From positions 186,001-250,000 of the forward strand of contig CAIYNU010000022.1 in the NCBI GenBank assembly GCA_903927615.1: a DNA stretch of 64,000 nt, written 5' to 3'. The stretch is from an uncultured Rhodospirillales bacterium. Its GTDB lineage: Bacteria > Pseudomonadota > Alphaproteobacteria > Azospirillales > Azospirillaceae. Of this stretch, positions 1 through 64,000 are shown piece by piece (position 1 is the first letter of the stretch; each line of letters opens with the position of its first letter). The notes beneath the pieces were generated by a model. The model saw only the letters and a program-made list of their open reading frames with translations, did not search any database and was not told where the DNA came from. Made by a program: the position numbers and the translations under genes.

Positions 1-824
1 GTGCGTCCCGAACGGGTCGGCATCACGCAATCGAACATATCGATGCCCCGCATCACCGCCGCCACGATGTCGGAAGGCCGCCCGACGCCCATCAGATAAC
101 GGGGCCGGTCAGCGGGCAGCAACGGTACCGTGATATCCAGGGTCCGCAGCATCAACGCCTGCCCCTCGCCCACGGCCAACCCGCCCACGGCGTAACCGTC
201 GAAGTCCAACGCGGTCAGCGCCGCCGCCGATTCTGCCCGCAAGTCCGGATAGACGCTGCCCTGGACGATACCGAACAGCCCGTAACCCGGCCGGTCCACG
301 AAAGCGTCCCGGCAGCGCCGGGCCCAGCGCATGGACAACCGCATGGACGTGGCCGCCTCGGCTTCGGTGGCCGGCCACGGCGTGCATTCATCGAAGCACA
401 TGGTAATGTCGGCATCCAGTTGATGCTGGATCGCGATGGAGCGTTCGGGCGTCAACCGGTGACTGCTGCCGTCCAGATGAGAGCGGAAGGTGACGCCGTT
501 TTCGTCGAGCGTGCGCAACCCCGACAGCGACATCACCTGAAAGCCCCCGGAATCGGTCAGGATCGGCCCCGGCCAATTCATGAAGCGGTGCAAGCCGCCC
601 AGTTGCGCCACCCGCTCGGCCCCCGGGCGCAGCATCAGGTGATAGGTGTTGCCGAGCAAGATGCCGGCACCGGTGCTCGCCACCGCCTCGGGCAGCATGC
701 CCTTGACCGTGGCTTGGGTCCCCACCGGCATGAAGGCCGGCGTTTCCACCGGACCATGGGCCGTGGTCAATACTCCGCGGCGGGCGGCGCCGCAACGGGC
801 CAGGCACGTGTAAGCCACGGTCAT
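1..824 (-). CDS. tgt: Queuine tRNA-ribosyltransferase (TGT), partial, 3' end beyond left edge
   Basis: Exchanges guanine-34 of GUN-anticodon tRNAs for the queuosine precursor preQ1. My translation of the minus strand from the ATG at 824 gives about 274 residues with the TGT signatures: [14 protein letters not shown] near residue 28, the catalytic segment [16 protein letters not shown] near 90, the [13 protein letters not shown] segment, and VMPTRSGRT at the window edge. The zinc-binding C-terminus lies outside. The start ATG overlaps the queA stop by four bases (ATGA), so the two queuosine genes are translationally coupled, with queA first. Family assignment is very secure; only the missing end is unseen. 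Confidence 0.96.
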
Positions 825-1864
825 ACCGCACGCTCCAGCAAACAGGCATCGCCAAAGGAATAAAAGCGGTAGCCGGTGGCGATGGCGTGGGCGTAGGCGG
901 CACGCATGGGCTCGATCCCGGCGAAGGCCGAAACCAGCATGAACAGGGTCGAACGCGGCAGGTGAAAATTGGTCAGCAGCATGTCGGTGATCCGAAAGCG
1001 GGCGCCTGGGGTTATGAAGATGTCGGTGTCACCGGTAAACGGTCGCAGCCGGCCGTCGGCATCGGCCGCCGTTTCCAGCAGACGCAGAGTTGTGGTTCCC
1101 ACCGCCACCACCCGGCCGCCGGACTGTCGGGTCGCCGTCACCGCGCTCACCGCGGCGCTGCCGATCTCCCCGGCTTCGGCATGCATGCGGTGCGCGGCGA
1201 GGTCTTCGGTCTTGACCGGCAGGAAGGTGCCGGCCCCGACGTGCAGCGTCACCGTGGTGGTCGCGATCCCGGCCCCCGCCAGGGCCGCCAGCAATGCCGG
1301 GGTAAAGTGCAGCCCGGCGGTGGGCGCGGCCACCGCGCCGTCCGCGGCGGCGAACACGGTCTGGTAGTCCTCGGCATCGCCCGGTTCAGGTCCTTGGGGC
1401 CGGCGGATATAGGGCGGCAACGGCATATCCCCGTAACGACGCAAGGCCGCCGGAAACGCCTCGGGATCGCAACCGGCGGCGGTAAAATCCAACAGCACCT
1501 CTCCACCCTCGCCCTTGGCCGCCACCTCGGCCGCGAAGTCATCGGCAAACACGATCCGGTCGCCCGGCCGTAATCGCTTGGCGGGGCGGGCGAACGCCCA
1601 CCAACGCCCGGGCGCGTCGCGCTTGTGCAGTGTCACCTCGACCGCCGCCGATCCCCGCCGGCCGGTCAGGCGGGCCGGAATCACCCGGGTATCATTGAAT
1701 ACCAACAGATCGTTCGGTCGCAGCAACTGCGGCAGGTCGCGAACGACCCGATCGCTTCGGCCGGTCCGGTCCATCACCAGCAGCCGGGCGGCGTCGCGCG
1801 GCCGAACCGGGTGATCGGCGATGCATTCGGGGGGCAAGGAAAAATCGAAGTCGGAGGTTTTCAT
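821..1864 (-). CDS. queA: tRNA preQ1(34) S-adenosylmethionine ribosyltransferase-isomerase
   Basis: QueA transfers and isomerises the ribosyl moiety of S-adenosylmethionine onto preQ1 in tRNA, giving epoxyqueuosine. The 347-residue product has the usual family length. It begins with the conserved [14 protein letters not shown] block, followed by [11 protein letters not shown], and carries [12 protein letters not shown] and [10 protein letters not shown] in the middle and [17 protein letters not shown] near the end, all hallmarks of QueA. It directly precedes tgt with a 4-base overlap, a common arrangement. The ATG at 1864 has only a weak GGGTGG ribosome-binding site. No promoter stands out in the 86 bases before it. 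Confidence 0.97.
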
Positions 1865-1950
1865 GAGCCACCCTACCCGCCCGGCCGCCGTCTGCCAACC
1901 CGCAGCGGCTGATCACAACCCGGATCCTCCGCCCTCGCTGCCGTCATGGC

Positions 1951-2406
1951 TCAGGAGCGACCGATTCGACCAACCCCAGTGGCAAAAACCTGAAAGCCTG
2001 TGTCCCCTGGATTGAAATAGTACTTTTCCCGGTAGCCATGTCCGTCTGGAATATGAGCCTTGCGGAAAACGCCGTTAAGATCGCCTTTAGCGTCAATTAC
2101 CACCAGTGAGTTGAAGAAGGCTTGATGAGCCTGTTCGAACACGCTTACCGGCAGCGCGACGCGGAGTTCAGCGGCTAGACTCAGCATCCGTTGTATCACC
2201 CGATACTCTGCCAGCGCCGCCGCCAAGGCAAAGCAATCTGGGCCTTGGTCCTTACGAAATCACGGTAAATCAGAGAGTTCTGGTAAAACGACGAGGGTCG
2301 CGCCGGCACTCGCCGCTCGGCGAAGCCAGGTTTCAGCCCGTGCGATGTTATCCAGTCGATCGATTCCGCAGGCCATCTGCACTGCGCCCAGAATCACCGC
2401 ACTCAT
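1951..2406 (-). pseudogene. aguB: Remnant of N-carbamoylputrescine amidase (nitrilase family)
   Basis: Translation from the ATG at 2406, with a GGAGG six bases upstream, gives ILGAVQMACGIDRLDN and then VVLPELSDLP, the N-terminus of AguB-type carbon-nitrogen hydrolases. The frame is then closed by TGA (2260-2262) at a position where the family usually has tyrosine. It continues in the same frame with FRKDQGPDCFALA, VFRKAHIPDGHGY and KYYFNPGDTGFQVF, all strongly AguB-like. It ends at GRIGRS followed by a stop, just before the catalytic-cysteine motif (GICWDQW in intact relatives). The active-site cysteine and the C-terminal half are therefore missing. It has a nonsense codon and a truncation and is almost certainly non-functional. 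Enzymes of this family act in agmatine-to-putrescine conversion. Confidence 0.85.
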
Positions 2407-2947
2407 CCCCATCCTCCCTCGCGGCACGTCGGCCCCACGGTCGCGGCTGCATATTCCCTTACTTACGCATACTTCCTTATGTGTCACGAATCAGGGGCTT
2501 TTTCGAAACTTTCGACCCTTACGAAACATCGCGTCAACGCCAAAAACGCGGATGGCGGGGGTGCGGGTAAGGGTTCGAAAAACAAACATTATATATTCAC
2601 TGAATATAATTATTGGGCCAGTGTACTTTGGGATTCCGGGTGATACAAGCTCAAAAAAGGGTACCAGCGCCGAAAGCCTGCGATCAAAGCGACGGCAGCG
2701 GCGCCGAGAGATCAATACCTTGCAAAACAAGCGATAAAGCCCATATTGGTTTCGCCATCAAAAAGCGGTCGGTTGACAAACACTAGAGACGGCGAGGAAG
2801 TTTACGGTAAGACACCTGGAAGCAGATCAACTTACCGCTGTCGGGACGTGTACGCAATTTAGAACTTGCGTTCGGCAGGGAGAGACGACGTGTACAGTAG
2901 AGAATTACGGTAACGTCGAGTTTAATAGAACGAAAAAAGGTGTCACG
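2407..2947. other. Intergenic region, locally AT-rich, no convincing gene
   Basis: This 541-base gap between the aguB remnant and the MarR gene is visibly richer in A and T than its surroundings, especially at 2580-2660. Short open frames exist on both strands but none has a ribosome-binding site or a recognisable product. It contains the perfect inverted repeat listed separately. It probably holds the promoter of the downstream regulator, but I could not pick a clear -35/-10 pair. Confidence 0.5.
2592..2608. repeat. 17-base inverted repeat, possible operator
   Basis: TATATTCA, a central C, then TGAATATA: a perfect palindrome with 8-base arms in an AT-rich patch about 340 bases upstream of a MarR-family gene. 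MarR proteins bind AT-rich palindromes of this size, so an operator is conceivable. The distance is large and the link is inference only. Confidence 0.35.
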
Positions 2948-3580
2948 ATGGACAAGGCAATACAAGTGAACCCAGCTTGGCCAAACCTCAATGGTGAGCG
3001 AACCAGTGGTGATCGCTCGCAGGTCGCTGTGGCCGGCCGTCAGAACAAAGAGACTTCTGCATCGGACGGTTCGTCGGACGTATCGACTGAACTGGACGCA
3101 AAGTTTACCGATACAACGATCGGATATCTGGTGCGCGACGTGCATCGGTCGTTGGCCCGAGCCCTGCAATCACGGATCGCCAGTCATGGCGTCAGCATGG
3201 GCCAATGGTTTTTTCTGCGCGCGTTGTGGGACGAAGACGGCCTGACCCAACGGGAACTCAGCCAGCGAGTCGGGATGATGGAACCGACCACCGTCACGGC
3301 TTTGAATGGGTTGGAGCGGCGTGGCCTGGTCGAACGGGTCCGTAACATCCACGATCGGCGCAAGGTCAATATCTATCTTACGCCGAAAGGCCGAAACCTC
3401 CGCGACGTACTATTGCCTTGTTCGGTCGAAGTCAGCCAGGAAGCGATGCTCGGCATCGGCAAAGCTGAATTGAACACGACCATGGACACGCTGCGTCGTA
3501 TGGTCAGCAATCTGACCGGGCATTCCCCACTGGACATGGACGGTTTGCCCCCCGACGATGACGGCATCACTCTAAACTGA
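2948..3580 (+). CDS. MarR-family transcriptional regulator with N-terminal extension
   Basis: A winged-helix repressor or activator that probably responds to small molecules. Of 210 residues, roughly the last 140 form a normal MarR domain: dimerisation helix LVRDVHRSLARALQSRI, recognition region LTQRELSQRVGMMEPTTVTA, and the wing with VRNIHDRRKVNIYLTPKG. The first 60-70 residues are a polar, serine- and asparagine-rich extension that typical 140-150-residue MarR proteins lack. The ATG at 2948 follows an AAGGTG motif at suitable distance. An internal start nearer the domain cannot be excluded. No target gene is adjacent except the dead aguB. Confidence 0.85.
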   Translation: MDKAIQVNPAWPNLNGERTSGDRSQVAVAGRQNKETSASDGSSDVSTELDAKFTDTTIGYLVRDVHRSLARALQSRIASHGVSMGQWFFLRALWDEDGLTQRELSQRVGMMEPTTVTALNGLERRGLVERVRNIHDRRKVNIYLTPKGRNLRDVLLPCSVEVSQEAMLGIGKAELNTTMDTLRRMVSNLTGHSPLDMDGLPPDDDGITLN

Positions 3581-3829
3581 CGTGACGTGACGGGGTACCG
3601 AGGTCCGGTAAAGAACGGCCGTTGCGGCCCAGAGCGCGGCCGATAAACCAAGATCAAAAATCGGGTTAATCAAACAACCGCCAATTGCCTGGTGCGATCG
3701 AGCCAGGGACGCTACGTCGCAAGCTCGATTCACCTTCCATGAGTGCGTTCTCCCCTGGCGCCGTTCAGTCGGCGTCGTTCTTGGAGCGCCTGCGGAGTCG
3801 AGCGAAAGCTGAGCGTTTGCCGATGTCCA

Positions 3830-4273
3830 TTACAACATCTCGGCTAAAGGCGGTTCGTCCGACGGCTCGCTGCACAGCGTATTGTCTTGGAGAAATTTGA
3901 CGAATTGGGCGTCGGCGGTGGTGACATGAGTCGTGAACCAATCTTTGATGAAGGTGATCACGTTTCGTAATTCACAATCATCCTCCTGTTCAACCCGATG
4001 CAGAAATGCGCCCAATTCTCCCATCAACATCTTGTGTTCACGCTGATGAGCCAGAACACCGGGATAGTGAACGCTGACCATCAAGTCGGCTTCGTTGTTG
4101 AAGTGCTGGGTCACCTGTTCGGCTAGGGTAAACGCGACGCCGCAGAGATCATCGCGATGCGCTCCCCGATGCAACATCTCGTAAAATTGGTTGATTAACG
4201 CCACCAGATCCTGGTGTTCCTGGTCAATCCGGGCGTCTCCCAGCACCAGAGAGCTATTCCAGTCGATCAACAT
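3830..4273 (-). CDS. Bacteriohemerythrin
   Basis: A soluble four-helix-bundle protein with a non-heme di-iron O2-binding site, proposed to carry or sense oxygen. The 147-residue product starts MLIDWNSSLVLGDARIDQEH. It shows the ligand pattern H-x3-E (HFNNEADLM), then HQREHKML and later WFTTHVTTADAQF, as in bacterial hemerythrins. The open frame extends upstream, but the ATG at 4273 has an AAGGA seven bases before it and begins exactly at the conserved domain. The C-terminus (about 15 residues after FLQDN) is variable. A second, unlinked bacteriohemerythrin is found at 28173-28583, which suits a motile microaerobic bacterium. Confidence 0.92.
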   Translation of the reverse strand: MLIDWNSSLVLGDARIDQEHQDLVALINQFYEMLHRGAHRDDLCGVAFTLAEQVTQHFNNEADLMVSVHYPGVLAHQREHKMLMGELGAFLHRVEQEDDCELRNVITFIKDWFTTHVTTADAQFVKFLQDNTLCSEPSDEPPLAEML

Positions 4274-4544
4274 GTGATGGTCCTTGATGGCCTGCCCGTT
4301 AATAAACCTCACCCGGCCAAGCCCGCGGGTTGGAACGCTTGCCGGAAATGACATGATATCAGAATGAACGCCCCGACGAAAACAGGTGTGCATGGCTCTG
4401 ATACCAAGACGCTTGGGAGCGGCGCGCCCGCCCCCCCGGCGTGCCGACTCCGGCACCCGCGAACGGTTGCCGCGACGGGGCAACGGGACTACACTGCCAT
4501 TGAACCGATCGGGGTCATCCCCGAAACGGGCAGAGGAGGGGTTC

Positions 4545-5120
4545 ATGGGGCGCATGTGGCTTTTGGCATCGGTCGCGGTACTGGTTTCGGGTTGCTCTTC
4601 CATCGGGGCAACGTCCATGCAGCCGGCGGAACCGGTGGCGTCTGGTCTTGACAGTGTTTTTGTTCCGCCAACCCCGGCGATCAAGGCCCGGCTTCAGGAC
4701 TATGTGCGGTGCCAGGCCACCACCCAGCAGGCCCCCCAATATGTCAGTTTACGCAACGTATTCTTTTTCACCGGGGGCCAGCCACCGACGGCCATCGACC
4801 AGACCGCCCTGCCCGACGATGCGCAGCAGGTGGCACTCGCCAAGTGGGAGGTTGATCGCAAGACCTGCGTGATTGCACTCAACGATTACATTAAATATTT
4901 CGCGACCTTTGACAAAGTTCAGGGGGCCTTGCTGGCAACCTACCAGGACAGTATTCGGACCATCCACGGTGACCTGATCAAGGGAAAAATCAGCTTTGGC
5001 GTTGGCTTGCAGCAGATACAGAAAGCGAACGAAGCTTTCTGGACCGTGCTGGCCGAGCGAAATAAATATATTCGGAATTTTGCCGTCGGGTACTGGCTCC
5101 AAAGCCATGCCACCCCGTAA
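4545..5120 (+). CDS. Putative lipoprotein of unknown function
   Basis: A 191-residue protein starting MGRMWLLASVAVLVSGCSS: a short hydrophobic signal followed by the lipobox LVSGC, with cysteine near residue 17, so it is probably anchored in the outer or inner membrane. The mature part is mostly helical by eye (KVQGALLATYQDSIRTIHGD, QQIQKANEAFWTVLAERN) and has cysteines in VRCQAT and KTCVIAL. A strong GAGGAGGGG site precedes the ATG at 4545, so longer frames upstream are not needed. It lies 188 bases before a membrane Ser/Thr kinase in the same direction. I do not recognise a family. Confidence 0.8.
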   Translation: MGRMWLLASVAVLVSGCSSIGATSMQPAEPVASGLDSVFVPPTPAIKARLQDYVRCQATTQQAPQYVSLRNVFFFTGGQPPTAIDQTALPDDAQQVALAKWEVDRKTCVIALNDYIKYFATFDKVQGALLATYQDSIRTIHGDLIKGKISFGVGLQQIQKANEAFWTVLAERNKYIRNFAVGYWLQSHATP

Positions 5121-5308
5121 CCGCCACACCCGAACGGATCACGAACCCGACGGTTCAAACGAATCAGACCGGCCGAATCAGACCGGCGCGCCGAGTCCCT
5201 GACCTGTGGTGCCCGCCGGTCCTCCGGTCGCGACTGCGACCGCGCGCCATCGAACGCGGAAGTTCTGAAGAGTCAGGACTTCAACAAGACGGTATCAGAG
5301 GTAGCGCG

Positions 5309-6706
5309 ATGCTCGCCAAGGACTACACGCTTGAAGGATATCGCATCCTCGACGTTCTGGGCGTCGGCGGATTCGGCATCACGTACATGGCGGTGGACGA
5401 GACACTCGAGGAAAGAGTGGCAATCAAAGAGTTCGTTCCGAGCGGCGTCGCTTACCACAAAGGTGATACGGTTCAGCCTGTTTCCATCTCGGTGCAGGAA
5501 AGCTACGAGCGGCTGTTAAGAGATTTCATTGCCGAATCACGTCATATTGCCCGAATCCGGCATGGCAATGTCATCCGGGTGCGCCGATGTTTCAAGCGCA
5601 ACGGCACCGCCTATCTGGTGATGGATTATGAGGATGGGGAGGATTTCCAGGCCTATCTGCAACGCCTGGCGCGCCGCCCGACCGAACCCGAACTGGTTCG
5701 GATCATTGGCCCCCTGCTTGATGGCCTCCAGGCGGTCCACGCCAGTGGATTGGTTCATCGGGACATCAAACCCTCCAACATTTTCATCCGTCATGGTGAC
5801 GGCTCGCCGGTGCTGCTTGATTTCGGTGCCGCCCGCCAGGAAGATTCCTCTCACTTCACGGCCATCTTGACATCCGGCTACGCCCCGATCGAACAGTACG
5901 AGGAAGCAAGCCGGCAAGGACCATGGACCGACATCTATGGAATGGCGGCGGTCCTGTATCGGGCCGTCACCGGTGGCAAACCGCCATCGGCGCTCACCCG
6001 CATGGCGCTTGATCGGATGGTGCCGGCATCCCAATCGGCCGCCGGCCGGTATTCCGAGGCTTTGCTGCTTGGGATCGACAGCGGTCTTGTGATGTTACCC
6101 GAACATCGACCGCGGTCTGTTGCCGACTGGCGGAAGGATTGGCTCGATGATGTGACAGCCCGGTTAACCCACGATCGGGTCAAACCAACCTCCGTCACGG
6201 CGGACAGCCCGATCACCATTCGGCCGGTTCCCGCGGCCGACGCCGACGCAGACGCCAGAACGAAACCCAAGCCGTCCCTGCCTTCCGTGGCAGAAGCGGC
6301 CGTCCCACCGGCCCGTTCGTCGGTCCCGGTCGACACGTCGGCCGCCGATCTGTACGCCGCCCCCCCGTCGCGGCCGATTACCGTGCGGGTGTATGAGGCG
6401 CCGGCGCCCCCGTCTGACGACCAGCCCAGACGCTTCGACTTCGTCCGGCCCAGCCTGGAAATTTTGAGCCTGGTCGGCTTTTCCAGTTTTGTGTCAATGG
6501 TCGTGCTCAATATTTTTCTCCACGCCCTATGGCACGACAACACCCTGATTATTCTACTGATCTCCACCGTCTTCGGCGCTCTGGTGGCCCTCGGGGTCGT
6601 TCTGTGCAGCCGCGAGACCAACCTCTATTCAGGCGTCGTATGCAGCATGGTCGCCGCAGTCGGCAGTCTCTTCCTGTTCGTGATCCTCTTTGGAAAATAC
6701 CTTTAA
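5309..6706 (+). CDS. Membrane-anchored eukaryotic-type Ser/Thr protein kinase
   Basis: Phosphorylates Ser/Thr in target proteins. The 465 residues carry a complete kinase domain: Gly-loop GVGGFGITY (about 18-26), VAIKEF with the ATP-binding lysine at 40, catalytic HRDIKPSN (150-157), DFGAA (171-175), and the activation-segment end SGYAPIEQY. After about residue 290 comes a proline- and alanine-rich linker of roughly 90 residues, then about three hydrophobic segments (LEILSLVGFSSFVSMVVLNI, LIILLISTVFGALVALGVVL and VCSMVAAVGSLFLFVILF). The catalytic domain should face the cytoplasm. No PASTA or other sensor domain is visible. An AGAGG site precedes the ATG at 5309. The lipoprotein gene upstream may be functionally linked. 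Confidence 0.93.
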   Translation: MLAKDYTLEGYRILDVLGVGGFGITYMAVDETLEERVAIKEFVPSGVAYHKGDTVQPVSISVQESYERLLRDFIAESRHIARIRHGNVIRVRRCFKRNGTAYLVMDYEDGEDFQAYLQRLARRPTEPELVRIIGPLLDGLQAVHASGLVHRDIKPSNIFIRHGDGSPVLLDFGAARQEDSSHFTAILTSGYAPIEQYEEASRQGPWTDIYGMAAVLYRAVTGGKPPSALTRMALDRMVPASQSAAGRYSEALLLGIDSGLVMLPEHRPRSVADWRKDWLDDVTARLTHDRVKPTSVTADSPITIRPVPAADADADARTKPKPSLPSVAEAAVPPARSSVPVDTSAADLYAAPPSRPITVRVYEAPAPPSDDQPRRFDFVRPSLEILSLVGFSSFVSMVVLNIFLHALWHDNTLIILLISTVFGALVALGVVLCSRETNLYSGVVCSMVAAVGSLFLFVILFGKYL

Positions 6707-6804
6707 TACCGTCTTACCGCAGTCAAAAGATGCTACAATATCCGCGCCCGGGACGCGCTGGTCTGATATGCGCTGGTACAATCCCCCCCTTGGCCGGACC
6801 TCCG

Positions 6805-7293
6805 TCAGCGGGGCGGCACATGACCGGTTGCGAAAGATTTAATCTTGTCGCGCGGTGCGGTGACCACCCGACAGGCCGAGGTGTCTGCCCGAAAAAAGAA
6901 GTAGACGATCCCTGGCTTGGCCAGCTTTTGCGGATCGTGAAGGTTTGCGCCTTCGGCAAAGCCGACCCCGTAGGTGGCTTCGGGCGAGAACGCATAAAGG
7001 GCAAAACCCGTCCGCTGGCGGAATGCACCGCGCCGGCACAGGTGCGAAAGCCTGGGGTCAATCACCGCCCACTGTTCGATCCCTTTGGGAAAGCGGTAGA
7101 CCAGCCAGTCATCGTAGCGCAGGATGTGTTGTGGCCACGGCGCGGGGTCGACCGGCATCGGGGCCGCCTTGGGCGCCAGGTGACCGGGTGCCGTCAGGGT
7201 CAACGAACCGGGATCGGCCCAGGCCAGACCGGCCCAGGCCAAGCAGGCCATCAGCCCTGCTACCGCCGCTGCCGGGACCGCCGCCCACCGCAC
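6805..7293 (-). CDS. Small secreted protein, function unknown
   Basis: With the GTG start at 7293, which has AGGAG about seven bases upstream, the product is 162 residues and begins with a clean Sec signal peptide (hydrophobic core AAVAGLMACLAWAGLAWA, cleavage expected after AWA). The mature part contains ILRYDDWLVYRFPKGIEQWA and GIVYFFFRADTSACRV, with two cysteines that could form a disulfide. The longer in-frame ATG at 7374 would place 27 charged residues before the signal and is less likely. I do not recognise the family. The gene is divergent from the HupE-like gene, sharing a 99-base gap. Confidence 0.7.
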   Translation of the reverse strand: MRWAAVPAAAVAGLMACLAWAGLAWADPGSLTLTAPGHLAPKAAPMPVDPAPWPQHILRYDDWLVYRFPKGIEQWAVIDPRLSHLCRRGAFRQRTGFALYAFSPEATYGVGFAEGANLHDPQKLAKPGIVYFFFRADTSACRVVTAPRDKIKSFATGHVPPR

Positions 7294-7392
7294 CGGAATT
7301 CTCCTGCCAGAGCCTCGTTTCGCATCCCGCAGCATCGGACTATAATCGCCCCATCCTGGCCCTGATCCCCGCAAAACACAAGGACATCACCC

Positions 7393-7986
7393 GTGCGCCA
7401 TCACCGGCTTCCCGCCCTGGCCCTGATCGCCGCCGTTCCCGTCCTGACCCTGGGTCCCAGTACCGCCCTGGCCCGGGATCTCATTTTGACTGGGGGTGAG
7501 TTCGGCGTTGGCTATACCCTGCCCCTGAGCAGTTTGGCCGGACTGTTGGGGTTCTTCGCCGTCGGGCTGTGGGCGGGCCAGACCGGACGGGGTGCGATCG
7601 TGTGGCAATGGCCGGCGGTTGCCCTTGCGGGAGCAGTGTTTGCCAGTGTAATCAGCCAGGCCGGAGTCATCATTCCCCACACCGAACAAGGCTTGATGGT
7701 GGCGTTGGGAGTGGTCGGCGGCCTGATGGTTTTTGGCAACCGACTGCCCTGGCTCAACCCTTTGGCCGTGGTGGCGCTGGTCGGACTGTTCGAAGGCTAT
7801 CCGCTGGTCGGAGCCATGCATCACAGCCTGGACATCGGATCTTGGGTCGGTTTCAGTGTGGCCGCCTTGCTGGCGATGGCCGGCGGTCTTGGTGTGGCAC
7901 TGATGATGCCGTCCTTGTTCGGCTTTCGCCTTTTTGGGGCCGGCATTGCCATTTCCGGTATCGCCATGCTCTTTGACAAAATATAA
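7393..7986 (+). CDS. HupE/UreJ-like integral membrane protein
   Basis: HupE/UreJ proteins are small polytopic proteins thought to move Ni2+ or Co2+. The 197-residue product has an N-terminal signal-like segment (LALIAAVPVLTLGP) followed by about six hydrophobic segments. The order LPLSSLAGLLGFFAVGLWAG, IIPHTEQGLMVALGVVGGL and LFEGYPLVGAM parallels HupE (HPLxGxDHLLAMxAVGLWA and later blocks). The histidines and aspartate of the HP-x5-DH metal motif are missing here, replaced by LPLSSLAGLL, so metal transport is doubtful. The start is a GTG. The next gene begins 53 bases downstream and may be co-transcribed. Confidence 0.7.
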   Translation: MRHHRLPALALIAAVPVLTLGPSTALARDLILTGGEFGVGYTLPLSSLAGLLGFFAVGLWAGQTGRGAIVWQWPAVALAGAVFASVISQAGVIIPHTEQGLMVALGVVGGLMVFGNRLPWLNPLAVVALVGLFEGYPLVGAMHHSLDIGSWVGFSVAALLAMAGGLGVALMMPSLFGFRLFGAGIAISGIAMLFDKI

Positions 7987-8039
7987 AAACGTGTGTTTCA
8001 AGGGCCGCCGCGCGCCCCCAGAAAGCAGCGCCCGCCATC

Positions 8040-9143
8040 ATGTCCATCACATCCCGCCCACCAAGGCCAATCGCCCTTGCCTTTCTGCTGTTCTTGACCT
8101 ACAGCCCCTGGCCGGCGTGGTCAGGCACGCTCCAAACCCCGGAGATGCACTACTTCCGGATCGGGACCGCCACCAGTTCGGGAACCTATTTCGCTGTGGG
8201 CGGCTTGATCGCCAACGCCATCACCTCGCCGCCCGGCGGCCAGCCCTGCGAACATGGCGGCAGTTGCGGCGTTCCGGGGCTGATCGCGGTCGCCGAGGCC
8301 ACCACGGGCGGGCTCGAGAACCTCGACCTGCTGCGCACAGGCGCCCTGGATGCGGCGATGGTCCAAAGCAATCTTGCCGCCTCGGCCAGGCAGGCGGTGG
8401 GACTCTATGCCGGACATCCGCCGTTTACCAACCTGCGGGCCATCGCAACACTTTATATCGAGACCGTTCAGATTGCGGTTCGGGACGACAGTCCGATCCG
8501 GACCATCCCCGATGTGCGCGGACACAGTCTTTCGGTGGGGGAAAAACCGTCGGCCATTCTGGTCGATGCCCAAACCATTCTCGGCAGCCTGCACCTTCCC
8601 CCCACCGCCTACCGCCCGGTCTATCTGCGACCGGGCGCCTCGGTGGATCAGTTGGTGGATGGCAGCCTGGACGCCATGTTCATCGTCGGCGGGGCGCCCT
8701 TCGCCGCCATCGACGATGCCGCACGCCGCCTCCCGATCCGGTTGATCCCCTTCAGCGCCGAAGAAGCCCAAACCGTCCACCGAAGCCAGCCCTTTTTCAC
8801 CGATGTCACCATCCCCGCGGACGTCTATAGCGGCGTCCCCGCCACCGCCACCCTGGGTGTCGGCGCCTTGCTGACGGTTCGCGCCGACCTTGATCCCGAT
8901 CTGGTTTACGGCATTACCCGAGCCCTGTGGCATCCGACCACCCGCCGCGCCTTGGCGGAAGGCTTCCCGCGCGGTCGCTTTTTACCGCTCGGTCCCGCCC
9001 ACGACACCGGTTCTGTCCCGCTCCATCCGGGCGCCGCCCGCTATTACCAAGAGGCCGAAGCCATCGCCCGCCAGGCCGACCAAGCCGCAGGCGGCGGCAG
9101 CCCGGTTCCAGCACCGGCGCCCGCGACGCTCCCAGGCCCGTAA
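8040..9143 (+). CDS. TAXI-family TRAP transporter solute-binding protein
   Basis: A periplasmic substrate-binding protein. The 367 residues begin with a signal peptide (IALAFLLFLTYSPWPAWSG) and continue with the TAXI signature FRIGTATSSGTYFAVGGLIA, then AMVQSNLAASA, LRAIATLYIETVQIAV, VRGHSLSVGEKPSA and DAMFIVGGAPFAAI. A proline-rich tail of about 30 residues follows. TAXI proteins usually work with a fused DctQM-type permease; none is encoded next to it, so it is an orphan whose membrane partner is elsewhere, or it has a sensing role. It follows the HupE-like gene at 53 bases. Family assignment is confident; substrate is unknown. Confidence 0.9.
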   Translation: MSITSRPPRPIALAFLLFLTYSPWPAWSGTLQTPEMHYFRIGTATSSGTYFAVGGLIANAITSPPGGQPCEHGGSCGVPGLIAVAEATTGGLENLDLLRTGALDAAMVQSNLAASARQAVGLYAGHPPFTNLRAIATLYIETVQIAVRDDSPIRTIPDVRGHSLSVGEKPSAILVDAQTILGSLHLPPTAYRPVYLRPGASVDQLVDGSLDAMFIVGGAPFAAIDDAARRLPIRLIPFSAEEAQTVHRSQPFFTDVTIPADVYSGVPATATLGVGALLTVRADLDPDLVYGITRALWHPTTRRALAEGFPRGRFLPLGPAHDTGSVPLHPGAARYYQEAEAIARQADQAAGGGSPVPAPAPATLPGP

Positions 9144-9170
9144 CCGGGCCGGTCTGGCGCACGCCGGGGA

Positions 9171-9797
9171 TTACGGCGATACCACCGCTGATCGCCAAAG
9201 CCGCATCGCCGGCCAGGCCAGAATCGCGTCGACATAAGCCTGACAAACCGGGTCCAACGGCACCCGGTAGGTGTCGAAGCGGGTACAAACCGGGGCGTAC
9301 ATGGCGTCGGCGATGGAGAAGCGGCCAAGCAGGAACGGCCCCCCGGCGCCGAAGCGGCACCGCAAATCGCGCCAAAGCTGGGTGATTCGGGCGACCTCGA
9401 TCAAGACTTCGGGCGTCAGCGGCTGCGGCGCCGGCTCGCGGGTCAGGTCCATGGGAAGCGCGCGCCGAATCTCGGGAAAGCCGCCATGCATTTCCGTGGC
9501 CGCGGCGCGTCCCAGGGCGCGACTCTCCGGAGCGTCCGGCCACAGGCCGGCTTCGGGAAAACGGTCGGCCAGATAATCGCAGATGGCCAGGGACTCCCAG
9601 ACCGTCACCGCGCCGTGGTGCAGCACCGGCACCTTGCCGGCGCCCGAATGAGCCAGAATCGCGGCCTTGGTCTCGGGTTGGCGCAAGGGAATCAGCACCT
9701 CGTCGAACGCGACCCCGGTCTGGTGCAAAGCCAGCCAGGGCCGGAGCGACCAGGACGAAAAGGCCTTGTTACCGATCACCAAGGTCATGGCGGTCAT
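9171..9797 (-). CDS. Glutathione S-transferase family protein
   Basis: A 208-residue GST-like protein. The N-terminal thioredoxin-fold half begins TLVIGNKAFSSWSLRPWLAL, with SSWS at the position of the catalytic serine/cysteine, and includes GKVPVLHHGAVTVWESLAI, the cis-proline and glutathione-binding SES-like region. The C-terminal all-helical half contains FLLGRFSIADAMYAPVCTRF. The ATG at 9797 follows GGAGGGGG by a suitable distance; a second ATG nine bases on is possible. Probably cytosolic detoxification, substrate unknown. It is convergent with the TAXI gene and divergent from the aminopeptidase. Confidence 0.92.
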   Translation of the reverse strand: MTAMTLVIGNKAFSSWSLRPWLALHQTGVAFDEVLIPLRQPETKAAILAHSGAGKVPVLHHGAVTVWESLAICDYLADRFPEAGLWPDAPESRALGRAAATEMHGGFPEIRRALPMDLTREPAPQPLTPEVLIEVARITQLWRDLRCRFGAGGPFLLGRFSIADAMYAPVCTRFDTYRVPLDPVCQAYVDAILAWPAMRLWRSAVVSP

Positions 9798-9915
9798 GGC
9801 GAATCCCCCTCCTTGCCGGTTTCGCCGGATCCTCCCGGCGACGGTCGGGAGCTTACCGGGCAAAGGAGGAACGATAAAAGTATTTTTGCTCTTTTCAGCA
9901 GCAGCGCGGCGCGCC

Positions 9916-11364
9916 ATGCTGCACTCTGTCGTCCGTTCCCCCGCTCGCCCATGGACATCCCCCGTGCTCGCTTCCCTGCGCGCCCGATCCGGCGCCGAGA
10001 CCCTGCCCATCACGCCGCTGACCAAGGACCAGCTTGATCTGTGGTTGCCGACCCAACCGGCCGCCATCGAGGCCTGGGTCAGTAGCACCGCCTTCACCGC
10101 CGAACCCGGACAACTGTCTCTGGTTGCGGGCACCGACGGCCGCCTCGCCCGTGTGCTGGTTGGCCTCCCCGCCGGTGACGATCCGTGGGCTTATGCCGGT
10201 CTGCCGACCACGCTACCCGCGGGCAGCTACCGGCTCGACATCGATCTGGGTCCGCAAGGCGCCAGCCGCGCCGCCCTCGGCTGGGCCTTGGGCTGCTACG
10301 GCTTCAACCGGTACCGCAAGACCGATAAGATGCTGCCGGTGCTGGTGTGGCCCAAAGGCGCAGACCGAGCCGGAGTCGAACGCGCGGCCGGCGCGACGTT
10401 CTTCGTGCGGGACCTGATCAACACCCCGGCCTCTGACATGGGACCGGCCGAACTGGCCGAGACCGCCCGGGCGCTGGCCGAGGAGTTCGAGGGTAAACTT
10501 CAGGTGGTGACCGGGGCACAATTGCTGGCCCAATCCTTCCCGGCCATCCACGCCGTCGGCCGGGCCAGCCCGCGCGAGCCGCGACTGGTGGACCTGACCT
10601 GGGGCCGCCGGTCGGACCCCAAGGTCACGGTGGTCGGCAAGGGCGTGTGTTTCGACACCGGCGGTCTGAACATCAAATCGTCCGACGGTATGGCGCTGAT
10701 GAAAAAGGACATGGGCGGCGCCGCCCACGCTCTGGGCCTGGCCCGCATGATCATGATGGCGGGTTTGCCGATCCGGTTGCGGGTGCTGATCCCGGCGGTG
10801 GACAACGCCATTTCGGGAGATGCCTTGCGCCCGTCGGACGTGATCCCGACCCGCAAGGGTCTGACCGTCGAAGTGGGCAACACCGATGCCGAAGGTCGGC
10901 TGGTGCTGGCCGACGCTTTGACCGAAGCCGTCCGGGATAAACCGGACCTGCTGATCGACTTCGCGACCCTGACCGGTGCAGCCCGTGTCGCGCTCGGCGC
11001 CGAGCTTCCCGCGCTGTTTTGCAACAGCGAAGTTCTGGCCGCGGACATGCTGGCGGCCGCCGACGCCGCCGCCGACCCGCTGTGGCGCTTGCCGCTGTGG
11101 CAACCCTACCGCGCGGGCCTGGACAGCAAAGTCGCCGACCTTGCCAACGTGGCCGGACACTCCCACGCCGGCGCGATTCTCGCCGCTTTGTTCCTGGAAA
11201 CCTTTGTCGGGCGCGAAACCGCCTGGATCCATCTCGACATCAACGCCTGGAACCCCACCAACAAGCCCGGCCGACCCGAGGGCGGCGAAGCCATGGGCTT
11301 GCGTGCCGCCTACGCTCTGATTGACCGTCGCTTCGGGTCTGGTGGCGGTCCCCGACCAGCCTGA
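9916..11364 (+). CDS. Leucyl aminopeptidase family (M17) metallopeptidase
   Basis: A cytosolic di-zinc/manganese exopeptidase removing N-terminal residues. From the ATG at 9916 the product is 482 residues, the usual M17 length. The C-terminal catalytic domain is complete: VGKGVCFDTGGLNIKSSDGM (metal and catalytic lysine and aspartate), MKKDMGGAAHALG, NTDAEGRLVLADAL (the M17 signature with the metal-binding Asp and Glu and catalytic Arg) and LIDFATLTGAARVALG. The N-terminal domain is divergent, as in the PepB-like group of Alphaproteobacteria. No good ribosome-binding site precedes either 9916 or the in-frame GTG at 9964, so the start is uncertain. The MarR gene follows at 42 bases. Confidence 0.93.
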   Translation: MLHSVVRSPARPWTSPVLASLRARSGAETLPITPLTKDQLDLWLPTQPAAIEAWVSSTAFTAEPGQLSLVAGTDGRLARVLVGLPAGDDPWAYAGLPTTLPAGSYRLDIDLGPQGASRAALGWALGCYGFNRYRKTDKMLPVLVWPKGADRAGVERAAGATFFVRDLINTPASDMGPAELAETARALAEEFEGKLQVVTGAQLLAQSFPAIHAVGRASPREPRLVDLTWGRRSDPKVTVVGKGVCFDTGGLNIKSSDGMALMKKDMGGAAHALGLARMIMMAGLPIRLRVLIPAVDNAISGDALRPSDVIPTRKGLTVEVGNTDAEGRLVLADALTEAVRDKPDLLIDFATLTGAARVALGAELPALFCNSEVLAADMLAAADAAADPLWRLPLWQPYRAGLDSKVADLANVAGHSHAGAILAALFLETFVGRETAWIHLDINAWNPTNKPGRPEGGEAMGLRAAYALIDRRFGSGGGPRPA

Positions 11365-11406
11365 CCCGTGAAGCCTTGACGGAAGAAAGGACCTGGGGAC
11401 CGCAGC

Positions 11407-11859
11407 ATGGCGAAAGGCTTGGTCGCTCTCGGACTGTGGCGAAAGGCTCTGGTGGCCAGCGTGCGCCAGAACGGCCCGGATCTGTCGGCGCGCCAGATGG
11501 CCCTGTTGCTAACCGTCTATCTGTGTGACCCGCCCCACACCGTGCGCGGACTTGCCGCCACGCTCGCCATTTCCAAACCGGCCATCACCCGGGCACTCGA
11601 CCGCCTGTCGGTGTTGGGCTTCATCCGGCGCAAGCGCGACGCCGAGGACCGGCGCAACGTCCTGATCCAGCGCACGGTCAGTGGTTCGGTGTTTCTCAGC
11701 GATTTTTCCGATCTGGTGATCGCGGCAGGCGCCGTCGCCCCCGACGATCTGGCCGAAGTGGTCAAGGCCGGAGAAATGCAGCGCGTGGCCCAAGCCGAAT
11801 TTGACCGCCTGCGCAGTCAGGCCCAGTCCATTGTCCGAGACGATGACCCAGCCTCCTGA
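11407..11859 (+). CDS. MarR-family transcriptional regulator
   Basis: A 150-residue winged-helix protein of standard MarR length. The helix-turn-helix region reads HTVRGLAATLAISKPAITRA and the wing contains RKRDAEDRRNVLIQRTVSG. It sits between the M17 aminopeptidase gene (42 bases upstream) and the NlpC/P60 gene, whose start codon lies inside the end of this gene. The three are probably one transcription unit. The spacing from a GGAC-rich stretch to the ATG is poor, so translation may depend on the upstream gene. Confidence 0.87.
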   Translation: MAKGLVALGLWRKALVASVRQNGPDLSARQMALLLTVYLCDPPHTVRGLAATLAISKPAITRALDRLSVLGFIRRKRDAEDRRNVLIQRTVSGSVFLSDFSDLVIAAGAVAPDDLAEVVKAGEMQRVAQAEFDRLRSQAQSIVRDDDPAS

Positions 11860-12727
11860 TCCACGCCGACATCCCTGGCGTCCCGACCTGGCCGCCGCCA
11901 GTCTCCGGGGACAGGTTCCGTCGTGCCGCTTTGCGGCCGGCCTGTCCCGACAGATGCGGGTGGGATGTGCCGCGCTCAGGTCCGCCCCTCACGACGGCGC
12001 CGGGCAGCTCAGTCAGCTTTTGTGGGGCGAAGTCTTCACCGTTTATGACGAGGCCGCCGGCTGGGCCTGGGGCCAGAACCTGACCGACGGCTATGTCGGC
12101 TATGTCCGTTCAGAGAGTCTCGATGACCGCGTCACCGATCCCAGCCATCACCTGACCGCCCTGCGCAGCTTTGTCTACCCGCAACCGAACCTCAAGGCGC
12201 CGCCCCTCGATGTGCTGAGTCTGACCGCACCGGTCACCGTCGAGGATGAACAGAATGGCTATGCGGCCCTTGCCGGCGGCGGTTGGGTTTTCGCCGGCCA
12301 CCTGGCACGCTGGACCGACCGGCAGCCGGACTTTGTCAGCACAGCCGAAAGGTTTCTTGGCACCCCTTACCTCTGGGGGGGACGAACCAGCCTGGGTCTT
12401 GACTGCTCGGCCCTGGTCCAGCTTGCCCTGGCCGCCGCCGGCCGCCCGGCCCCCCGCGACAGCGATATGCAGCGGGACGAACTCGGACGCGCCATCACGC
12501 CCGCGACCGCCGACAGCAGCACCGGCGAAACCATGCGGCGGGGTGATCTGGTGTTTTTTCCGGGCCATGTCGGCGTGATGGTCGACCACGAACGGTTGAT
12601 TCATGCCACCGCTTTTACCATGACCGTCTCCATCGAACCCCTCGCCGCGGTGGTGGCCAGAACCGACCCCACCCGCGGCGGCGGATTGCTGGCGGTGCGT
12701 CGCCTGGACCTCACCAACCGCCCGTAG
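11843..12727 (+). CDS. NlpC/P60 cell-wall peptidase with N-terminal SH3-like domains
   Basis: A gamma-D-glutamyl-type endopeptidase acting on peptidoglycan stem peptides. The ATG at 11843 overlaps the MarR gene by 17 bases and gives 294 residues. Residues up to about 165 are SH3-like (LLWGEVFTVYDEAAGWAWGQ, DGYVGYVRSESL). The C-terminal NlpC/P60 domain has the catalytic cysteine in GLDCSALVQLAL, histidine in FFPGHVGVMVD, and the third residue in LIHATAFTM. No signal peptide is visible; this subfamily is often without one, so localisation is open. It may recycle muropeptides together with the aminopeptidase upstream. Its end overlaps the convergent isomerase gene by 17 bases. Confidence 0.92.
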   Translation: MTQPPDPRRHPWRPDLAAASLRGQVPSCRFAAGLSRQMRVGCAALRSAPHDGAGQLSQLLWGEVFTVYDEAAGWAWGQNLTDGYVGYVRSESLDDRVTDPSHHLTALRSFVYPQPNLKAPPLDVLSLTAPVTVEDEQNGYAALAGGGWVFAGHLARWTDRQPDFVSTAERFLGTPYLWGGRTSLGLDCSALVQLALAAAGRPAPRDSDMQRDELGRAITPATADSSTGETMRRGDLVFFPGHVGVMVDHERLIHATAFTMTVSIEPLAAVVARTDPTRGGGLLAVRRLDLTNRP

Positions 12728-13322
12728 CCAGCCAGCGATCGATCTGGTCCAACCGGTCGGCCCCCCAAAACGGTTCGTCATCGACCAGAAAAAACGGCGC
12801 GCCGAATACACCCCGGGCAATGGCGGTTTCGGTTTCCCGGCGCAACCGGTCCTTGACGTCCGGCTGTTGAATGCCTTCCAGCAGCGCCGCCGAATCGATC
12901 CCCAGCGTCGCCGCCACGTCGGCCACCGCCGACGGCGATTCCAGGTCCCGACCTTCGCCCCAATGAGCATGGTAGATCGCCACGGCCAACGCCCGGGCTT
13001 GCCTGGCATCGTGGATCTCCAACCAATAGACGGCGCGCGAAGCGGCAACCGGGTTTAACGGCATCGCCGCGGGAAAGGTGAAGGGCACCCCCAGGTCCCG
13101 GGCGCAGCGGGCGGTATCATGACGCAGATATTCGCCGCGCAACGGTTGATGCACGTTCGCCTTCATCCCGGTCAGTTTAAAAATCACGCCCAGTAAAATC
13201 GGTCGCCAGACCACCGTGCGATCATGCCTGGCCGCCACCTCGTCGATTCGCAGGCTAGCGAGATAGCCGTAGGGTGAAGCGAAGTCAAAATAGAACTCGA
13301 TCGGTGCCTTCTGCGTCGCCAT
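12711..13322 (-). CDS. 2-hydroxychromene-2-carboxylate isomerase / DsbA-like family protein
   Basis: A kappa-class GST-like protein with a thioredoxin fold. The 203 residues start with IEFYFDFASPYGYLASLRID, where the serine of FASPYGY is the family's glutathione-contact residue, and include FKLTGMKANV, ARAVYWLEI-type helices and the cis-proline motif GVFGAPFFLVDDEPFWGADR. In naphthalene degradation the enzyme isomerises hydroxychromene carboxylate. Many chromosomal homologues, like this one, have no catabolic neighbours and an unknown substrate. The last codons overlap the convergent NlpC/P60 gene by 17 bases. Confidence 0.93.
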   Translation of the reverse strand: MATQKAPIEFYFDFASPYGYLASLRIDEVAARHDRTVVWRPILLGVIFKLTGMKANVHQPLRGEYLRHDTARCARDLGVPFTFPAAMPLNPVAASRAVYWLEIHDARQARALAVAIYHAHWGEGRDLESPSAVADVAATLGIDSAALLEGIQQPDVKDRLRRETETAIARGVFGAPFFLVDDEPFWGADRLDQIDRWLATGGW

Positions 13323-13892
13323 GGTCTGTCCCCCAAGTCCTTTCGCCGTTCGCGAGGGACTATAGCGGCATTCCGGACGACCCTATAGTGCCTTTTGGCG
13401 ATCGGAGGCTTGGCCTGCCAAAGCCTCGGCCCGGGCCTGATGACCCAGGAGCGCCGTTCCCGGCGGTTGATCGAACGCTCCGAGTCGGTTCGAACGGCGC
13501 CGCCGACCCCGCCTGCGCGCCTTGACTCGCCAGACGGGCACCTGGCACGGCAGCATCAGCCCCACCGATTCCTGTTGTCGAGCGACCACCCGGCATGAGC
13601 GCAAAAGCAAAAAGACTCCTTTAGGTCAGTGTGTTACCGCGAAAGCCGCGTCAAGCCCCGGCCGTCTGGCGACCGAAGGCGCCGCCGATGAAGCCAGTGA
13701 GCCGTCGGCCGGCGTCGATTGCTACAATACCAGACTTGATAATCCGAACCTTTTGTCCTACCCTCTGAATTGGGGCGCATTCATACGGTCGTTTGTTGGC
13801 GTGGCGTCAGCCCGTTACAGCGCCTTGGGGAGTGCGGCGAAGTCGGGGGAAACCGAAGACGAGGCGCCAACCCCACGGAAAGGAAGCCGGTT
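13323..13892. other. Intergenic region, no convincing gene
   Basis: These 570 bases contain only low-quality open frames rich in arginine and proline, without ribosome-binding sites. The right part is less GC-rich and holds the possible promoter listed next. I see no repeat or RNA gene. Confidence 0.5.
13715..13743 (+). promoter_or_regulatory. Possible sigma-70-like promoter for the two small proteins
   Basis: TCGATT and GATAAT separated by 17 bases. The -10 matches five of six consensus bases, the -35 only about three. It would give a leader of roughly 140 bases before the ATG at 13893. Confidence 0.3.
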
Positions 13893-14117
13893 ATGGACGC
13901 AATCAATACGGGGTACACGAATTATTACGCAAATCCCACGGCCGCAACCAGCACCCCTTCTAACTTCGGACCCGGTCAAGTCAGGAACGATAGCACGAAC
14001 GACAACAGTCAGAGCGACAATACCCAGGCACAGCTTCAGCAGACATCGATTGCAGCGCAAGCCGCGGTCGGTTACACCACAGCCACCAGGGGCAGTCAGC
14101 TCAACATCTCGGTCTAA
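13893..14117 (+). CDS. Small Asn/Gln/Thr-rich protein of unknown function
   Basis: A 74-residue protein starting MDAINTGYTNYYANP, then a low-complexity Asn/Ser/Gln/Thr-rich middle and the end TTATRGSQLNISV. It has no signal peptide and almost no charged or hydrophobic clusters, resembling disordered substrates of flagellar-type export. A GGAAAGGAAG ribosome-binding site precedes the ATG. The next gene, 55 bases downstream, begins MDVTAISNTGYSRSP, so the two share an AI-(S)NTGY element near the N-terminus. Similar length and placement suggest a pair. No family recognised. Confidence 0.6.
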   Translation: MDAINTGYTNYYANPTAATSTPSNFGPGQVRNDSTNDNSQSDNTQAQLQQTSIAAQAAVGYTTATRGSQLNISV

Positions 14118-14172
14118 ACGGTGAAGAATGCCGTCAACCAGCTAGTCAACCGGTGACGGGAGAGGTGAAGCC

Positions 14173-14742
14173 ATGGACGTTACAGCCATCTCCAACACTG
14201 GGTATTCCCGGTCGCCCGCGCCTTTGAGCGGCGCCGATGGTACCACGGCAGGCGCCACAAGTGGTGCCGAAGCTCCCGCAGAAGCGGCGAGCGCCAAGCC
14301 CAGTGCCGGCCAAGTTCCCTATGTCAGCCCAGTCTATAAATTCGACCCAGTGGCACAACTGGACGTATTGACCTTCCGTGACACCAAAACTGGAACGGTG
14401 ACGAATCAGTACCCGGCCGAAAAGGTCGTGGAACAGTATCGTCGCAGCCACGGTGAACCACCCAACACGGCCGCAACCACGGCAGCAGCGGCATCGGGGA
14501 GCAACCCGACCCACACCGCGACGCCCGGAACACCCACGACCCAAGCGGCCAACACCGTGCCACAGGTTGGTGCGAGTGGTAAGTCGAGCGGCAGTGGCAG
14601 CAGCAACACGGGCTCCAGCGGGAATGGCGCAGGGCAAGGGGCGTGGTCGTCCAGTGGTGCCGGAACCGGGGCATGGTTACCCGCCGGGACTGGAACAGGC
14701 ACGGGAACCACCGAAGTGACGCGCGTTTCCCTCAGGGTTTGA
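14173..14742 (+). CDS. FlaG-like domain protein with low-complexity tail
   Basis: A 189-residue protein. Residues about 47-90 contain VPYVSPVYKFDPVAQLDVLT, FRDTKTGTVTNQYPAEKVV and EQYRR, which matches the pattern of FlaG-type proteins (xxxFRDxxTGEVxxQxPxExVVxxYR) that modulate flagellar filaments. The remainder is a Thr/Ser/Gly/Ala-rich disordered tail ending in several GTGTGT repeats. An AGAGG site precedes the ATG. There is no signal peptide, consistent with cytosolic or flagellar export. No flagellar structural gene is in the window. Assignment rests on pattern memory, so it is moderate. Confidence 0.6.
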   Translation: MDVTAISNTGYSRSPAPLSGADGTTAGATSGAEAPAEAASAKPSAGQVPYVSPVYKFDPVAQLDVLTFRDTKTGTVTNQYPAEKVVEQYRRSHGEPPNTAATTAAAASGSNPTHTATPGTPTTQAANTVPQVGASGKSSGSGSSNTGSSGNGAGQGAWSSSGAGTGAWLPAGTGTGTGTTEVTRVSLRV

Positions 14743-14976
14743 TACCCTGGGTGTACATCGCGAAACTGTGCGAAGCCTGGAGCCGGTCGCGGTCCAGAGG
14801 AGGACGTGTGATTTGAAGCGAGCGAACAGGGTCTCCACCGGGAGCCTGTTGTTCTGCCAGCGTGTCACTTGGTGGACGACGGCCGTTCGGAGTGGAGAGG
14901 CGAGTCGCCGTTCGGTTCATCCCGTTGGGTCGACTCGATCGATGCCTCGAACGCCGAGGCTGCTGTTGACAGTGTG
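14743..14976 (+). ncRNA. Gap ending in a strong terminator; long 3'UTR or candidate small RNA
   Basis: These 234 bases between the FlaG-like gene and a perfect stem-loop terminator hold no convincing protein. A TTG-started 54-codon frame after GAGGAGG encodes an arginine-rich sequence of unlikely composition. Either the mRNA simply runs to the terminator or an independent small RNA ends there. I recognise no known RNA family. Confidence 0.25.
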
Positions 14977-15014
14977 AAACGGCGCCGTGTCATTCGGCGC
15001 CGTTTGTCGTTTTG
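14977..15014 (+). terminator. Rho-independent terminator
   Basis: AAACGGCGCCG pairs perfectly with CGGCGCCGTTT (11 bp) across a 7-base loop and is followed by GTCGTTTT. It would stop plus-strand transcription coming from the small-protein/FlaG-like genes, and it lies about 100 bases before the end of the convergent ParA-like gene. Confidence 0.75.
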
Positions 15015-15111
15015 CCCCCGGGTTCCTCCCTGCCCTCCCGGGCTGGCATCGCGCTCGACCCCGTGAAACGCGACACACAGACCGCTTGGTTTGCCTTCAA
15101 TAGGGCGTCGA

Positions 15112-15933
15112 TCAGTTCACTTTAGCCTTGATCGTCTTTCCGGGCGCCTTTGCAGCGCCAGGCTGGGTTGCGCGGAACATATCGGTCAAAAAGGGTGTCA
15201 GCGCCATATTCATGGATCGTAGCCACTCGTGGATGACAATCAGCGAACGTGAGGCCACCGGCGGTGACATGCCGAGTTTCACCAAATCATCCCGGGTCAT
15301 GGCAACCACCTGATCGAGGCGGTGCCCCGTCAGTCTGGCCCAAGCGGGCGCCGTGCATGCTGGCATGCCAATCACGGTGACATTTTCCCGCTCCACCATT
15401 TCGGCCTTACGCTTGGCGTAATGGGATTCCTCGAGCTGGGAGAAGGGACCCGAGCAGCCATTTTCGACCAAGACCCGTTTGGCCCCCGGTGCGATCACCG
15501 CAACCCGTTCGAGGGTGGCCATACCGGTCTGAAGGGATGCCAGATCCACCGTCACCGGAACCATGAAGGTCAGGCGCGAACCGTCGCCAACATAATAGTC
15601 CAGGCCTGAAACCTCGGCCCAATTAAAAAACCATTGGCTAATATTGCCGCCGAAATCGAATAGCCGGCCCCCACGCTGCAATTCAGGGCCGATCTGGTCC
15701 CAAAATTCAAAGAATCCGTCGCCACCAGTCCCCATCAAATTTGCAAAATCTTGGGATATGCGTCGATGTTCGACCAATTCCGGCCCAAACAGACGAGCTA
15801 ACCGTTCATTGACCTCGTATTCGACAACACGCAAGGGCATCGCCTCGAGCAACGCTCCCGCCAACAGATGGTGGGACAGCAGCGTTTTGCCCACGCCCCC
15901 CCGATCATTCAGGACAAGTATCGAACCAAGCAT
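15112..15933 (-). CDS. ParA/TraL-like P-loop ATPase
   Basis: A 273-residue protein beginning MLGSILVLNDRGGVGKTLLS, a deviant Walker A of the ParA/MinD/TraL superfamily in which the signature lysine (KGGVGKT) is arginine. Later blocks are divergent: LFDFGGNISQWFFNWAEV, FMVPVTVDLASLQTG and KRVLVENGCSGPF. Length and the partner gene resemble plasmid-type TraL/StbB ATPases rather than chromosomal ParA with ParB. The HTH gene 91 bases upstream on the same strand is probably its partner. Role in DNA or cargo positioning is inference. It looks like a relic or module from a mobile element in the chromosome. Confidence 0.75.
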   Translation of the reverse strand: MLGSILVLNDRGGVGKTLLSHHLLAGALLEAMPLRVVEYEVNERLARLFGPELVEHRRISQDFANLMGTGGDGFFEFWDQIGPELQRGGRLFDFGGNISQWFFNWAEVSGLDYYVGDGSRLTFMVPVTVDLASLQTGMATLERVAVIAPGAKRVLVENGCSGPFSQLEESHYAKRKAEMVERENVTVIGMPACTAPAWARLTGHRLDQVVAMTRDDLVKLGMSPPVASRSLIVIHEWLRSMNMALTPFLTDMFRATQPGAAKAPGKTIKAKVN

Positions 15934-16024
15934 GAATTTCGCCTTTCAAAGGTTTTTTCGTCCCAACCGAAGTCCCGACAGACGCCATGACCGGCCCCCA
16001 TCTGTCCCGGATCAGGCCAAACTG

Positions 16025-16828
16025 TCAACCCGCAGAACTGTTAATTCGTCGTGTCCAGTCCCAGGTCAACGCCCCTTCGGGCGTCAACCGCCCCTCCGGT
16101 GGCTGTGACTCGGATTCCGCCCTTGGCATGGTGCCGTCCACCCCGGCGGATTCGACGGGTCCCGGTGTGGTCGCCGCCACGGATCGATCCAAGGGGACTG
16201 CCGATTCCAAGGCTCCGACCAGATCGGCGTCGGCCCAGGCCGCTGTTTTGGAGCGGGCGGGTGCCATCAGGAGCATGTCGTTCTGACGCACCACGGTCAC
16301 GGGCTTGCCGCCAAACAACCGGTTGGCGCGGGCTGACGCCAGGATCGGACCGGAATCGGCGTCGACGTCCGGTTGCCCTTCGAAGGCCGAATCGTCGGCG
16401 TCGATGTCGGCGGGAGGATCGGCCCCGACCGGTGGTTCCACGCTCTCTTGTCCCGAACCGGCTGCAACCGGCGCCGGTTCGGTGGACGCCGGTGTCTCGG
16501 TGGTCGCGTTTTCGGCGGAACCGTCGGGGCCGCCGGCGGCCACCGCCGCGGCAGTGCCCGCTTCGATCTGCTGACCCTGACGAATCTCGGCGCCAACCAG
16601 AAAGAAGGCGGCCCGGACCGTCGCCGCGGTAAAGAGCTTGCCGCCCCGGCCGACCGTGCCGTTACGGCCCAACAGATCGGCGATCTCGGCCCAGGTCACG
16701 CCCAACTCTCGCATCAGGCTGATTTCGGCATACCCTTCCTTCACCGCCTGATGGGCGCTTCTTCGCGCGCCTCCGGGCCGCTCGGCCAACAGCCTTTCAA
16801 GCACCTCACGTTCAATCGTCACTGCCAA
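16025..16828 (-). CDS. HTH-containing protein with long acidic linker, partner of the ParA-like gene
   Basis: The 267 residues split into three parts. Residues 1-80 are a basic helical domain with a helix-turn-helix-like stretch (LMRELGVTWAEIADLLGRNG) followed by KLFTAATVRAAFF, similar to the TraK/accessory DNA-binding proteins of conjugative plasmids. Residues about 85-190 are an Ala/Pro/Asp/Glu-rich disordered linker. The tail contains FGGKPVTVVRQNDMLLMAPA. It is upstream of and co-directional with the ParA-like ATPase. I infer a site-specific DNA-binding partner; no family is firmly recognised. Confidence 0.65.
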   Translation of the reverse strand: MAVTIEREVLERLLAERPGGARRSAHQAVKEGYAEISLMRELGVTWAEIADLLGRNGTVGRGGKLFTAATVRAAFFLVGAEIRQGQQIEAGTAAAVAAGGPDGSAENATTETPASTEPAPVAAGSGQESVEPPVGADPPADIDADDSAFEGQPDVDADSGPILASARANRLFGGKPVTVVRQNDMLLMAPARSKTAAWADADLVGALESAVPLDRSVAATTPGPVESAGVDGTMPRAESESQPPEGRLTPEGALTWDWTRRINSSAG

Positions 16829-17067
16829 CGCCCAACCCGAATGATGGATGACGCCTTAGACGACGTTGCTGGCGATAAACACCGGCAACACCGGTTCGGC
16901 CGGAGAGGAACGTCTGTAACCGCGCCCCCCTGTTGAGCCGCGACGCCCGCCTGATCTGTCGCAGGCGACTGCCTTCATGGATAAATTATCGTGCCCCGGC
17001 AGGCAAATGGATTCGGCATGCCAGCCCAGATCAAGTCAGGAGCAGCATCAAAGCCGGAGCAAACCGG

Positions 17068-17188
17068 CAGTGTTGTGAGCGAGGCGCGTGGTTGCTGACG
17101 ATCGTGTTGAGGGCACAACACACCATGCGGGAACAATGAGCGTCCCGGCCCGACCGAATGGGTGTGGTTCCGCAGAGTCGGAACACTG
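17068..17188. repeat. Dispersed inverted-repeat element, copy 1
   Basis: Bounded by CAGTGTT and AACACTG. The left half forms a hairpin of GTGTTGTG (17070-17077) with CACAACAC (17114-17121). The right half matches copy 2 (25984-26114) in the CGGCCC and GAGTCGGAACACT parts. Shared blocks such as CTGACGATCGTGT and GAGGGCAC show common descent, but the copies are clearly diverged. It contains no gene and resembles a MITE or REP-type element. Confidence 0.75.
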
Positions 17189-17323
17189 GTACCGATCAAG
17201 CGTGGTCGGCAATCAATAGCCCTCGCAATCCTCAATATTATGAGACTACCTTTCATGATTGAAGTGAATTTATGATGAAGGGCAATCAACGCTCGTCGCC
17301 ATCGAAACATACGGGCATATTCA

Positions 17324-17352
17324 TTGATCTTACTATCGTGATCAGTTATAAT
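17324..17352 (+). promoter_or_regulatory. Sigma-70 promoter of the PHB depolymerase gene
   Basis: TTGATC and a perfect TATAAT with exactly 17 bases between them, in an AT-rich stretch, placing the expected start of transcription near 17359, about 29 bases before the ATG at 17388. It is the clearest promoter in the window. Confidence 0.75.
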
Positions 17353-17387
17353 AACCTGCGGTATACCATCGTATGCTAGGAGACTTC

Positions 17388-18704
17388 ATGATGATCCATT
17401 GGTTTCGTGCCAAAGCCGGCGGCACCGCTGTTGCCGGCGTTCTGATAGTCGCTGCATTGCCAGCCCTTGCGCAAAATGCGCCTCTGCCCACACAAGTCCA
17501 ATCCATTCCTGCCCTTAATGCCGATCTCTCGCAAGTGACGGTTTCCGGCCTGTCGTCGGGCGCCTTCATGGCGCACCAGCTTCATGTGGCGTTTTCGGAC
17601 CGAATCATCGGCGCGGGCATCATCGCCGGCGGCCCCTACGGCTGCTCGGGCGGCAGTTCGTGCCAGGCGGTTCGGGCTTGCATGAATAATGAGACGACAC
17701 CGGCACTCGGACTGCCGATGCCGAGCACCGATGACCTGTTCGGCAAAGCGCAGGGCCTGGCCGACGACGGCCGGATTGCCTCGCTCGACAATCTGAAGCA
17801 AAGCCGGGTGTATATCGCCCACGGCATTAACGACACCGTGGTGGCCAGCGCCCAAGCCGAAGGTGTCGCCGCCTTCTATGCCAAGGCTGGTCTGCCCGCG
17901 GACCAGATTAATGTGGCCTGCGGACCCGATAAGGCCTGCCACAACTCCGGCCACGCCACCGTCTCGCCCACCGGGCCGAGAACCTGTGCCGACAATGCCT
18001 CGCCCTACCTGAACCACTGCGAGACTGCCGGTGGACAGGAGCAAAGCGAGCCCGACGAGTTGTTGAAATTCTTTTATGCCGACAAGTTGGGCGGCTGGAA
18101 GCCGCCCAGCACCACACTGACCGGCGACCTGATCAAGTTCAGCCAGGATAAGGCCACCACCGTCAGCACCGCCACCTATCTGTTGGCAAAGTCCGGTTAC
18201 CTGTACATCCCCAAAATCTGCCGGACCCAAAAGTGTCCGGTCCATGTGGCCTTCCACGGCTGCGTCCAGTCCGAGGCCGTGCTTCAAACCAACGACGCCG
18301 CCGCCAACGCCAATCTGGCGCCCGGCCAGACCCCGCAAGACAACAGCTTTGTCCGTGACGCCGGCTACAACCCCAGCGCCGACGCCAATGGAATCATCGT
18401 GCTGTATCCCCAGGCCGAGCCCAGCAGCTATCGCATCGATCCCCAGCCGATTCCGCCGGTCGGCATGAGCATGGATACCAAAAATGCCTTGACCAACCTG
18501 TTCAAGGCCACGTGGTGCGCAACCGGAGCGGGCAGTTCCTTCACTGACGCCGTCGGTTTCCGTAATAACCCCGAAGGCTGCTGGGATTGGTTCGGCTACA
18601 CCCGGCAGATTGGCATCGGTGACGATGATGTCTGGCTCACCCGGGACGCGCCCCAGATGAAGGCCGTCATGCAGATGGTCGACAAGTTGGGCCGCACGCC
18701 TTAA
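17388..18704 (+). CDS. phaZ: Secreted/periplasmic poly(3-hydroxybutyrate) depolymerase
   Basis: An alpha/beta-hydrolase cleaving PHB or its oligomers. The 438-residue product has a signal peptide (GGTAVAGVLIVAALPALA, cut after ALA-Q). Its nucleophile motif is VSGLSSGAFMAHQLH, where the serine of GLSSG is catalytic, followed by IIGAGIIAGGPYGCSGG. Later blocks are VYIAHGINDTVV, VHVAFHGCVQSEA and NPEGCWDWFGY, with many cysteines for disulfides. This fits the Rhodospirillum rubrum-type PHB depolymerases. A TAGGAG five bases before the ATG at 17388 favours that start over the ATG at 17373. The gene stands alone behind a good promoter; no PHB synthesis genes are near. Confidence 0.9.
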   Translation: MMIHWFRAKAGGTAVAGVLIVAALPALAQNAPLPTQVQSIPALNADLSQVTVSGLSSGAFMAHQLHVAFSDRIIGAGIIAGGPYGCSGGSSCQAVRACMNNETTPALGLPMPSTDDLFGKAQGLADDGRIASLDNLKQSRVYIAHGINDTVVASAQAEGVAAFYAKAGLPADQINVACGPDKACHNSGHATVSPTGPRTCADNASPYLNHCETAGGQEQSEPDELLKFFYADKLGGWKPPSTTLTGDLIKFSQDKATTVSTATYLLAKSGYLYIPKICRTQKCPVHVAFHGCVQSEAVLQTNDAAANANLAPGQTPQDNSFVRDAGYNPSADANGIIVLYPQAEPSSYRIDPQPIPPVGMSMDTKNALTNLFKATWCATGAGSSFTDAVGFRNNPEGCWDWFGYTRQIGIGDDDVWLTRDAPQMKAVMQMVDKLGRTP

Positions 18705-18710
18705 GGACAC

Positions 18711-18753
18711 CCTAACACCGGCCCCCCTAACACCGGCCCCCTCTAACACCGGC
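18711..18753. repeat. Short tandem repeat after the PHB depolymerase
   Basis: CCTAACACCGGCCCC occurs twice in direct tandem (18711-18725 and 18726-18740), with a partial third copy (CTAACACCGG, 18743-18752). It starts seven bases after the stop codon. Probably slippage-derived; no role visible. Confidence 0.7.
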
Positions 18754-18784
18754 TCTTGACACCCCCTCGCTCCGACGCCAGTTA

Positions 18785-18800
18785 TTAACCAACTGGTAAC
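18785..18800. promoter_or_regulatory. Near-consensus CtrA-type site
   Basis: TTAA-N7-GTAAC, one base away from the TTAA-N7-TTAAC consensus of the cell-cycle regulator CtrA, 24 bases before the start of the receiver-domain gene. Suggestive only. Confidence 0.3.
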
Positions 18801-18823
18801 CATAAGGGCGGAAGGGGCGTGTC

Positions 18824-19291
18824 ATGGGCCGGCTCTTCACCCCCGAGTCCGTCGGCGGGTGCGGGATAAGCAGCCACCCGGCAGTCGGGCTTCGCGTGCT
18901 GATCATCGAACCCGATCGCCACACCGCCCTTTTGCTTCAGAAGACGCTGGAAGACCTGGACGTTTATGTCTGCGGCATTGCCCGCGACGAAGCCGAGACG
19001 TTAGCCCTGGCGCGCGACACCCACCCGGATCTGACCTTGATTGATTGTGGCTTTCCCGGTCATTGGGACGACGGCATCGAGATCGCCCATCGCCTCCACG
19101 CTTGCCTGGGTCTCCGTTCGGTGTTTCTGGCGCCTCAGGGAGATCCCCAGGCACTTGCCCGCATCACCGCCAGCTATCCGTTGGGTGTGGTCCACCGCCC
19201 ATACTCGGCGTCCCAACTCAAGGTTGCGCTCGACTTGGCGGCCAGGCGCCTTCGCGCCCGGACGCCGGTTCCCGCCAAACCCACGGCCTGA
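18824..19291 (+). CDS. Single-domain response regulator receiver, atypical
   Basis: A 155-residue protein consisting of one receiver domain after a 22-residue lead (VLIIEPDRHTALLLQKTLED with one acidic-pocket Asp, then LTLIDCGFPGHWDDG with the phospho-acceptor Asp). The conserved Thr/Ser after beta-4 is in VFLAPQ (alanine) and the conserved Lys is replaced in VVHRPYS (arginine). Phosphorylation-dependent switching is therefore doubtful. It is like the receiver of ANTAR-type or fungal-like two-component partners but has no output domain. An AAGGGG site precedes the ATG. No kinase is adjacent, and it is convergent with enolase. Confidence 0.8.
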   Translation: MGRLFTPESVGGCGISSHPAVGLRVLIIEPDRHTALLLQKTLEDLDVYVCGIARDEAETLALARDTHPDLTLIDCGFPGHWDDGIEIAHRLHACLGLRSVFLAPQGDPQALARITASYPLGVVHRPYSASQLKVALDLAARRLRARTPVPAKPTA

Positions 19292-19326
19292 CGGGACATC
19301 GTGGCGCCCTTGCTCCGGGACGTTGG

Positions 19327-20934
<1,608 letters not shown>

Positions 20935-21936
20935 TCAGCGGGCAGCGTCAGCGGTCTGGCGGGAGAATCGCGCCGACGGTTCGGTAACGCCGGACTCGAA
21001 CCGGTGTTGGGTTGGCGGATACAGGCCGTGAATCAACCGGACATACGCTTGGGTTTCGGCATAGGGCGGCACACCGCCGTAGCGGTCGACGGCACGCTCG
21101 CCGGCATTGTAGCCAGCCAGGGCCAGGGTGACATTGCCCTCGAAATAAGCCAGCAACCAGCGCAGATACTTCATGCCGCCGCGAAGATTGTCCGCGGGAT
21201 CAAACACGTTATGAACCCCGAAACGCTCGGCGGTATCGGGAATCAACTGCATCAGGCCGGCCGCGTCCTTGGGTGATACGGCATTGGTATGAAAGGCCGA
21301 CTCAATCTCGATGACCGCCAGCACCAGCTTTGGATCCAGACCGTAGTTGGGCGCAAGACTGGTCACCAGTTGGACGATCTCGGCGGGTGGAACCGAAAGC
21401 CGGTGCAAGGGTCCCGCACTGGGGCGACACCAGGGGCGCATCCGCCCGATGTTGCGTGGCACCAACATCGCCACCTGGATTGCCGGCCCAAAACCGCGGG
21501 ATGCGGCCGCGCGCATCCACGCGACCCCCATTCTTTTATCCCGGGCAACGCCAACCCCAAACAGGAAGCGCCGTCCGACCCGATAGGCGGCGGCCGGGTC
21601 CCCCTGCTCGGCCTGTGCGCAATCACGCGACATCTGGTTGGACGCCGGATCCAATTGACGCACCACCGCCCGGGACCGCGCCGGCGGCGCAACCTCGCCC
21701 AACGGCATCGCATCGAACTCGTCGCTGACAGCGGCTGACGCCCCAGGCGCCGGCCGGGAATGCCCCACGGTGCGCACCACCGCCCGGGACAGGGGTGACG
21801 GGTCGCCTCCGTCATGGTGCCGGACGACCGACGAGTCGGCGTCGCCGGCCCAAGCCGGAACCGCCTGCCCCACCGGCGCCAACGTCAAGACGACAGCCGG
21901 CCCAACAATGCTCATGATGCGCAGAATATATTCCAT
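20935..21936 (-). CDS. Lytic transglycosylase (SLT domain) with Sel1-like repeat
   Basis: Cleaves the MurNAc-GlcNAc bond of peptidoglycan with anhydro-ring formation. From the ATG at 21936 the product is 333 residues. A signal peptide (IMSIVGPAVVLTLAPVGQAV, cut near AWA) is followed by a linker, one Sel1-like repeat (AAAYRVGRRFLFGVGVARDK then MGVAWMRAAA), and the SLT domain: YGLDPKLVLAVIEIESAFHT with the catalytic Glu, SPKDAAGLMQLIPDTAERFG, NLRGGMKYLRWLLAYF and LALAGYNAGERAVDRYGGVP. Start is uncertain: an in-frame TTG at 21969 and ATG at 21915 are alternatives, none with a good ribosome-binding site. Confidence 0.9.
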   Translation of the reverse strand: MEYILRIMSIVGPAVVLTLAPVGQAVPAWAGDADSSVVRHHDGGDPSPLSRAVVRTVGHSRPAPGASAAVSDEFDAMPLGEVAPPARSRAVVRQLDPASNQMSRDCAQAEQGDPAAAYRVGRRFLFGVGVARDKRMGVAWMRAAASRGFGPAIQVAMLVPRNIGRMRPWCRPSAGPLHRLSVPPAEIVQLVTSLAPNYGLDPKLVLAVIEIESAFHTNAVSPKDAAGLMQLIPDTAERFGVHNVFDPADNLRGGMKYLRWLLAYFEGNVTLALAGYNAGERAVDRYGGVPPYAETQAYVRLIHGLYPPTQHRFESGVTEPSARFSRQTADAAR

Positions 21937-22014
21937 GCTGCTGGTTATCGCAGAAAATGACGACTTCAATCAAGTCTGCCAACCGCCAGCCAGCCGAAAA
22001 AAGCGGCTTGCCGC

Positions 22015-23187
22015 TCAGAACGGCGCGAAGCGAGGGTCGCCCTTGCCGTCGATAGCGACCCCTTCCATCTCCACCAGCCAACCGGGCCGACACACCGGCG
22101 CATAAACGATGATCCGGGGCACGGCCGCCAGCGGCCCTTCGGCCAGAACGGCTTCCACCGCCCCGGCATCGGTGCTGTCACGCAGGTAAACAATCACATA
22201 CCGCAAATCCGCAAGCAGGGCGCCGCTGCCCGCCAGCAAGGCCGCGACATTTTCGGTCGCCCGCCGGGTTTGGCGGACCACGTCGCCAAGATGGAGGATT
22301 TCGCCCTGATTCGAGATGCTGGCGGTGCCGGAAACATACAGGTGTCGACGGTCGCCGAACACCACTTCACGACCCCGTTCAAACGTAACCCCATAGTCCA
22401 CGGTGGCGTTCATGTGGGTTGGGGCTTCCATCCGGCGATTCTGGCCGGTTTCCAGACCCTTGATGGCCAGGAGATTCAGCAACACCACGTCGCCACGGTC
22501 GGCCGAGCGGCCATCAATCCCGGTGCTGGCGGGAAAACCGCCGTCCTGGGTGATGCCGTAGCGATCGAAAATGCGATTGCGGGCGCTGCTGACCGGCCCA
22601 TAATTCACGTCGATATTGGCGACGTAAAGCCAAGTGCGAATGATCTCGCCCAAGGCAATACCGCCGCTTTGGGCGGCAGCCCCGGGCACACCCAGCAACG
22701 CATCGGTCTGTTCAGCCGCGTCGCCACCCTTGGCGGACAGCAGATTCCCGAGATACTTGAAGCGGTACGGGCCGCTGCCGATCTCCAGGGCCATGGCCTT
22801 TGACTTGACGCCGGGGACCGCAAATCCGGTCCGAGTCTCGCCCCCCTGGGGCCGGCGGACGTGGTACGCCAGCAAGCCCAGTTTGGCACCCACCGGCGGT
22901 TGCTGCACCACCGTCACCACCGGCCCGGCGGCGACAAGGCGCGCAAAGGCCCCGTGCATCCGCAGTTCGTCTTCCTGATTGGCCGCGTCCGACAGAAACA
23001 GGGTGACGGTAACGGCCGAAGCCGCCTCCAGGCCGAGTCGCTGCCGTTCAGTCTCATAAAGGTCAAAGGTCCGGGCAACCTGGCTGGCGAAGGTGCCCTG
23101 CCCCTGCGGCCATACGACGATGAAAGTTTCCTCGGCCCCTCGCGCCCCTGACGCGGTGGCAGACCATGTGCTCACGGTGATCGTCAT
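22015..23187 (-). CDS. Tandem RidA/chorismatase-like domain protein
   Basis: The open frame gives 390 residues from the ATG at 23187. The C-terminal third carries the RidA/YjgF-superfamily block HLYVSGTASISNQGEILHLG followed by DVVRQTRRATENVAALL and LRYVIVYLRDSTDAGAV, resembling the second half of chorismatase/FkbO-type enzymes. The N-terminal half (FIVVWPQGQGTFASQVARTF, AVTVTLFLSDAANQEDELR) looks like a further divergent RidA-type domain. Rid proteins hydrolyse reactive enamines; chorismatases hydrolyse chorismate. Which activity applies is unknown. The frame stays open to a TTG at 23391, which would add 68 residues of non-conserved look. Neighbours suggest a glycan-related setting, but no operon partner overlaps. 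Confidence 0.7.
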   Translation of the reverse strand: MTITVSTWSATASGARGAEETFIVVWPQGQGTFASQVARTFDLYETERQRLGLEAASAVTVTLFLSDAANQEDELRMHGAFARLVAAGPVVTVVQQPPVGAKLGLLAYHVRRPQGGETRTGFAVPGVKSKAMALEIGSGPYRFKYLGNLLSAKGGDAAEQTDALLGVPGAAAQSGGIALGEIIRTWLYVANIDVNYGPVSSARNRIFDRYGITQDGGFPASTGIDGRSADRGDVVLLNLLAIKGLETGQNRRMEAPTHMNATVDYGVTFERGREVVFGDRRHLYVSGTASISNQGEILHLGDVVRQTRRATENVAALLAGSGALLADLRYVIVYLRDSTDAGAVEAVLAEGPLAAVPRIIVYAPVCRPGWLVEMEGVAIDGKGDPRFAPF

Positions 23188-23488
23188 ATCGAACCGGTAC
23201 CGCCCTTGTCCCGACAATGTCCGGATGACCGGGCGAACCGGCCAACCTTGCGGCGCAGAATAACCTCGGACGACGTCCAAGACAAAGACTTGAAGCGGGC
23301 GGCCTTGAAAGTGGGGAAAGCGGACCGGCTCAACGGCGGTCGCTCCCGACACCCGCGCGGCCCTGGCACTGTGCGAATCGGACCCCGCCAACCGCCCGAA
23401 CGGAGGCCGGCGAGTTCATCACGCACCCGCGCCGACCTGCGGGCCGGTCAGCCATGCCAATCCTGCGCCCCGCCCGTTCCGATCCGAA

Positions 23489-24511
23489 TCATGCGGCTGG
23501 CTTACAACGACAGGGGGACAAAGCGCCCGGGCACAGGGGCAAAACCCTTGGTACCGAGGGTCGACTCGAGGCGAAGTACCCTTGGCCGCGACGGCTGCGC
23601 TCGGCCGGCACGTCGAACACTTGTCCCGTCGTTAACCAGCGAACCGCGGGGTGGGAGCCGACGGCATGGGTGAACCGTTCGACGAAGCCCCAAGCGTCCT
23701 CGTTCATAACGCCATGGTGAGTCAGCAGTCCGGTCGGCCGAGCGACCTGAAGATAGCCCAGCCGCCGCATCCGCAGATGACGGACAATGTGATCCAGCAC
23801 CAAGCCCTCGCCCAGAAAGTGATTCAGGCGCCAGTCGATGACGTCAATGGTCGCGCCGACGGTTGTGACCGCCCGCAATTCCGGGACCAGGCGTTCCGGC
23901 GTCGGGACCGTGGGACGGCAGCGATGGAAATTGCCGGAAAGCGAGACCACGGCCCTGGACACCGCCGTCCGGACCCGCAACCGACACAAGGTTCGGCTGA
24001 CCATCAGGTCCCTGGCCGAGTGGCTGGACAAGCCGACGAACCCCAATTCAGCGAGCGTCGTGATGAGAATTGCCGGCATCCGGTTCCAGGGCGGCACGAA
24101 CACCGGCAAAGCCCGATCCCCAAACAGGGTCTTCATGATCCGATCGCCCGTCTCAATGTCGGCAGCCATGTCGCACAGCGGGCGATTGTCAGTAAATTCG
24201 GCGTTCCCACTGCCCGCGGTTGCATGATTTGCGTGGTTAAAGCCATGCTGCACCGGCGTCACGCCCGCCCAGTCGTCCACCAAGCCGACCAACCCAGACC
24301 TTGCAGCCGCAGGAATAACGCTGAGCGTGATCGGAACACCGGCCCCTTCCGCAACACTCCGTAATTGCCGCAGCGCCGGACTGGATTCGGTGGCGTCATC
24401 GTCGCGCCACCAAAAGGTGGCGGTTAACCCGGCTACCGCCCAGGCATCCAACTCTGTCACCAGAGAACGCCACGCCCGATCACTTGCGGCCAACACCGTC
24501 GTCTCCGTCAC
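23489..24511 (-). CDS. Polysaccharide deacetylase-like protein
   Basis: A 340-residue NodB-fold protein. ATFWWRDDDATESSPALRQL contains the catalytic/metal aspartates, LSVIPAAARSGL and TPVQHGFNHANH follow, with the histidines typical of the metal site, and LPVFVPPWNRMP is the barrel motif. TGLLTHHGVMNEDAWGFVER completes the site. This matches the family of putative deacetylases found near glycosyltransferases in Alphaproteobacteria. The start is GTG without a strong ribosome-binding site. No signal peptide is visible, so a cytoplasmic substrate is likely. It is divergent from the glycosyltransferase gene, 277 bases away, and the two may modify one glycan. Confidence 0.82.
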   Translation of the reverse strand: MTETTVLAASDRAWRSLVTELDAWAVAGLTATFWWRDDDATESSPALRQLRSVAEGAGVPITLSVIPAAARSGLVGLVDDWAGVTPVQHGFNHANHATAGSGNAEFTDNRPLCDMAADIETGDRIMKTLFGDRALPVFVPPWNRMPAILITTLAELGFVGLSSHSARDLMVSRTLCRLRVRTAVSRAVVSLSGNFHRCRPTVPTPERLVPELRAVTTVGATIDVIDWRLNHFLGEGLVLDHIVRHLRMRRLGYLQVARPTGLLTHHGVMNEDAWGFVERFTHAVGSHPAVRWLTTGQVFDVPAERSRRGQGYFASSRPSVPRVLPLCPGALSPCRCKPAA

Positions 24512-24788
24512 CGTACCATGGATTTGTAATATAGCGTTACCAATCGTAACATTTCAATGACCGACGGTAGAAAATTAGCCGGCGGTCGACACTAAATTGG
24601 TGTCAATCGGGGCGCTGGGATTGGACAGAGCACCGGTCCGGCGATGGCCGGAACGGCGTCGATATCGGGATCGGCACTGGATGCCGGCAGACGTTTTCCG
24701 AGTTGCGTCAGTCCCGATTCCGTGTTCTTCCAAAGACCCGGTTGAGGGCGAAAGGCCCCCGGTCGCAGAAAGCCGTCAAGGAGCACCG

Positions 24789-25991
24789 ATGGACAGCCCT
24801 TTCGATTGCCTGATCGTCACCAATCAGCTCCAATGGGGCTTTTGCTACGAGATGATGACGGAAATCGAGGCAACTCTCTTAGCCAGAGGACTATGGGTCC
24901 GAAAATATGTGATCAATTCGACCCGGCTGGACGACGTCTCTCGGGCTATTCTTGAGGATATATTCCAGCAGTTGCGGCGCAATCCCAATCTGTTCATCGT
25001 CGACATGATGAACCGACGACGACTGAATTCATTGGAAGGCCTGCAACACGTTCCGATCTTCAACGTCTTCACCGATGCGCCTTATGTCATGTACGACGAC
25101 GTGCTATCCATGACGCCATCGTCGATCATCGGTTATTCCGATCGGAATCACCGCGAGTACCTGGACGACATGAACATCGGGGGCAAACAGGTGTTCTTTC
25201 CCCACGGCGGTCCCGAACCTGACACTCGATGGCCGTCAAACCGGGATCGGCCCATCCCGATTTTGCTGATGGCCCATTTCCGCCTGCGTCCGGACCGGCG
25301 CGCGTTTCTGGCGAGTTTCGGCGATCGCACTGATCCGTTGGTCTTGCGCCTGATCGATACCACCCTCGACCGCATCATCGATGGCAACCGGGAACCCTAT
25401 CTCGCCTTTAAGGACAGTTGCCGTGCGTTGTCGGTGGACTGGCGACAGGCCTTCACCGCCGAGACTGTGGCCAGACTGGTCGGTGAACTTACCATATGGG
25501 TCGAGCGGGAGGTTCGCTATCGTATTCTCCGGCAACTTGACGGATTGCCGGTCTACATCGCCGGGGTCATCGACGATGAATACTTCGACTGGCGGCCCGA
25601 GACCCTGGTCCGGCTCGGCCCCCAGACCACCACCGAGTGTCTGGCGCTGCTGCGCCAGACCAAAATCCTGTGTAACAGCATCGCCGTCCGTCCCGACGGG
25701 GCCCACGAACGCCTCTGGTACGGCGTGGCCAACGGCGCTGCTGTGCTGACCGACCCTTCTCCGTTTCTTGAGGCCGACTTCAAGAACGGTCGGCAGATGT
25801 TCTATTTCGACAAGGGCTATGGCCGGGTCCGCGAAACCGTTGAAACCATGCTCCATGATACTGATTTGGACGCGGTCACAGCCGCCGCCTGCCCGATTTA
25901 CCGTCGCCGGCACACCTGGGCACGCCGCATCTCGACGCTCCTTGAAGCGGTGGGACGATCGCGATCGCGCCAATCAGGGCACTGTCGCTAG
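24789..25991 (+). CDS. GT-B type glycosyltransferase-like protein
   Basis: A 400-residue protein that begins MDSPFDCLIVTNQLQWGFCY after AAGGAG five bases upstream. It has the layout of CgeB/DUF3880-like glycosyltransferases: a Rossmann-like N-half (FIVDMMNRRRLNSLEGLQHV, PIFNVFTDAPYVMYDD, VFFPHGGPEPD) and a C-half with AGVIDDEYFDWRPETLVRLG, TKILCNSIAVRPDGAHERLW, YGVANGAAVLTDPSPFLEAD and the end RRRHTWARRISTLLEA. The RPDGAHERLWYGVANGA segment is the donor-binding region seen in such proteins. The stop codon TAG (25989-25991) lies inside the terminal repeat of the element at 25984, so the C-terminal few residues may not be ancestral. Confidence 0.75.
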   Translation: MDSPFDCLIVTNQLQWGFCYEMMTEIEATLLARGLWVRKYVINSTRLDDVSRAILEDIFQQLRRNPNLFIVDMMNRRRLNSLEGLQHVPIFNVFTDAPYVMYDDVLSMTPSSIIGYSDRNHREYLDDMNIGGKQVFFPHGGPEPDTRWPSNRDRPIPILLMAHFRLRPDRRAFLASFGDRTDPLVLRLIDTTLDRIIDGNREPYLAFKDSCRALSVDWRQAFTAETVARLVGELTIWVEREVRYRILRQLDGLPVYIAGVIDDEYFDWRPETLVRLGPQTTTECLALLRQTKILCNSIAVRPDGAHERLWYGVANGAAVLTDPSPFLEADFKNGRQMFYFDKGYGRVRETVETMLHDTDLDAVTAAACPIYRRRHTWARRISTLLEAVGRSRSRQSGHCR

Positions 25992-26114
25992 TGTTGTGAA
26001 CGAGACGCTTCGTTCCTGACGATCGTGTCGAGGGCACGACACAACCCATTGAACAGGCAAGTGTTCCGGCCCAACGGGGTCGGAATGGTCCGTTGGAGTC
26101 GGAACACTAGCGAC
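25984..26114. repeat. Dispersed inverted-repeat element, copy 2 (MITE-like)
   Basis: A 131-base non-coding element with perfect 12-base terminal inverted repeats: GTCGCTAGTGTT (25984-25995) and AACACTAGCGAC (26103-26114). Inside are two potential hairpins: GTGTTGTG with CACGACAC, and GTGTTCCG (26061-26068) with CGGAACAC (26100-26107). It is homologous to copy 1 at 17068-17188. No target-site duplication is obvious. The left end overlaps the stop codon of the glycosyltransferase gene. Confidence 0.8.
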
Positions 26115-26185
26115 GATCGCGCCTAGCCTCGCCGGGTTAGGGATACGTCATCAAGCACCTTGCTCGATTTAAAGATGATCCTGGG

Positions 26186-26425
26186 ATGAATCAGGCAATG
26201 GGCAACCGCCTAACAGGGCGATTGGGACCTGAAGTTACGGGTGCAGATACATACTTTTACGTGCATGAAGTACTTGAATACTATAACATGGCAGAAGGCA
26301 TGAACGAAGAGGCCGCACACTGGATGGCATTCGATCAAGCTGCCGTGTCACCGTTCAACGTCTACCATCCGGATGTGATTCGCCGATTTCGGGATGCTTT
26401 GAACCCTGGTTTCCGTAAATATTAG
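26186..26425 (+). CDS. Orphan toxin-tail-like small protein, probably 5'-truncated
   Basis: A 79-residue product (from the ATG at 26186) containing GPEVTGADTYFYVHEVLEYY, NEEAAHWMAFDQAAVSPFNV and YHPDVIRRFRDAL. From memory this resembles C-terminal tails of polymorphic (Rhs/contact-dependent) toxins. The frame is also open upstream and reads sensibly (HLARFKDDPGMNQAMGNRL) back to a TAG at 26138-26140, just right of the inverted-repeat element. The true start may thus have been lost and the gene may be a detached fragment. Base composition is clearly more AT-rich than neighbours, pointing to transfer. No ribosome-binding site is seen. Function is not established. Confidence 0.45.
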   Translation: MNQAMGNRLTGRLGPEVTGADTYFYVHEVLEYYNMAEGMNEEAAHWMAFDQAAVSPFNVYHPDVIRRFRDALNPGFRKY

Positions 26426-26597
26426 TTGGCAGAAAGAAACACATACTACACATTAACAATGGTAAGCGTGCAACACTTTGGATTGATGAGTATCCACCAG
26501 CCGATTTTATCGGGTTGAGAGCGGTAAGGCGGCTGGTGTTTCCGTCAACCCGGAAGGAGCCCCGTTCAGGTCGTCGCTCATGACGAGAGGGGAAGAA

Positions 26598-26894
26598 ATG
26601 TCCGTGGGACTGATCGACGAATACGCCAAGGGCGTACTCAAAGGGGTCGAGAAAGCGAACGAACTATACGGCCTTCCATCAGGAGGTATCCTACGATTTC
26701 GCTGGGCCGCTCATGGGATCTACGGCTCGTCATGGCTGATCTTCGAGAACCTGGGTGGTCTGGTCGTGCGGCTTTTGACGTTGAAGAAGGACGCGACGGA
26801 GGAAGACATGAAAGATATTTTGGATAATGACTGGAGGGTGTACAATTGCTGGCTGGCCGCCGCATTCCTTTTCGGTCGTGGTCGATCCTGGTAG
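26598..26894 (+). CDS. Small protein, candidate immunity or orphan gene
   Basis: A 98-residue protein beginning MSVGLIDEYAKGVLKGVEKA. The ATG at 26598 is preceded by AGAGGGGAAG at good spacing, better than the in-frame ATG at 26580. The centre (GSSWLIFENLGGLVVRLLTL) is amphipathic or weakly hydrophobic and is followed by an acidic stretch (KKDATEEDMKDILDND). The size, acidity and position 172 bases downstream of a toxin-tail-like gene fit an immunity protein, but I recognise no family. Composition is less GC-rich than the surrounding genes, as for its neighbour. Confidence 0.45.
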   Translation: MSVGLIDEYAKGVLKGVEKANELYGLPSGGILRFRWAAHGIYGSSWLIFENLGGLVVRLLTLKKDATEEDMKDILDNDWRVYNCWLAAAFLFGRGRSW

Positions 26895-26895
26895 T

Positions 26896-26934
26896 AAACA
26901 AAACGGTGGGTTGGATGCCTGGCGTTCAACCCAC
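26896..26934 (-). terminator. Probable rho-independent terminator on the minus strand
   Basis: Read on the minus strand, GTGGGTTG and CAACCCAC (8 bp, 13-base loop) are followed by CGTTTTGTTT. It begins immediately after the end of the 98-residue gene on the other strand and supports transcription leftward from the 26956-27123 frame. Confidence 0.5.
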
Positions 26935-26955
26935 AGCCACCGTCCAAGCACCCTT

Positions 26956-27123
26956 TTAACATACCCCACCCACCATCTGCTCTAACCAGAGCTTTCTTCT
27001 TCGATAACGGACAACCAATCGATAGTACGCAATTACTAATCTAAGATTGCGCCATCGTGTCCATGCAGGCATACTTTCCTCTGGATCTATGGCCGGACTG
27101 GTGGCATGATCGGGGCGTCTCAC
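26956..27123 (-). CDS. Possible small basic protein
   Basis: A GTG-started frame of 55 residues with GAGGAGG six bases upstream. The product is basic, with the helical stretch WRNLRLVIAYYRLVVRYRRR near its C-terminus, perhaps membrane-associated. A T-tailed hairpin lies 22 bases beyond the stop. These two signals are the only support; no homologue is recognised. Confidence 0.35.
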   Translation of the reverse strand: MRRPDHATSPAIDPEESMPAWTRWRNLRLVIAYYRLVVRYRRRKLWLEQMVGGVC

Positions 27124-27327
27124 AGGCATCCTCCTCACGGAACCGTCTGGAACGGGGGCAACCCGACTTCGACAACGGTTCGCCGGCTTCCGGCGGAGCT
27201 GGCTCGTCTTCGTCATCGGTTTCGTAGGGCACGATCACGTCGGCGTTGGCCGGTTCAGGTGCCGTGTTCGCGGGCCTTCCAATCAGGACACTAGCCGCGC
27301 CCGGCATCCCGGGTTACACTGCACACC
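27124..27327. other. Intergenic region between the small-protein cluster and the SDR gene
   Basis: About 200 bases with a minus-strand acidic/proline-rich open frame (ADVIVPYETDDEDEPAPPEA) that has no ribosome-binding site and runs out of frame with the small protein downstream. It may be the decayed 5' part of that gene. No promoter is clear. Confidence 0.3.
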
Positions 27328-28065
27328 ATGCCGCACCGTCCCACCGTCATCCTGACCGGCGCCAGCCGGGGTATCGGCCACGCCACCGTCAAGCGTTTCA
27401 GCGACGAGGGCTGGCGCGTGATCTCCTGTTCCCGGGACGACGTTCCGGGGGAGTGTCGGCGTGATACCAATTGGACCCACCACATCTCGGCTGATCTCGG
27501 CAGCATCGACAGTCGGGCCGCCTTTATCGCCGAAGCCAATCATCTGCTGAATGGTGGACCGCTCCAGGCGCTGGTCAACAATGCCGGAGTCTCGCCCAAA
27601 ACACCGTTCAAGGAACGGTTGGGGTGCCTCAACGGCGACATCGCCGACTGGCGGATGGTGTTCGAACTCAATTTTTTCGCGCCGCTGGTGCTGGCGCGCG
27701 GTTTTGCCGCTCCCCTGGCCAAAGCCAAGGGCGCCATCGTCAACATTACGTCCATCGCCGGCCATTCGGTACACCCGTTTGCCGGATCGGCGTACAGCAC
27801 CTCCAAAGCGGCGCTGTCCGGCCTGACCCGCGAGATGGCGGTGGAATTTGCTCAGATGGGTGTGCGCGTCAATGCCGTCGCCCCCGGCGAAATCGAGACC
27901 GCCATGCTGTCGCCCGAAACCGAGGTGTTGATCCCACGCATCCCGCTGCACCGGTTGGGAAGCCCCGACGACGTGGCATCCATCGTCTATCGGTTGTGTA
28001 CTGCCGAAATGGATTACATCACGGGCTCCGAGATCTTCGTGACCGGTGGGCAACATCTGCTTTAG
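27328..28065 (+). CDS. SDR-family NAD(P)-dependent oxidoreductase
   Basis: A 245-residue classical short-chain dehydrogenase/reductase. The cofactor motif is LTGASRGIGHATVKRF (TGxxxGIG), NNAG is in ALVNNAGVSP, the catalytic serine is in IVNITSIAGHS, YxxxK is in AGSAYSTSKAALSGL, and the structural motif GEIETAM follows. The C-terminus TGSEIFVTGGQHLL is typical. Substrate is unknown; FabG-like reductases and sugar or steroid dehydrogenases share these features. A bacteriohemerythrin gene follows 107 bases downstream on the same strand. Confidence 0.93.
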   Translation: MPHRPTVILTGASRGIGHATVKRFSDEGWRVISCSRDDVPGECRRDTNWTHHISADLGSIDSRAAFIAEANHLLNGGPLQALVNNAGVSPKTPFKERLGCLNGDIADWRMVFELNFFAPLVLARGFAAPLAKAKGAIVNITSIAGHSVHPFAGSAYSTSKAALSGLTREMAVEFAQMGVRVNAVAPGEIETAMLSPETEVLIPRIPLHRLGSPDDVASIVYRLCTAEMDYITGSEIFVTGGQHLL

Positions 28066-28172
28066 CTGTATGAACAACCAGTCCTGCCCACTTCAACCCG
28101 TCGCCATTCCAGCCAGGGGCCCCGCTTGCCGGAATGGGCTTCCAACAGCACTCAGGCACAAGGAACAGGTCA

Positions 28173-28583
28173 ATGTCCCTCATGGAATGGAACGAACGCT
28201 TGAGCGTCGGCGTCGCCCGATTTGACGATGAACACAAAAAGCTGGTGTTGTTAATCAACGCGCTGTTTGATGCCGTGCAAGCCGGTCGCGGTCGCGAAGC
28301 CCTGGGCCGGACGCTGGACGAGCTGGTGGCCTATACCAAAAATCACTTCGTCAACGAGGAAGCCGCGCTGTCGCGGCTGGGCTACCCGGACCTGGACAAT
28401 CACCGCAAAGAACATGAGTCGCTGACCCGTCAGGTCATCGACATTCAGCAAAAGTACCATGCCGGAGCCTCCGCCATGCTCAGCATGGAGGTTATGAGCT
28501 TCCTCAAGGCTTGGCTGGTCAAGCATATCCAGGGTTCCGACCAGAAGTACGGCCCGTTCCTGAACGACAAAGGGCTGCGCTGA
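28173..28583 (+). CDS. Bacteriohemerythrin
   Basis: A 136-residue di-iron oxygen-binding protein. MEWNERLSVGVARFDDEHKK carries the first histidine ligand. HFVNEEAALSRLGYPDLDNH contains the HxxxE pair, HRKEHESL the next histidines, and WLVKHIQGSDQKY the final H-x4-D pair, so all ligands of the family are present. The ATG at 28173 follows AAGGAACAGG. It is a paralogue of the protein at 3830-4273 with clearly different sequence. Possible roles are oxygen storage or delivery to microaerobic enzymes. Confidence 0.95.
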   Translation: MSLMEWNERLSVGVARFDDEHKKLVLLINALFDAVQAGRGREALGRTLDELVAYTKNHFVNEEAALSRLGYPDLDNHRKEHESLTRQVIDIQQKYHAGASAMLSMEVMSFLKAWLVKHIQGSDQKYGPFLNDKGLR

Positions 28584-28631
28584 TCCCGCCCCTGCCCCCC
28601 TCGGTCTCGCTCCCGCCCGGAAAGCTCCGAC

Positions 28632-29819
28632 ATGACGGATGCCCAGCCTGAAACCATCCTGACCCATGCCGGCACGACGCCGTTCAATCACCACGGCATC
28701 GTCAATCCACCCGTCTACCACGCCTCGACCGTCCTGTTTCCCAGCGTCGCGGCGCTGGAAGCGGCCGACGCCGCGCCCTTCGACATCATTAATTACGGTC
28801 GCATCGGGACCCCCACTTCCCAGGCGCTGGAAGGAGCTGTGGCGACCCTCGAGGGTGGTTTCAAGGCGGTAACCGCGGCTTCGGGGCTGGCGGCCATCGC
28901 CACCGCGCTGATGGCCTTCACCCAGGCCGGCGACCACGTCCTGGTCACCGACAGCGCCTACGGTCCGACCCGACGGTTCTGCTCCGAGGTGCTGGGCCGA
29001 TTCGGCGTTGCGGTGGACTATTACGATCCCTTGATCGGCGCCGACATCGCCGCCCTGATCCGCCCCGAAACACGGGTGGTTTATTTGGAAGCTCCCGGGT
29101 CCCTCACCTTCGAGGTTCAGGATGTGCCGGCCATCGCCGCGGCGGCCAAGGCCGCCGGCGCCCAGGTGCTGATGGACAACACCTGGGCGACGCCACTCTA
29201 TTTCCGGCCCTTCGACCACGGCGTCGATGTCTCGATCCACGCCGCGACCAAATACATTGTCGGCCATTCCGACGCCATGCTCGGCCTGATGGTTTGCGCC
29301 GAAGCGGCCTACGAGCCGGTCAAGCGCAGCGCCGTCCGTTTCGGGACCTGTGCCGGACCCGACGATCTGTATCTTGGCTTGCGCGGCCTGCGCACGCTGG
29401 CGGTGCGGCTGAAGCGCCACGGCCAGGCGGCGCTGGCGCTTGCCGATTGGCTCGCCCGACAGCCCGAGGTCGATCGCGTGCTCTACCCCGCCTGCCCCGA
29501 TGATCCCGGCCATGCCTTGTGGCGCCGTGACTTCACCGGCGCGAGCGGCCTGTTCTCGGTTCAACTCCACCCCTGCCCCAAGCCCGCGGTGGCGGCCCTG
29601 CTCGATCACCTGGAATTGTTTGGACTCGGCTATAGTTGGGGCGGTTTCGAAAGCTTGGCCTTGCCCGTTTACCCGCGCAAGCTCCGCACCGCCACCCGCT
29701 GGGATCACCCTGGTCCGTTGGTCCGCTTTCATGCCGGACTTGAAGACATCGACGACCTGATTGCCGATCTCGACCGTGGGTTCGGCCGGTTGCGGGCGGC
29801 GATGGCCGCACCAGACTGA
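28632..29819 (+). CDS. metC: Cystathionine beta-lyase
   Basis: A PLP-dependent enzyme that cleaves cystathionine to homocysteine, ammonia and pyruvate in methionine synthesis. The 395 residues belong to the Cys/Met-metabolism PLP family: [40 protein letters not shown], the PLP-lysine motif [18 protein letters not shown], and the substrate-binding end [29 protein letters not shown] and HDLWxxR-like features are typical of MetC rather than gamma-synthases. The next gene, hisI, starts 43 bases downstream. Other family members such as cystathionine gamma-lyase are a less likely alternative. Confidence 0.92.
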
Positions 29820-29862
29820 TCCTCATCGCCAGACTGACCCTCTTCGAATGACCGGAGCCCCC

Positions 29863-30279
29863 ATGTCCGCCCCTGCCCTCAAACCCGACCTTGCGCCGTT
29901 GCTGGCCACGGTCCGCTTCAATGACGACGGACTGGTGCCGGCGATCGCTCAACGGGCCGGAACCGGCGAAGTGCTGATGATGGCCTGGATGAACCGCGAC
30001 GCCCTGGTGGAAACCGTCACCACCGGCCGGGTCTGCTATTGGTCACGATCCCGACAGGCGCTCTGGCGAAAAGGCGAAACCTCGGGTCAGTGCCAACACC
30101 TTAAGGAGTTGCGGGTCGACTGCGACGGCGATACCCTGCTGGTGGTGGTCGACCAGGACGGTGTCGCCTGTCACACCGGACGCAGGTCCTGCTTCTATCG
30201 GAGCTGGGGCGACGACGGCTTCGCCACCATCCTCGATGTTGAAACCACCCCGGAACATCTCTATGGATCACACGGGTAA
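29863..30279 (+). CDS. hisI: Phosphoribosyl-AMP cyclohydrolase
   Basis: Opens the adenine ring of phosphoribosyl-AMP in the third step of histidine synthesis; a Zn2+/Mg2+ enzyme. The 138-residue single-domain form is without the HisE pyrophosphohydrolase domain, as usual in Alphaproteobacteria. Blocks: [39 protein letters not shown], and [20 protein letters not shown] followed by [10 protein letters not shown], which hold the metal-binding aspartates and cysteines. The ATG at 29863 has GGAG six bases upstream; an ATG 15 bases earlier is possible. It is not near other his genes. Confidence 0.96.
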
Positions 30280-30299
30280 CCGGCCAGGTCCTGTTGTCC

Positions 30300-31175
30300 A
30301 TGCATTACGATATCACCCTCCGCTCTCTTTTTCTGCTCGGCGTCCCGGCGCTCCTAGGCATGATCGCCGGGATACCGGCGGTCCGGGTGCTGCCCGGCGA
30401 ATTCCCAACGGCCCGGGAGCGTCGCGCTGATGTGGTTGTCGGATTGGCCGACGGACGTTTGCTCCATCTGGAACTCCAAACCGGCGCCGATCTGACCATG
30501 CCATGGCGGATGTTGGAATATTACATCCTAATCACCACCGCCAATGGCTACGCCGAACTGCTCCAGGTCGTTCTTCACGTCGGAAGCGGGCCTGCGCCGA
30601 CCACCGGCGGTTTGGTCCGTCCCGGCCTCTCGTTCCAGTATCAGGTGATCGACATCCGGAACCTGGATCCGGCACCGCTGCTGGCCAGCTCTGCGCCTGC
30701 CGACACGGTTCTGGCCTTTCTGGCCAGGTGCGACGATATTGGCAAGCGGGCACGGGAGATTCTGGCTAAACTGGCAACGCTGCCTGAGCCGACGCGGCGG
30801 GATGCCATCGCCCAGTTGCTGATCCTGAGCGGCCTGCGCGGTGCAACCTCAGTGGTCTTGACGGAGATCAAAGCGATGCCGATTCGGATCGAGATCGAGG
30901 AAAACCCTTTTCTACGTGACCTCGTTCTTCGGGGCGAAGCTCGGGGCGAGGCTCGGGGCGAAGCTCGGGGCGAAGCTCGGGGCGAAGCTCGGGGAAAGGC
31001 GGAAGGCAAGATGGAGTCGCTCCTTCGGTTAACCGAGCGGCGTTTCGGGCCATTAGCCCGGGAAGAGCGTGAGCGCATCCGGTCCGCGGATCCACAGACC
31101 CTCGAGATGTGGTTTGACCGGGCAATCGACGCTCCGGAACTGGCGATGGTGTTCGACGACCCGCTCACGCACTGA
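30300..31175 (+). CDS. Rpn-family PD-(D/E)XK nuclease (recombination-promoting type)
   Basis: A 291-residue member of the Rpn/PDDEXK transposase-like family, seen in many copies in bacterial genomes and shown for some members to be DNA endonucleases that promote recA-independent recombination. The nuclease core is RRADVVVGLADGRLLHLELQ (Asp, then E-x-Q) after the N-terminal YDITLRSLFLLGVPALL. A segment of five GEAR repeats (from 30931) precedes the C-terminal helical domain (ESLLRLTERRFGPLAREERE) of DUF4351 type. The ATG at 30300 was chosen over a TTG six bases earlier. It lies 20 bases after hisI without obvious linkage. Confidence 0.85.
   Translation: MHYDITLRSLFLLGVPALLGMIAGIPAVRVLPGEFPTARERRADVVVGLADGRLLHLELQTGADLTMPWRMLEYYILITTANGYAELLQVVLHVGSGPAPTTGGLVRPGLSFQYQVIDIRNLDPAPLLASSAPADTVLAFLARCDDIGKRAREILAKLATLPEPTRRDAIAQLLILSGLRGATSVVLTEIKAMPIRIEIEENPFLRDLVLRGEARGEARGEARGEARGEARGKAEGKMESLLRLTERRFGPLAREERERIRSADPQTLEMWFDRAIDAPELAMVFDDPLTH
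30931..30990 (+). repeat. Five tandem 12-base repeats inside the Rpn gene
   Basis: GGGGCGAAGCTC repeated five times (one copy has A to G), encoding a GEAR repeat in the protein linker. Copy number is in multiples of three bases, so slippage would change linker length without loss of frame. Repeats of this sort are common in the family. Confidence 0.85.
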
Positions 31176-31187
31176 CGTCGATCATCT

Positions 31188-31772
31188 TTACGGCCATGAA
31201 GACGCTGCCAGCCGCAGCAACTGCGCCAGAATCGCGTCCGGAGCCAGAACCAGATCGACGACACCCGCCGTGATCGCACTACGAGGCATGACTTCCGCGA
31301 ACGCTGTCTCGGGCGATTGGGCGATGGTCAGCCCGCCCTCGGCTTTGATGACAGCCATGCCCTGACAGCCATCCTCGTTGGCACCCGTCAACAGCACGCC
31401 GATCAGGCGGCCGGCGAATGCTTCGGCGGCACTCTCGAACAGAACGTCAATGGACGGGCGAACATTGCAGACCTTGGCGTCAACACTAAGCGCAAAAGTC
31501 TTATCTTTTTCGACCAGCAGGTGATATCCGGCTGGTGCAATATAGATGACGCCAGGCATGATCGGCGCCTTGTCTTGGGCATCGATGACGGCCAGGCGGC
31601 AATAACGGCTCAGCAGATCGGCCAGCAGGCCGCCTGAATCGGCGGTGGTATGCGAAACAACGATCACCGGCCAGGGAAGTTCGGCCCGCAATTCCGGTAG
31701 AATTACGCGCAGAATTTCCAGGCCGCCGGCCGAACAGCCCATTACAACGGCCTCATACCGCAGCCTACTCAT
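31188..31772 (-). CDS. cheB: CheB-type methylesterase domain, stand-alone
   Basis: A glutamate methylesterase acting on methyl-accepting sensors. The 194 residues contain only the catalytic domain: the serine in VVMGCSAGGLEIL, the histidine in VIVVSHTTADSGG, and the aspartate in LLTGANEDGCQGM, as in CheB (SAGG, H-, GMGxDG). A receiver domain is missing, so it is not regulated by CheA phosphorylation in the usual way. The ATG at 31772 overlaps the stop of the cheR remnant by four bases (ATGA). With the hybrid kinases upstream it forms a methylation-linked signalling module rather than a classical che operon. Confidence 0.87.
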   Translation of the reverse strand: MSRLRYEAVVMGCSAGGLEILRVILPELRAELPWPVIVVSHTTADSGGLLADLLSRYCRLAVIDAQDKAPIMPGVIYIAPAGYHLLVEKDKTFALSVDAKVCNVRPSIDVLFESAAEAFAGRLIGVLLTGANEDGCQGMAVIKAEGGLTIAQSPETAFAEVMPRSAITAGVVDLVLAPDAILAQLLRLAASSWP

Positions 31773-32610
31773 GACGCGCCTGTGCTGATCAGAGTCTTCC
31801 GGTACAGTCGAAGGTCAGCATCGATGGCACCAAAATCCTCGACGATATCCGAGAATTGCAAACTTTCCCGGCTGCCCAGACACAGAAATCCTTGGCGCAC
31901 CAAGCTATCGCGAAACAACCGCAACACCCGATTCTGCAACAACCGATCAAAATAGATCAACACGTTCCGGCAAATGATCATATTAACTTCACAGAACATA
32001 CCGTCCGAGGCCAGGTTATGGCGGGCAAAAATCATATTCTCCCTAAGCGAACGATCCATGCTGGCATGACCGTAAGCTGCGTGATAATAATCAGAAAGCG
32101 AGTGTCGACCGCCTGCCTTGAGGTAATTGACCGAGAAATCTTTGAGATTACGAAGCGAAAAAACACCTTCTTCGGCCCTGGCCAGTGCGACATCATTAAT
32201 ATCTGTGGCATAGATGCGAGTGCGGTCGTAAAGCCCCTCCTCTTTAAGCAGGATGGCCAGCGAATAGACTTCTTCTCCCGTCGCGCAACCGGCCTGCCAA
32301 ATATTGATCCGGGGATAGGAGGCCAGAACCGGTAATACCTGGGTCCGCAGAGCCAGAAATATCGCGGGATCCCTGAACATTTCGGTCACCGGTACCGAAA
32401 GTTTGGGATGACCTTATCGATAAACTCAGGACTATGAAGCAACGGCGGTATCAGGTCGGAAACACGGCCCAAACCGAGCCCAATAGCCAGATCCTTGACC
32501 CGGCGTTTCAGTGACGCCCGCGCGTAGTTGCGGAAGTCATAGCCGTGCCGACGATAGAGAGCTTCGATAAAAAGTTCGACCCCGATATCGTCGATTTCAC
32601 TGTCCTTCAT
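31769..32610 (-). pseudogene. cheR: CheR methyltransferase interrupted by one-base frameshift
   Basis: Two adjoining frames together make a normal CheR. From the ATG at 32610 (nine bases after the kinase stop) comes the N-terminal domain with LFIEALYRRHGYDFRNYARA and ending SPEFIDKVIPNF. The other frame has SVPVTEMFRDPAIFLALR, then the SAM motif NIWQAGCATGEEVYSLAILL, DINDVALARAEEGVF and MIICRNVLIYFDR. The change of frame is at the AACTTTCG sequence (about 32398-32401); one additional T would restore a 280-residue protein. It is otherwise intact, so a recent mutation, a sequencing error or recoding must be considered. Confidence 0.85.
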
Positions 32611-32619
32611 GGGCTTTGC

Positions 32620-35600
32620 TCACTGGTGCAGCCAGACCCTCATCAGGGACAGCAGGCGGTCGGTATCGATCGGTTTTGTGACATAGTCGTTTGCGCCGGC
32701 GTCCAGGCACTTGTCGCGATCATCGGCCATCGCCTTAGCCGTCAGCGCCAGAATCGGCAGGCTCCGGAAGCGCGGTTGCTTCCTGATTTCCTGCATGGTC
32801 TGATAACCATCCATCTCCGGCATCATGATATCCATCAGGACGATATCGATGGTTGGTTTGTCGGCAAGGTGCTTCAGGGCTTTGCGGCCGTCTTGGGCCA
32901 TCAGCACGGTCAGCCCCTTGGCATTCAGAACCCGGGAGAGGGCAAAAGCATTTCGCATATCGTCTTCGACGATGAGAACCGTTTTATTCAAAAAGCATCG
33001 CTCGGGATCGTGGAGACGTCGCAGCAACTTTTGGCCTTCTTCGGGCAGCGCCGATTGCACGCTATGAAGGAACAAGGTGACCTCGTCAAGCAGGCGTTCC
33101 GGCGATCTGGCCCCCTTGATCACGATACTGTCGGTATAGTGCCGCAATTCCATCGTTTCTTCCGACGTCAGTTCCTTGGCCGAGTAAATCACCACCGGTG
33201 GCATGGTCATGGTTCGGTCAGCGGCGACCCGCGCCAACAACTCAGTCCCCGAGATATCCGGCAGGCCCAGGTCAAGAACGACACAATCAAAGACCTCCCG
33301 ACTCAACAGGTCGATCGCCTGCTGGCCGGTGTCGGCCGTGATGATCGAGACGTTGTCGCCGCCGATCAACCGGGCTATGGCGGTCTGGGAACCGGGGTCG
33401 TCGTCTACCACCAACAACCGACGCGGCTCCTGGGTCGAGAAATGACCGATGCGGTCGAAAGCCGCCTCGATCTGATCGCGCGTCACCGGCTTGGTCAAGT
33501 ATCCTACCGCCCCCATGCCTAAGCCACGTGGACGACCTTGGATTGCAGATATAAAGTGAACCGGAATATGCCGGGTAACGGTATCCTCTTTTAGCCGATC
33601 CATCACCGCCCAGCCGTCCATTCCCGGTAGCCCCACGTCGAGTATAATCCCCATCGGTAATAGGTCGCGAGCAAGGCGCAGACCCGTCCCGCCGTCCGAC
33701 GCCACCACCCCCTTGAACCCCCGACGCCGCGCCGTCTCCGCCAGAATACGGGAGAACCGGGCATCGTCCTCAATAATCAGAATGACATTCTCGCCGGGCG
33801 TCACGCCCGCGGGATTATCGCCAACCGGGAACGCTCCGGGACTGACCGCCAGAGCTGAAGCCACGGAAACCGCCGGTGACGCGGACATGATCTTGGATAG
33901 GGACCGGGCTTCGCGCCGAACCACCGATTGCGCCCGTTCACGAGGCGGTTGGATCGGTAACAGCAGCGTGAAGATACTGCCAACCCCAACCTCACTGACC
34001 ACCGTGATATCACCGCCGACCAGTCGGGCCAGTTTCTGTGATATGGCCAGTCCGAGACCGGTACCGCCGTAACGTCGGCTGGTGGTGCCGTCCACCTGCT
34101 CGAAGGGCAGAAAAATGTGTTCCCGCTTGTCTTCGGGAATGCCGATGCCGTTATCCGTCACCACCACTGCTAGGGTTGTGGCCGGATCCAAACCGATCGC
34201 CTGCGCCTCGGTCGAAGACGGTCGCTGAAGACGGCAGGTCACGCTCCCTCGTTCGGTGAATTTGATCGCATTCGACAGCAAATTGGTGACAATTTGGTCG
34301 ACTTTGCCGACATCGGTGGAGATGTCTTTCGGAATGTCCCGGGCACATTCGACGACCAAGCTCAATCCTTTGATCTCGGCCATCGGCCGCAACCGGCGTT
34401 CGATCGGTTCGATCAGGGAAACCACCGCCACGGTGTCGGCCATGACTTCGACACGACCAGATTCGATCTTCGACAGATCCAGGATGTCGTTGATCAAGCG
34501 CAGCAATTGGCTGCCGCTGTCGTGGATGACCTGGGCCGCCTCGATCTGGTCCGGGGTCAGATTGGTATTCTGGTCACACGCCAACGTCTTGGCGAGAATC
34601 AGCAGGCTGTTCAGCGGTGTGCGCAACTCGTGGGACATATTCGCCAGGAATTCCGACTTGTAGCGGCTGGCCTGCCCTAACTGGCGCGCCTTGGCTTCGG
34701 ATTCCGCCCGGGCGGCCTCCAGCGCCCGGCCCTTCTCGGTCAGTTCCTGGTTGATCGCCTGCAAGGCCTCACGCTGCGCCCGCAATTCCTCCTCCGAAGC
34801 CCGCAATTCCTCAGCCTGTTGAGACAGTTGCGAAGCCTTCTCCTGCAATTCTTCATTGCCCGCCCGCAATTCCTCGCTCTGGGTCTGGAGTTCCTCTTCC
34901 GAAGCGCGCAACGCTTCGGCTTGATGTTGGGTCTCCTCCAGCAAACTCTGCATACGGGTGCGGCGCTCCAGAATTTCAAGTTGGAGCGCGATCATGGGTA
35001 ACAAATCCGCAACCAATGTCCGCTGGGTTTCCGTAAAGGTCTTAAAGGTGGCAATTTCAATGACCCCAAGCACCGTATCGCCACTGAGGATGGGCATGGC
35101 CAGAATCATGGACGGTCGCGCCTCGCCCAGCGCCGAACCGATCCGAATATAATCGGCCGGCACGTCAGTCAACAGGATCGGCGAACGTTCGATCACCGAT
35201 TGGCCGGCCACCCCTTCGCCGAAGCCGAAGCCCTCGGCGAGATGCTTTCGCTCGACGAAGGCGTAGCTTCCCATCAGTTCCAACCGTTTGCGCGTGTCAT
35301 TGACCCCGTAGAACACGCCGTGACCGCCATCAAGCAGTGGCGTCAGGGTGCGGATCACATCTTGCGCCAAGCCCCGCACCGATGTCGCCGCCTGAACCCG
35401 TTGGGCGATTTCGGCGGTTTTGGACTTGACCCAGTTACGGTCGGCCATGGCGTGGCTGGTCGCCTTGAAGACCTGGAGCGCCCGGGCCATGGCGCCGATT
35501 TCGTTCTCCACCTCGAGATACGGCACCTCGATGGTAAAATCACCTTCGGCCAGCCGGGCCATTTGCCCGCGCAACTGGCTGAGCGGCCGATTGATGCTGA

Positions 35601-36240
35601 CGGTGATGAAACTGGCGATCAAAATTGAACTCAGCACCACGAAAACCAGGATGAAAGCCAGATTGGCCACAGTTTCATCACGACGAGCATCCGCCGATTG
35701 CATAAATTCCCGGGCCTTGTTGCGGGCAAATCGAATCACCTGCGCCATGGCGTCCCGAACCACACCCGTCTGTTGGGCGCCGACGCCTGTGGCCATGGCT
35801 TCGGCCTCGGGACGGTTCCCGGCCTTTTTCAGGGCAATAATCGTATCCCGGATGGCCGACCATTTCTGAAGGGCGCGAGCAATGGCCGACAGATCATCAT
35901 GACTCCCAAGATAGCGGTCTTTGAGAATATCCAGGTTATGATAAATCGATGCCTCAAGATCAGCGACATCTTTAACTTTTTGGTCGATTGCCTCTGGCGC
36001 GTCGGCAACGATCAGTTCGAGCATCTTTTCTCGAATTGAGACGATTTCGGTATCCGCTTCAAGCGCGGCATTGGTAACCGTCATCGGATGCTCGGACAAT
36101 TCCGTCGTCAGTCCCGATAGCGTCTGCAACGCATGGAAAGACAGCAGTCCCACCGCCAACGCCAAAATTACGACGATCGAAAACCCGGCCGCCAGGCGAT
36201 TCCGGATCCCGACCGTCTGAATTGCCCTCATCATCCGCAC
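32620..36240 (-). CDS. Large hybrid histidine kinase: 4HB-HAMP-GAF-HisKA-HATPase-3xREC
   Basis: A 1206-residue membrane sensor kinase. Residues about 15-37 (FSIVVILALAVGLLSFHAL) and 193-215 (ANLAFILVFVVLSSILIASF) are membrane segments enclosing a helical periplasmic sensor. HAMP follows (SINRPLSQLRGQMARLAEGD), then a GAF domain, a long coiled coil with repeated EELRASEEEL heptads, HisKA with phospho-acceptor histidine in NMSHELRTPLNSLLI, and HATPase with DNGIGIPEDKREHIF and GTGLGLAISQ. Three receivers each have the Asp pair and a phospho-acceptor (VGLPGMDG, LDLGLPDISG, MDIMMPEMDG). The start codon is probably GTG at 36240 with AAGGA seven bases upstream. CheR and CheB downstream suggest methylation control of its sensory part. 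Confidence 0.93.
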   Translation of the reverse strand: MRMMRAIQTVGIRNRLAAGFSIVVILALAVGLLSFHALQTLSGLTTELSEHPMTVTNAALEADTEIVSIREKMLELIVADAPEAIDQKVKDVADLEASIYHNLDILKDRYLGSHDDLSAIARALQKWSAIRDTIIALKKAGNRPEAEAMATGVGAQQTGVVRDAMAQVIRFARNKAREFMQSADARRDETVANLAFILVFVVLSSILIASFITVSINRPLSQLRGQMARLAEGDFTIEVPYLEVENEIGAMARALQVFKATSHAMADRNWVKSKTAEIAQRVQAATSVRGLAQDVIRTLTPLLDGGHGVFYGVNDTRKRLELMGSYAFVERKHLAEGFGFGEGVAGQSVIERSPILLTDVPADYIRIGSALGEARPSMILAMPILSGDTVLGVIEIATFKTFTETQRTLVADLLPMIALQLEILERRTRMQSLLEETQHQAEALRASEEELQTQSEELRAGNEELQEKASQLSQQAEELRASEEELRAQREALQAINQELTEKGRALEAARAESEAKARQLGQASRYKSEFLANMSHELRTPLNSLLILAKTLACDQNTNLTPDQIEAAQVIHDSGSQLLRLINDILDLSKIESGRVEVMADTVAVVSLIEPIERRLRPMAEIKGLSLVVECARDIPKDISTDVGKVDQIVTNLLSNAIKFTERGSVTCRLQRPSSTEAQAIGLDPATTLAVVVTDNGIGIPEDKREHIFLPFEQVDGTTSRRYGGTGLGLAISQKLARLVGGDITVVSEVGVGSIFTLLLPIQPPRERAQSVVRREARSLSKIMSASPAVSVASALAVSPGAFPVGDNPAGVTPGENVILIIEDDARFSRILAETARRRGFKGVVASDGGTGLRLARDLLPMGIILDVGLPGMDGWAVMDRLKEDTVTRHIPVHFISAIQGRPRGLGMGAVGYLTKPVTRDQIEAAFDRIGHFSTQEPRRLLVVDDDPGSQTAIARLIGGDNVSIITADTGQQAIDLLSREVFDCVVLDLGLPDISGTELLARVAADRTMTMPPVVIYSAKELTSEETMELRHYTDSIVIKGARSPERLLDEVTLFLHSVQSALPEEGQKLLRRLHDPERCFLNKTVLIVEDDMRNAFALSRVLNAKGLTVLMAQDGRKALKHLADKPTIDIVLMDIMMPEMDGYQTMQEIRKQPRFRSLPILALTAKAMADDRDKCLDAGANDYVTKPIDTDRLLSLMRVWLHQ

Positions 36241-36349
36241 GGCCCTTTCCTTGGGGTCTTGGAACAGCGGCCAGACTCAGCGGTCTCCGGCCCGATCGAC
36301 CCTCTCAACCGCCGTCCCGAAGAGGCCCCTCCGACATCGGGGGCTTCGA

Positions 36350-38293
36350 TCACGGCCGGTCCACAATCTCCAGTTGCCGGCTGATCATCTCGACCAGATC
36401 CCGGGGCAGGTAGGGCTTATGCACGATGGTGCAGCCTTCGTGGGCGGCTTCCTCGGCAATGGCGGCCTGGGTATCGCCGGTGATCAGGATCGCCGGGACC
36501 GCATGGGATTGGAGTTTGCGCAGCATCCGGATCATGGTCAAGCCCGACACGGCGTCCGGCAGACGATAGTCGGAAAGGATCAGGTCCGGATCGTTGCCGT
36601 CCGCCGCTTGCAGCGCCTTGCCGGCATCGGCGGCGGTTACCACCTGGAAGCCGGCATCCACCAGGATCGCTTCCAGGGCTTTGGCCTGGAGCCAGTCGTC
36701 TTCCACCAACAAAATGCGGCCCCGGTGTAACGTCCCGAAGGCATCCGGCTTTGCCGCCAGGTCCGGTTCGTCAAGCCCCTCCAGGCAAGGCAATTCGACC
36801 GAAAAAGCCGAGCCCCGCCCCTCCCGGGACCGCAAAACCAGGCGGTGGCCCAGCAGATCAGCGGTTCGGGTGACAATGGCAAGCCCAAGACCCATGCCTT
36901 TAGCCCGATCCCGCTCGGGGTTGGCCAGTTGCCGGAATTCCTCAAAAATAGCAATCTGCATTTCCGCGGGAACCCCGCTGCCGGTATCGTACACGACCAG
37001 CATCACATGATCCCGCCGCCGTCGTAAGGCGATTAGGGCGCCCCCAAGAATGGTGTAGCGAAGCGCATTGCTCAACAAATTCCTGATAATCCGTTCCAAC
37101 AACACCGGATCCGTATCGGTAAGACACGGAAAAACCCGAACCCGCAACTCAAGGCCATTCTTGCGGGCTTCCGAAGTCATCTCCTCGGCAATCCGGCGCA
37201 CCATCTCGTCGACGCGAAAGGTCTGTCGGCTGACCGTCACCTTGCCGGATTCAAGCGCGGCGAACTCCATGAGTTTGCCCAGCATCCGCTCCGTGGAGTC
37301 CAGGGCCTCACCCATGGTTTCCAGAACCGGCAGCATCGACGGGTCGACCACCCTGCGCGTCAGCAGGTGCAACAGCAGGCGCTGGGCCTGAACCGGTTGG
37401 CGCAGATCGTGGCTGGCCGCGGCCAGAAACCGGGTTTTGGCGTCGTTGGCCCGCTCTGCTTCGGCCCGGGCGCACTCGGCCGCCCGTTGAGCCTGCACCC
37501 GGTCGGTGACCTCGTAAGCGGCACAGGCCAGCGCCTCGACCTGGCCCTGCCAATTCAACACGGGTTCGACGACCAGATCGAAATGCTGCTCGTGAGGCAT
37601 GAAGCGGCTACGAACGGCCACGTCGCGACGCAGAGGTTTTTTATGGGCCCACACCGTCCGATAAATCTCTCGCAATCGGTCGGCGGCCCCCGCCTCGAAG
37701 ACATCATCCAGCGCCTTGCCCATCAGCATCGCGGGATCTGCCCCCACTTTGCTGGAATGGACCCAGGTGTAGCGAAACTCCCGATCCAGCCGAAACGCCA
37801 CGGTCTGCCCGGCGCTCATGGCAAGCCGGAAATTCCGCTCGCTTTCCCGAAGGGCCTGTTCGGCCAGGGCTTTGGTTGCCCGCTGAAGCTGTTGCCGATG
37901 ACTGTAAAGGTCCAGAAAGATCCGCACTTTGGTGTGCAGGATCAGCGGCTCGATGGGTTTCTCGATATAGTCTACGGCGCCAGCCCGATAGCCTTGCAGG
38001 CGATGGGTCTCGTCGGCGTAGGCGGCGGTGACAAAAATCACCGGCACCGTGCGTGTCCGGGATTCACCATGCAACAGTTCGACGACCTCGTACCCGTCCA
38101 TCACCGGCATGTTGACGTCGACCAACGCCAGGGCAAAGTCGTGTTCGACCGCCAGCGCCAGCGCGACGTTCCCGGACTCTGCCTCCAGCACCTCAGCACC
38201 GTGGCTGTCCAGCAACTGGCGCAAGGCCCGGAGATTGGCTCGCTGATCGTCGACAATCAGAATTTTCAGTTTATCATCCTGCTTGCCGCTCAT
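36350..38293 (-). CDS. Hybrid histidine kinase REC-PAS-HisKA-HATPase-REC
   Basis: A 647-residue soluble kinase. The ATG at 38293 starts MSGKQDDKLKILIVDDQRAN, an N-terminal receiver (ALALVDVNMPVMDGYEV, IEKPIEP). A PAS-like segment (FRLAMSAGQTVAFRLDREFR) follows, then HisKA with AAASHDLRQPVQAQRLLLHL, HATPase with NLLSNALRYTILGG and KGMGLGLAIVTRTADLLG, and a C-terminal receiver (GRILLVEDDWLQAKALEAIL, ILSDYRLPDAVSG, HKPYLPRDL). An open extension upstream (to 38422) does not look coding. It is the first gene of the likely operon with the large hybrid kinase, cheR and cheB. Confidence 0.92.
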   Translation of the reverse strand: MSGKQDDKLKILIVDDQRANLRALRQLLDSHGAEVLEAESGNVALALAVEHDFALALVDVNMPVMDGYEVVELLHGESRTRTVPVIFVTAAYADETHRLQGYRAGAVDYIEKPIEPLILHTKVRIFLDLYSHRQQLQRATKALAEQALRESERNFRLAMSAGQTVAFRLDREFRYTWVHSSKVGADPAMLMGKALDDVFEAGAADRLREIYRTVWAHKKPLRRDVAVRSRFMPHEQHFDLVVEPVLNWQGQVEALACAAYEVTDRVQAQRAAECARAEAERANDAKTRFLAAASHDLRQPVQAQRLLLHLLTRRVVDPSMLPVLETMGEALDSTERMLGKLMEFAALESGKVTVSRQTFRVDEMVRRIAEEMTSEARKNGLELRVRVFPCLTDTDPVLLERIIRNLLSNALRYTILGGALIALRRRRDHVMLVVYDTGSGVPAEMQIAIFEEFRQLANPERDRAKGMGLGLAIVTRTADLLGHRLVLRSREGRGSAFSVELPCLEGLDEPDLAAKPDAFGTLHRGRILLVEDDWLQAKALEAILVDAGFQVVTAADAGKALQAADGNDPDLILSDYRLPDAVSGLTMIRMLRKLQSHAVPAILITGDTQAAIAEEAAHEGCTIVHKPYLPRDLVEMISRQLEIVDRP

Positions 38294-38582
38294 TCCACCA
38301 TCGCCCCACCTCCCGCCGGTTATCGACGGCCGCTTCGCTCGCTTAGATTTATCCGGTATGAAGACAACCGCCAATACGCTAAAGGGTGAATCCGAGATAA
38401 TCCTGCCGGCCGGCCCCGGCATACCGGTTGGCTGACGCCGGAAGACCGCCCCGCGACGTTCACCGATCCATCGCTTGAAATATAAAAAGGTCGGCTACCA
38501 AATCAAGGGGAGTAATCGAAACTGCATCTGCTGACCATACTCCCGGTAGCCGGTAAGATTTCTGGTGAGAAATCGCTCTTCT

Positions 38583-39449
38583 TCAAAAACCGGAAGTTCT
38601 TGATCCGCGCGCCGCCGTGGCGCCGATCACGACATCGAGCAATTCGGTGGTGATTTCCTCTTGGCGCTGCTGACGGGCCTGTTGGGTCAACGTTTCCAAT
38701 TTGGTCTCGATATTGTCGTGCGCCGCCTCCATCGCCGTCAGCCGCGCGGCGTTCTCGCTGGCGAAGGACTCGACGGCGGCCAGCATCAGGCGGGTGAAGA
38801 CGAATTCTTCCACCAGCCGGTCGAACAACGCCTCGGGATCAAGGTAAATCAAGGGGGCGACCTCGTCAATCTGGCGCACGCTGGCGACATCGAAGGGCAG
38901 CACCGGTTCTTCGGCCACCGACCATTGCGCCCCGGCCGTGTTTCGCCCATAGACCAGCGTCACCCGTTGGATGCCGTCCCGGGCCAGCCGGCCATAAAGT
39001 TCGTCGGAACACCGGAGCACGGTCTCCAGCACGCCGTCGATGTGAGTGGCCATGGGTTGCCAGTAGGCAACGGTACAGCCCCGTTCCTCGGCCTTGATCC
39101 GCCCCCGGGAACCCACCACCAGCAACCGGTGCCGGTCGCCCCGGGCCAGCGTCCAGGCCCGCTCGAGAACGTGTTCGTTATAGGCGCCGGCAAAACCGTG
39201 CTCGGAGGTAAAGGCGACCACCGCCATCGGACCATCCGTGCCACCGGTCGGACCGCCACCGGTCCCGGCCAAGGCCAACCCCCGGGCCAGGGCCAAATTG
39301 ATCACCCCCGCATACTGGCGGACACCAGGCAAAGCGCCCTGGGCCTGGGCCAGGCGCATCGCCGCCAACGCCCGCATGGCCCCCATAATGTCCTGCAAAT
39401 CGTCGAGATTGGCGATGCGGGCTTCAATTTCCGCCAGGCGTTCAACCAT
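38583..39449 (-). CDS. atpG: N-type ATPase gamma subunit
   Basis: The central stalk subunit that couples the c ring to the catalytic alpha/beta ring. The 288-residue product has the gamma N-terminal coiled coil (ERLAEIEARIANLDDLQDIM, RALAAMRLAQAQGALPG), the middle Rossmann-like part (MAVVAFTSEHGFAGAYNEHV) and the C-terminal helix (FVFTRLMLAAVESFASENAA, RLTAMEAAHDNIETKLETL). It is divergent from housekeeping gamma, as in N-ATPases, where AtpG is the last gene. The ATG at 39449 is preceded by GAGG at six bases. It is the last gene of the nine-gene operon. Confidence 0.93.
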   Translation of the reverse strand: MVERLAEIEARIANLDDLQDIMGAMRALAAMRLAQAQGALPGVRQYAGVINLALARGLALAGTGGGPTGGTDGPMAVVAFTSEHGFAGAYNEHVLERAWTLARGDRHRLLVVGSRGRIKAEERGCTVAYWQPMATHIDGVLETVLRCSDELYGRLARDGIQRVTLVYGRNTAGAQWSVAEEPVLPFDVASVRQIDEVAPLIYLDPEALFDRLVEEFVFTRLMLAAVESFASENAARLTAMEAAHDNIETKLETLTQQARQQRQEEITTELLDVVIGATAARGSRTSGF

Positions 39450-39457
39450 CCTACACC

Positions 39458-41053
39458 TCAAAGACCAGGAGCGCCGCCCCCGGACCCCGCCGGGGGCGCA
39501 GGTCCCGGCCGGGCCTCCATGACCAAGGTCGCCCGCGTCTTCAGCCAGGCCATCAGCTCGCTGCGATCGCCCGCCGTCAACAGGCCGGTGATGTCGATCC
39601 GGTCGGCGATGGCGCCCAGTTCCATGGCCACCGCCTCGGTCAAACCGTGCTTGAATCCCTCGATTTGCTCCGGCGTCAACGCCGCCAGCACCCGTTCCTT
39701 CAACGCCAGCAGAATCGCCACCTCGGCGGCCAGACTGAGCGGCGCCGACTGAGTCTGGCCAAGCACGGCCCGAATGCGGCGACCATGCTCGATGGTCTCC
39801 CGGGAATGGGCATCGACCATCTGACCGAACTTGGTGAACACTTCCAATTCAAGGAACTGGGCATAGTCCAGCTTGAGCGAGCCCGAAACTTCTTTCAGCG
39901 CCTTGTGCTGGGTTTTGCCGCCCACCCGACTGACGCTCTTGCCGACATTGACCGCCGGCTTGTGGCCCTCGTTGAACAGCTTGGGCTCCAGAATGATCTG
40001 GCCGTCGGTGATCGAAATCAGATTGGTCGGAATATAGGCGCTGATATTGCCGGCCTGAGTCTCGGCGATGGGCAATGCCGTCAACGACCCGCCGCCATGA
40101 GACTGATGGAGCTTGGCCGCCCGCTCCAGCAACCGTGAATGAATGAAGAAGACATCGCCGGGATAGGCTTCCCGCCCCGGCGGGTTGCGCAGCAGGAGCG
40201 ATACCTGCCGATGGACAGCGGCATGTTTGGTCAGATCATCCACCACCAGCAGGGCATGACCGCCCCGATCGCGGAAATATTCGGCCATGCAGCAGGCGGC
40301 ATAGGGAGCGATCCATTGCAGGCCGGGGGGATCGTCGGAACTGGCCACCACGAAAATGGTCCGGTCCATGGGTCCCGACCGCCGGACGGTATCGATCACC
40401 CGCGCCACCGCCGAGGCCTTCTGACCCACCGCGCAATAGACCGAGATCACGTCCGACCGCGTCTGGTTGAGAATAGCGTCGACGGCAATGGCGGTCTTGC
40501 CGGTGGAGCGGTCGCCGACGATCAACTCCCGCTGGCCACGACCAAGGGGAATCAGCGCATCCACCACCAGCAAACCGGTCTGCAAAGCCTGGGTCACCAG
40601 TTCGCGATCGATGATCCGCGGCGCCGGTCGCTCGATGGGCTCGGTCAGGGTCAACGGAATGGCAGGACCGTCATCCAGTGGCCGACCCAGGGGATCCACC
40701 ACCCGGCCGAGCAACCCCTCCCCCACCGGCACCCGCACCACCTCGCCGGTACCGCAGACTTCGTCGCCGGCGGAAATGGTGCGGTCGGAATCCAGCAGGA
40801 CCGCGCCGACCTCGTCGCGCTCCAGCGTCACCGCCATGCCATACACGTTCCCGGGAAACATCAGGATTTCATCGAGGCGGCAGCGGGCCAAACCGGACAG
40901 CACCGCGACGCCGTCGCCGACCCGTTCGACCCGACCCAGTTCCGCCATCACCGGCCTTGCCCCAACCGTCGCGACCTGACGCCGCGCCTCGTCGAGGCGG
41001 GCTTTGACCTCCGCGGTCAGGCCGCCTCGCCCTTGCACATCCCGGGTGATCAT
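39458..41053 (-). CDS. atpA: N-type ATPase alpha subunit
   Basis: The non-catalytic nucleotide-binding subunit of the hexameric head. The 531 residues have VERVGDGVAVLSGL in the beta-barrel, the P-loop GDRSTGKTAIAVDAIL, SVYCAVGQKASAVARVI, LLVVDDLTKHAAVHRQVSLL and ETQAGNISAYIPTNLISITD with DGQIILEPKLFNEG. Compared with typical alpha subunits the P-loop has S where Q is usual (GDRQTGKT to GDRSTGKT), a known variation in N-ATPases as far as I recall. A Gly/Pro-rich tail of about 20 residues ends the protein. Its ATG overlaps the stop of atpF by four bases. Confidence 0.96.
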   Translation of the reverse strand: MITRDVQGRGGLTAEVKARLDEARRQVATVGARPVMAELGRVERVGDGVAVLSGLARCRLDEILMFPGNVYGMAVTLERDEVGAVLLDSDRTISAGDEVCGTGEVVRVPVGEGLLGRVVDPLGRPLDDGPAIPLTLTEPIERPAPRIIDRELVTQALQTGLLVVDALIPLGRGQRELIVGDRSTGKTAIAVDAILNQTRSDVISVYCAVGQKASAVARVIDTVRRSGPMDRTIFVVASSDDPPGLQWIAPYAACCMAEYFRDRGGHALLVVDDLTKHAAVHRQVSLLLRNPPGREAYPGDVFFIHSRLLERAAKLHQSHGGGSLTALPIAETQAGNISAYIPTNLISITDGQIILEPKLFNEGHKPAVNVGKSVSRVGGKTQHKALKEVSGSLKLDYAQFLELEVFTKFGQMVDAHSRETIEHGRRIRAVLGQTQSAPLSLAAEVAILLALKERVLAALTPEQIEGFKHGLTEAVAMELGAIADRIDITGLLTAGDRSELMAWLKTRATLVMEARPGPAPPAGSGGGAPGL

Positions 41054-41853
41054 GGTTTGGCTCCGTCAAGGGCTTCGGCGTCCACAAGGCGTTGGTGTTG
41101 CCCTTGGACCGCGCCGGGACCGATGGCCCTGGCCCCCATGAGATTTGCGCGCGCTTCGGCCAAAGTTTCGCGCCAGGCGACCGTGACGATCAGACTGGGA
41201 AAGCGAAGCTCGGCCCCGGCAATCAGGGTCTCGTCGGTCACAAAGATGATCTCCACCGCGTCTCCGATCGCAGAGGCCAGCCGCGCCCGCCATCGGGCCT
41301 GTCCGTCCGGGTCGAGACCCGGCATGGTGGCCACCTGAAGCACCGGTTCACGATCCCGCAGTCGCTCGGAAGGAAGCGCCGCCAAATGCTCGCAGACCCG
41401 CTCCAGCAGCACCGCGGTGACCGCTTGGCCGCCCACCTGCCCCAACAGCCTCTGAGACAGCGTCAGCGCCAAGTCCACAGCCTGATCCCCCAACGCGACG
41501 GCGGCCTGCCGCCGCTCCTCGTCAAGCTGGCGGCGTTGGGCGGCCATCGCCGCCGCCGCCTGGGTCCCGGCACGCTCGATCACCTGGCGTCGTTCGCTTT
41601 CAATATGAGCCCGTGCATCGGCCATCACCCGCTCGCGTTCAGCGGCGATCTCGGCGATGCTGTGCTCGTAGCCTTGCCGGTAAGCCTCCGCAGCGTCTCG
41701 CGCCTGCCTCGCCGCCTCCAGGTCCGTTTCCACCAACGCCCGCCGTTGCGCCACCACGCGGGCTATGGGGTGATAGAGGAACCGCTGAAGAAGCCAGGCC
41801 AGGACGGCAAAGTTGACCGCCTGGAGGGCCAAGGCCCAAAAGTCGATGTGCAT
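41050..41853 (-). CDS. atpF: N-type ATPase b subunit, with fused delta-like region
   Basis: The peripheral stalk. The 267-residue product is long for a b subunit (about 156-170). Residues 1-25 (FWALALQAVNFAVLAWLLQR) form the single membrane helix. Residues 30-140 are the charged coiled coil rich in Ala, Arg and Glu. The last 110 (LTLSQRLLGQVGGQAVTAVL, IIFVTDETLIAGAELRFPSL) look like the delta-type domain that joins b to F1. The operon has no separate atpH, so the extra length is the likely delta substitute, as described for N-ATPases. It overlaps atpA (ATGA) and follows atpE by three bases. Confidence 0.9.
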   Translation of the reverse strand: MHIDFWALALQAVNFAVLAWLLQRFLYHPIARVVAQRRALVETDLEAARQARDAAEAYRQGYEHSIAEIAAERERVMADARAHIESERRQVIERAGTQAAAAMAAQRRQLDEERRQAAVALGDQAVDLALTLSQRLLGQVGGQAVTAVLLERVCEHLAALPSERLRDREPVLQVATMPGLDPDGQARWRARLASAIGDAVEIIFVTDETLIAGAELRFPSLIVTVAWRETLAEARANLMGARAIGPGAVQGQHQRLVDAEALDGAKP

Positions 41854-41856
41854 GAC

Positions 41857-42102
41857 TTAGGCATGAACATAAGGATTGGCGAACAACAACAGCAGGGCTA
41901 TCACCAGGCAGTAGATCGCCATGGTCTCGATCATGGCGAGACCGACAAACAACGTGCGGGTGATGGTCCCGGTCGCTTCCGGTTGACGGGCCAGCGCATC
42001 CATGGCCCCAGCCACCGCGATGCCTTCACCGATCCCCGGCCCGATGGCCCCCAGGCCAACGGCGATCCCCGCGGACAGGATGCTGATCATTTCGACGTTC
42101 AT
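41857..42102 (-). CDS. atpE: N-type ATPase c subunit (rotor ring)
   Basis: An 81-residue hairpin of two membrane helices that forms the rotor ring. Helix 1 is ISILSAGIAVGLGAIGPGIG with Glu26 (GEGIAV). The polar loop is ARQPEAT. Helix 2 is LFVGLAMIETMAIYCLVIAL with the ion-binding Glu59 next to Thr60. Two carboxylates per subunit (Glu26 and Glu59) are characteristic of N-type c subunits. The ET pair resembles the ES/ET signature of Na+ binding, but N-ATPase rings are reported with different ion use, so specificity cannot be read from sequence alone. A GAGG precedes the start in an A-rich context. Confidence 0.95.
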   Translation of the reverse strand: MNVEMISILSAGIAVGLGAIGPGIGEGIAVAGAMDALARQPEATGTITRTLFVGLAMIETMAIYCLVIALLLLFANPYVHA

Positions 42103-42196
42103 GGCTGATTTCCTCTGACAATTTCACGGGACGGCTGAGACGCGCCGGGTGTGTGCGAAAACGGGGGGGCGGGCCTGGTCATCCCGTCTCGCCCGC

Positions 42197-42874
42197 TTAT
42201 CCCTTCTCAACGGTGCCCATGGCGCCACCGATGAACACCGCGGCCAGGATGGTGAAAATGTACGCCTGGACCAAGCCAACCAGGATGCTCAACGCCATGA
42301 ACGGAATCGGCACCAACAGACCGACCAGACTGATGATGACGGCAATGGTCAACTCATGGCTCATGATGTTGCCGGCCAGACGGACCATCAGGGCAAAGGT
42401 CCGGGTGAGTTCGCCCAGGATATTGAGCGGCAGGAACACCACGGTCGGCTCCAGGTAGGTCCGCAAATAGCCCAGCAGCCCCCGCTTTCGCACCCCCAGA
42501 CTATGGACCGTGAAGAACACGATCAATCCCAGCGCACCGGTGGTCTCGAAACTGGCGGTCGGCGGTTTGACCCCGGGGATCAGCGGCGACAGGTTACAGG
42601 TGACGATGTAGAGAAACAGGGTTCCGATCAGCGGCAGGAACACCGCTGGGTCCGCACCCATGACGTCCCGGATCAGCCCGCCCAGGAAGCCCACCACCAT
42701 CTCCAGAATCACCTGGAAACGGCTGGGCCGGGTCGCCGAGAGCCGACGGCTGCCGTACCACGCACCCCCTACCAGCACCGCCATGATCACCCAGGTGGTC
42801 ACAACCTCCAGACCGATGGGGACCGGGCCGACGTGGAAGACGATGGGCGCGTTGAGCGTGGCTTTTTCCATCAT
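42197..42874 (-). CDS. atpB: N-type ATPase a subunit
   Basis: The stator channel subunit. The 225 residues begin in a hydrophilic stretch (MMEKATLNAPIVFHVGPVPI). The main hydrophobic segments include TWVIMAVLVGGAWYG, FLPLIGTLFLYIVTCNLSPL, GALGLIVFFTVHSLGVRKRG, and FALMVRLAGNIMSHELTIAV with the essential arginine, followed by IVIALLVGLLVPIPFMAL-type helices near the C-terminus. This matches a subunits. It starts five bases after the atpR stop and ends 94 bases before atpE. No separate atpI appears apart from atpQ. Confidence 0.94.
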   Translation of the reverse strand: MMEKATLNAPIVFHVGPVPIGLEVVTTWVIMAVLVGGAWYGSRRLSATRPSRFQVILEMVVGFLGGLIRDVMGADPAVFLPLIGTLFLYIVTCNLSPLIPGVKPPTASFETTGALGLIVFFTVHSLGVRKRGLLGYLRTYLEPTVVFLPLNILGELTRTFALMVRLAGNIMSHELTIAVIISLVGLLVPIPFMALSILVGLVQAYIFTILAAVFIGGAMGTVEKG

Positions 42875-42879
42875 GGCGG

Positions 42880-43212
42880 TCAGCCCTCCCCGCGGTTACC
42901 GGCGGCAGCGGCAGCGGCCCCGGCGGCGGCCCGGTCGCGCCGATCGAGCCAGTGTAACACCAGGGGCCGCGCCAGGCCGAAACCCGCCAGCGCCATCAGC
43001 GTCGGCGCCCAGCCCCAAGGCACGGCCGCCCCCAGCAACGCCACCGAGCCAAACAGGCGCACCAGCATCAAACCGATCGGCCGCCACAACGGCCCGTTTT
43101 CGAGATAAAGCCGGGCGTTGAGCCGAAGCGCCAGCAGATAGGCCGCTCCCACCACCAGGCCATAGGGCAACGCCAGCGTCATGGCCGCCACCGGCAGCGT
43201 CGTGACCGTCAT
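42880..43212 (-). CDS. atpR: N-ATPase accessory subunit AtpR
   Basis: AtpR is a small membrane protein found only in N-type ATPase operons; its role is unknown and assembly or ion supply has been proposed. The 110-residue product begins MTVTTLPVAAMTLALPYGLV. It has three hydrophobic segments (PYGLVVGAAYLLALRLNARL, MLVRLFGSVALLGAAVPWGW, LMALAGFGLARPLVLHWLDR) and an Ala-rich tail. The ATG overlaps the atpQ stop by four bases. A longer open frame upstream is only out-of-frame overlap with atpQ. Identity relies on position and topology. Confidence 0.88.
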   Translation of the reverse strand: MTVTTLPVAAMTLALPYGLVVGAAYLLALRLNARLYLENGPLWRPIGLMLVRLFGSVALLGAAVPWGWAPTLMALAGFGLARPLVLHWLDRRDRAAAGAAAAAAGNRGEG

Positions 43213-43535
43213 AGCCCGTCTCCCTGACCGAAGATGCCGGCGTCCCGAATGCGCCGCCACACCAGCCAGCCGCCGACGCCCAGACCCAGCATCAGCAACC
43301 CGCCGGTCAGTTGGATGCCGGTCCCCAGGGAATGGTCGAGCCAGCGGCCAAGAAAGCCGAACAACAGCGGCGGCGTCACAAACAGCCAACCGAGCAAGCC
43401 CATCACCCCCAAATTCCGGACCAGCGAACCGACCCCCGCCCGTTGCGCGGCATCTTCGCGTTCACTGCGGCGCCGGACCGCACGGGCGAGATTCCCGGGG
43501 GCCAAGTTACCAGGGGGCGAGCGACTATTGCGCAT
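43209..43535 (-). CDS. atpQ: N-ATPase accessory subunit AtpQ (AtpI-like)
   Basis: A 108-residue membrane protein with two hydrophobic segments, GVMGLLGWLFVTPPLLFGFL and IQLTGGLLMLGLGVGGWLVW, joined by a short GRWLDHSLGTG loop; the arrangement matches AtpI/AtpQ. The N-terminal 35 residues are basic and disordered. The ATG at 43535 has GGAGG eight bases before it and overlaps the end of atpC by 11 bases. In N-ATPases the role of AtpQ is not known; a metal or assembly function has been suggested for AtpI-like proteins. Confidence 0.87.
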   Translation of the reverse strand: MRNSRSPPGNLAPGNLARAVRRRSEREDAAQRAGVGSLVRNLGVMGLLGWLFVTPPLLFGFLGRWLDHSLGTGIQLTGGLLMLGLGVGGWLVWRRIRDAGIFGQGDGL

Positions 43536-43980
43536 GTCCCGTTCCTCCACTCTGGCCGAAGGGGAGACTGCCCGGCCGTTCGCCGCGCAGGTAACGATGG
43601 AGCTGCTTCATGACCCGAAGCTGCAAACGCAGGGTGTGGGTCCGGGCCTCGGCCTCACGGTTGGCATCCGATGCCATCCGGTTCAATACCAGATCGTGCA
43701 ACCGGACCAGATCGTCATCGACCACCGCCTCGCGGGTGGCCACCTCCACCAAGACGCCGCCGCGCACATTCAGCACGCCTCCCCGCACCGCCACATGGCC
43801 GGTATGGCCATCCCGGTCGCGGAAGGTCAGCACCGAGACCGCCAGCACGGTCATGAATTCGCAATGGCCGGGCCGGATGCTGAAGGCGCCGGACTGATCG
43901 TCGGCCCGAACCGAGACCACATCGCCCCGATCCATCGCCACCGCAGCCGGTGTGGTAATGAGCAGGCGCAAGGTCTTCAT
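43525..43980 (-). CDS. atpC: N-type ATPase epsilon subunit
   Basis: The regulatory/central-stalk subunit. The 151 residues have the N-terminal beta-sandwich (LRLLITTPAAVAMDRGDVVS, VRADDQSGAFSIRPGHCEFM, VLTFRDRDGHTGHVAVRGGV) followed by a helical part (AVVDDDLVRLHDLVLNRM, HTLRLQLRVMKQLHRYLRGE). The second half is longer and more Arg-rich than housekeeping epsilon. The order atpD-atpC at the head of the operon, not at the end, is the opposite of the classical F-ATPase operon and typical for N-ATPase. It starts 33 bases after atpD. Confidence 0.93.
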   Translation of the reverse strand: MKTLRLLITTPAAVAMDRGDVVSVRADDQSGAFSIRPGHCEFMTVLAVSVLTFRDRDGHTGHVAVRGGVLNVRGGVLVEVATREAVVDDDLVRLHDLVLNRMASDANREAEARTHTLRLQLRVMKQLHRYLRGERPGSLPFGQSGGTGHAQ

Positions 43981-44013
43981 GACAACCCCACAGACTTCCG
44001 GCCACCTGACCGA

Positions 44014-45759
<1,746 letters not shown>

Positions 45760-46839
45760 ATGAACGTTTTGAAACAGCCGGAATACGGACTGGAACCCGG
45801 TTTGCGCTTCGCCTGCGTGCTGGACGGCCACGGCGGTGCGGTCCCCCGAAATTGGGCGGAAGTTCGGGGCTGGCGACCCGAAGATGGCGTTTTGTGGATT
45901 CACCTGGAACGGGACGAGCGTGAGGCTCAGGGCTGGGTTCGGGCCGAGAGCGGGCTCGACCCGGTGGTGGTCGAGGCCTTGCTGGCCGAGGACACACGGC
46001 CCCGGGTCGAGGTCATCGGCAACGGACTGCTGATCATTCTGCGCGGGATCAGCCGGATTCCCGAAGACGTCGAGTCGGAGTTGGGGGATAACATCGACTA
46101 TGTGCCGCTCCACCTGTGGATCGACGGTCAACGGGTCATCACCTTACGCGACACCGACCATTCGCTGATGGCGTTGCGGGACCTGCGTAAGGCCATGGCG
46201 ACCGGAAACGGTGTGACCCGTCCCGGGGAGTTGCTGGCCCGGATTGCCGAGCGGTTGGTGGCCGACCTGGAGCCCCTGCTTGAAAAGATGGACTGCGAGG
46301 TCGACGCCCTGGAAGATGCGGTGCTCGAAAAGGCCGATGCCGACACCGTCAGGCTGGTCGATCCGGCCGCCAACCAAGAGGTTCGTCACCGCCTGAGCGA
46401 TCTCCGCCGGCGTGCGGTCCACTTGCGCCGCTACCTGACACCCCAACGCGATGCTCTCAACCGGCTTCAGCGGGAAGAGTGCGACTGGTTCACCCAGCGC
46501 GACCGGATTCTGATCCGCGAAGACATCGACAAGCTGCATCGCTTTATCGAGTATCTCGACGCTATCCGCGACCGCGCCATCATTCTTCACGAGGACCTTA
46601 GTGCACTCGTATCGGAACGGATCGCATTTTCTTCCATGCGCATCTCAAAAGCGTCGAACCGCCTGACCGCCCTGGCTGCGGTGGTGTTGCCGCCCACCCT
46701 GATTGCCGGCATCTGGGGCATGAATGTCGGCGGCGTTCCCTACAACCAAGACCCCATGGGCTTCGCTTACCTGGGCGGCGCGTGTTTCTTGTCAAGTTTG
46801 GTGGTTCTGCTGATGATGCGGCTGTTGAAGTGGATCTAG
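45760..46839 (+). CDS. zntB: ZntB/CorA-family divalent metal transporter
   Basis: A 359-residue (from the ATG at 45760) pentameric membrane channel/transporter of the CorA superfamily. The cytosolic N-half (LWIHLERDEREAQGWVRAES, ILRGISRIPEDVESELGDNI) and long helices (LVADLEPLLEKMDCEVDALE, RRRAVHLRRYLTPQRDALN) are followed by two C-terminal membrane helices: LTALAAVVLPPTLIAGIWGM, and YLGGACFLSSLVVLLMMRLL. The signature reads GMNVGGVP, typical of the ZntB branch (Zn2+ transport) rather than MgtE or classic CorA (GMNFxxMP). ATG is weakly supported; a TTG at 45745 preceded by GAGG is possible. It is divergent from the N-ATPase operon. Confidence 0.9.
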   Translation: MNVLKQPEYGLEPGLRFACVLDGHGGAVPRNWAEVRGWRPEDGVLWIHLERDEREAQGWVRAESGLDPVVVEALLAEDTRPRVEVIGNGLLIILRGISRIPEDVESELGDNIDYVPLHLWIDGQRVITLRDTDHSLMALRDLRKAMATGNGVTRPGELLARIAERLVADLEPLLEKMDCEVDALEDAVLEKADADTVRLVDPAANQEVRHRLSDLRRRAVHLRRYLTPQRDALNRLQREECDWFTQRDRILIREDIDKLHRFIEYLDAIRDRAIILHEDLSALVSERIAFSSMRISKASNRLTALAAVVLPPTLIAGIWGMNVGGVPYNQDPMGFAYLGGACFLSSLVVLLMMRLLKWI

Positions 46840-46860
46840 TGGGCCGCACCCCGTGATCCT

Positions 46861-46895
46861 GGCGGCAACGCGGGCGTCTGGCCCGCACTGCCGCC
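46861..46895. terminator. Strong hairpin between convergent genes, no T tract
   Basis: GGCGGCA...TGCCGCC (7 bp) encloses GCGGGC...GCCCGC (6 bp) with a 5-base loop. It lies 22 bases after the zntB stop and before the end of lpxC on the other strand. It may slow polymerase or protect 3' ends; without a U tract it is not a classical terminator. Confidence 0.4.
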
Positions 46896-47000
46896 GGCGA
46901 ACCGGGACTGATTGGGCAACGCCACGGCTCGCAGGGGACACCATCGCCGGCTGTCCCGAAGATTAGTTGTTCGGCTCCCGGAAAGCCTGGCTGGCCGATC

Positions 47001-47963
47001 TCAGGCGGTCGCCGCCAGATGCTGTGGGTAATTCCAGTTATCGGCCACCGGTTGCTCAAGATCAGCCGGGGTCATGTCGCTCAACTCGTAGTTTGCGGCA
47101 TCGGCGAACAGCGAGCGAAGCAACTGGTTGTTCAGGGCATGGCCGGACCGCCAGCCATGAAACTGCCCCATGATGCGATGGCCGGCCAGGTAAAGATCAC
47201 CGATGCTGTCGAGAATCTTGTGACGAACGAACTCGTCCTGGTAGCGTAGCCCTTCTTCGTTCAGAACGGTGTCACCGCTGATGACCACGGCATTGTTGAG
47301 GGAACCGCCGCGGGCGAGACCCAGCCGGCGCAACTCCTCAACTTCGTGCAGGAAACCAAAGGTGCGGGCCCGGCTGATGTCTTGTTTGAAAGCCCCGTCG
47401 GTCATTTCGAAGCTGCCGGTGCGATGAGCCATCACCGCACTGTCGAAGGCGATTTCAAAACCAAACCCGATGCCTGCCCCGGGAGTCAGCGTCGCCCGAC
47501 GATTGGCATCGCCCACCGCAACGTGCCGGCGCAGACGCAACACCTGCCGTCGCGCGTCCTGCTGCTCGATCCCGGCGCATTCGATCAGGAACACAAAGGG
47601 AGCAGCACTGCCGTCCATGATGGGCACTTCGGGAGCGTCGATTTCGATCACGGCATTGTCGATGCCGGTACCGGCCAGGGCTGCCATCAGATGTTCGATG
47701 GTTCCGACATTGACACCGCGACCATTGCCAATCACCGTGCAAAGCCGGGTGTCGACCACATGATCCCAGCGTGCCGGTATAACTGTATGGCCACCACGCG
47801 GATCGGTCCGAACGAAGGCGATGCCGGCATTCACCGCCGCGGGCTTGATCTTCAGGGAGACCTTGGCGCCGGAATGCAGGCCAACTCCGGTGCAATGGAT
47901 GGGCCGCTTCAGCGTCTGCTGATACAGTCCAACGTCGTTTTCGAGGTGCTGGCTCAAGGTCAT
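47001..47963 (-). CDS. lpxC: UDP-3-O-acyl-N-acetylglucosamine deacetylase
   Basis: Catalyses the committed step of lipid A synthesis, removing the acetyl group with Zn2+. The 320 residues begin LYQQTLKRPIHCTGVGLHSG. Zinc ligands are the histidine in GTIEHLMAALAG and the pair in HKILDSIGDLYLAGHRIMGQ, with catalytic aspartate and the following FHGWRSGHALNN. Length and order are normal. It is the last gene of the dcw region on this strand but is separated from ftsZ by a terminator. An exact CtrA-type box lies 51 bases upstream of its ATG. Confidence 0.97.
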   Translation of the reverse strand: MTLSQHLENDVGLYQQTLKRPIHCTGVGLHSGAKVSLKIKPAAVNAGIAFVRTDPRGGHTVIPARWDHVVDTRLCTVIGNGRGVNVGTIEHLMAALAGTGIDNAVIEIDAPEVPIMDGSAAPFVFLIECAGIEQQDARRQVLRLRRHVAVGDANRRATLTPGAGIGFGFEIAFDSAVMAHRTGSFEMTDGAFKQDISRARTFGFLHEVEELRRLGLARGGSLNNAVVISGDTVLNEEGLRYQDEFVRHKILDSIGDLYLAGHRIMGQFHGWRSGHALNNQLLRSLFADAANYELSDMTPADLEQPVADNWNYPQHLAATA

Positions 47964-48013
47964 TTCCCGTCTGGCTCAGGGCTTCTTGGTTTGGCTGATC
48001 GCGACACAGTGCC

Positions 48014-48028
48014 TTAACCAACCATTAA
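48014..48028. promoter_or_regulatory. CtrA-type binding site before lpxC
   Basis: TTAACCAACCATTAA: TTAA-N7-TTAA, with the downstream half continuing TTAACC. This is the consensus for the master cell-cycle regulator CtrA of Alphaproteobacteria. It lies in the promoter region of lpxC and downstream of the ftsZ terminator. Motif match is exact; binding is inferred. Confidence 0.6.
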
Positions 48029-48181
48029 CCAAGTATCGACCCGCGGGTTAAGGACTGGCTTCAATTCCGACGCTCATGTCTTACCGGGATGGCCCGCCAG
48101 CGGCAAATCAAACATTGTTGCCAATTGTTACGTCGGCCAATGTGAGGTGATTTCTCAAGTTCGGATTCAGGTTGTTCCGGC

Positions 48182-48225
48182 AAAAAAAATAGCCTCCCGA
48201 GCACCGAAACGGCTCTCGAGAGGCT
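48182..48225 (-). terminator. Rho-independent terminator after ftsZ
   Basis: On the minus strand AGCCTCTCGAG (one mismatch in the pairing) and CTCGGGAGGCT form an 11-bp stem with a 13-base loop, followed by an uninterrupted run of eight T (the A run at 48182-48189). It is 90 bases past the ftsZ stop and ends the division operon, separating it from lpxC. Confidence 0.85.
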
Positions 48226-48314
48226 CTTAGTCTATGGCAAACGACAGAATAGAGTTGTGCTGTAACGCTGCGGCGGGTCATCGCCGCAGCGCCGGCCAAG
48301 AAAATGAGTTGGCC

Positions 48315-50114
48315 CTAGTTCGCCTGACGCCGCAAGAAGGCGGGAATATCAAGCACCTCTTCCTCTGCACGGCTCATCTTGGTCCGATCGCCGGCTTCCA
48401 CGACCCTGGCGGCGGGCCGTTCCGTGGGCTCGGGTTCCCCCTCCTCGCGACCGCGCCAACCAAGGCCGGTGACCCGCTCGAACAGGGACATGCTGCGCTT
48501 GCGCGGACGGTCGTCCCCCTCCTCACCCGGTCCCACACGCCCGGCCGTCAAGGTGTCGGGTTGACTGACCGGCTGACGGGGACCCGGATCGACCGGACGC
48601 GGCGAAACGAAATTACCGTTATGACGCTCGCCGCGCAACGGACCGCCGCTACGAACCTGGGTTGGCCCTTCGTTGGACGCCCCCAGTGCCGCGCGCACCG
48701 CCGCCGCCGCATTAGCCGCCGCTTGGGGACTGGACGGTACCGATTCGGTTACCAGGGTCGCTTCCCGAGGATCCAGGTCGTAGGCATGAGCATGAGCATG
48801 GGCATGAGCATGCGCGACGTTGGGGTGCATCGAAGCCGTGTTGTTCACCTGTTGGCCCGCCAGCGGACTGGGGCTTGACGGTGCCGACTGAACCGGCGGG
48901 GTCGAAGCGACGTGAACCGGGGCCGCCACCAGCGTGCTGTGGTAGTCACCGGGCCGGGACGCGACCGCCGCCGCGGGGGTTCCCGTGGTGATCGGCCGTT
49001 TGGGGCCGGGCAACCCGAATGCCGGGGCCGGAACCGGGGCCGGGGCCGATGCCACCGGGGCCGGAGCCGCGGTTGGAGCGGGTGCGGCGACCGGGGCCGG
49101 CGCGGACGCGGCCATGGGCGCCTGCTGATGCCGGGATATGGCCATCGAGGCCGCGTCGATGCCGGTGGCCACCACCGAAACCCGCATCACGCCATCCATC
49201 GACGAATCGAAAGTCGACCCAAAGATGATGTTGGCGTCGGGATCGACCTCGTCTCGAATCCGGTTGGCGGCTTCGTCGACCTCGAACAACGTCATGTCAT
49301 AGCCGCCGGTGATGTTGATGAGCACGCCGCGGGCGCCCTTCATCGAAACATCGTCCAGCAACGGGTTGGAGATGGCCGCTTCGGCCGCCTGAATCGAGCG
49401 CCGCTCGCCGCTGGCCTCGCCGGTGCCCATCATCGCCTTGCCCATCTCGGTCATGACCGACCGGATGTCGGCAAAATCGAGGTTGATCAAGCCGGGCATC
49501 ACCATCAGATCGGTGACGCCGCGCACACCCGAGTGCAACACGTCATCAGCCATCTTGAAGGCATCCGCGAACGTGGTCTTCTCGTTCGCGATGCGGAACA
49601 GATTCTGGTTGGGAATGATGATCAGGGTGTCGACATACTGCTGGAGTTCGGCAATGCCGGCCTCCGCCAGGCGCATGCGATGGGCCCCTTCAAAATGGAA
49701 GGGCTTGGAAACGACACCAACCGTCAAAATGCCCCGCTCACGGGCGATCCGGGCAATCACCGGAGCGGCGCCGGTTCCGGTGCCGCCCCCCATGCCGCCG
49801 GTGATGAACACCATGTTGGTGCCATCCAAGTGCGCCGAAATTTCGTCGATCTGCTCTTCCGCAGCGGCACGCCCAACGTCCGGCCGCGATCCGGCGCCAA
49901 GGCCGCGCGTGATGGTGGTGCCAAGCTGGATGCGACGTTGGGCCAGACTGCCGTTCAGCGCCTGCGCATCGGTGTTCCCGACGACGAATTCAACGCCTTC
50001 CAGATTGGATTTGATCATGTTGTTAATCGCGTTACCGCCGGCGCCACCAACGCCAAACACAGTAATCCGCGGCTTCAACTCGGTATCGATCGTGGGCATG
50101 CTCAACTTAATCAT
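48315..50114 (-). CDS. ftsZ: Cell division protein FtsZ
   Basis: The tubulin-like GTPase that forms the Z ring. The ATG at 50114 (AAGGAG about 11 bases upstream) gives 599 residues: N-terminal [18 protein letters not shown], tubulin signature [21 protein letters not shown]7 loop [11 protein letters not shown]. After about residue 320 comes a 250-residue disordered linker rich in Ala, Pro and Ser, much longer than in enterobacteria but usual for Alphaproteobacteria. It includes five His-Ala repeats (48783-48812). The C-terminal binding peptide [10 protein letters not shown] is conserved, for FtsA and ZipA-like partners. It follows ftsA by 120 bases. Confidence 0.97.
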
Positions 50115-50234
50115 GACACTTCCAACTCCTTCCTTACAATTCCTTTGTCGTTTGCCCCACCGAGTGTTCCCGGTGTCTTTTTTGCTGCCCCGCCCGACGA
50201 GCGCGGGGGCAGGTCCCAAACCTTGAACCGCACC

Positions 50235-51503
50235 CTAAAGGTTGTCCCGTAGCCAGGTGCCGACCCGTCCCAGCAGATTGCCGGACCCCGCCCCCGCCGC
50301 GTTGTTCACCGACAGCTCCGTGTGCTGGCGGGTTGCCTGGATCAGCAGTCCGGCGGCGGTGGAGAACGCGGGACCGCTCGTGGTTTCGGTAAGGCCGGCG
50401 ACCCGTGCCGGCCGACCAATCCGGACCTGTTTTGCCAGGACCCGCTGAGCCAGTTCCCGGGTCCCGGGCAACTGACAGGCGCCCCCGGTCAGCACCACAC
50501 GGCGTCCGGCCAATCCCGCGACACCGCTGGCGTCCAGCCGATTCCGCACCAACTCGAAAAGCTCCTCGAGCCGGGGCCGGATGATCCCCACCAGCACCGC
50601 CTTCGAGACCTGATTGCCCTGGGTCCGATCATCCTCGCCGACCAACGGGACATTGATCATCTCCCGCTCGTCGACGCTGCTCGCCATGGTATTGCCGTAT
50701 AGTATCTTCATACGCTCGGCATGACCCAACGGCGTCGTCAGCACCCGGGCGATGTCATTGGTGACGTGGCCGCCCCCCACCGGAACGCAATCGGTGTACA
50801 CCAGATTGCCCTCCAGGAACACCGCAACGGTGGTGATGCCGCCACCCATGTCTATGCAGGTCACGCCCATATCGATCTCGTCGTCCACCAGGCAAGCCAG
50901 CCCCGAAGCATAGGGACTGACCGCCAACCCTTCGATATCCAGGTGACAACGGGCGATGCTGGTAAACAGGTTGCGAAGCGGTCCGGCATGCGCCGTCACG
51001 ATATTCAACTGAACGCCCAAACGATCGCCGAACATGCCCCGCGGATCCCGGATGCCCCGGTTGCCATCAAGGGAATAGGTCACCGGAATGGCATGAATGA
51101 CTTCGTTCTCGGAAATGCGGTGGTGCGCCCGGCCCTGGGCCAAGGCCCGTCGCAAGTCGATCTCGGTCACTTCCTGGTCCAGCACCGCCACTTCGACCCC
51201 AACGATCTGCGAGGTCGGATGTCCGCCGGAAACATTGACGAAGACGTCGCGCACCGTGACGCCCACCATTTGTTCGGCCATATGGACGGCGTTACCGATC
51301 GCCACCTCTGCGTCTTCAAGATTGACGACGGCGCCAGCTCGCACTCCTTGCGAGCTTTGATAACCCGTCCCCACAATTTTAATTACATTTCCTTCTCCAA
51401 CTTGCCCGATCAGGCAGCAGACTTTCGACGAGCCTACATCAAGGGCGGCGATAACCCCGCCCTGTGCCGCCTTTTTTAGTTTTTTTCGCGGGACCATAAC
51501 CAT
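50235..51503 (-). CDS. ftsA: Cell division protein FtsA
   Basis: Actin-like ATPase that tethers FtsZ filaments to the membrane. The 422-residue product has phosphate-1 motif VIAALDVGSSKVCCLIG, the SHS2/1C insertion (VRDVFVNVSGGHPTSQIVGV), phosphate-2 motif MGVTCIDMGGGITTVAVF, the adenosine motif RRVVLTGGACQLPGTRELA, and an amphipathic C-terminal helix (NLLGRVGTWLRDNL) that would lie on the membrane. Two ATGs (51503, 51497) are possible; neither has a strong Shine-Dalgarno. Unlike the other genes it is separated from ftsQ by 294 bases of AT-rich DNA. Confidence 0.97.
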   Translation of the reverse strand: MVMVPRKKLKKAAQGGVIAALDVGSSKVCCLIGQVGEGNVIKIVGTGYQSSQGVRAGAVVNLEDAEVAIGNAVHMAEQMVGVTVRDVFVNVSGGHPTSQIVGVEVAVLDQEVTEIDLRRALAQGRAHHRISENEVIHAIPVTYSLDGNRGIRDPRGMFGDRLGVQLNIVTAHAGPLRNLFTSIARCHLDIEGLAVSPYASGLACLVDDEIDMGVTCIDMGGGITTVAVFLEGNLVYTDCVPVGGGHVTNDIARVLTTPLGHAERMKILYGNTMASSVDEREMINVPLVGEDDRTQGNQVSKAVLVGIIRPRLEELFELVRNRLDASGVAGLAGRRVVLTGGACQLPGTRELAQRVLAKQVRIGRPARVAGLTETTSGPAFSTAAGLLIQATRQHTELSVNNAAGAGSGNLLGRVGTWLRDNL

Positions 51504-51797
51504 AGCTTAAACTCGCGGATCGAAGGCGGCAGCCGGCTGCACCGCTGCGTTGCGGCACGATAACAACATAATACAGACCCACTCGTCAAGAACCTTAAAT
51601 ACTGGCAGGTATAAAGAAGCTATCGACAACATGGCTATAGATCTCTTTAAAATTATATGCAGATTATAGCGACTTTGCGTGGTTATGTATACCCCTATTA
51701 TCGACGACCTGACCCGATTCGGCGCTTCGGCTGCGAACCAAATCTGTCGGAAATGCCATCGCAGCCGGGTTTTGTTTGATCCGTCTTTGGCCGATAG
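51504..51797. other. AT-rich gap between ftsQ and ftsA
   Basis: 294 bases, much richer in A and T than the genes around, in an operon otherwise packed with overlaps. It probably holds a promoter for ftsA-ftsZ, as known in other Alphaproteobacteria. I could not fix -35/-10 hexamers: a minus-strand TTGACG is present but not at proper distance from TATTAT. No coding frame with a ribosome-binding site was found. Confidence 0.45.
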
Positions 51798-52679
51798 TCA
51801 TATCTTTTCCCCCGGAAGCTTTCGTCGTTGTGCCGCATTTTCGCTGGTCTGGACGATCAGCCGATCAGGTAAACGCATGTCAATAGCGACAATGTCGCGA
51901 TCGAACAGCGATTCACTAGTAACCAATTCGCTCAGGCGATGCAAGGCACCGGCATAATCGAATTCCGGTAAACGCACATTGATGTTGTTATCAAGCCTCA
52001 GGTCCCATCGACGTCCACCCACCCAAACCGCGGCGCCCAAATGAGACGACAGCAGCGGCTCCGAGCCCAACAACGCCAACAGATCCGGCGCGTGCTCGGG
52101 CGCCCCCCGGCCAACGATGATCGGGAGCTTGTCAAAACGTTCGATCCCTTGATCGGCTAGGACTGTGCCGCCCCGATCGATCAGCACCACCTTGCCGTCG
52201 ACTTGCCACAGCGCCATCGGCCGACGCTCGGTCAACCGGATAAAGACAAGATCTGGAAGCCGTCTCTCAACGGTTGCCGAAGCAATCCATGGAAGATGTT
52301 CCAATTGTGTCCGGGCACGGTCTAAACTGAAACCGAGAATCGGGTCGCCGCGCCGCAGGTGGATCGCCGTCAGCAAATCGGCCTTTTCCGAACCGCTCCG
52401 GCCTTCGACGAAGACCTCGTCGACCCGAAATCCGACACCTGCGGTAACCTGCATCACCGAGTTGCCAAAGCCGTCGGCGATCCGCTGGGCCAGTCCGGCG
52501 TGCCACAGCCAGAAACTGCCCCCCGCAACGCCGATCGCCAGCACCGTCATGATGGTAAAGCGCACCGCCGGCACCGCCCAGCGCGGCCAGGCCCGATGCC
52601 GGTTGGCGCGTTCCACCGCCCGGGACACCACCTGACGGCCCGGCGAATTCTGGAAAGTGGTTTTGTTCACCCTTGCCAT
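51798..52679 (-). CDS. ftsQ: Cell division protein FtsQ
   Basis: A bitopic divisome protein of the FtsQBL complex. The ATG at 52679 has GGAG eight bases upstream and overlaps the ddl end by 13 bases; 293 residues. A basic cytoplasmic N-terminus (VSRAVERANRHRAWPRWAVP) is followed by a membrane helix (FTIMTVLAIGVAGGSFWLWH) and the periplasmic POTRA domain (VDEVFVEGRSGSEKADLLTA, GDPILGFSLDRARTQLEHLP, WIASATVERRLPDLVFIRLT). ERRPMALWQVDGKVVLIDRG and IDMRLPDRLIVQTSENA are characteristic beta-domain parts. Length and location are as expected. Confidence 0.95.
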   Translation of the reverse strand: MARVNKTTFQNSPGRQVVSRAVERANRHRAWPRWAVPAVRFTIMTVLAIGVAGGSFWLWHAGLAQRIADGFGNSVMQVTAGVGFRVDEVFVEGRSGSEKADLLTAIHLRRGDPILGFSLDRARTQLEHLPWIASATVERRLPDLVFIRLTERRPMALWQVDGKVVLIDRGGTVLADQGIERFDKLPIIVGRGAPEHAPDLLALLGSEPLLSSHLGAAVWVGGRRWDLRLDNNINVRLPEFDYAGALHRLSELVTSESLFDRDIVAIDMRLPDRLIVQTSENAAQRRKLPGEKI

Positions 52680-53593
52680 GCCGCATTCTCCACGATCCAC
52701 GTTACAAGTTCGTGATAGGAGATGCCGAGATGCGCTGCTTGCTCGGGCACCAGCGAGAGCGGCGTCATCCCTGGTTGCGTGTTAACCTCCAAAAAGCACA
52801 GACCCTCGGTACCGGGACGGGATGGATCGAAGCGGAAGTCGCTGCGGCTGACGCCACGGCAACCCAACGTCCGATGCACCACCAACGCCAGTCGCATCGC
52901 CTCCTCGGCGATCCCGGGCGGCAGCATCGCCGGCACCACATGGTGAGCATGACCGGCGGTATACTTGGCGACATAGTCAAAAATGCTGCCGTCGAACACG
53001 ATCTCGGTCACGGCCAGCGGGCGATCCCCCATCACCCCCACGGTCAACTCCCGGCCGGGGATGAATTCTTCCACCAGCACCCGGCTGCCTTTGGCCCAAA
53101 TCTGCTCCAGCACCGCTTCGGTGACGGGAGCCCCGTCCCGTTCGACCAGGGTCACACCGACCGTCGACCCCTCATCCACCGGTTTCACCACGTACGGCGG
53201 CGGAAGCGGGTGCCCACCGGTAATAGCGCCGCGTTCCAGCACCACCCCTCGCGGGGAACGCACACCGGCTGCGGCAACCAGCCGCTTGGTCATGTCCTTG
53301 TCCATGGCCACCGCCGAGGCCAACACCCCGGAATGGCTATAGGGAATGCCCATGATTTCCAACACGCCCTGGACGCAGCCGTCTTCACCGCCGCGGCCGT
53401 GCAGGGCATTGAAGACCACATCGGGACGAGGCGTCAGGGCCCGCCGCAAGGCCTCAAGGTCCCGGGTCAGGTCAATGGTGGTGACCCGATAACCGTTCTC
53501 CGCCAAAGCGGCGGCAACTGCGGCCCCACTGACCAGCGAGACCTCCCGTTCGGCGGACCAGCCACCCATTAACACGGCCACATGACGGCTCAT
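52667..53593 (-). CDS. ddl: D-alanine-D-alanine ligase
   Basis: An ATP-grasp ligase joining two D-alanines for the muropeptide. The 308-residue product starts HVAVLMGGWSAEREVSLVSG, then PDVVFNALHGRGGEDGCVQG (ATP-grasp), YSHSGVLASAVAMDKDMTKR, PPYVVKPVDEGSTVGVTLVE, and the catalytic segment FIPGRELTVGVMGDRPLAV with CFLEVNTQPGMTPLSLVPEQ. Normal length. It overlaps murB by four bases (ATGA) and ftsQ by 13. Confidence 0.97.
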   Translation of the reverse strand: MSRHVAVLMGGWSAEREVSLVSGAAVAAALAENGYRVTTIDLTRDLEALRRALTPRPDVVFNALHGRGGEDGCVQGVLEIMGIPYSHSGVLASAVAMDKDMTKRLVAAAGVRSPRGVVLERGAITGGHPLPPPYVVKPVDEGSTVGVTLVERDGAPVTEAVLEQIWAKGSRVLVEEFIPGRELTVGVMGDRPLAVTEIVFDGSIFDYVAKYTAGHAHHVVPAMLPPGIAEEAMRLALVVHRTLGCRGVSRSDFRFDPSRPGTEGLCFLEVNTQPGMTPLSLVPEQAAHLGISYHELVTWIVENAAWQG

Positions 53594-54552
53594 GACATCT
53601 CTCCTTCAGGCGGGATCGTCGCGGCAACGCCGATCCGCTTGATTTCCCACTCCAAACGGACGCCCGAGGTTTCGAACACCCGCCGTCGGACCTCTTCGCC
53701 CAACCGCTCCAGATCGGCGGCGGAGGCGGTCCCAAGATTCAGGAGGAAGTTGCAATGCTTTTCCGAGACCTGGGCACCGCCCAAGGTCAGGCCGCGACAC
53801 CCCGCCTGGTCAATCAACGCCCACGCCTTGTGCCCAGGCGGATTGGCGAAGGTCGAGCCGCCGGTCCGCGCGCGCACCGGTTGACTCCCGAGGCGCTGGC
53901 GGGCGATGTCATCCATCCGGGCGCCGATTTCCGCGGGTGTGCCCGGTGCGCCCGACAGCAGCGCGCCCACGAACAGCCAGTCGGCCGGCGCGCCGCACTG
54001 ACGGTAGCCGAACCCAAGCTGGTCGACCGGCACCCGATGGCGGCCGCCCGACCGGTCGATGGCCTCGGCCGAAACCAAAATGTCCGCCAGTTCACGGCCA
54101 TAGGCGCCGGCATTCATGCGCAGTGCCCCGCCTATGGTCCCGGGGATGCCGGACAGGAACTCGAGGCCGGCAACACCCGCCTGACAGGCCGCCTGGGCCA
54201 CGGTCAGATCGAGCGCGCCCGCCCCCACCGTAACCTCGGTTCCCGCAACCGTGATCCCGGCAAACGAACCGCCCAGCCGCACCACCACCCCGGGAACACC
54301 CCCGTCCCGGACCAGCAGATTGGAACCGACGCCGATCACCGTCACCGGCACCTCGGGCGGACACGCTGCCAGGAACAGCGCCAGATCATCCCGATCGGCC
54401 GGACGGAACAGAACCTCGGCCGGACCGCCCACCCGAAACCACGTCACCCCGGCCAGCGGCGCACGGGCACTCAACCGGCCACGGACCGGCGGCAAGCGGC
54501 TGATCAAGGAGTCCGAAGGTGACGGAACCGTCATGGCCGGCTCTGCGCTCAT
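53590..54552 (-). CDS. murB: UDP-N-acetylenolpyruvoylglucosamine reductase
   Basis: FAD-dependent reduction of the enolpyruvyl group to give UDP-MurNAc. The 320 residues contain the FAD-binding blocks [40 protein letters not shown] and [20 protein letters not shown] (with the catalytic Tyr in NAGAYG). Type I features such as [20 protein letters not shown] and [12 protein letters not shown] follow, with the catalytic Glu of the last domain. The start at 54552 overlaps the murC stop by four bases. Operon position between murC and ddl is classical. Confidence 0.96.
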
Positions 54553-55973
54553 TGCGGGCGCCCCCGTTCATACAGGCGGGCCAGTTCGGCCGGCAAACTG
54601 TTGGCCCAACCGCTGATGGTGCCGGCGCCCAGACAAACCACCAGATCACCGGGCTCCGCCGCCGCCACCACCAGTTCGGCCAACTGCTCCGGCCCGGGCA
54701 ACGGCACCACATGGCGATGGCCGCGCAGGCGCAGGCCTTCGACCAGGGCATCACGATCGACGCCTGGGATCGGCGCCTCGCCGGCCGGGTAAACATCCGC
54801 CACGAACACCATGTCGGCATCGTTGAAACAGGTGCAGAAATCTTCAAATAAGCTTTGCAGACGAGAATAACGATGAGGTTGGACCACCGCGAGCACCCGG
54901 CCCCGGCCAGCGGTGCATGCCGCCCGCAAGACCGCGGCAATCTCGACCGGGTGGTGACCGTAATCGTCAATCACCGCCACCCCGCCGGCCTCCCCGGTCC
55001 GGGTAAAGCGGCGTTTGACCCCGGAGAACCGGCTGAGCGCCAGACGCATCACTTCGGGGTCCAGCCCCATCTCATAGCCGACCGCCAGCGCCGCCAGGGA
55101 ATTCAGAACGTTGTGCATACCGAACATCGGCAGCGTCACCCCGCTCAGCACGATATCCTCGCCACCGCGGCGGCAGGCCAGCACCACCTCAAAACGGGCA
55201 CCCTCCGGCCCCAATTCAACGGCGCGCGCCCGCACCTGGGCCTGCGGGCTGAAACCGTAGGTGACGATCCGACGATCGGAAACCCGTGGAATCATCGCCT
55301 GAACCTCGGGGTGATCCAGGCACAGCACCGCAAAACCGTAGAACGGGATATTCTGAACGAAGCTGTCGAAGGCTTCGCGGACCCGGTCAAACGTGCCGTA
55401 GAAATCCAGGTGTTCCGGATCAATATTGGTGACGACGGCGATGGTCGCCGGCAGCTTGACGAAGGTGCCGTCCGATTCGTCGGCTTCAACGACCATCCAC
55501 TCGCCGGCTCCGAGTCGCGAGTTGGTGCCGTAGGCATTAATGATGCCACCGTTGATCACGGTCGGATCCAGCTCGGCCGTTTCCAGCAAGGATGCAACCA
55601 TTGATGTCGTTGTCGTCTTGCCATGAGTGCCGCCAATCGCGATTGACCATTTAAGTCGCATCAATTCGCCCAGCATTTCGGCACGGCGAACGACCGGCAA
55701 GTGCGCAGTACGCGCGGCAACGACCTCAGGATTGTCTCGCTTGATGGCCGATGATACAACGATCACACTGGCCTTGCCTAGGTTCTCGGCGCGGTGTCCG
55801 ATAAAAACCTCGATCCCCTGCGCCCGCAGGCGCTTGACGTTGGCGCTTTCAGCCACGTCGGAACCCTGCACCGCATAGCCCAGATTCTTCAGCACCTCGG
55901 CGATGCCGCTCATGCCGATGCCGCCGATGCCGACGAAGTGAATCAGTCCGATAGTCAACGGCAAGGCTCTCAT
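54549..55973 (-). CDS. murC: UDP-N-acetylmuramate-L-alanine ligase
   Basis: Adds L-alanine to UDP-MurNAc with ATP. The 474-residue protein has the UDP-binding [19 protein letters not shown]-loop [60 protein letters not shown], and the Mur ligase C-domain ([40 protein letters not shown]). All invariant residues of the family are visible. Overlaps by four bases with both murG and murB on either side. Confidence 0.98.
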
Positions 55974-57163
55974 TCGGCCGCCTCCCAGATTTGTCGATGG
56001 TTGCGATGGGTCCGAGAGCCGGGACCGTGGGCCACTTCAACCACCGTGTCGGCCAGCCGTTGGGCCGCGTCGGGTGCGCCCCAACCGCGGGCCACCGCCG
56101 CCGCCAACGCCAGATCGGCAGGTTGCCCAAGCAGCGTTTCCAGCCGGTCGGCCAATGACCGGGGGGTGAAGTCGGGTTGTGCCATCAACCAGGCGCCGCC
56201 CGCTTGGGCCAGGGCCCGGGCGTTGGCGCTCTGGTGATCGTCCATGGCGTGAGGATAGGGCACCAGGATGGCGGGCCGGCCCACGGCCGTCAGCTCGGCC
56301 ATGGTCGATGCGCCGGCCCGGCACATCACCAGATGCGCCCCGGCCAGCCGGGCCGGCACGTCCTGAAAGAAGCTGGAAAGCTCGGCGGCGCCGACCCCGA
56401 GCCCTTCATAAGCGGCCGACACCCCGTCGAGGTCTTCGGGCCGGCACTGCTGGGACACCACCAGACGCGCCCGCAGGTCCGCCGGTAACAGCGCCAGCGC
56501 CGCCGGAACCACCTCGCTGAACACCCGGGCGCCCTGGCTGCCGCCGATCACCAACAGCCGGATCGGGCCAATCTCCTCGGGGGGCGCGTAAAAGGTATCG
56601 CGGACCGCGGCCACCGCCGGGCGTACCGGGTTACCGGTGCGCACGCTCACGTCCCGGCACGAGCCCGGCATGCCGGCCACCACCGGAAACGAGATCGCCA
56701 GCCGGCAGACCCCCCGCGCCATCCAACGGTTGGCACGGCCGAGCACCGCGTTCTGTTCATGGAGCACCACCGGCACACCGGCCAACCGGGCCGCCAAAAC
56801 GGTCGGCAAGGACGGATAGCCGCCAAAACCGACCACCACCACCGGTTTGTGCCGCCGGATCTGCCGCAACGCCTGGAAAACGCCGATCCCCAACACCGCG
56901 ACGGTGCGCAATCGGCCGAGCAAACCCGGTTCCAGAGTCGCGGCATACACGCGATGAACCGGAACCGCCGGCAATGCACCGCCAAAGGCCCGGCCACGGC
57001 GATCGGTCACCAGCACCACCGGTTGGCTCCGCGCCAGCAATTCCCGGGCCAGGGCCTCGGCCGGAAACAGATGGCCGCCAGTCCCCCCGGCCGCCAGCAT
57101 CACCGGCGCCGCCTTCGGCGCGCCCATCATGACCACCGGTTCAAGCGCGATGCCCTCGGTCAT
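55970..57163 (-). CDS. murG: UDP-GlcNAc--lipid I N-acetylglucosaminyltransferase
   Basis: Forms lipid II on the cytoplasmic face of the membrane. The 397-residue GT-B protein has the N-terminal glycine loop [60 protein letters not shown], and the C-half [40 protein letters not shown] and [20 protein letters not shown]. The N-terminus has about 20 extra residues ([20 protein letters not shown]), so an internal start is possible. Overlaps ftsW by four bases. Confidence 0.97.
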
Positions 57164-58284
57164 TGGCGATCCCCCAGTCCAAAACGCCGCCGGGTTAACG
57201 CCAGCACCATGCCCATGCCGAAGCCCAGGGCGATCAGCGACGAGCCGCCGTAGCTGACGAAGGGCAGCGTCATACCCTTGGCCGGCAGCAGGTGCAATGA
57301 CGATGACATATTGATGAATGCCTGCATACCGAACTGGACCAGCAGACCCGCCGCCGCCAGCAGCACGAACAGGTTGGAATCCTTCAGAAGTCGGGAAAAG
57401 CCGCGCAGAACGATGAAGCCGAAGAGTGCGACCAGCAAAAGAGTCCAGATCAGCCCCAGTTCCTCGCCCGATACCGCGAAGATGAAATCGGCATGGGCAT
57501 CGGGAAGCTGCATCTTGACCGTCCCCTGCCCCGGGCCGGTTCCGAACACACCGCCATTGGCGAACGCCTCCATGGAGCGTGTAACCTGATAGGTGTCGCC
57601 ACTGGCCGGATCCAGAAAGCGGTCGATCCGGCTATGGACGTGAGGCAACAGATGGTACGCGCCCACCAGCCCGACGCAGCCCAAGCCGATCAGGATGACC
57701 ACGAAACCGATATTGAGCCCGGCCAGGAAGAACTGGCAGAACCACACCACCGAGACCACACAGGCCATGCCCAAATCCGGCTGCTTGATCAGGAGTCCGA
57801 CCACCAGCGCCCACAGCAGGAAGGCCGCGAGGTTGCCGTGAAAGCCGGGGGTCGTTTTCTGGAGCGAGAACATCCAGGCCGCAACCACCGCAAAGGCGGG
57901 CTTGAGGAACTCCGACGGCTGAATCGACAGGCCGGGCAAATGAATCCAACGGCGCGCACCCTTGATCTCGACCCCGATCACCATGGTGGCCGCCGTCAGC
58001 ACCAGCGCCACCAAGAACACCGCCAACGCCGCCCGGCGCACGCCCCGCGGCGTCAACAGCGACACCGCGATCATCAGCACCAGGGACGGCAGCAGCATGG
58101 CCAGGTGATGCTCGACGAAGTGATAGGTGTCGAGACCGATGCGGTCGGCCACCGCCGGGCTGGCGGCCATGATCAGGATGATCCCATAGCCCACCAGCAC
58201 CGCCAAAGCCGCCAGCATCCAGCGGTCGACGGTCCACCACCACCGTCCGAAAATGGATTGATCGGTACGGTCGAAGGCGATCAT
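57160..58284 (-). CDS. ftsW: Peptidoglycan glycosyltransferase FtsW (SEDS family)
   Basis: The septal SEDS polymerase that works with FtsI. The 374 residues have about ten membrane helices; blocks include VGYGIILIMAASPAVADRIG, GARRWIHLPGLSIQPSEFLK, VGLLIKQPDLGMACVVSVVW, YQVTRSMEAFANGGVFGTGP, PDAHADFIFAVSGEELGLIW and LTLPFVSYGGSSLIALGFGM, the last being the family's most conserved motif. The position between murD and murG is normal. It overlaps murG and murD by four bases each. Confidence 0.97.
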   Translation of the reverse strand: MIAFDRTDQSIFGRWWWTVDRWMLAALAVLVGYGIILIMAASPAVADRIGLDTYHFVEHHLAMLLPSLVLMIAVSLLTPRGVRRAALAVFLVALVLTAATMVIGVEIKGARRWIHLPGLSIQPSEFLKPAFAVVAAWMFSLQKTTPGFHGNLAAFLLWALVVGLLIKQPDLGMACVVSVVWFCQFFLAGLNIGFVVILIGLGCVGLVGAYHLLPHVHSRIDRFLDPASGDTYQVTRSMEAFANGGVFGTGPGQGTVKMQLPDAHADFIFAVSGEELGLIWTLLLVALFGFIVLRGFSRLLKDSNLFVLLAAAGLLVQFGMQAFINMSSSLHLLPAKGMTLPFVSYGGSSLIALGFGMGMVLALTRRRFGLGDRQ

Positions 58285-59705
58285 GGACGGTCTCCCCGGA
58301 CGGGACGGCGTTCAAGAACCAAGTCCACGCACGCCGTAAAGGCGGCGCCGCGGGCCTCGAAGTCGGCGAACTGGTCAAACGACGCGCAGGCGGGCGACAA
58401 CAGCACCGTCGCGCCGGCCCGCCCTTCTTCGGCCATGGCCCGGGCGGCGGCGGCGGCAACCGCAACCTCCATGGTGCCGCAGCGATCGAACGGCACCTTC
58501 CCCTCAAGCCAGGCCGCGAAGGAGTCGGTGGCGGTGCCGATCAGGAAGGCATGGCGGACCCGGGACATCAGGGGCTCAAGGCCGGCTAGCCCGCCCTCTT
58601 TGGCCTTGCCGCCCACAATCCAGTAAATATCATGGTAGCAAGCCAGCGCCTTGGCCGCGGCGTCGGCGTTGGTGGCCTTGCTGTCGTTGACGAAACTGAC
58701 TCCCCCGATCCGAGCCACCCGCTGCTGACGGTGGGCCAGTCCGGGAAAGCTGGCGAGCGAGCGGGCGATCAGTGCCGGATGCACGCCCACCGCCCGGGCC
58801 GCGGCAAAGGCCGCCGCGGCGTTCTGCCAGTTGTGACGTCCCGGAAGCGTGGCCATCTCGCGCAGGTCGATGATTTCCTCGGCCCGGCTTTCGGTATCAT
58901 CGACCAGCACGCCGTGGCGGAAATACACCCCGCCCGGCACCAGCCGTTCCACCGATACCGGCACCACCGTAACGTCGGGCTGCTGTTGTTCCAGATCACG
59001 GCGCAGTTGCCGGCAATGGCTGTCGTCGGTCCCGATCACCGCCACCCGCTGAACCGGCGGCGTCACGATTGGACGTTGGGCAAAGATGAGGGACTTGGCC
59101 CGGACATAGCCTTCCATGCCGCCGTGGCGATCCAGATGATCGGGGGTGATGTTGAGCAGCACCGACACCGCCAACGGCGCCGACACCGTTTGCTCCAACT
59201 GATAAGACGACAGTTCCAGAACATAGGTCCCGGTCGGCCCCAAGGCCGGCAAGGCCAGCACCGGCATGCCCAGATTGCCCCCCACCGCCACCGGCCGCCC
59301 CGATTGCTTGAGGATATGGCCGATCAACGAGGTGGTGGTGGACTTGCCGTTGGTCCCGGTGATGCCGATCCAGGTGGCGTCATGCTCCGAGCGGGCCAGC
59401 AACTCGATATCGCCGATGATCTCGATGCCGGCGGCCCGTGCCCGCGCCGCCAACGGATGCGGCACCGGATACCGGTGCGGGATGCCCGGCGCCAGCACCA
59501 ACGCCGCCGCCAGACTGAGATCGGTCCTGTTCAAGTCCTTCACCGGCACCCCGGCCGCCGCGGCGTCGGCGCAGCGTTGGGGATCGTCGTCCCACGCCCA
59601 CACCTCGGCGCCGCTGGCCTGCAAAGCCGCCGCCGCCGCCAGGCCCGATCGGCCCAGCCCCATCACCGCCACCGGATATCCTTTAAAGGCGAACAGGTCG
59701 ATCAT
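58281..59705 (-). CDS. murD: UDP-N-acetylmuramoylalanine-D-glutamate ligase
   Basis: Adds D-glutamate to UDP-MurNAc-L-Ala. 474 residues: N-domain VAVMGLGRSGLAAAAALQAS, P-loop WIGITGTNGKSTTTSLIGHI, YVLELSSYQLEQTVSAPLAV, NITPDHLDRHGGMEGYVRAK, and FVNDSKATNADAAAKALACY with VGGKAKEGGLAGL near the end and VLLSPACASFDQFADFEARG in the C-domain. All family signatures are present. Stop overlaps the ftsW start by four bases; mraY ends eight bases upstream of the start. Confidence 0.97.
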   Translation of the reverse strand: MIDLFAFKGYPVAVMGLGRSGLAAAAALQASGAEVWAWDDDPQRCADAAAAGVPVKDLNRTDLSLAAALVLAPGIPHRYPVPHPLAARARAAGIEIIGDIELLARSEHDATWIGITGTNGKSTTTSLIGHILKQSGRPVAVGGNLGMPVLALPALGPTGTYVLELSSYQLEQTVSAPLAVSVLLNITPDHLDRHGGMEGYVRAKSLIFAQRPIVTPPVQRVAVIGTDDSHCRQLRRDLEQQQPDVTVVPVSVERLVPGGVYFRHGVLVDDTESRAEEIIDLREMATLPGRHNWQNAAAAFAAARAVGVHPALIARSLASFPGLAHRQQRVARIGGVSFVNDSKATNADAAAKALACYHDIYWIVGGKAKEGGLAGLEPLMSRVRHAFLIGTATDSFAAWLEGKVPFDRCGTMEVAVAAAAARAMAEEGRAGATVLLSPACASFDQFADFEARGAAFTACVDLVLERRPVRGDRP

Positions 59706-59712
59706 GCCGGCA

Positions 59713-60798
59713 TCACCGCAACTTCAGGGTGGAAAGACCAACCAGGGCCAGAATCACTGCAATAATCCAAAATCGAATAACCACCGTCGGTTCTGCCCAC
59801 CCCTTCTTCTCAAAATGGTGGTGGAGCGGCGCCATTCGAAAGACCCGTTTGCCGGTTAGCTTGAACGACGCGACCTGAACGATCACCGAAACCGTTTCCA
59901 GGACGAAAAGGCCGCCGACGATAGCCAGGACGATTTCGTGCTTGGTCACGACACTGATCGCGCCAAGCGCACCGCCCACCGACAGCGAACCGGTATCGCC
60001 CATGAACACCATGGCCGGCGGTGCGTTGAACCACAGGAAACCGAGGCTGGCGCCCACCAGAGCACCGCAGAATACCGTCAGCTCGCCCGAACGCGGCACG
60101 TAGTGAAGTTGAAGGTAATTGGCGAAGATGCTGTTGCCGACCAGATAGGCGATCATTGCGAAACAGCCGGCGGCGATCATCACCGGCACGATGGCCAGTC
60201 CGTCCAGACCATCGGTAAGGTTGACGGCGTTGGAGGCGCCCACCATCACAAAGACGGCGAAGGGCAGGAACAGAAAGCCGAATTGGATCAGAACATCCTT
60301 GAAGAAGGGAATGGCCAGACTCTGGGACAGCGGCTCGGGCGTCACCGCGGCGATCAGCACCGACGCCGTTGCGGCGACCCCGATCTGCGCCACCAGCTTG
60401 AGCTTGCCGGGCAGCCCCTTGGGATTGCGTTTCGTCAACTTAAGGTAATCATCACCAAAGCCGATCAGCCCGAAGCCGATGGTAACCAGCATTACGATCC
60501 AGATATAGGCGTTGTCGAGATCGCCCCAGAGCAGCGTGCTGACGATCACCGCGACCAGGATCATCAGGCCACCCATGGTCGGCGTGCCCTTTTTCTTGAA
60601 ATGGGTCTCGGGGCCATCACTGCGGATCGGCTGGCCGTCGCCCTGCCGGCGTTTCAACCATACGATCAAACGCGGTCCGAGCACGAAGCTGATGATCAGC
60701 GCCGTCAGAATCGCCCCACCGGTGCGAAAGGTGATGTAGTGAAAAAGATTCAACGGCCCAAATTCATCGGCCAGCGGATACAGGAAATCATAGAGCAT
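59713..60798 (-). CDS. mraY: Phospho-N-acetylmuramoyl-pentapeptide-transferase
   Basis: Links phospho-MurNAc-pentapeptide to undecaprenyl phosphate, forming lipid I. The 361-residue polytopic protein (about ten helices) has [40 protein letters not shown] with the aspartate pair, [40 protein letters not shown] and [20 protein letters not shown], all exact MraY hallmarks. It lies between murF and murD, seven bases from the murD start and 18 from the murF end. Confidence 0.98.
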
Positions 60799-60816
60799 GG
60801 TCTGTTTCTCTCCCGC

Positions 60817-62283
60817 TCAACCGGCCGCGACGGCCGAAGCCGCCGAAGCTGATGCCGATGCTGACAAGGCCTCGCCCGTCACGCCGGCCAGCGCCGCCAC
60901 CACCCGGGCCATGCGGCTGCCCGCCGAGCCCTTGACCAGAACCACGTCGCCGCTTCGGACGGCACCCGCCACCAGCGGCGCGAGTCCGGTGCTGTCCTCG
61001 GTCCAGGCGCCGCGGATGGCCGCCGGCAAACCGGGCATCAATGCCGCCGTGTGACGTCCGCAGCCGAACACCAGATCGACCCTTGATTCCGCCAGCGGTT
61101 CGGCCAACGCGGCGTGATAAGCGTCGGACTGTTCGCCCAACTCCAGCATATCGCCGAGTACGGCGATGCGCCGGCCTCCGGCCCCCGGATCGGTGTCGGC
61201 CAGCACCTGAAACGCCGCGGTCATCGCGGCCGGGCTGGCGTTATAGCTCTCGTCGATCAGCGTAAAGCTCCCGTGAGTCAGGGGAAGATGGCGGCGGCTG
61301 CCCCGGCCCTTGACCGGGACCAACCGGCCGAGGCTGCGCGCCGCGGCCTGGAGGTCGGCACCCGCGGCCTGCACCGCCGACAGCACCGCCAGGCTATTGT
61401 TCACCCAATGACGGCCGGGCAGCGAAATCCGATAGGACAGGGAGGTGCCGTTGATCTTCGCAGTCACGAGGCTGCCGGTCGGATCGGCCGATGACGGGAG
61501 CCCCCAGGTCGGCCTGTCCTCGCGATAACCGCCAAAGTCCCGGATGTCCTGAATACCATGGGCGGCCGCGCTCGCCGCCAGGCGCTCGAACTGGCCGTTG
61601 TCGCGATTGAGCACCGCGATGCCCGAAGTCGCCATGCCCTGGAACAGTTCGGCCTTGGCGTCTGCAACCTCGTCAAGAGACCCGAAGAACTCCATGTGCG
61701 CCGGTTGAATATTGGTAATGACGCCCACGTCGGGTCGAACCTGCCGGGCCAATGGTCCGATTTCGCCCGCATGGTTCATGCCCAGTTCAAACACGCCGTA
61801 GCGGCAATCGGCCGGCAACCGGGCCAAGCTCAACGGCACGCCCCAATGATTGTTCAGGTTGCCCTCGGTGGCATAGGTTGGGGCCTGCTCGCCCAGGCAC
61901 TGGGCCAGCGCCGCCTTGGTCCCGGTCTTGCCCACCGAACCGGTAATGGCGATGACCGTGGCCTGACTTCGCGCCCGCGCCGCTTGCCCCAGAGCCTCCA
62001 GGGCCTTCATGGTATCATCGACGATCACCAGGGGGTTGCCGACCGACTGGGGCGGACGGGAGACCAGGGCCGCGACCGCGCCCTTCCCGAACGCCTCTTC
62101 CAAAAAATCGTGTCCGTCGAAGGTCGGCCCCTCAAGCGCCACGAACAAATCGCCCGGCACCACGGTTCGGCTATCGATGGAAACGCCGGTCGCGCACCAG
62201 GAGACGGCGCCGCCTTGGCTACGCACGGCGCCGGCCACCTCTGCGGCGGTCCACAAGACCGGTTTGTCGTTTACGGCCCTCAT
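60817..62283 (-). CDS. murF: UDP-MurNAc-tripeptide--D-Ala-D-Ala ligase
   Basis: Adds the D-Ala-D-Ala dipeptide made by Ddl. The 488 residues include ISIDSRTVVPGDLFVALEG-like domain 1 (VVPGDLFVALEGPTFDGHDF), P-loop AITGSVGKTGTKAALAQCLG (the usual N of GSNGKT is V here, as in many Alphaproteobacteria), HWGVPLSLARLPADCRYGVF, ELGMNHAGEIGPLARQVRPD and domain 3 LIDESYNASPAAMTAAFQVL. The last ten residues are Ala/Ser-rich. The start overlaps the murE stop by four bases. Confidence 0.96.
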   Translation of the reverse strand: MRAVNDKPVLWTAAEVAGAVRSQGGAVSWCATGVSIDSRTVVPGDLFVALEGPTFDGHDFLEEAFGKGAVAALVSRPPQSVGNPLVIVDDTMKALEALGQAARARSQATVIAITGSVGKTGTKAALAQCLGEQAPTYATEGNLNNHWGVPLSLARLPADCRYGVFELGMNHAGEIGPLARQVRPDVGVITNIQPAHMEFFGSLDEVADAKAELFQGMATSGIAVLNRDNGQFERLAASAAAHGIQDIRDFGGYREDRPTWGLPSSADPTGSLVTAKINGTSLSYRISLPGRHWVNNSLAVLSAVQAAGADLQAAARSLGRLVPVKGRGSRRHLPLTHGSFTLIDESYNASPAAMTAAFQVLADTDPGAGGRRIAVLGDMLELGEQSDAYHAALAEPLAESRVDLVFGCGRHTAALMPGLPAAIRGAWTEDSTGLAPLVAGAVRSGDVVLVKGSAGSRMARVVAALAGVTGEALSASASASAASAVAAG

Positions 62284-63842
62284 CCAACCATCTCCGCCAG
62301 CACCGCCCGCACTTCGGCCGCGTCATCGAACGGACGCACCTCGTTTCCCACAATCTGCCCTTGTTCGTGGCCCTTGCCGGCAATCACCAGCAAATCACCG
62401 CCGGCCAATCCGCGCACCGCCGTCCGGATCGCCGCGGCACGGTCGCCGATTTCTTCGGCGTCCGGACATCCCACCAAGACCTCCCGGCGAATAGCCCCGG
62501 GAACTTCACTGCGCGGGTTGTCGTCGGTGACGATTACCCGATCGGCCAGACGGGCCGCTATGACGCCCATCACAGGCCGTTTACCGCGATCGCGGTCGCC
62601 GCCACACCCGAACACCACCATCAGGCGACCGGCGGTGTGGGGCCGCAAGGCCAGCAGGACGGTTTCCAGCGCATCCGGCGAGTGGGCGTAGTCCACAATC
62701 ACCGCGGCGCCCGCCGGATGGCCCGCCACCGGCTGAAGCCGTCCGGGGACCCCCTCGAGCCGGCTCAAAGCGTCCAGCACCGGATCGATCACGTTCGCTG
62801 GCAGGTTCGCCGGCACCGCCGCCCCGGCCCGCAGCCATCCGGCCACCTCGGGGTCGGTGGCCAGCACCAGCCCAAGCGCCGCCAGCGCATTCCAGGCCTG
62901 GAAGCGTCCGACCAAGCCCAACGCCACCGTCGCCGGCCGCCCCAAAACCTCCAACCTCAGACGTTGACCATGGGGCAACGCCTCCACCCCACGCACCGCG
63001 ATGTGCTGGGCGGCCGTGCCATAGCCCAACACCCGCACGCCGCGACGCTGACACACGCCGGCCAGGGCCTCGAACTCCGGCACATCGGCGTTCAGGACCG
63101 CCACACCGTCCGTCGCCAGCACCCGCCCGAACAGCCCGGCTTTCGCGGCGCAATAAACCTCCATGCTCCCGTGATAGTCAAGATGATCGCGACTGAGATT
63201 GGTGAAGGCCGCGGCCCCCAGTCGCACACCGTCCAGTCGGAACTGGTCGAGACCGTGGCTGGACGCCTCCATGGCCAGATGCCCGATGCCCGCCCCGGCC
63301 AGGGCCGCGAGTCCGGCATGGAGCCTGACCGGATCAGGGGTGGTCATCACGGCGCCGTCGAAGCCCGGCGGCGGCGTCAGATTCGGCGCCACAGTCAGTC
63401 CCAGGGTACCCAGCGCCGCCGCGCTATGGCCCTGCTGGGTCCACAATTGCCGGGTAAACTGAACCGTTGAGGTCTTGCCATTGGTTCCGGTGACCGCAAC
63501 CACGGTTTCAGGCTGGCGGCCATGAAACGCCGCGGCCATCAAGGCGAACGCCCGGCGCGGCGCGGGGTCTTCAAGAACCGGGACCGACGCCGGCGACCGG
63601 GCCTCGTTCAGGCGTTGCCGGGTGCCCGGGGGCGCCAGCACCGCCACCGCGCCGCGCCTGACGGCATCGTCGATGAAGGCGCGGCCATCGTTGAGGCTGC
63701 CAGGCGCCGTACCCGGCAGGGCCGCAAACAGAAAGCCCGGCCTGACCGCGCGCGAGTCCGCGGTCAGGCCGGTGATCTCGCGATCAAGGCTTGGCGCCGG
63801 AGCCGCCGCAGCGGCCGGTGTATCGCCGCTAATGGTCGTCAT
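62280..63842 (-). CDS. murE: UDP-MurNAc-L-Ala-D-Glu--meso-diaminopimelate ligase
   Basis: Adds the third residue of the stem peptide. From the ATG at 63842 the product is 520 residues: GLTADSRAVRPGFLFAALPG, P-loop VAVTGTNGKTSTVQFTRQLW, MEASSHGLDQFRLDGVRLGA, NLSRDHLDYHGSMEVYCAAK, VIVDYAHSPDALETVLLALR and VIVTDDNPRSEVPGAIRREV. The DNPR motif indicates meso-diaminopimelate, not lysine, as substrate. A longer frame upstream overlaps ftsI and is not needed; the chosen start overlaps the ftsI stop by 14 bases. There is no clear ribosome-binding site, so coupling is likely. Confidence 0.96.
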   Translation of the reverse strand: MTTISGDTPAAAAAPAPSLDREITGLTADSRAVRPGFLFAALPGTAPGSLNDGRAFIDDAVRRGAVAVLAPPGTRQRLNEARSPASVPVLEDPAPRRAFALMAAAFHGRQPETVVAVTGTNGKTSTVQFTRQLWTQQGHSAAALGTLGLTVAPNLTPPPGFDGAVMTTPDPVRLHAGLAALAGAGIGHLAMEASSHGLDQFRLDGVRLGAAAFTNLSRDHLDYHGSMEVYCAAKAGLFGRVLATDGVAVLNADVPEFEALAGVCQRRGVRVLGYGTAAQHIAVRGVEALPHGQRLRLEVLGRPATVALGLVGRFQAWNALAALGLVLATDPEVAGWLRAGAAVPANLPANVIDPVLDALSRLEGVPGRLQPVAGHPAGAAVIVDYAHSPDALETVLLALRPHTAGRLMVVFGCGGDRDRGKRPVMGVIAARLADRVIVTDDNPRSEVPGAIRREVLVGCPDAEEIGDRAAAIRTAVRGLAGGDLLVIAGKGHEQGQIVGNEVRPFDDAAEVRAVLAEMVG

Positions 63843-64000
63843 CAGGCGAGTAAGCAGCAAGAGCCGTCCCTTTCGTTCCGATGTCCATTTCCAGCGCCTG
63901 CCGGATTTCAGGGCTTTGTTCATCGATGGGTTGCACGCCCAAAAGCGGCCCGATCTGCTTGATCACCCGACCCACCACCGGTGCCGACACCCAACCCGCG
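63829..64000 (-). CDS. ftsI: Peptidoglycan D,D-transpeptidase FtsI (PBP3), C-terminal end only
   Basis: Reading the minus strand from the right edge gives a 56-residue open end, AGWVSAPVVGRVIKQIGPLL, then GVQPIDEQSPEIRQALEMDI, closing at TAG (63829-63831). Its pattern matches the C-terminus of FtsI, in which a G-G-W-x-A-x-P-V-F-x-R strand is followed by a PLLG-x-x-P helix. The position just before murE fits dcw gene order. The catalytic domain lies outside the window, so assignment relies on the tail and synteny. Confidence 0.8.
   Translation of the reverse strand, partial: AGWVSAPVVGRVIKQIGPLLGVQPIDEQSPEIRQALEMDIGTKGTALAAYSPDDDH

Follow-up and report, generated by a model that had tools for sequence, protein, structure and literature searches.

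Short CTAG-bounded repeats in an uncultured Rhodospirillales genome as probable miniature elements with IS630-type ends

The window, a stretch of 64,000 nucleotides from an uncultured Rhodospirillales bacterium (GCA_903927615.1, contig CAIYNU010000022.1), carries two copies of a short repeat on its forward strand. Copy 2 (25988..26110, +) is a young copy of sequence type A, 97-98% identical to seven other copies, with a full length of 123 bp including a CTAG at both ends. It adjoins a glycosyltransferase-like gene (called from 24909), whose TAG stop codon at 25989..25991 (+) lies inside the left CTAG of the element. Copy 1 (17067..17189, +) is old and diverged, with no more than 73% identity to each of the other 33 copies in the alignment. 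Its ends, GCAG ... CTGG, are decayed, as the initial annotation had said, and the size of about 120-130 bases and the non-coding character proposed there agree with a short, non-coding element of 123 bp. Between copy 2 and an SDR gene (27328) lies a segment of ~1.2 kb (26111-27290) that the orthologous gene pair of a congeneric genome (G004) lacks; it has a CTAG near its right edge and two small ORFs, neither of which has a Pfam match. A tandem 12-base repeat, TCGGGGCGAAGC, is found at 30929-31006, with five overlapping 30-nt copies.

The ends common to copies of the element are CTAGTGTT...AACACTAG, and the perfect shared end is 8 bp, the CTAG target included. The left terminal inverted repeat of copy 2 lies at 25988..26007 (+; CTAGTGTTGTGAACGAGACG) and the right at 26091..26110 (-), reading inward as CTAGTGTTCCGACTCCAACG. 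The perfect 12-base ends first reported for this copy are literally present as an inverted repeat, GTCGCTAGTGTT/AACACTAGCGAC, but their outer four bases are host DNA. The GTCG at 25984..25987 and its partner CGAC at 26111-26114 are flanking sequence that extends the repeat by chance, in one of 34 copies. Among these 34, complementary bases beyond the terminal four number none in 27, one in five, two in one and four in copy 2.

Copies 1 and 2 align over 54 nt at 87% identity without gaps, and a full-length alignment was also made. Their likeness is not due to chance, because BLAST with copy 2 alone retrieves copy 1 among its genome matches at E 6e-14. A profile of 34 copies returned only 25988-26110 (E 1e-40) and 17069-17187 (E 4.7e-26) above the inclusion threshold in the window, the next match being at E 0.032; the first two E-values are flattering, as both copies are among the 34 profile sequences. 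The two related, same-strand copies of the initial annotation are thus real and lie where it had placed them. As far as searched, they also belong to an undescribed element: the window has no match to Rfam at gathering scores, and 72,556 plasmid records contain no match to the element. A literature search, with most subscription papers outside its reach, gave among the papers listed no recognised account of this repeat or of ISAzs31 MITEs.

A search for further copies had been suggested, and the element proved to be repeated throughout its own genome (G000; 4.57 Mb in 104 contigs). BLAST with copy 2 gave 46 rows, corresponding to 40 distinct places and 6 palindromic cross-hits; the count is at least 40 places, with 40 of 61 candidates scored. 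A covariance model built from 41 sequences gave 54 rows at 53 distinct places (rough E <=0.001), among the best 60 of 2269 candidates scored. Two main sequence types were seen. Type A, which has GTTCCTGACGATCGTGTCGAG and includes copy 2, is represented by the ten copies nearest copy 2 (itself included), at least 93% alike with a mean of 97%. Type B has CATACCCAATGATCGTGTCCCGGTCAC and comprises five copies, at least 94% alike and again with a mean of 97%. Counts of ends, flanks and gene context refer to 34 of the 40 own-genome places; L028, L035 and L037-L040 are omitted, an end not being placeable. By a simple gene caller, 1 of the 34 copies overlaps a called gene, against 4498 of 6800 random windows.

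Five of 58 relatives were matched by the covariance model: G003 (11 rows) and G004 (4), of the same genus, and G009 (9), G013 (2) and G026 (1), of the same family, some rows being one place on both strands. The matches in G013 and G026 are weak, at one place each. The congeners G001 and G002 gave no covariance-model match in a search that covered the best 60 candidates in most genomes under stricter filters. BLAST alone found matches among the relatives in G003 and G009. A pattern scan of genome contigs returned six stretches, five of them in the uncultured Rhodospirillales MAG Umea3_bin-0647. The sixth, in a Spartobacteria MAG, was taken as chance, since the sequence after the pattern is not the element.

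Empty sites in related strains, a check proposed at the outset, were sought by joining the flanks of each copy and searching four congeners. The search covered 29 of the 34 copies, L006, L019, L020, L024 and L036 being omitted because they lie at contig starts or beside another repeat. Eight copy/locus pairs, picked for flank cover, were aligned from the joined-flank matches listed. In one, L018 in G004, the left flank alone aligned, and this pair was excluded from the count. The remaining seven represent four copies with usable orthologous sites (L007, L030, L031 and L034), and the element is absent in all seven. The cleanest empty sites are those of L034 and L031 in G004. At the former, the aligned flanks are closer together by 128 bp, the exact length of the L034 copy; at the latter they are closer by 116 bp, the L031 copy being 121 bp. 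The element is also absent at the L034 site in G002 and G001 and at the L030 site in G002, where the intergenic sequence is not alignable base by base. At the L007 site in G002 and G003, the gene concerned terminates in ...CGGCGCTAG and the element does not follow, while the same CTAG is already present at the gene's stop codon. These comparisons are made between diverged species, with 71-85% identity near the site, and do not resolve the duplicated dinucleotide.

For the window copies themselves, a profile search of the surroundings of two orthologues in G002 and G004 (75-80% identity), those of the left neighbour gene of copy 2 and the right neighbour gene of copy 1, found no element. The genes beside the window copies have distant or no matches in G001 and G003. 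In G004 the genes flanking copy 2 are ~64 bp apart between aligned ends, compared with ~1.3 kb in the window. Beside the copy 2 neighbour gene in the relatives there is no element, and no base-level empty site either. Conservation of the same position in relatives, which would point to an ordinary regulatory structure, was therefore not seen at the orthologous sites examined.

Other repeats occur in the vicinity of some copies. One is a second repeat of ~187 bp with different inverted ends (CTAGTGTGTCGTGTCAGCAAAATTGC ... GCAATTTAGCGGACGYGGCCCACTAG), found at L024:1312-1498 (G000:C41:68422-68606) and many other places in the genome. It gave at least 80 rows, not distinct places, with part of the candidates scored. 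This repeat is often bounded by CTAG and often lies at contig ends. At L019 and L024 it stands directly against one of the 123-bp copies, with one CTAG-like junction in common. In its ends it is similar to another IS630 element, L158 1380-2579 (CTAGTGTCCCGTTTCAG). Membership of the 187-bp repeat in the 123-bp family was rejected, as the ends differ. The right flank of L007 and flanks of L004, L026, L027 and L029 match many further places in G000, G002 or G004, and therefore other small repeats (such as GGGAGCGCGGGCGTCTCGCCCGCC) adjoin elements.

Internally, copy 2 consists of two palindromic half-units, hairpin unit 1 at 25991..26042 (+; GTGTTGTG ... CACGACAC) and hairpin unit 2 at 26058..26110 (+; CAAGTGTTCCGGCCCAACGG ... 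CCGTTGGAGTCGGAACACTAG). Its fold contains both hairpins and beats all 200 shuffles on either strand (z -6.0 on + and -4.5 on -, the folded stretch taking in 4 extra bases on each side). Copy 1 folds no better than its 200 shuffles (z -0.3 and -0.5; 73 and 53 shuffles equal or better). The sharing of both hairpins by the two copies, as first claimed, holds for the first stem, which is present in the minimum-energy fold of copy 1; the second hairpin is not formed there as in copy 2. RNAalifold was applied to 41 sequences (alignment A2: 34 copies, four G003 matches and three diverged own-genome copies). It gave 14 consensus pairs, 0 of 14 with two-sided change, and a covariation term of +0.23. 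There is no evidence of selection on an RNA.

The element has the look of a fusion of two half-units, each hairpin resembling one such unit flanked by similar ends. Unit 1 is found alone at C87:117686 (CTGGTGTTG...CAACACCAG) and in G003 (L055 and L056), and unit 2 alone at C61:11788 (CTCGTGTTCCG...CGGAACACGAG). The G003 loci L046 and L055 have both flanks in common, one with both units and the other with unit 1 only, a difference that fits a loss of unit 2. We infer that both hairpins are palindromes that arose from transposon ends and that no RNA function is required to explain them. In L022 and L024 an identical 19 bp, located between two GTCGGAA direct repeats, is missing from the second hairpin, and L101:3155-3258 (G000:C6:70654) is a unit-1-only form whose loop is seemingly enlarged by tandem repeats (CATCCCCARTGACGCT).

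Full-size elements with similar ends, all ending in CTAG, were found in G009 (1109 bp), in G026 (1166 bp) and as ISAzs31 of Azospirillum sp. B510 (1166 bp). The last, identified among the matches listed (12 of 562 records), is situated on a B510 plasmid; matching ends 1166 bp from each other enclose its transposase, which shares 92.7% identity with the transposase of G026. Both the G009 and the G026 transposases match DDE_3 and the NCBIfam IS630 model NF033545, with 254.6 bits (E 1.4e-75) and 280.6 bits (E 1.6e-83), respectively, against a cut-off of 100.

Alignment of the ends to a parent transposon, as originally advised, relates each side of the element to the corresponding side of these insertion sequences. 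Over the first 20 bases, the left end shares 13-18 with five IS left ends (13-17 for copy 2 and 14-18 for the type B consensus; at least 16 with four of the five) and 12-15 with five IS right ends. The right end shares 16-19 with the IS right ends and 13-17 with the left. These 20-base counts are partly ascertained, as the first 13 end bases (more for a remnant in the genome itself, on C81) belonged to the search patterns. At positions 14-20, G009 agrees with type A in 7/7 bases on each proper side versus 3/7 on the wrong side, and ISAzs31 in 5/7 and 6/7 on the proper sides versus 3 and 3 on the wrong sides. Shuffled IS bases equal the values for the type B left end with G009 and for the type A right end with ISAzs31 in ~0.5% of trials each. 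No left/right preference was found over positions 14-30, and for the type A right end the better fit in the C81 remnant is to the IS left end (17 versus 16 of 20).

The own-genome search found only two IS remnants, both deleted forms. The remnant at C81:45964-46374 is 411 bp long, starts CTAGTGTTCTGACCGCAACG and finishes GTCGGAACACTAG. It contains a short frame in which the first and last parts of an IS630 transposase are joined (74% and 89% identical to the G009 protein). Neither Pfam nor NCBIfam gives a match to the 110-aa product, whose identity is taken from its match with the G009 transposase. The second remnant (C18) abuts copy L006, with a CTAG-like junction in common. No intact DDE_3/IS630 transposase with these ends was found in the genome by the pattern used, one weak DDE_3 match on C63 being without such ends; in an assembly of 104 contigs a parent copy may have been collapsed or missed. 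Six more distant IS630 elements (L139-L142, L144 and L158; 51-59% protein identity) likewise have no such end pair by that pattern. Two other candidates for the parent were rejected: DDE_Tnp_1 (PF01609) has no match in the genome, and the ORFs of at least 120 aa adjoining the truncated copy L040 (C27) include, by eye, no transposase. The parent is likely to be an IS630-family insertion sequence like ISAzs31.

The target of the element appears to be the sequence CTAG, which is found 18 times in the window, where base composition predicts 216. Tenzen and Ohtsubo reportedly found in 1991 that IS630 of Shigella sonnei prefers the TA in 5'-CTAG-3'. That insertion sequence, likened here by target site and not by its ends, shares the CTAG preference with the present element but is autonomous. 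Among the 34 copies, CTAG is present at the left end in 22, at the right end in 17 and at both ends in 14. The right end reads CGAG in 12 of the 34; at the left, CGAG is seen in 1 of 34 and CTCG in 2. Such right ends are not easily produced by decay of a TA duplication. Hairpin-templated correction would give a CGAG end together with a CTCG arm; CGAG ends do tend to accompany an internal CTCG arm, but the trend is no more than suggestive (Fisher p 0.06).

For 8 of the 34 copies, one of them copy 2, the TAG of the terminal CTAG is at the same time the stop codon of an adjacent gene, as called by a simple gene caller. Among 43 other CTAG sites in 186 kb of the genome, 19 are coding, 21 intergenic and 3 at stops. 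The placement of 8/34 compares with 3/24 non-coding CTAG sites (p 0.33) and with 3/43 sites in all (p 0.05), and is not clearly above the CTAG target background. At L007 the stop predates the insertion, judging from the relatives G002 and G003. Insertion at an amber stop codon would leave the stop intact because CTAG would be re-formed.

The unit observed is therefore 123 bp long, present in many dispersed copies, nearly always outside called genes and absent at the orthologous sites examined, with two different ends like the left and right ends of ISAzs31-type IS630 elements. Both window sequences are very probably copies of a MITE, a short non-autonomous transposon, apparently mobilised in trans by an IS630-family transposase into CTAG. 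Confidence is placed no higher because part of the end match was ascertained by the search patterns and the likeness weakens beyond 20 bases. The initial annotation had likened the copies to MITEs moved by a transposase encoded elsewhere, and this interpretation is borne out by the 40 or more to 53 dispersed copies, the empty orthologous sites and a plausible parent with matching ends. According to the available part of the work on ISY100 (PMC2170065), IS630-family elements are excised and inserted at TA with TA duplication. In the present case, an IS630-family transposase supplied in trans would bind the GTGTTNNGAC ends, excise the element and join it to the TA within CTAG. The TA would be duplicated, and the outer G and C of the element would restore CTAG on both sides. 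The youngest copies (~97% identical) point to a fairly recent burst. The family may be stranded now, because no intact parent was found in this assembly.

The second proposal of the initial annotation, a REP/BIME-type repeat with two hairpins and a short tag moved by a RAYT (Y1 tyrosine) transposase, is set aside on end structure. REP dimers, in the available part of PMC3733652, are comparable in size, intergenic position and possession of two hairpins, and their 20-40 bp palindromes carry GTAG or CGTC tags. The ends seen here are instead CTAG-type inverted repeats running into IS630-like ends, and the parent found encodes a DDE transposase, which makes a REP origin highly improbable. Equally hard to sustain is the view that a conserved structure of ordinary regulatory or RNA type (attenuator, terminator or sRNA) was duplicated in the genome. 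The fold of copy 2, far better than shuffles, and the stop codons within terminal CTAG speak for such a structure. Against it stand the absence of two-sided change and of Rfam matches at gathering scores, the lack of the element at the orthologous positions examined and a copy 1 no more structured than shuffles; the stop-codon placement does not clearly exceed its CTAG background.

A related suggestion accepts a MITE of an IS630 relative and adds that the hairpin units were recruited at the 3' ends of genes to shape mRNA decay, as argued for ERIC. The eight stop codons inside terminal CTAG and the strong hairpin of copy 2 would agree with this, and the available text of a review (PMC2229807) offers ERIC as a precedent for a role in mRNA decay. 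As there is no covariation, and as CTAG target choice with loss of gene-breaking insertions can explain the stop placement, co-option is considered improbable. A broader version would see the element as built from two palindromic half-units that are mobile separately, both of them bearing IS630-type ends on either side. Its terminal CTAG would make insertion neutral to stop codons, and its hairpins would come to lie right at the 3' ends of genes, with an influence on mRNA decay. This combination is thought unlikely. The preferred reading remains a MITE mobilised by an IS630-family transposase.

Short repeats of this kind have been described in other bacteria. As given in the accessible part of a review (PMC2229807), RUP of Streptococcus pneumoniae is a 107-bp intergenic repeat with ends like IS630-Spn1 and TA insertion, and is named there as the sole case with an IS match. 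ERIC/IRU/RU-1 of enterobacteria, in the same text, is 127 bp long and intergenic, with TA at its ends. The latter resembles the present MITE in size, intergenic place and TA ends, by description and not by sequence. RUP and IS630-Spn1 share with it the short intergenic form and IS630-type ends, again likened by description and not by end comparison. They differ in host, whereas the present family has a CTAG site, two hairpin halves and no intact parent found in its host. ISAzs31 and its G009 and G026 relatives share left ends (16-17/20 for ISAzs31), right ends (18-19/20) and CTAG borders with the MITE. Unlike it, ISAzs31 (1166 bp) carries a transposase, and the likeness is weak beyond ~20 bp at each end. 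With pneumococcal RUP/IS630-Spn1 as precedent, the repeat is filed as a new family of IS630-type MITE, of a known kind. It adds an alphaproteobacterial case in which a bacterial MITE is tied to a specific IS630 subgroup by both ends, with empty sites. The two-half anatomy provides a testable case for the construction of miniature elements, and the CTAG target suggests a way for small elements to occupy stop codons while leaving the protein unchanged.
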